A stretch of 17,998 nucleotides of DNA from Nitrospinota bacterium (GTDB lineage: Bacteria; Tectomicrobia; Entotheonellia; J063). Made by a program: the position numbers and the translations under genes. This document shows positions 1 to 17,998 of this stretch, piece after piece. The DNA is taken from positions 1 to 17,998 of the forward strand of contig RFHZ01000258.1 in assembly GCA_003696125.1 (NCBI GenBank), read 5' to 3'. The notes under the pieces were generated by a model that saw nothing but the letters and a program-made list of their open reading frames with translations, searched no databases and was not told the DNA's origin. The first letter of the stretch is position 1; each line of letters begins with the position of its first letter.

Positions 1-458
1 CCTTTAAAGTCTATTTGCCTCTCGCCGTAGAGGGATACCTCTCCCCCCAGCCTTCCCCCTCCCCCTCCCCCTCTCAGAACCAGGGCCGGATCCTGGTGGT
101 AGATGATGAAGCCATGGTCCGGGAGGTCGTCGGTGAAATGCTCCAGCAGCTCGGGTACGAGGTCATCACCGTCGCCGATGGCCAGGAGGCGATCGACTAT
201 TACCGGGAATGGGGACACACCATCGATCTGGTCATCCTCGATCTGGTCATGCCTCATCTAGGGGGCAAGGAGTGCTGGCAGGCCTTACGCACCCTGGATC
301 CCCAGGTCAAAGTGCTCCTCTCTACCGGATACGACTGCAACACGGCGGTGCAGGACCTCCTGGAAAAAGGGGTCTGCGGTTTTGTGCAAAAGCCCTACCG
401 ATTGCAGCAATTGGCCGAAGTGGTGGAAAAGGCGCTACACGAACCTGTCCGGCAGTAG
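1..458 (+). CDS. Hybrid sensor histidine kinase, C-terminal end with receiver domain (5' partial)
   Basis: This is the last part of a two-component protein whose beginning lies before the window. The frame is open from base 3 with no stop. It first reads F-K-V-Y-L-P, which matches the closing strand of a histidine-kinase ATPase domain (typically GTTFxxYLP). A Pro-Ser linker follows, and then a complete CheY-like receiver. Counting from the TTG at 15, the acidic pair is D30-D31, the phospho-acceptor is D76 in VILDLVMP, the switch Ser/Thr lies in LLSTGY, and the lysine is in QKPY. All receiver residues needed for phosphorylation are present. The TTG or any internal start would cut the kinase motif, so a free-standing response regulator is unlikely. 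The gene is followed 35 nt later by cheX. The input signal is not visible. Confidence 0.85.
   Translation, partial: FKVYLPLAVEGYLSPQPSPSPSPSQNQGRILVVDDEAMVREVVGEMLQQLGYEVITVADGQEAIDYYREWGHTIDLVILDLVMPHLGGKECWQALRTLDPQVKVLLSTGYDCNTAVQDLLEKGVCGFVQKPYRLQQLAEVVEKALHEPVRQ
54..71 (+). repeat. TCCCCC hexamer repeat (three tandem copies) encoding a Pro-Ser linker
   Basis: Three tandem copies of a 6-base unit lie between the kinase ATPase domain and the receiver domain and encode Pro-Ser dipeptides. Because the unit is six bases, copy-number changes would alter linker length without shifting the frame. A flexible interdomain linker is the simplest reading. Confidence 0.6.
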
Positions 459-493
459 TGCAACGCTCGATGCTGGAGAAGCTGGAGGATGGT

Positions 494-955
494 ATGAATG
501 TCGATTTCATCAATCCCTTCTTAAACGCTGTGGTCAACGTCTTGAAGATGATGACCTTCACCGATCCCAAGCCGGAGAAGCCCTTCCTCAAGAAGACCAA
601 CATCTCCAAAGGGGATATCACCGGGATCGTCGGCCTGACCGGCCCGGTCAACGGCTCCATTGCGGTCAGCTTTTCAGAAAAGGCCATCCTGACCATCGTG
701 ACCAACATGCTGGGGGAGGAATTCTGCGAGATCAACCAGGAGGTACGGGATGCGGTAGGGGAGTTGAGCAACATGATCTGTGGAGATGCCCGACGCGCCC
801 TGGAAGCCAAGGGGTACCGGTTTCAGGCCTCCATCCCTACGGTCATCGACGGCAAAGGCCACACCATCACCCATGTCCATAAAGGCCCAACCCTGGTGAT
901 CCCTTTTACCATCGGGGATGCTCCCTTTTTTGTGGAAGCCTGTTTTGAACGATGA
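494..955 (+). CDS. cheX: Chemotaxis protein CheX (CheY-P phosphatase)
   Basis: This 153-aa protein matches the CheX family, cytoplasmic phosphatases that dephosphorylate CheY-P or related receivers. The signature is E90-L-S-N93, with a proline 22 residues after the Asn (P115), as in the CheC/CheX/FliY active-site helix. It has a single such site, as CheX does, rather than the two of CheC. The ATG at 494 is chosen because GGAGG (484-488) sits 5 nt upstream. An in-frame ATG at 470 has no ribosome-binding site and would add residues absent from the usual MNVxFINPFL start. It lies 35 nt after the hybrid kinase, so the two are probably cotranscribed. The receiver encoded just upstream is a plausible substrate, which is inference. 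Confidence 0.88.
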   Translation: MNVDFINPFLNAVVNVLKMMTFTDPKPEKPFLKKTNISKGDITGIVGLTGPVNGSIAVSFSEKAILTIVTNMLGEEFCEINQEVRDAVGELSNMICGDARRALEAKGYRFQASIPTVIDGKGHTITHVHKGPTLVIPFTIGDAPFFVEACFER

Positions 956-968
956 CCCCCTTTCATTT

Positions 969-987
969 TAGGCACGAAAATTGCTCT
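969..987 (+). promoter_or_regulatory. Sigma54 (RpoN) -24/-12 promoter upstream of flgF
   Basis: The core reads GGCACG-N4-TTGC, with GG at 971-972 and GC at 983-984. That is the exact spacing of the sigma54 consensus TGGCACG-N4-TTGCW; only the base before GG (A instead of T) differs. It lies in the noncoding gap after cheX and points at flgF. Transcription would begin near 996, giving a leader of about 165 nt before the flgF start. Sigma54 with a dedicated activator commonly drives rod/hook genes in many diderm bacteria. Confidence 0.85.
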
Positions 988-1049
988 CTATCAGTACAGA
1001 TGCTCAAAAACCTTGTTCCCCTGATCTGATGCAACTCGTCTCTTCTCCC

Positions 1050-1062
1050 ATGACCTGGTCAT
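1050..1062 (+). repeat. 13-bp palindrome in the flgF leader
   Basis: ATGACC and GGTCAT flank a single central T, giving a perfect dyad downstream of the sigma54 promoter start point. The octamer TGATCTGA occurs on each side as a direct repeat (1022-1029 and 1065-1072, 43 bp apart). A regulator site is possible, but the function is unknown. Confidence 0.4.
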
Positions 1063-1111
1063 CATGATCTGACCGCTCCAGAGGGGGTGAGGGGAGAGAG
1101 ACATCGTCAGA

Positions 1112-1134
1112 TTTTTGACAACCAGCGTCAAAAA
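1112..1134 (+). repeat. Inverted repeat / hairpin in the flgF 5' leader
   Basis: TTTTTGAC (1112-1119) and GTCAAAAA (1127-1134) form a perfect 8-bp stem with a 7-nt loop. It ends 16 nt before the flgF ribosome-binding site. In the transcript it could affect leader stability or access to translation. It does not sequester the Shine-Dalgarno itself. Confidence 0.5.
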
Positions 1135-1161
1135 CACTGCCTGCAGGAAAAAGGAGGGGAA

Positions 1162-1962
1162 ATGTACAACGGGATCTATGCTGCCCTGTCCGGGAGTGTG
1201 GTGCAGGAGCAGCGTCTGGCCATCCTTACCAACAACCTGGCCAATATCGGTACAGCCGGTTTCAAGGCGGACAAGCCGATCTTCCAGCTCTTCCCTCTTC
1301 CGGTAGTGGTGGGACCGGTTCCGTCCCTGCAGGCAGGGGGAACCGTCTCCCCCCTGCCTCCCCAGCCGGTGGTCACCTCTCTGGATCGTCTTCTCGGTCG
1401 CGATAGCCCGCAGAATCGCTTGTTAACGGTCCAGACCGACTTCTCGCAGGGACCGATCCGCCAGACCGGGAATCCGCTCGACCTGGCTTTAGAAGGGCGA
1501 GGCTTCTTCGTGGTAGAAGGGCCAGGGGGAGGAACCGCCTATACCCGGCAGGGAACCTTCTCCATCAACAGCGAGGGTTTCCTGGTGACCCCAAACGGAC
1601 TCCTGGTCCAGGGGGAACGGGGTCCCATCGCGATCCGGGGGAGTCAGGTCACCATTGACAGAGAAGGGCGGGTCCTGGTCGATCAGCGCTTTGTCGATCG
1701 CCTCAGGCTGGTCGATTTCCCTCAACCCTATCCCCTGGTCAAGATGGGGGATGCCCTCTTCCGTACCCGCTCCCCTCTCCCGGAAGAGGAACCGACCGAC
1801 CTGGTGGTGCACCAGGGAGCCATCGAGCTTGCCAACAGCCAGCCGATCCGGCTGATGAGCGAGGTCATCGAAACTGTCCGTGCTTATGAAGTCTACCAGA
1901 AAGTCTTGCGGGCCTTTGATGAGACCACGGCCCGTGCGGTGAATGATATTGCCAGAACCTGA
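1162..1962 (+). CDS. flgF: Flagellar basal-body rod protein FlgF
   Basis: This 266-aa proximal rod protein is exported by the flagellar type III apparatus. The N terminus (MYNGIYAALSG, then NNLANIGTAGFKAD) is the conserved D0 helix and Asn-rich turn of rod/hook proteins. The C terminus (SEVIETVRAYEVYQKVLRAFDET) is the matching C-terminal helix. The central FlgE/F/G-like region contains GNPLDLALEGRGFFVVEG and TRQGTFSINSEGFLV. The ATG at 1162 is chosen because AAGGAGG (1151-1157) lies just upstream and family members begin MYNGIY or similar; the frame stays open to 1087 but without family similarity. It is the first gene of the sigma54-driven basal-body operon and is followed 12 nt later by flgG. 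Confidence 0.93.
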   Translation: MYNGIYAALSGSVVQEQRLAILTNNLANIGTAGFKADKPIFQLFPLPVVVGPVPSLQAGGTVSPLPPQPVVTSLDRLLGRDSPQNRLLTVQTDFSQGPIRQTGNPLDLALEGRGFFVVEGPGGGTAYTRQGTFSINSEGFLVTPNGLLVQGERGPIAIRGSQVTIDREGRVLVDQRFVDRLRLVDFPQPYPLVKMGDALFRTRSPLPEEEPTDLVVHQGAIELANSQPIRLMSEVIETVRAYEVYQKVLRAFDETTARAVNDIART

Positions 1963-1974
1963 GGAGAAGCCCAG

Positions 1975-2763
1975 ATGATACGAGCCCTGTTTACCGCGGC
2001 CACCGGGATGATTGCCCAGCAACTCAACGTCGATGTGATCGCCCACAACCTGGCCAATGTCAACACCACCGGCTTTAAACGGAGTCGAGCCGATTTTCAA
2101 GATCTGCTCTACCAGACGCTACGCCAGGCTGGGGCGGCCTCTTCCAATCAGACCGAGATCCCGACCGGGATCCAGTTGGGACTCGGCACCCGGACCGCTG
2201 CCGTGCAGAAGATCTTCCTGCAAGGCGATTTTCAACAGACCCAGAACCAGCTCGACCTGGCCATCGACGGGGCCGGGTTCTTCCAGATCCTCAATCCCAA
2301 CGGCGATATTGTCTACACGCGGGCCGGAGCCTTCAAACTGGATAGCCAGGGACGCATCGTCAATTCGGACGGCTATCCCCTGGAACCGGAGATCATCATC
2401 CCTAACGATGCCACCAACATCACCATCGGGGCAGATGGAATCGTCTCTGTTCTCCGGCCGGGCAATGTGAATCCGCAGCAGGTAGGGCAGATCCGGCTGG
2501 TCAACTTCGCCAATCCGGCCGGCCTGGCCGGTATCGGCCGGAGCCTTTACCAGGTCACAACCGCTTCTGGAGATCCGATCGAAGGGGTTCCTGGACAGGA
2601 CGGGCTGGGTACCCTGTCTCAGGGCTTCCTCGAAGTCTCCAACGTCAGCGTGGTCGAAGAGCTGGTCAACCTGATCGCCGGTCAACGGGCCTATGAGATC
2701 AACTCGCGTGCCATCCAGGCAGCGGATGAAATGCTCCAGGCAGCAGGAAACCTCCGACGGTAG
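1975..2763 (+). CDS. flgG: Flagellar basal-body distal rod protein FlgG
   Basis: This 262-aa distal rod protein, the usual family length (about 260), forms the long part of the rod that crosses the periplasm inside the P and L rings. The start [36 protein letters not shown] is near-canonical FlgG. The centre has [14 protein letters not shown] and [25 protein letters not shown]. The end ([36 protein letters not shown]) is also canonical. GAGGAGAAG overlaps the flgF stop and places the Shine-Dalgarno about 7 nt before the ATG, suggesting translational coupling with flgF. No anomalies were seen. Confidence 0.96.
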
Positions 2764-2820
2764 CCGGTTGCAGCGGAGATCTTAGTCCCTATCCTCCTCA
2801 ACTCCTCCTCTTTCCTCCGT

Positions 2821-2851
2821 CCCCGGGGTGGTTCCCCCCGCCACCCCGGGG
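2821..2851 (+). repeat. Strong GC-rich hairpin between flgG and flgA
   Basis: CCCCGGGGTGG (2821-2831) and CCACCCCGGGG (2841-2851) form a perfect 11-bp stem with a 9-nt loop. No T-run follows, so it is not a standard intrinsic terminator. It lies 33 nt before the flgA ribosome-binding site, inside the only sizeable gap (134 nt) of the flgF-flgJ operon. mRNA processing, 3'-end protection of flgFG, or attenuation are possible roles. Confidence 0.6.
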
Positions 2852-2897
2852 AGAAAGAGAGCGGGGACTCTGGGGATGGACGTGGAGGGAGAAACAG

Positions 2898-3863
2898 ATG
2901 CGAAGCCTCGGATACTGGGTACTCGGGATTCTGCTCCTCCTCAATACCGGGAAAGGCTGGGGAGAAGAGTTAACCATTATCGTGCGGGCCAGCGCAATGG
3001 TGTCAGGGACAGAGGTTACCATCGGTGATCTGGCCGAGATAAGAGGGGGGGATGCCAAGGTCCGGTCCAGGATAGCAGGCATAGTCATCGGCCAGGCCCC
3101 ACCTCCTGGTGAGGACCGTATCCTCTACGGCGGGTATATCTATACCCGGCTCAAGCAGTACGGATTTGATCCGCAATCTCTTACCATACAGGTTCCCCGT
3201 AAGATCCGGGTCACACGGGCCTTCCAGCAGATCGAATCGGGCACGATAGAACGAGTGGTCAGGGAGGCCATAAGGAGGCAAATGCCCTGGGATCCCCAGC
3301 AGACCCGTATCCGCGAGATCCGGGGGATTGAGCCGGTCATCCTCCCCCCTGGAGCGGTGCAGTACGAGGTCACCTTTCCCGGCAACACCGACTTCCTGGG
3401 TCCCACCTCCTTCTCCCTCCTCTTCCGGGTGGATGGAAACCTGGAGAAGCGGTTGTACGGGACCGCGTATATCGAGGTGATGGAGGAGGTGGTGGTACTG
3501 ACCCGACCCGTAGCCAGACACGCCATCATCACCGCCTCTGATATCCGGCTGCAGCGGGTCAACCTGGCCCGGATTCCCCGGGGGGTTATCCGTGATCCGG
3601 CAGCCGTCATCGGCAAACGGGCTCGACGCCCCCTCCAGGCCAATGCCATGGTCCGCATCTACGAAGTGGAAAGCCTCCCCCTGATCCGCCAGGGGGATCG
3701 GGTCCTGATCGTCGCCGAATCCCCTCTGCTGAAGGTAAGTACCGTGGGAGAGGCGCTGGAATCTGGAAATAAAGGGGACACGATTCGTGTGCGTAACATC
3801 TCTTCCAGCCGGGAAGTCCGGGCGATTGTTGTGGATCGCAAAACGGTGAGGGTACCATTCTGA
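2898..3863 (+). CDS. flgA: Flagellar P-ring assembly chaperone FlgA (SAF domain)
   Basis: This 321-aa periplasmic chaperone is needed for FlgI to assemble into the P ring around the rod. An N-terminal Sec signal peptide is visible (MRSLGYWVLGILLLLNTGKG, cleavage near residue 22). The C-terminal third is a SAF domain, starting near residue 198 with VVVLTRPVARHAIITASDI and including IGKRARRPLQANAMV. The last part (IRQGDRVLIVAESPLLKVS...GDTIRVRNISSSREVRA) is characteristic of FlgA. At 321 aa it is the long form; enteric FlgA is near 220 aa. The extra length is an N-terminal domain covering about residues 25-190. GGAGGGA (2884-2890) supports the ATG. The TGA overlaps the flgH ATG by one base, so translation is coupled. 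Confidence 0.9.
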   Translation: MRSLGYWVLGILLLLNTGKGWGEELTIIVRASAMVSGTEVTIGDLAEIRGGDAKVRSRIAGIVIGQAPPPGEDRILYGGYIYTRLKQYGFDPQSLTIQVPRKIRVTRAFQQIESGTIERVVREAIRRQMPWDPQQTRIREIRGIEPVILPPGAVQYEVTFPGNTDFLGPTSFSLLFRVDGNLEKRLYGTAYIEVMEEVVVLTRPVARHAIITASDIRLQRVNLARIPRGVIRDPAAVIGKRARRPLQANAMVRIYEVESLPLIRQGDRVLIVAESPLLKVSTVGEALESGNKGDTIRVRNISSSREVRAIVVDRKTVRVPF

Positions 3864-4570
3864 TGGAGCAGAAACTCCTCTCTACACAGGCAGGAACGGT
3901 GTTGATCCTGCTGCTGGCCCTGCTCTGGGGGTGCGGTGCTCCCCGGGCACGTATCACGCCGATCGATCGAGAGGTCTTCCGCACCCCGGCTCCTCCGGAG
4001 AGGGCCCCAGAGTCAGAAGGATCGCTTTTTCCCGGAGAGAACCGCCATGCCTTGCTCTTTATCGATCGCAAGGCTCACCTGGTCAACGATATCGTCACCA
4101 TCCGCATCACCGAAACGGCCAGCGCGTCCGGAGAGGCCAAGACGGAAACGGATCGCTCCTCCTCTGTGTCCGGGAGCCTGGATGCGGTCTTCGGTTTTGA
4201 ACGGACCCTGCAAAACAACAAGATCGATCCCTCTGCCGTCCTGGAGACCGATCTGAGCCACTCCTTTGACGGCTCGGGAGCCACGACGCGGAAGAACTCG
4301 CTGAGCGCCACCATTACCGCGGTGGTGCGGGAAGTCTTCCCCAACGGGAACCTCTATATCGAGGGACGAAAAGAGGTGATCATCAACAACGAGCGGCAGT
4401 ATATCATCATCAGCGGAGTGATTCGGCCGGAGGACATCCTGCCGGACAACAGCATCCCCTCTGATCTGATCGCCAATGCCCGTATCGAGTACTCGGGACA
4501 GGGAGTGGTGGCAGACAAGCAACGTCCGGGCTGGTTAGGCCGAATCATCGATGTGGTCTGGCCGTTCTAG
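3863..4570 (+). CDS. flgH: Flagellar L-ring protein FlgH (lipoprotein)
   Basis: This 235-aa outer-membrane L-ring subunit forms the bushing through which the rod leaves the cell. A lipoprotein signal is clear: a hydrophobic stretch followed by L-L-W-G-C24, so Cys24 is the lipidation site. The conserved FlgH regions are present: HLVNDIVTIRITETASASGEAKT near residue 75, GNLYIEGRKEVIINNERQYI, and VRPEDI-like VIRPEDILPDNSIPSD. The end (NARIEYSGQGVVADKQRPGW, then a hydrophobic tail ending VVWPF) is also typical. Its presence shows that the organism has an outer membrane. It starts in a TGATG overlap with flgA, and flgI follows after 20 nt. Confidence 0.95.
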   Translation: MEQKLLSTQAGTVLILLLALLWGCGAPRARITPIDREVFRTPAPPERAPESEGSLFPGENRHALLFIDRKAHLVNDIVTIRITETASASGEAKTETDRSSSVSGSLDAVFGFERTLQNNKIDPSAVLETDLSHSFDGSGATTRKNSLSATITAVVREVFPNGNLYIEGRKEVIINNERQYIIISGVIRPEDILPDNSIPSDLIANARIEYSGQGVVADKQRPGWLGRIIDVVWPF

Positions 4571-4590
4571 GAGAGACAAGGGAGCGGGAT

Positions 4591-5694
4591 ATGCGTTGGA
4601 CACGAAACCTCCTCTTCATCCTCCTGCTTCTGGTGAGTATGGGTACCCTCGCCCTGGCCGCCCGGGTAAAAGACATCACCACCATTGCCGGGGTGCGGGA
4701 GAATCAACTGATCGGGTACGGGCTGGTGGTCGGCCTGGATGGTACCGGTGATCGGGGAGGAACCGGATTCACCACGCAGACCATAGCCAGCATGCTGCGG
4801 GGACTCGGGATTACCGTAGACCCTGCCGTCATCAAGGTCAGAAACGTGGCGGCCGTGATGGTCACGGCTCACCTCCCCCCTTTTGCCCGGCCCGGCAGCC
4901 GCATCGATGTGGTGGTCTCCTCCATCGGGGATGCCAAAAGCCTGCAGGGGGGCACGCTGCTCCTCACCCCGCTACGTGCCCCGGACGGCAAGATCTACGC
5001 CATGGCCCAGGGACCGATCTCCATCGGAGGATTCGCCTTTAGCGGGAATGCCGGGGGAGGGGTACAGCGCAACCATCCTACCGTCGGGCACATCGCCGGG
5101 GGAGCCATCGTGGAGCGGGCGGTACCGGTGCAGTTTGCCGGTCGAGACAGCCTGACCCTGTTACTCAACGAGCCCGACTTTACCACAAGCTTTCGCCTGG
5201 TCGAGACGATCAACCGGCAGTTCGGTGCTGCCGTTGCCCAGGCGGTGGATAGCGGGACGGTAACTGTCCGCATCCCGGAACCGTATCGCCAGAACGTGGT
5301 GGAGTTTGTCTCCACCATAGAGAACATGGAGCTGACCCCGGATACGGTGGCCAGGGTGGTGCTGGATGAACGTACCGGTACCGTGGTGATCGGGGAGAAC
5401 GTGCGCATCTCTACCGTAGCCATCGCCCATGGGAATCTCAGTATCGAGATCCGCGAGACCCAGCAGGTCTCCCAACCTCCTCCCCTCTCCAGCGGACAGA
5501 CGGTGGTCACGCCAGAGACCCAGATCCAGGTACAGGAGGAGAAGGCCAATCTCCTGGTGCTGCCGCAGGCGGTCACCATCCGCGATCTGGTCAAGGCCCT
5601 CAACGCTATCGGTGTGACTCCCCGTGACCTGATCGCCATCTTCCAGGCCATTAAAGCGGCTGGAGCACTCCATGCCCGATTGGAGATCATGTGA
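4591..5694 (+). CDS. flgI: Flagellar P-ring protein FlgI
   Basis: This 367-aa periplasmic protein is the usual family length (about 365). It polymerises into the P ring in the peptidoglycan layer. The signal peptide ends near residue 23 (LALA before ARVKD). The mature start, RVKDITTIAGVRENQLIGYG followed by LVVGLDGTGDRGG, is diagnostic. Other landmarks are QTIASMLRGLGI, GGTLLLTPLRAPDGKIYAMAQG, NHPTVGHI, and a C-terminal region with VTIRDLVKALNAIGVTPRDL followed by IAIFQAIKAAGALHARLEIM. A GGGAGCGG Shine-Dalgarno-like sequence lies at 4580-4587. The stop overlaps the flgJ start, so FlgI and the rod-cap protein are translationally coupled. Confidence 0.97.
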   Translation: MRWTRNLLFILLLLVSMGTLALAARVKDITTIAGVRENQLIGYGLVVGLDGTGDRGGTGFTTQTIASMLRGLGITVDPAVIKVRNVAAVMVTAHLPPFARPGSRIDVVVSSIGDAKSLQGGTLLLTPLRAPDGKIYAMAQGPISIGGFAFSGNAGGGVQRNHPTVGHIAGGAIVERAVPVQFAGRDSLTLLLNEPDFTTSFRLVETINRQFGAAVAQAVDSGTVTVRIPEPYRQNVVEFVSTIENMELTPDTVARVVLDERTGTVVIGENVRISTVAIAHGNLSIEIRETQQVSQPPPLSSGQTVVTPETQIQVQEEKANLLVLPQAVTIRDLVKALNAIGVTPRDLIAIFQAIKAAGALHARLEIM

Positions 5695-6515
5695 TGGAAC
5701 GGAGTCCTGTTCTCCCCCCCTCCCTCCTGCTTCAGCCGCCCCTGGAGGCGAAAACCCAGGCCAGCCGGGTCAATCCTCCTGGTCACAGGAACGAGCCGCA
5801 AACGGTGGAAGAAGGGGTGGCCGCCTTTGAAGCCATCCTGATCTTTCAACTCCTCCAGATCATGCGCAAAACCGTACCCCGCTCCGGCCTGTTCGGTACC
5901 GGTTTTGTCCATGATCTCTATACCTCCCTCTTCGATCAGGAGGTAGCCCAGCAGATGGCACAACGCGGGGGATTGGGACTGGCCCCCCTTCTGCTACGAC
6001 AGCTCCAGCAACCCGCTCCTGCACCGGTCACCTCTCCCCCCCAGCAGGCCCTCGCCACCTATCGAAGCCAGATGGAGACGCCAACGCCCGCCTTTACCCT
6101 CCCCATACAGGGCGTGATCTCTTCCCCCTTTGGGTGGCGCCTGGACCCGCTGGACCCGCAACGGGAGCAGTACCATCAAGGAATCGATCTGGCCGCACCA
6201 GAGGGAACGGTGATCCGGGCAGCAGCATCCGGCACGGTCATCTTTAGCGGAAGAAAGGAGGGATACGGCAACCTAGTCATTCTCCAGCATGGAGACGGAT
6301 ACCAGACCTACTATGCCCATAACGCAGAGAACCTGGTCCGGGTAGGAGAGACGGTACAACAGGGACAGCCGATCGGTATAGTCGGGCAGACGGGACGGAC
6401 GACCGGACCGCACCTGCACTTTGAAATCCGCCAGGATGCACGGGTACTTGATCCGGCTCTGTTCTTATTCCAGGCCCGCGCTCTGCAAAAATCTCCTTCC
6501 CAAAAAAGTACTTAA
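5694..6515 (+). CDS. flgJ: FlgJ-type rod-cap protein fused to an M23 peptidoglycan endopeptidase
   Basis: This 273-aa protein joins two domains. Residues about 37-100 are a FlgJ rod-binding domain (AFEAILIFQLLQIMRKTVPR, then LFDQEVAQQMAQRGGLG). A Pro/Gln-rich linker leads to an M23 (LytM-type) metallopeptidase at about 135-255, beginning GVISSPFGWRLDP. The zinc ligands and catalytic His are visible as H161-x3-D165, H209 in YYAHN, and H240-L-H242. In gamma- and betaproteobacterial FlgJ the second domain is a glucosaminidase, so this is a different wall-cutting chemistry (peptide cross-bridges rather than glycan). The ATG at 5694 is in a TGATG overlap with flgI; a GTG one codon earlier is also possible. 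The stop codon overlaps the -35 of the next promoter. Confidence 0.9.
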   Translation: MERSPVLPPSLLLQPPLEAKTQASRVNPPGHRNEPQTVEEGVAAFEAILIFQLLQIMRKTVPRSGLFGTGFVHDLYTSLFDQEVAQQMAQRGGLGLAPLLLRQLQQPAPAPVTSPPQQALATYRSQMETPTPAFTLPIQGVISSPFGWRLDPLDPQREQYHQGIDLAAPEGTVIRAAASGTVIFSGRKEGYGNLVILQHGDGYQTYYAHNAENLVRVGETVQQGQPIGIVGQTGRTTGPHLHFEIRQDARVLDPALFLFQARALQKSPSQKST

Positions 6516-6539
6516 GTTTTCCTTGTCCTCTACCGATAA
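6512..6539 (+). promoter_or_regulatory. Sigma28 (FliA) promoter for flgM and the late operon
   Basis: TTAAGTTT (6512-6519), a 12-nt spacer and ACCGATAA (6532-6539) match the sigma28 consensus TAAAGTTT / GCCGATAA at 7 of 8 bases in each half. The spacer is one base longer than the usual 11; shifting the -35 to 6513-6520 restores 11 with fewer matches. The -35 overlaps the TAA of flgJ. Transcription would begin near 6546, about 34 nt before flgM. Confidence 0.88.
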
Positions 6540-6579
6540 GTGTGGTAAGCTGGGGAACAAGGAAGGAGGTTTTTGAGCA

Positions 6580-6888
6580 ATGAGAATTTCAGGCAACGAT
6601 CCGATCCGGAATGATCCCGTTGTACATGGCAGTAACCAGGTGGCCAAGGATCTGCAGGCACAGCAGGAGAGATCGGCGCGCATTGCGGGTACTGAACCAG
6701 ATAAGGTAGAGTTCTCCGCACGGGCAAGAGACATCCAGCGGATCAAGGAAGTACTGGCCCAAACCCCAGAGGTCCGACAGGACCGTATCGAGGCAGCCAG
6801 AAAGGCATTAGAGAGCGGTACCCTGAATCTCCAGGGTAAGGATCTGGCAGAAAGGATTATTCTCGATACGTTACAGAATACGATCTAG
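6580..6888 (+). CDS. flgM: Anti-sigma28 factor FlgM
   Basis: This 102-aa protein binds and inhibits the flagellar sigma factor FliA until it is exported through the completed hook-basal body. The N-terminal 35 residues are polar and disorder-prone, as expected for a secreted anti-sigma factor. The conserved sigma-binding half starts near residue 41 (DKVEFSARARDIQRIKEVL, then RQDRIEAARKALESGTLNLQ, LAERIILDTL). AAGGAGG (6563-6569) precedes the ATG. It sits directly behind a sigma28 promoter, giving the standard autoregulatory loop in which free FliA raises production of its own inhibitor. It is followed by a structured 149-nt gap and then flgN. Confidence 0.93.
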   Translation: MRISGNDPIRNDPVVHGSNQVAKDLQAQQERSARIAGTEPDKVEFSARARDIQRIKEVLAQTPEVRQDRIEAARKALESGTLNLQGKDLAERIILDTLQNTI

Positions 6889-6900
6889 CCCTACACCAGG

Positions 6901-6912
6901 GCAGGTACCTGC
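6901..6912 (+). repeat. 12-bp perfect palindrome after flgM
   Basis: GCAGGTACCTGC is a perfect palindrome 12 nt after the flgM stop. It is preceded by a small GCCCT/AGGGC inverted repeat (6888-6902) that overlaps its first two bases. It could be an operator or part of an RNA fold; no function can be assigned. Confidence 0.45.
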
Positions 6913-6951
6913 TGCACAGCGCATCAATTCCTGCTGTAACCCATCCTCTCC

Positions 6952-6978
6952 CCACCCCTCTCCCGGGTAGAGGGGTGG
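6952..6978 (+). repeat. GC-rich hairpin between flgM and flgN
   Basis: CCACCCCTCT (6952-6961) and AGAGGGGTGG (6969-6978) form a perfect 10-bp stem with a 7-nt loop. There is no T-run, so it is not a classical terminator. It lies 46 nt before the flgN ribosome-binding site. It may cause partial termination or stabilise the flgM segment, allowing flgM and flgNKL to be made in different amounts. Confidence 0.55.
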
Positions 6979-7037
6979 CTACCTCGGGCCGGGCTTCTCT
7001 AAAGGACAACTCCTCTGTGGGTGAAAGGAGAGAGAGG

Positions 7038-7574
7038 ATGAACGAGCAGCGGGTAGAAGAAGAGACAAGGGACGGCGTTCAACAGTGCCTGGAAGAGCTG
7101 GATGCCCTGTTGCAGCAAGAGGTACAGACCTATCAGGCCCTCCTGGCACGGCAACAACAGGAGAAACAACACCTGGTCACCTGGTCGCTGACCACCTTCG
7201 TGGCCAACCTGCAGGCCAAGGAGACCCTGGTAAGCCACCTGGCCACCCTGGAAAAGGCCAGGCAGGAGGTGATAACCCGCCTTGCCTCCCTGCTGGCGCT
7301 CTCTCCAGAATCCCTCACCCTCCAGACCCTCAGCACACGGGTCGATAAGGCCTGGTCCCAGAAGCTACTCCGGTATCGAACCGAATTACAAGACCTGATC
7401 CAGGCCTTCACCCGGTGCAACCAGGAGAATGCCCTTCTCCTGCGAGACGCTCTCGATTTTGTCAACGGGGCACTGGCTTTCTTTCGCCAGATACGGGTCG
7501 ATCAAGGCCCCTATTCCGCATCGGGACAGTTTGCCACTCCCCAGCAGGGACGCTTTCTCTCAGGGAGAATCTAG
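7038..7574 (+). CDS. flgN: Flagellar export chaperone FlgN
   Basis: This 178-aa predominantly helical cytoplasmic protein fits FlgN, the chaperone that delivers FlgK and FlgL to the export gate. The evidence is a long Gln/Glu/Leu-rich coiled-coil N-terminal region (CLEELDALLQQEVQTYQALL), a central KETLVSHLATLEKARQEV segment and a C-terminal YSASG motif. It sits immediately before flgK. The ATG at 7038 is chosen because AAGGAG (7025-7030) lies 7 nt upstream. The frame continues upstream through the preceding hairpin with no family similarity. The stop is 3 nt from the flgK ATG, consistent with coupling between the chaperone and its client. Sequence conservation in this family is low, so context carries part of the call. 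Confidence 0.85.
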   Translation: MNEQRVEEETRDGVQQCLEELDALLQQEVQTYQALLARQQQEKQHLVTWSLTTFVANLQAKETLVSHLATLEKARQEVITRLASLLALSPESLTLQTLSTRVDKAWSQKLLRYRTELQDLIQAFTRCNQENALLLRDALDFVNGALAFFRQIRVDQGPYSASGQFATPQQGRFLSGRI

Positions 7575-7577
7575 GCT

Positions 7578-9254
7578 ATGGGCGGCATCTCCAGCATCCT
7601 CTATACCGGCCTGCAGGCGCTGCTCTCTCACCAGACCGCCATCCAGGTGGTAGGGCAGAACATCGCCAACGTCAATACCCCTGGCTATACCCGGGAACGC
7701 CCGGTATTTACCTCTCTCCAGACCCGCTCCTTTGGCAGTCGGGAGTTCCACGCCGGGGTTACGGTGAATCAGATCAAACGGGTATACGACCAGTTCGCCG
7801 AATTGCAGGTGCAGGTGGCCACCAGCAACCTCCAGAGTAGCCAGACCCAGAGTGATCTCCTCTCCCGCATCGAGACCCTCTTCAACGATCTGGAACAGGG
7901 AGAGGCTGGCCTGTCCAGCATCCTGGAAGACTTCTTCCAGGCCTTCCAAGACCTGGCCGATCATCCTGAGGGCATGGCGGAACGCACCGTCCTGCTGGAT
8001 CGGGGAAAGGCGGTTGCTGACACCTTCCACTACCTCCATCAATCCCTGCAGGATATCCGCCAGGATCTGAACCAGACGGTGCAGGATACGGTAGAGGAGG
8101 TAAACCGGCTCGTCAGCCGGATTGCCGCCCTCAACCAGCAGATCCCCCAGGTGGAGGGGAGTGGTACCAGCTTTGCCAATACCCTGCGGGATGAGCGGGA
8201 CTACCTGCTCAAGCAGTTGGCAGAAAAGCTCGATATCACCGCCTTTGAAACCGAAACCGGAAACCTGGTGGTCCTGGCAGGGGGCACCCGTCCCCTCATC
8301 GAAGGGACGGAGACGAGCCGTCTCCTGGCCGTTCCGGATGCCAACGACCCGACCCAACTCCACCTGGTGTTGCAGGATAGCCAGGGGGGGAGGATGGAGA
8401 TCTCTTCCCGTTTGCAGGGAGGAAAGCTCCATGGACTCCTCGCCGTGCAGGAGACGCTGCTTCCCGATCTGGTGGACCGGCTCGATCGCCTGGCTGCCCG
8501 GCTCACCGGTGCGGTCAACCAGGTCCATAGAAACGGATACGGGCTGGACGGCTCGACCGGACTCCCCTTCTTCGTCCCCCGCCAGATCAGGGTGCAGGCC
8601 CGGGCAGAAAATACCGGTGGAGGGTACGTCGATAGCGCCACCGTCGTCGATCCTGCCCAACTCCCCCTCGACGATTACCAGATCGTGTTCGGATCCGGAC
8701 AGACCTTTTCCATCATCAATAAGCGCACCGGGGAGACGGTCTCCAGCGGGAACACCTATACGGCCGGAGAGGCGATCCTCTTTGCCGGGATGTCCATCGT
8801 GCTCAACGACGATGGGACCCCACCCCAGGAAGGGGATACCTTCCTGATCCGGACCACCCCGAACGCGGCCCAGAATGTCGCCGTCTCGCCTGAACTCAGC
8901 GATGCACCGGAGAAGATCGCTGCGGCCACCACCCCTCTCTCCGGGGACAATGCCAACGCCCTGGCCCTGGCTGCCCTGCGCGATACAAAACTGATCGACG
9001 GGGAAACACTCGGAGAGTTCTACACCTCCCTGGTGAGCTACATCGGCTCGGAAAGCCAGGAGCGGGTCCAGGTGGCGGAACAGCAGCAGTTGGTCCTTAC
9101 CCAGATGGAGAATCGCCGGGAAGCGATCTCTGGTGTCTCCCTGGATGAGGAGGAGGTGGATCTGATCCGCTTCCAACAGGCCTTTTCTGCGGCAGCCAAC
9201 TTCATCAGTGTGGCGGACGAAATGGGACAAACGATCTTAGACATGCTGCGCTAG
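7578..9254 (+). CDS. flgK: Flagellar hook-associated protein 1 FlgK
   Basis: This 558-aa hook-filament junction protein is exported and assembled directly on the hook. The N-terminal D0 region (SSILYTGLQALLSHQTAIQV, then VGQNIANVNTPGYTRERP) and the C-terminal D0 helix (EEEVDLIRFQQAFSAAANFI, SVADEMGQTILDML) are diagnostic. The helical D1 segment with SDLLSRIETLFND and the AALNQQIPQVEGSG and NTLRDERDYLLKQLAEKLDI blocks are typical. The middle (about residues 330-440) is the variable surface domain. The Shine-Dalgarno is weak (AGGGAG in the end of flgN), consistent with reliance on translational coupling. flgL follows after 8 nt. Confidence 0.96.
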   Translation: MGGISSILYTGLQALLSHQTAIQVVGQNIANVNTPGYTRERPVFTSLQTRSFGSREFHAGVTVNQIKRVYDQFAELQVQVATSNLQSSQTQSDLLSRIETLFNDLEQGEAGLSSILEDFFQAFQDLADHPEGMAERTVLLDRGKAVADTFHYLHQSLQDIRQDLNQTVQDTVEEVNRLVSRIAALNQQIPQVEGSGTSFANTLRDERDYLLKQLAEKLDITAFETETGNLVVLAGGTRPLIEGTETSRLLAVPDANDPTQLHLVLQDSQGGRMEISSRLQGGKLHGLLAVQETLLPDLVDRLDRLAARLTGAVNQVHRNGYGLDGSTGLPFFVPRQIRVQARAENTGGGYVDSATVVDPAQLPLDDYQIVFGSGQTFSIINKRTGETVSSGNTYTAGEAILFAGMSIVLNDDGTPPQEGDTFLIRTTPNAAQNVAVSPELSDAPEKIAAATTPLSGDNANALALAALRDTKLIDGETLGEFYTSLVSYIGSESQERVQVAEQQQLVLTQMENRREAISGVSLDEEEVDLIRFQQAFSAAANFISVADEMGQTILDMLR

Positions 9255-9262
9255 GGGAAACG

Positions 9263-11365
9263 ATGCGGGTTACCAATACCATCATCTTTAATAACGCCCT
9301 GACCAACATCCGCATGCACAACGAACGCCTGCTGCGTGCCCAGCAAGAGGTCGGATCAGGGAAGAAGCTCCTGCAGCCCTCCGATGATCCGGTGGCCACC
9401 CGTCGTATCCTGAGCCTGCGCCGGATCTTGCGCTCGGTGGAGCAGTTCCAGCGGAACGGTACCACCATCGCCACCTTATTACAGGAGACGGACACGGCAC
9501 TGGGAGGGGTGGAGGACATCCTGTTGCGGGCCAAGACCCTGGCCCTCTCCGCGGTGAACGATACGGTAAACCCTGAGAACAGGGCGGCAATGGCTCTGGA
9601 GGTGGGACACCTCCTGGAGCAGGCACTGCAGCTCGGGAACACCATGGTGGAAGGACGCTACATCTTTGCCGGCCGGGCCACCGATCAGGCTCCTTTCTCT
9701 GCCCAGGCCATAGCGGAGAGCAGGGGACAGGGGTTGACCACATCCGGAACCCTCACCCCTTTGGGGGAGGATGAACTCATCATCAACGGCATCACCATTC
9801 GTGCACCGCAGGGGACAGACGATACGGTATCGACCTCAGACAACGCGGCCAGTGCCCTGGCCCTGGCTGCTGTCATCAATGAGGCCAGCGCGATGACCGG
9901 TGTGCGGGCCGAAGCCTCCACCACCCTCTCCCTGACCATCACCCGCTTTGGAGACCTCGGCGGGGACAACCTGCGGATCAACGGGGTGGCGATCACCGGA
10001 ACCATAACCGATGCCGCTTCCCTGGTCGATGCCATCAATGCTGCCCGTATCGACGGGGTCTTCGCCTCCTCCAGTGGTCCCGATAACCTGACCCTCACCG
10101 CACCGGATGGGCGGAACATCCAACTGCAGACCGACGGGCTGGCCAGTGGAGGCCTGAGCTTTGCCGAGTTTGATCTGGGGGGAGGGGTGGCCTCAGACCA
10201 GACCGCCACCGGTAGCGTCACCCTGCGGGCAGATACCGCCTTCACCATCGGGGGATTGCAACCGGAAAAGGCCGGATTCCGTGCTGGCGTGGTTCCCCTG
10301 AGCGTCCAGTTCAACGGGGATAACGGCCTGCTCTCCATGGAGATGAACAGCGGGCAGCGGCTGCCGGTGAACGTGACCGCCTCAAGGTTTCTGGTCACCG
10401 ATCTCCGTCCCCTCCTCGACCGGGATACCCCGCTGGCTGCCCTGCAAAAAGGGGAGGGGATCAGCACCGGATCGATTCAGATCACCGATCGCGCCGGGAA
10501 CACCGCCGTCGTCGATCTCTCCGGTGCGGTCACGGTAGGGGATGTACTCGATGCCATCTCAGGGGCAGGACTCAACGTCTCTGCCACCATCAATGAGACC
10601 GGAGACGGCCTGCTGCTCATCGATAACACGGCAGCACCGGTCCAGAACCTGATCGTTACCGAAGTGGGCGGAGGGAGCACGGCACACGATCTGGGCATTG
10701 CCGGTGAGCGCGCGGGGAACCTGGTAGGGACTCCCCTCTCCCCGGTGCTGACCCCGGCCACGCCCCTCTCCTCCCTCTACGAAGGGAGAGGAGTCACCCC
10801 GACCGCCATCCGCATCGTGAACGGCCCGCACGAGGTCGAAGTGGACCTGAGTGAGGCCCAGACGGTCGGGGATGTGCTGGAAGCGATCAACACGGCCGGT
10901 GCCGATGTCACCGCCCAGATCAACACGGCCGGGACGGCGATCGATGTCCGCTCCAACGATGCGAACACGGTTGCCGTGGTGACCGAGGTCGATGGAGGGA
11001 GCACGGCCTCTGATCTGGGGATACAGGGGGCGCAGGATGCGTTCAAGACCCTGAGCCTCCTGCAGGAAGCCCTGCAGAAGAACGATCGCTATGCCCTGGA
11101 AGCGCTTCTCTCTACCATCGATCTCAATGTAGACCAGGTTCTGGGAATCCGGGCCGACGTGGGAACGCGGATGAATCGGGTCGCCATGGTCAGCCAGGGA
11201 CTCGACGATCTCCACTTCTCGACCACTTCCTATCTTTCCCAGACCGAAGATGCGGACATGAGCGAGGCGGTCGCCTATCTCTCGCAGTTGACGACCATGT
11301 TTCAGGCCTCCCTGGCCACAACGGCCCGGATCATGCAGCCGACATTACTCGACTTCTTACGATAG
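9263..11365 (+). CDS. flgL: Flagellar hook-associated protein 3 FlgL, greatly enlarged
   Basis: This second hook-filament junction protein is 700 aa where typical FlgL is about 300. The N-terminal flagellin-like helical region ([38 protein letters not shown], to VEGRYIFAG near residue 139) and the C-terminal helix ([20 protein letters not shown], ending LLDFLR) are conserved. The roughly 450 extra residues in between include a flagellin hook IN-type motif (INGVAI...SLVDAINAA, about 239-270). They also include two tandem homologous blocks, about 380-481 and 495-589, each ending in TEV-GGST-DLGI. These would form surface-exposed domains at the junction. AGGGG precedes the ATG, 8 nt after flgK. 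The frame is intact. Confidence 0.93.
10400..11029 (+). repeat. Internal duplication encoding two homologous domains in FlgL
   Basis: Two adjacent blocks (10400-10705 and 10742-11029) encode similar ~95-100 residue modules. Shared landmarks in order are a TPL-x-xL-x-x-G-x-G start, a VDLS...TVGDVL-x-AI segment, and a TEV-GGST-x-x-DLGI end. The DNA copies are clearly diverged, so the duplication is old and selected at protein level. Confidence 0.8.
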
Positions 11366-11368
11366 TTA

Positions 11369-11384
11369 CCCATACCCTTATGGG
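11369..11384 (+). repeat. Small hairpin just after flgL
   Basis: CCCATA and TATGGG form a 6-bp stem with a CCCT loop three bases after the flgL stop. No T-run follows, so full termination before csrA is not supported. Confidence 0.4.
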
Positions 11385-11408
11385 CCTCTGCCCCAGGGTC
11401 AACGCCGT

Positions 11409-11436
11409 CGGTTCGCTGTCGGGGGTAGAGGAACCG
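11409..11436 (+). promoter_or_regulatory. Structured csrA leader with GGA elements
   Basis: CGGTTC (11409-11414) can pair with GAACCG (11431-11436), and CTCTG (11386-11390) with CAGAG (11437-11441) outside it. GGA trinucleotides, the core of CsrA RNA sites, occur in the closing stem (11430-11432) and in the csrA Shine-Dalgarno (11447-11449). Autoregulation of csrA translation is therefore plausible but rests on inspection only. Confidence 0.35.
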
Positions 11437-11456
11437 CAGAGCGCCAGGAGGGGGAT

Positions 11457-11711
11457 ATGCTAGTCCTGACACGGAGGTTAGGGGAGAGCATCACCATCGG
11501 TGACCATATCAAGGTAACGGTGGTCGCCATCAAAGGGAATCAGGTCAAGCTCGGGATCGAAGCGCCACCGGATACGATGGTGCATCGAGAGGAGATCTAT
11601 ACCAGGATCCTGGAAGAAAACCGGCGAGCCGCAACGATGAGTCAGCAGGACTTCTCCCGCATGCGCGAATTCTGGAAGCAGTGGAAAGGCTCGGAAACGA
11701 GGAGAGGATAG
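11457..11711 (+). CDS. csrA: Carbon storage / translational regulator CsrA
   Basis: This 84-aa RNA-binding protein represses or stabilises mRNAs by binding GGA motifs; in flagellated bacteria it often represses flagellin translation. The start [20 protein letters not shown] is canonical. The RNA-binding residues L4, R6 and R44 (in VHREEIY) are all present. It is longer than E. coli CsrA (61 aa). The extra ~25 residues at the C terminus ([17 protein letters not shown]) are helical and charged. C-terminally extended CsrA proteins are typical of organisms that use FliW, where this region contacts FliW. AGGAGGGGG (11446-11454) precedes the ATG. The stop abuts the fliW start with no gap. Confidence 0.96.
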
Positions 11712-12146
11712 ATGCGCATAGAGACAACCCGTTTTGGTCCCCTGGAGATCGATCCTCAAAAGATCATCCACTTCCCCTTTGGCCTCTTAGGCTTTTCTGC
11801 CATCAAGGACTATGTCATCCTCGACCATGATCAGGATGTCCCCTTCAAGTGGCTGCAGGCAGTCACCGAACCGGATCTTGCCTTTGTCATCATGGACCCC
11901 CTCCTCCTCCTGCCCGACTATGAGGTCGATATCAGCAGGCAAGACCTGGAAGATCTCCGGGTCAATGATGTGCACAACCTCACCCTCTTTGTCATTGTGA
12001 GCGTTCCCCCAGGGGAACCGCTACAGATGACGGCCAACCTGAAAGGGCCGGTGCTGGTCAATGAAGAGAACCGGTGGGCCAAACAGCTTGTCCTGGTCGA
12101 TCGTTCCTACCCTACCCGTTACCCGCTCTTCACCGCACAGGCCTGA
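11712..12146 (+). CDS. fliW: Flagellar assembly factor FliW (CsrA antagonist)
   Basis: This 144-aa protein sequesters CsrA when it is not bound to flagellin, so that flagellin is translated only as fast as it is exported. The family landmarks are IHFPFGLLGF near residue 19, FKWLQAVTEPDLAFVIMDP, and VHNLTLFVIVSVPP followed by MTANLKGPVLVNEENRWAKQ. The last of these is the strongly conserved FliW core. The ATG follows the csrA TAG directly, and AGGAGAGG inside the end of csrA serves as ribosome-binding site, so both partners are made in fixed ratio. The csrA-fliW order is reversed relative to Bacillus subtilis, where fliW precedes csrA. Confidence 0.96.
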   Translation: MRIETTRFGPLEIDPQKIIHFPFGLLGFSAIKDYVILDHDQDVPFKWLQAVTEPDLAFVIMDPLLLLPDYEVDISRQDLEDLRVNDVHNLTLFVIVSVPPGEPLQMTANLKGPVLVNEENRWAKQLVLVDRSYPTRYPLFTAQA

Positions 12147-12173
12147 AGAGAGTGCCTCCCCAGGAAAAATCCC

Positions 12174-12201
12174 TCAAGCGATGAGCCTGAATTGCCGATA
12201 G
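12174..12201 (+). promoter_or_regulatory. Candidate sigma28 promoter upstream of flaG
   Basis: GCCGATAG (12194-12201) matches the sigma28 -10 at 7 of 8 bases. Using the same 12-nt spacer as the flgM promoter, the -35 would be TCAAGCGA (12174-12181), only 4 of 8. This is a moderate candidate that would make flaG and the next gene separately expressed late genes. Confidence 0.5.
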
Positions 12202-12235
12202 AAGAAGTGGAAAAGTATAGAAACGGCAATTCAGG
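12186..12235 (+). repeat. 12-bp perfect inverted repeat between fliW and flaG
   Basis: CCTGAATTGCCG (12186-12197) and CGGCAATTCAGG (12224-12235) are perfect reverse complements with a 26-nt spacer. The left arm overlaps the candidate sigma28 -10 element, and the right arm ends 3 nt before the flaG Shine-Dalgarno. In read-through RNA from fliW it would form a long-loop hairpin; in DNA it could be an operator. Confidence 0.7.
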
Positions 12236-12249
12236 TAGAGGAGGAGTGT

Positions 12250-12627
12250 ATGGATGGCGCAATATCCGCGGTAAATCCTTCTGGGATTCCTCCTTCTCCC
12301 GAAGTCTCACCCATCGGGAAGAGTACAGAAGCCCCCAGGCAACGGGCAGAGCGGGTACCACCAGAAGAGATCCGCTCTGGGGCGAGACGAGAACGCGTAG
12401 GACGAAAGGATACGGTGGAGGCGGTCGATTTTGCCAACACAGTAGCCGAGTTCTTCGACAAGAAGATCTCTTTCAGCTACGACGAGCGGATCGATCAGGT
12501 CATCGTCAAGGTGGTGGAGGAGGATACAGAAGAGGTGATCCGCCAGATTCCCCCGGAGGAGATCGTGGAACTGGTGGCCAAGCTGCGCGAGGACTTCCGC
12601 GGCTTGATCTTCAACCATACCGGGTAA
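12250..12627 (+). CDS. flaG: FlaG family flagellar protein
   Basis: This 125-aa protein has the FlaG domain in its second half. It includes a VDFANTVAEFFDKKISFSYD stretch, then IDQVIVKVVEEDTEEVIRQI, PPEEIVELVAKLRE and a GLIFN end. FlaG proteins occur beside flagellin or filament-cap genes and affect filament length in some bacteria. The N-terminal half is rich in Pro, Ser and charged residues and probably disordered. GGAGGAG (12239-12245) precedes the ATG. Its gene follows the csrA-fliW pair after 103 nt that contain the inverted repeat and a possible sigma28 promoter. A metalloprotease-like gene starts 17 nt downstream. No flagellin gene is present in the window. Confidence 0.88.
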   Translation: MDGAISAVNPSGIPPSPEVSPIGKSTEAPRQRAERVPPEEIRSGARRERVGRKDTVEAVDFANTVAEFFDKKISFSYDERIDQVIVKVVEEDTEEVIRQIPPEEIVELVAKLREDFRGLIFNHTG

Positions 12628-12644
12628 GATGAGAGCAGACAGGT

Positions 12645-13346
12645 ATGGAAGTCAGCGGTCCAGGATGGCAGAGTATCCACCTCCCCTGGGAGCAGGATCA
12701 GAGGGCGGCGCAGGTAGCAGAGCGTATTCCGGTCCGGGTAACCGCAACGAGGGATCGCGTCTCCCTCTCTGAGCAGGGAAAGGAGACAGGAAGAGAAGCG
12801 AGCGGGCAGCCTGCTGCCCCGCAGCAGGGAGGAGGCAGGGGACTCGATCCCAGGGAGGAGCGGATCGTCGAAGAGCTACGCCAGCGCGATCAGGAAGTGC
12901 GCGCCCATGAGCAGGCCCATCTGATGGCGGCCGGCCGCTACGCACGGGGAGGCCCGCGTTTTACCTATCAGATCGGCCCGGATGGGAAGCGGTATGCGGT
13001 CAGCGGGGAGGTGCCGATCGATGTAAGCCCGGTTCCTGGAGACCCGGAAGCCACCATACAAAAGGCCGCCACGATCCGGCGGGCAGCCCTGGCGCCGGCG
13101 CATCCCTCCAGCGCCGACCTGGCCATTGCCGCCAGAGCAGCCCAGATGGCAGCTCAGGCTCAGCAGGAACTGCTCCAGGCCAGGAGCGAACACCGGGTGA
13201 AAGAGGCTGCCCTGACCGCAGAGGGAAAGGCAGGGACCATTGCCGACCCGGGTACCACCCCTATCACTCCTCCCCAGATCCTCATAGAGATGGTCGCCTA
13301 TCAGCAGAACACCCCTCCGGCCTCCCTGATCAGTATCACGGTCTGA
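12645..13346 (+). CDS. Putative zinc metalloprotease, SprA-related / CJM1_0395-like family
   Basis: This 233-aa protein carries an HExxH motif, H88-E-Q-A-H92, inside a conserved block. The block includes QEVRAHEQAHLMAAGRYARG, FTYQIGPDGKRYAVSGEVPI and PEATIQKAATIRRAALAPAH, then an Ala-rich helix with SSADLAIAARAAQMAAQAQ. This matches the SprA-related putative metalloprotease family as I know it. No signal peptide is evident, and the first ~60 residues are low-complexity. The C terminus (EMVAYQQNTPPASLISITV) is separate from the core. The biological role is unknown. Placement 17 nt after flaG suggests a late flagellar or surface function. The start is weakly supported: only GAGAG lies upstream of ATG 12645, so coupling to flaG is likely. 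Confidence 0.7.
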   Translation: MEVSGPGWQSIHLPWEQDQRAAQVAERIPVRVTATRDRVSLSEQGKETGREASGQPAAPQQGGGRGLDPREERIVEELRQRDQEVRAHEQAHLMAAGRYARGGPRFTYQIGPDGKRYAVSGEVPIDVSPVPGDPEATIQKAATIRRAALAPAHPSSADLAIAARAAQMAAQAQQELLQARSEHRVKEAALTAEGKAGTIADPGTTPITPPQILIEMVAYQQNTPPASLISITV

Positions 13347-13473
13347 CCCCCTTCCCCCTGCCGGGTCGTCAATTTTTCCACAGGCAATGCCCGGAAGTTT
13401 GACAGGAGCATCTGACCGCAGTTCCCAGGCTCCAGCTCTTCACGGGTATCCGGGCCGGCCACACCCCGGCAAT

Positions 13474-13514
13474 GGCCTGTGACGAACCGTTGCCGTAGAC
13501 AGGCCTCCCTGTCT
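13474..13514 (+). terminator. Overlapping hairpins in the 13347-13606 gap (possible transcript end)
   Basis: Two mutually exclusive stems share bases. GGCCTGT (13474-13480) pairs with ACAGGCC (13499-13505). AGACAGG (13497-13503) pairs with CCTGTCT (13508-13514) over a 4-nt loop. Only a pyrimidine-rich, not T-rich, stretch follows. It separates the flaG operon from the next sigma54-type promoter, so an end of transcription here is plausible, but strict intrinsic termination is not shown. Confidence 0.35.
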
Positions 13515-13531
13515 CTCCCCTTTCTCCCTGC

Positions 13532-13547
13532 TGGCATCATTATTGCT
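13532..13547 (+). promoter_or_regulatory. Sigma54 (RpoN)-type promoter of the glycosylation/methylation cassette
   Basis: TGGCATC-ATTA-TTGCT has GG at 13533-13534 and GC at 13545-13546. This matches the sigma54 consensus TGGCAY-N5-TTGCW with correct spacing. It lies in a noncoding gap and points at the small TPR gene. Transcription would start near 13558, leaving about 49 nt of leader. It resembles the promoter ahead of flgF, implying joint control by the flagellar sigma54 activator. Confidence 0.8.
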
Positions 13548-13606
13548 CTACCCTTCCCCTGAAAGCCCGTATCCCTAAAGAGCGAGTCTTCGAGGAGCAG
13601 GTGAGC

Positions 13607-13846
13607 ATGGCCAAACAAAAGAGGTATCCCTCCCCCATCTCCTCTTTTCTACCTGGGAGGCGACAGCGTTTACAGGACATGCTGGCTCGCGCGATCCGCC
13701 ATCACCGGGCCGGCCACCTTCACCAGGCCGAAACCTTATACCGCCAGGTCTTAGACCAGGATCCCCACCAGGCCGATGCCCTCCATCTCCTGGGGGTGCT
13801 GGCCAGCCAGGCCGGCAGGTATGAGATGGCCATTGCCCTGATATAA
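13607..13846 (+). CDS. Truncated TPR protein (N-terminal fragment of a TPR-glycosyltransferase-like protein)
   Basis: This 79-aa product consists of a basic N terminus and about one and a half TPR units, ending abruptly at YEMAIALI in the middle of a repeat. Its residues 26-79 align without gaps to residues 24-77 of the large TPR-glycosyltransferase downstream, with 28 of 54 positions identical, including an identical HQADALHLLG core. The ATG at 13607 sits 9 nt after GAGGAG (13592-13597); a GTG at 13601 is closer and also possible. No TPR continuation exists after the stop in any frame. The stop itself lies in TAAGGAG, which supplies the ribosome-binding site of the next gene. It may be a remnant left when methyltransferase genes were inserted, or a small functional leader protein. 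Confidence 0.65.
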   Translation: MAKQKRYPSPISSFLPGRRQRLQDMLARAIRHHRAGHLHQAETLYRQVLDQDPHQADALHLLGVLASQAGRYEMAIALI

Positions 13847-13854
13847 GGAGAGCC

Positions 13855-15186
13855 ATGACTATCCAGACATCTTCCAGACCGGAAACCGTGCAGTCCTCGC
13901 CCGAACTGGTAGACCTTGTCAGTGCCTGTCCCTGTCCCGCCTGTGGTCACCAGGTTGCCGTCCCCTTCTATGAGGGCGGTGCCCAGCCCCTGGCCACCCT
14001 GGCCTGGCCCCGGAGCGCAGAGGAGGCGCGATCCATGAAACGTCTCCCCCTGGCGTTCCGGCGCTGTGTGGAGTGTGGTCATGTGTACAACACCGCCTTC
14101 GATTACAAGGAGGTTCCTTACAGCCAAAACCCCAACCGCATGTTTAACCGGGGGAGGCTCTGGCAGGAACACCTCTGCCGGGTCCGCAACCTCATCGTAG
14201 AGCGCCTGCCTCCCTATCCAACTGTCATCGAGATCGGCTGTGGAGACGGGCACTTCTTACAGGCCCTGGCCCAGGCCGGACCTGCCGGGTACTATATCGG
14301 ATTCGACCCGAACAGTGCAGCCGGAACAGCCACGCATCAGGTAGAGATTCATCGTACCCTCTTCGATCCCCTTACCCATCTGGCCGAGTACCGACCAGAT
14401 ATGATCATCAGCCGCCATGTCCTCGAACACCTGATGAATCCACTCGGCTTCATGCAACTGCTCGCCTTTGCCGCTAGCTGGCATGAGGTCGAAGCCGACC
14501 TCTTCCTGGAAGTCCCCTGTATCGATCGGGTCTTCGAGACCGGACGCACCACCGACTTCTACTACGAGCACAACTCGCACTTCACCACAACCTCCTTCAC
14601 CCACCTGTTACAGCGGTGCGCCGACGTGGTGGAGCTTGTGGAGCGGGGATACAACGATGAAGTGATCTATGGCCTTGCCCGTATCGGTGTGCATCCTGCC
14701 CAGGCTCGATGTGCCCGTGAGGCCATCGCCTTCCGGAACCAGGCCCTGGCTATGCGCACCACGATTCGCCAGACCCTGGAACAGTATATTGCTGCCGGCA
14801 AGACCATTGCCATCTGGGGCGGAACAGGGAAGGCAGCCGCCCTGATCAATTCGTTGGGACTCGATGCCGACCGCTTTCCCCTGGTGGTCGATTCTGATCC
14901 GGAAAAGGTGGGGACATTTGTGCCCGGGACAGGCCAGGAAATCCGCTTTCGCGATCACCTGCTCCTGCAGCCGGCAGACATCATCCTGATAGCCACGCAA
15001 TGGCGTGCCCAGGATATCGTCCTGGAGATAGAACAACACCATATCCCCTATCAACAGATTCTGCTTGAATACCGGGGACGGCTGGTCGATTACTTTGCCG
15101 ATGAGCATCCGTACAAATTATCAGCCTCAAGGGCTCTGTGTAACGAGAAAGGATCTCACCATGGCCATCACCGCAATCGAGTATAG
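13855..15186 (+). CDS. SAM-dependent C-methyltransferase with N-terminal zinc finger and C-terminal Rossmann-like domain
   Basis: This 443-aa protein has the three-part layout of sugar C-methyltransferases (TylCIII/NovU type). A zinc-binding module has C25-P-C27-P-A-C30-G and R-R-C71-V-E-C74-G-H-V-Y-N. A class I SAM domain has motif I IEIGCGDGHFL (residues 125-135), IGFDPN and SRHVLEHL. The C-terminal domain from about 318 to 420 starts IAIWGGTGKAAALI and contains VVDSDPEKVGTFVPGTG. Known relatives methylate NDP-deoxysugars; here a sugar destined for flagellin or a surface glycan is a reasonable inference. AAGGAG, formed partly by the upstream TAA, lies 5 nt before the ATG. The last 26 nt overlap the next gene, and the final residues (KGSHHGHHRNRV) look like a read-through tail. 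Confidence 0.85.
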   Translation: MTIQTSSRPETVQSSPELVDLVSACPCPACGHQVAVPFYEGGAQPLATLAWPRSAEEARSMKRLPLAFRRCVECGHVYNTAFDYKEVPYSQNPNRMFNRGRLWQEHLCRVRNLIVERLPPYPTVIEIGCGDGHFLQALAQAGPAGYYIGFDPNSAAGTATHQVEIHRTLFDPLTHLAEYRPDMIISRHVLEHLMNPLGFMQLLAFAASWHEVEADLFLEVPCIDRVFETGRTTDFYYEHNSHFTTTSFTHLLQRCADVVELVERGYNDEVIYGLARIGVHPAQARCAREAIAFRNQALAMRTTIRQTLEQYIAAGKTIAIWGGTGKAAALINSLGLDADRFPLVVDSDPEKVGTFVPGTGQEIRFRDHLLLQPADIILIATQWRAQDIVLEIEQHHIPYQQILLEYRGRLVDYFADEHPYKLSASRALCNEKGSHHGHHRNRV

Positions 15187-15937
15187 CATCTTCTCCGCCC
15201 TCCGCCAGCAACAGGTGCTTCCTCCCGCTCCCCGGGTCTTAGAGCTGGGTGAAGCGAACTGGTACGGCGATGTCCCGCTCCAACAACTGGTCCAGGATAT
15301 CCGGCTCTATGTCAGTGACGAGCCTGCAAGGAACCGCCTCCTTAGCCAGATCCAGCACCTGGCCGATACCCAGACCCGGTACTGGCTCTTTGATCTCGCC
15401 AAAATCTTCTACACGGTCTTTCTCAACTACTCCTCTATCACCGCCATCGACCTGCACGGGACCCCTGCGGCCCTGCGGTACGATCTCAACTATCCGGTCC
15501 ACCTCGATACCCGTTTCGATATGGTGTTGAATCTCGGAACCGCAGAACATATCTTTAACGTCTTTCAATTCTTCAAAACGGTACACGACTTAACCGCTCC
15601 AGGCGGGCTCATGGTGCATGGGATGCCGTTTACCGGCTGGTACGACCACGGCTTCTACAACTTCCAGCCGACCTTTTACTGGGATCTTGCCCTGCAGAAC
15701 CGGTACACCATACTGGCCCTGATTTATGCCCAACTCTCCCCCTTCAGCCTGACCCAGCTCCATACCAGAGAGCAGATCAGTAAAATGGTCACCGAAGGCC
15801 AGATTGCACCCAATGCTCTCCTGTATGCCGTATTCAGGAAAGGGGACGAAGAGCAGGATTTTCTCCCCCCCATGCAGGGGTATTATGCCGGTATCCTTTC
15901 AGAAACGTGTCGCCAGGCCTGGCATAAACTCCGCTGA
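15161..15937 (+). CDS. Class I SAM-dependent methyltransferase-like protein
   Basis: This 258-aa protein has a Rossmann methyltransferase pattern. Motif I is RVLELGEANWYGD (residues 25-37), AIDLHG follows as an acidic second strand, FDMVLNLGTAEHIFNVFQ is the motif-IV-like region, and LTAPGGLMVHGMPF is the post-motif strand. The substrate is unknown, and the AEHIFN segment is typical of uncharacterised methyltransferases in surface-glycan loci. GAAAGGA lies upstream of ATG 15161. The gene begins inside the last 26 nt of the zinc-finger methyltransferase gene, so the two are translationally coupled. The frame is open further upstream to 15065, but those residues are a shadow of the previous gene. 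It is followed 43 nt later by the TPR-glycosyltransferase gene. Confidence 0.75.
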   Translation: MAITAIEYSIFSALRQQQVLPPAPRVLELGEANWYGDVPLQQLVQDIRLYVSDEPARNRLLSQIQHLADTQTRYWLFDLAKIFYTVFLNYSSITAIDLHGTPAALRYDLNYPVHLDTRFDMVLNLGTAEHIFNVFQFFKTVHDLTAPGGLMVHGMPFTGWYDHGFYNFQPTFYWDLALQNRYTILALIYAQLSPFSLTQLHTREQISKMVTEGQIAPNALLYAVFRKGDEEQDFLPPMQGYYAGILSETCRQAWHKLR

Positions 15938-15980
15938 CCGGGCAACCACAGATCGGTACACGCAATATGGGGACTCAACC

Positions 15981-17998
15981 ATGTCGCAAAGGAGTCGGAA
16001 GCAGCCTATAACCCAGATCAGGCCGTTGGCGGGTCCAGGGGGGACTCTCCTGGCCAAGGCCCAACACGCCTACCAGGGAGGAGATCTGGCCCAAGCAGAA
16101 CGTCTTACCCGCCAGATCCTGCAGGGAAATCCCCACCAGGCCGACGCCCTGCACCTGCTCGGCCTGATCGCCCATCGGGTCGGCAAACAGGAGATTGCCC
16201 TCGCCTACCTCCGGCAGGCCATCAGTATCAACGACACGAACTGGGCCTTCTTCAACAACCTGGGAGAGGTGTACCGGGCCTTGGGACAGCCAGATGAGGC
16301 GATGGCCAGCTACCAGCAGGCCATCCGGCTCAACCCTAACCGGGCCGAACCCTATATCAACCTCGGCACCATCCTCCAGAACCAGGGCAGGATAGAGGAG
16401 GCGATCGACTGCTATCGACAGGCGGCAAAGCAACAGCCGGGCTGTGCCCTCGCCCACCTCAATCTGGGAAACGTGTTGCGCCTGCAGGGAAACCTGGAGG
16501 GAGCAATAACCCACTATCAACACGCCCTGGCCCTGCAACCACATGCGGCCGAAATCCACATGGATCTGGGGAACCTGTTCCAGACGCAGGGACGGCTGGC
16601 AGAAGCCATCAGGTACTACCGGCAGGCTCTGGCCCTGAAACCAGATTACGCCGAGGCCCATGCCAATCTGGGGACCGCGCTGCGAACGCAGGGAGAACTC
16701 GATGCCGCCGTCCAGCACCTGCAACAGGCTCTGCGACTCAAACCAGGCTTTGCCATCGCTTACCTGAACCTCGGATTGACTCTGCGGGCCCAAAAGAAGC
16801 TTGCCGAGGCAGAAAAGGCCTTGCGACAGGCAGTCCGGCTGGCCCCCAGCTCTGCCGTAGCCTACAATAATCTCGGTATCGTGCTCCAGGACCAGGGGAG
16901 ATTGAGGGAAGCGATCGCCTGCTACCGGCAAGCACTCCAACTCCGTCCCCACTACGCCAAGGCCCATGCCAATCTGGGGGTTGCCCTGCAGACACAGGGG
17001 GATATCGAAGCGGCCATCTCCTGCTTCCAGAAGGCGTTACACCTGCAGCCCGGCTTTGCAGAGGCGCACAACAACCTGGGACTGGCCCTGCAGTTTCAAG
17101 GGAGAGTCCCCGAAGCGCTGGCGAGCTTCCAGCAGGCGCTCCGGTTGCGGCCGCACTTCGTAGAGGCCCACTGGAATCGAGCCCTGGCCTGGCTTCTACT
17201 CGGAAATTTCCGGCAGGGATGGGAGGAATACGAGTGGCGATGGCGACGCAAAGAGACCCCACCCCGCTCCTTCCCCCAGCCCTCATGGGACGGTACCCCC
17301 CTGCAGGGAAAGACCATCCTGGTCTATGCCGAGCAGGGACTGGGAGATACCATCCAGTTCGTGCGCTACCTCCCCCTGGTCCAGGCCCGGGGAGGACGGG
17401 TACTCTTCGAATGCCAGCCCGGTCTGGCACCGCTGCTCCAGCGCTGCCAGGGGTTCGACGAACTCTTTGAACGGTCATCCGGCAACAGCTCTCAACACCC
17501 CTTTGATGTCCACATCCCCCTGTTGAGCCTTCCCCGCATCTTTCAGACCACCCTGGAGACGATCCCGGCTGCGGTTCCCTATCTCTATCCCGACCCTGTG
17601 CTGGTGGAGAAGTGGGGAAACCGGCTCGGCCAGGAACCCGGGTTTAAGATCGGGATCTGCTGGCAGGGAAACCCGCAACACCGTCGTGACCGCTTCCGCT
17701 CCCTCCCCCTCCGCTGCTTTGCTCCCCTTACCCGGATCGACGGGGTACGGGTGTATAGCTTACAAAAAGGGGCAGGAACAGAGCAGTTGCAGGAACTCCC
17801 GACCGGCATGAGGGTGCACGATCTGGGGAAGGAGCTGGATGAGGAGACCGGCCTTTTCATGGATACGGCCGCGGTCATGATGCACCTGGATCTGGTCATC
17901 ACCATTGATACGGCCATCGCCCACCTGGCAGGAGCCCTGGGCGTTCCGGTATGGCTACTCCTCTCCTCTGCCCCGGACTGGCGCTGGCTCCTGGATCG
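15981..17998 (+). CDS. TPR-repeat glycosyltransferase (3' partial)
   Basis: The frame is open from the ATG to the end of the window (672 codons, no stop). Residues about 22-427 are eleven full TPR units plus a partial twelfth, in strict 34-residue register from residue 54 onward. Most units have the NLG...QG...EAI...YRQAL...P consensus. After a W-x-x-Y-E-W-R-W segment comes a glycosyltransferase fold with ILVYAEQGLGDTIQFVRYLP (near 449), KIGICWQGNPQHRRDRFRSL, and ITIDTAIAHLAGALGVPVW (about 641-659). These resemble the GT9/GT41-like domain of TPR-glycosyltransferase proteins. Such enzymes are often encoded beside flagellar or surface-protein genes and probably transfer sugars to proteins, with the TPR superhelix binding the acceptor. 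The Shine-Dalgarno is weak (GGGG about 9 nt upstream). Confidence 0.88.
   Translation, partial: MSQRSRKQPITQIRPLAGPGGTLLAKAQHAYQGGDLAQAERLTRQILQGNPHQADALHLLGLIAHRVGKQEIALAYLRQAISINDTNWAFFNNLGEVYRALGQPDEAMASYQQAIRLNPNRAEPYINLGTILQNQGRIEEAIDCYRQAAKQQPGCALAHLNLGNVLRLQGNLEGAITHYQHALALQPHAAEIHMDLGNLFQTQGRLAEAIRYYRQALALKPDYAEAHANLGTALRTQGELDAAVQHLQQALRLKPGFAIAYLNLGLTLRAQKKLAEAEKALRQAVRLAPSSAVAYNNLGIVLQDQGRLREAIACYRQALQLRPHYAKAHANLGVALQTQGDIEAAISCFQKALHLQPGFAEAHNNLGLALQFQGRVPEALASFQQALRLRPHFVEAHWNRALAWLLLGNFRQGWEEYEWRWRRKETPPRSFPQPSWDGTPLQGKTILVYAEQGLGDTIQFVRYLPLVQARGGRVLFECQPGLAPLLQRCQGFDELFERSSGNSSQHPFDVHIPLLSLPRIFQTTLETIPAAVPYLYPDPVLVEKWGNRLGQEPGFKIGICWQGNPQHRRDRFRSLPLRCFAPLTRIDGVRVYSLQKGAGTEQLQELPTGMRVHDLGKELDEETGLFMDTAAVMMHLDLVITIDTAIAHLAGALGVPVWLLLSSAPDWRWLLD

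Follow-up and report, generated by a model that had tools for sequence, protein, structure and literature searches.

The window analyzed here is the entire 17,998-bp contig (G000:C575) of the draft genome G000, which comprises 990 contigs. On its plus strand, flgG, flgA, flgH, flgI, a flgJ-like gene, flgM and flgN lie 5′ of flgK, which is followed by flgL, csrA (identified by reading the sequence), fliW, flaG, an SprA-related gene, a TPR fragment, two methyltransferase genes (MT1 and MT2), and a TPR-glycosyltransferase (TPR-GT) gene. The features from flaG onwards were as follows:

12174–12201, plus strand: sigma-28-like promoter match 5′ of flaG, with a 16-nt spacer and 2 mismatches
12250–12627, plus strand: flaG (PF03646, 3.6e-21)
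12645–13346, plus strand: SprA-related family gene (PF12118), with a counterpart at the equivalent place in the relative G003
13607–13846, plus strand: TPR fragment (ATG at 13607, stop at 13844–13846), truncated, its approximately 79 aa resembling the N-terminus of a TPR-GT
13855–15186, plus strand: MT1, TylC3/TcaB9-type Zn-binding sugar C-methyltransferase by Pfam and PDB sequence matches, 443 aa
15161–15937, plus strand: MT2, class I SAM methyltransferase, 258 aa, below Pfam cut-offs
15981–17998, plus strand, cut by the contig end: TPR-GT with TPRs and a GT9-like domain, proposed flagellin O-glycosyltransferase

The initial annotation had described MT1, MT2 and the TPR-GT as following late flagellar genes on one strand, and all three are indeed present in this arrangement. 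The 26-nt overlap that it reported between MT1 and MT2 is exact: MT2 starts with an ATG at 15161 and MT1 ends at 15186. Because family matches, synteny with G003, and the existence of approximately 20 full-length MT2 relatives agree, these ORFs are not chance ORFs. The window contained three sigma-28-like matches versus 0.34 expected, and a further match, with a 15-nt spacer, occurs 5′ of fliC elsewhere in G000 (L015). A scan of the window for sigma-70 promoters and terminators yielded counts that were not above chance. No nucleotide-sugar genes, NDP-sugar C-methylation pathway, or polysaccharide genes were found in the window. Among the upstream genes, the one at 5691–6515 encodes an M23 peptidase domain fused to a FlgJ-like N-terminus, replacing the usual glucosaminidase. 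FlgL (9263–11365) is 700 aa long and its G003 counterpart 699 aa (G003:C2:163171–165270), both far above the usual size.

The start ATG of MT1 has AAGGAGAG directly 5′. Pfam searches matched the protein to Methyltransf_23 (2.2e-16) and to Methyltransf_14, the C-methyltransferase C-terminal domain PF08484 (2.3e-14). Among PDB sequences, TcaB9 was the best match (residues 18–395, E = 9.4e-19), followed by other sugar 3-C-methyltransferases. The four-Cys zinc motif (CxxC ... CxxC) is present as C27, C30, C71, and C74, which are invariant in the Leisingera homologs and aligned with TcaB9, and the SAM motif reads EIGCGDG. We take the active-site residues of TcaB9, in their numbering and roles, to be Tyr76, His181, Tyr222, Glu224, and His225. 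By alignment, MT1 keeps equivalents of the last four. Tyr76 is not conserved: a hand alignment of this weakly aligned stretch places a Pro there, and the Tyr is also missing from one Leisingera relative of MT1. Because the Tyr76 equivalent is absent, we call MT1 TcaB9-like only. The earlier designation of MT1 as a sugar C-methyltransferase is accordingly supported at the family level, as a prediction that stops short of a proven 3-C-methyltransferase. With the TcaB9/TylC3-type enzymes (PDB 3ndi, 4e2w–4e33, 5t64, 4rv9), MT1 shares a nearly full-length alignment, the zinc and SAM motifs, the C-terminal domain, and the four active-site equivalents; it differs from them in the Pro and in its flagellar context, theirs being antibiotic. 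The nearest MT1 relatives in annotated plasmids, at approximately 33% identity, lie in a Leisingera CDP-sugar polysaccharide cluster with a glucose-1-phosphate cytidylyltransferase. A search for PF03559, the 2,3-dehydratase that would feed a TylC3 route, returned no match, but the controls were equally silent.

In sequence searches of Pfam, NCBIfam, and PDB, MT2 gave weak matches, and no family was reached at E = 0.001. Its AlphaFold2 model is confident (pLDDT 91), and a fold search with this model returned generic class I SAM methyltransferases (Z up to 12.7), with no family standing out. A scan of genome contigs identified approximately 20 full-length relatives, at 37–53% identity, in Rhodospirillales, Magnetococcales, cyanobacteria, and others. 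The set has the motifs GTxEHxF and HGFYNFQP in common; most of the relatives match Methyltransf_23 weakly, MT2 itself falling under the cut-off. The gene contexts of the relatives were read by eye from translations. The closest relatives occur mostly in non-flagellar loci, among sulfate-activation, phenylacetate-type, and other genes, some of them in cyanobacteria, and no flagellar genes were recognized near those of marine Rhodospirillaceae, cyanobacteria, and others. In marine Rhodospirillaceae (L036, L038, L039, and L042, around 10001), the relatives occupy a conserved site adjoining sulfate-activation genes, where TPR-GTs adjoin them in some species only.

A TPR-GT or TPR-methyltransferase lies close to the MT2 relative in L035, L039, L042, L043, L045, L046, and L058. 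A GT9-like TPR-GT was found within 5 kb of the MT2 relative in 5 of 23 genomes, against approximately 0.8 matches expected from density by a hand calculation. The association between MT2 and TPR-GTs is nevertheless modest because these cases represent two or three independent lineages. In L046 (10702–12786) and L058 (419–2323), a TPR protein with a methyltransferase domain is encoded immediately 3′ of the MT2 relative. We also considered whether MT1 and MT2 form a conserved pair. This idea was rejected, as no homolog of MT1 was detected in the vicinity of the examined MT2 loci; in the genomes of these MT2 relatives, the closest match to MT1 is 29% identical. MT2 points to an unannotated methyltransferase family. 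That it is the founder of an undescribed family that tailors TPR-GT-made glycans in several phyla, and that together with the TcaB9-type enzyme it would yield a doubly methylated, branched flagellin sugar, is a speculative and rather doubtful extension.

The TPR-GT extends for at least 672 aa from the ATG at 15981. It is incomplete because the window is the whole contig and the assembly end cuts the ORF. The protein contains at least nine TPR_1 stretches followed by a C-terminal glycosyltransferase domain. This domain matched Glyco_transf_9 weakly (7e-05, barely past the cut-off), and GT9 heptosyltransferases topped a fold search with its model (pLDDT 71). A TPR N-terminus and a predicted GT-B C-terminus are thereby combined in a single protein. 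Assignment of the domain to GT41 (OGT-like) was rejected: the sequence similarity to OGT stems from the TPRs, and the fold matches favor GT9. G000 encodes one TPR-GT of this family. Other bacteria encode up to 46, often far from flagellar genes, and relatives in Azospirillum, Burkholderiaceae, and others have varied gene contexts. With numerous copies in varied contexts in other genomes, the family is not flagellin-specific by itself. In Azospirillum ramasamyi, a TPR-GT of approximately 44% identity adjoins a hook gene and flgK.

G003, which belongs to the same class, has a matching flagellar gene order, with a TPR-GT ortholog (58% identity in the glycosyltransferase part) immediately 3′ of the SprA-related gene. 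Neither MT1 nor MT2 occurs at the equivalent place. Beyond the ortholog are more TPR-GTs, then fliD and fliC on the opposite strand, followed by a further TPR-GT and a sugar cluster. This cluster encodes a cytidylyltransferase, a Gfo/Idh protein, a DegT aminotransferase (best NCBIfam match PseC, below cut-off), an epimerase, and a GNAT protein; it also encodes NeuB, an asparagine synthase, a WbuX amidotransferase, and, at the end, a methyltransferase. TPR-GTs are here integrated into a late flagellar locus. Of five genomes of the class, two encode both flagellin and this TPR-GT, and the other three encode neither. By its sequence, the TPR fragment of G000 is probably the remnant of a tandem TPR-GT. 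The lack of the methyltransferase pair at this place in G003, together with the truncated TPR-GT start ahead of MT1, indicates that the pair is probably an addition to the locus and suggests that MT1 and MT2 were inserted into a tandem TPR-GT array.

The flagellin of G000 was assembled from two contig ends (L015, 1–655, and L140, 3–2336) that overlap by 26 residues. The resulting protein of 969 aa is identical to the 965-aa flagellin of G003 at 698 positions (72%). Its center is a long region with repeated KAGSxL-like segments. Ser and Thr make up 27% of the central part of this flagellin versus 19% for FlgL. G000 also encodes the pseudaminic acid synthase PseI, on contig C340, at 499.5 bits versus an equivalog cut-off of 340. 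The same contig carries the C-terminal part of PseG fused to a GNAT domain, a cytidylyltransferase, a methyltransferase, and a glycosyltransferase, the last recognized by eye. Maf (PF01973) had no match in G000 or G003; both genomes are drafts, and only archaeal controls gave matches.

These features resemble those of FlmG of Caulobacter crescentus, a proven flagellin O-glycosyltransferase with TPR and GT-B parts that acts with pseudaminic acid and without Maf (PMC7591256). The two systems have in common the soluble TPR N-terminus and the GT-B C-terminus, a pseudaminic acid synthase in the genome, the lack of a detected Maf, and a flagellar link (PMC7591256). The likeness is one of domain layout and gene content. 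Unlike FlmG, the G000 TPR-GT is encoded at the 3′ end of a late flagellar locus. Nor is a methyltransferase described for the FlmG system (PMC7591256), whereas the G000 locus has two beside the glycosyltransferase. Excerpts of the respective papers describe SAM-methyltransferases in the flagellin glycosylation islands of Geobacillus (FGI; PMC5109656), in the Shewanella sfm cluster (PMC3765264), and in the b-type flagellin glycosylation island of Pseudomonas aeruginosa PAO1 (PMC11833859). In these excerpts, as in G000, such methyltransferases lie beside flagellin-modification genes, and methylated flagellin modifications are demonstrated for some of the systems (PMC5109656, PMC3765264, PMC11833859). 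According to the same excerpts, the Geobacillus islands use Maf or other glycosyltransferases (PMC5109656), and a TPR-GT with a TcaB9-type and a second methyltransferase is described for none of the three (PMC5109656, PMC3765264, PMC11833859). In our literature searches, flagellin glycosylation with a TPR glycosyltransferase was represented essentially by FlmG. The initial annotation knew of no described system of this composition, and we likewise found no description of the exact composition. As to the kind of system, that statement goes too far: FlmG is a described TPR-GT for flagellin (PMC7591256), and the island methyltransferases are described as well (PMC5109656, PMC3765264). The locus would extend FlmG-like flagellin glycosylation, experimentally known from Caulobacter, to a lineage that has been little sampled and whose flagellins are very large.

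We consider it fairly probable that the 3′ end of this late flagellar locus is an FlmG-like flagellin O-glycosylation unit whose glycan is methylated by MT1 and MT2. Newly synthesized flagellin would be bound in the cytoplasm by the TPR domain. Before export, the GT-B, GT9-like domain would glycosylate Ser/Thr residues in the surface domains of the flagellin, using a nucleotide-activated sugar. The donor would probably be CMP-pseudaminic acid or a derivative. MT1, as a TcaB9-type enzyme, may C-methylate the activated keto-sugar, and MT2 may methylate the sugar or its substituent, such that a methylated glycan is attached. The parts of this proposal differ in strength. Synteny and gene content make glycosylation of flagellin by the TPR-GT well supported by context, and this part of the original suggestion of a methylated flagellin sugar holds up. 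The participation of MT1 and MT2 is a weaker proposition drawn from gene position only, because G003 lacks both at this place and MT2 relatives are mostly away from flagellar genes.

Those same observations lend some weight to an alternative in which the TPR-GT glycosylates flagellin and MT1 and MT2 are recent insertions that act elsewhere, on a glycan of the envelope or on some unrelated substrate. It agrees with the truncated TPR-GT start ahead of MT1, as expected after insertion or replacement, and with the presence of MT2 relatives in cyanobacteria. However, MT1, MT2, and the TPR-GT follow one another closely on the same strand, with an overlap, relatives of MT2 lie beside TPR-GTs or TPR-methyltransferases above expectation (in few independent cases), and the flagellin-side sugar cluster of G003 also ends in a methyltransferase. 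We therefore regard this alternative as possible but on the unlikely side.

Two further readings concern what is glycosylated. The cassette might make envelope polysaccharide or O-antigen, its flagellar neighborhood being accidental, as the polysaccharide cluster of the Leisingera MT1 relatives and the classical role of GT9 enzymes as LPS heptosyltransferases would allow. We judge this quite unlikely given its synteny with the flagellin glycosylation region of G003, the co-occurrence with flagellin across the class, the fusion of the TPR domain to the glycosyltransferase, and the absence of polysaccharide genes from the window. It is likewise quite unlikely that the TPR-GT acts on another exported flagellar protein, such as FlgL, instead of flagellin. 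FlgL is encoded in the TPR-GT locus and is enlarged in both genomes, and it is a possible acceptor, as the initial annotation had proposed; nothing supports it specifically, and the 969-aa, Ser/Thr-rich flagellin is the better candidate. Several TPR-GTs flank fliC itself in G003.
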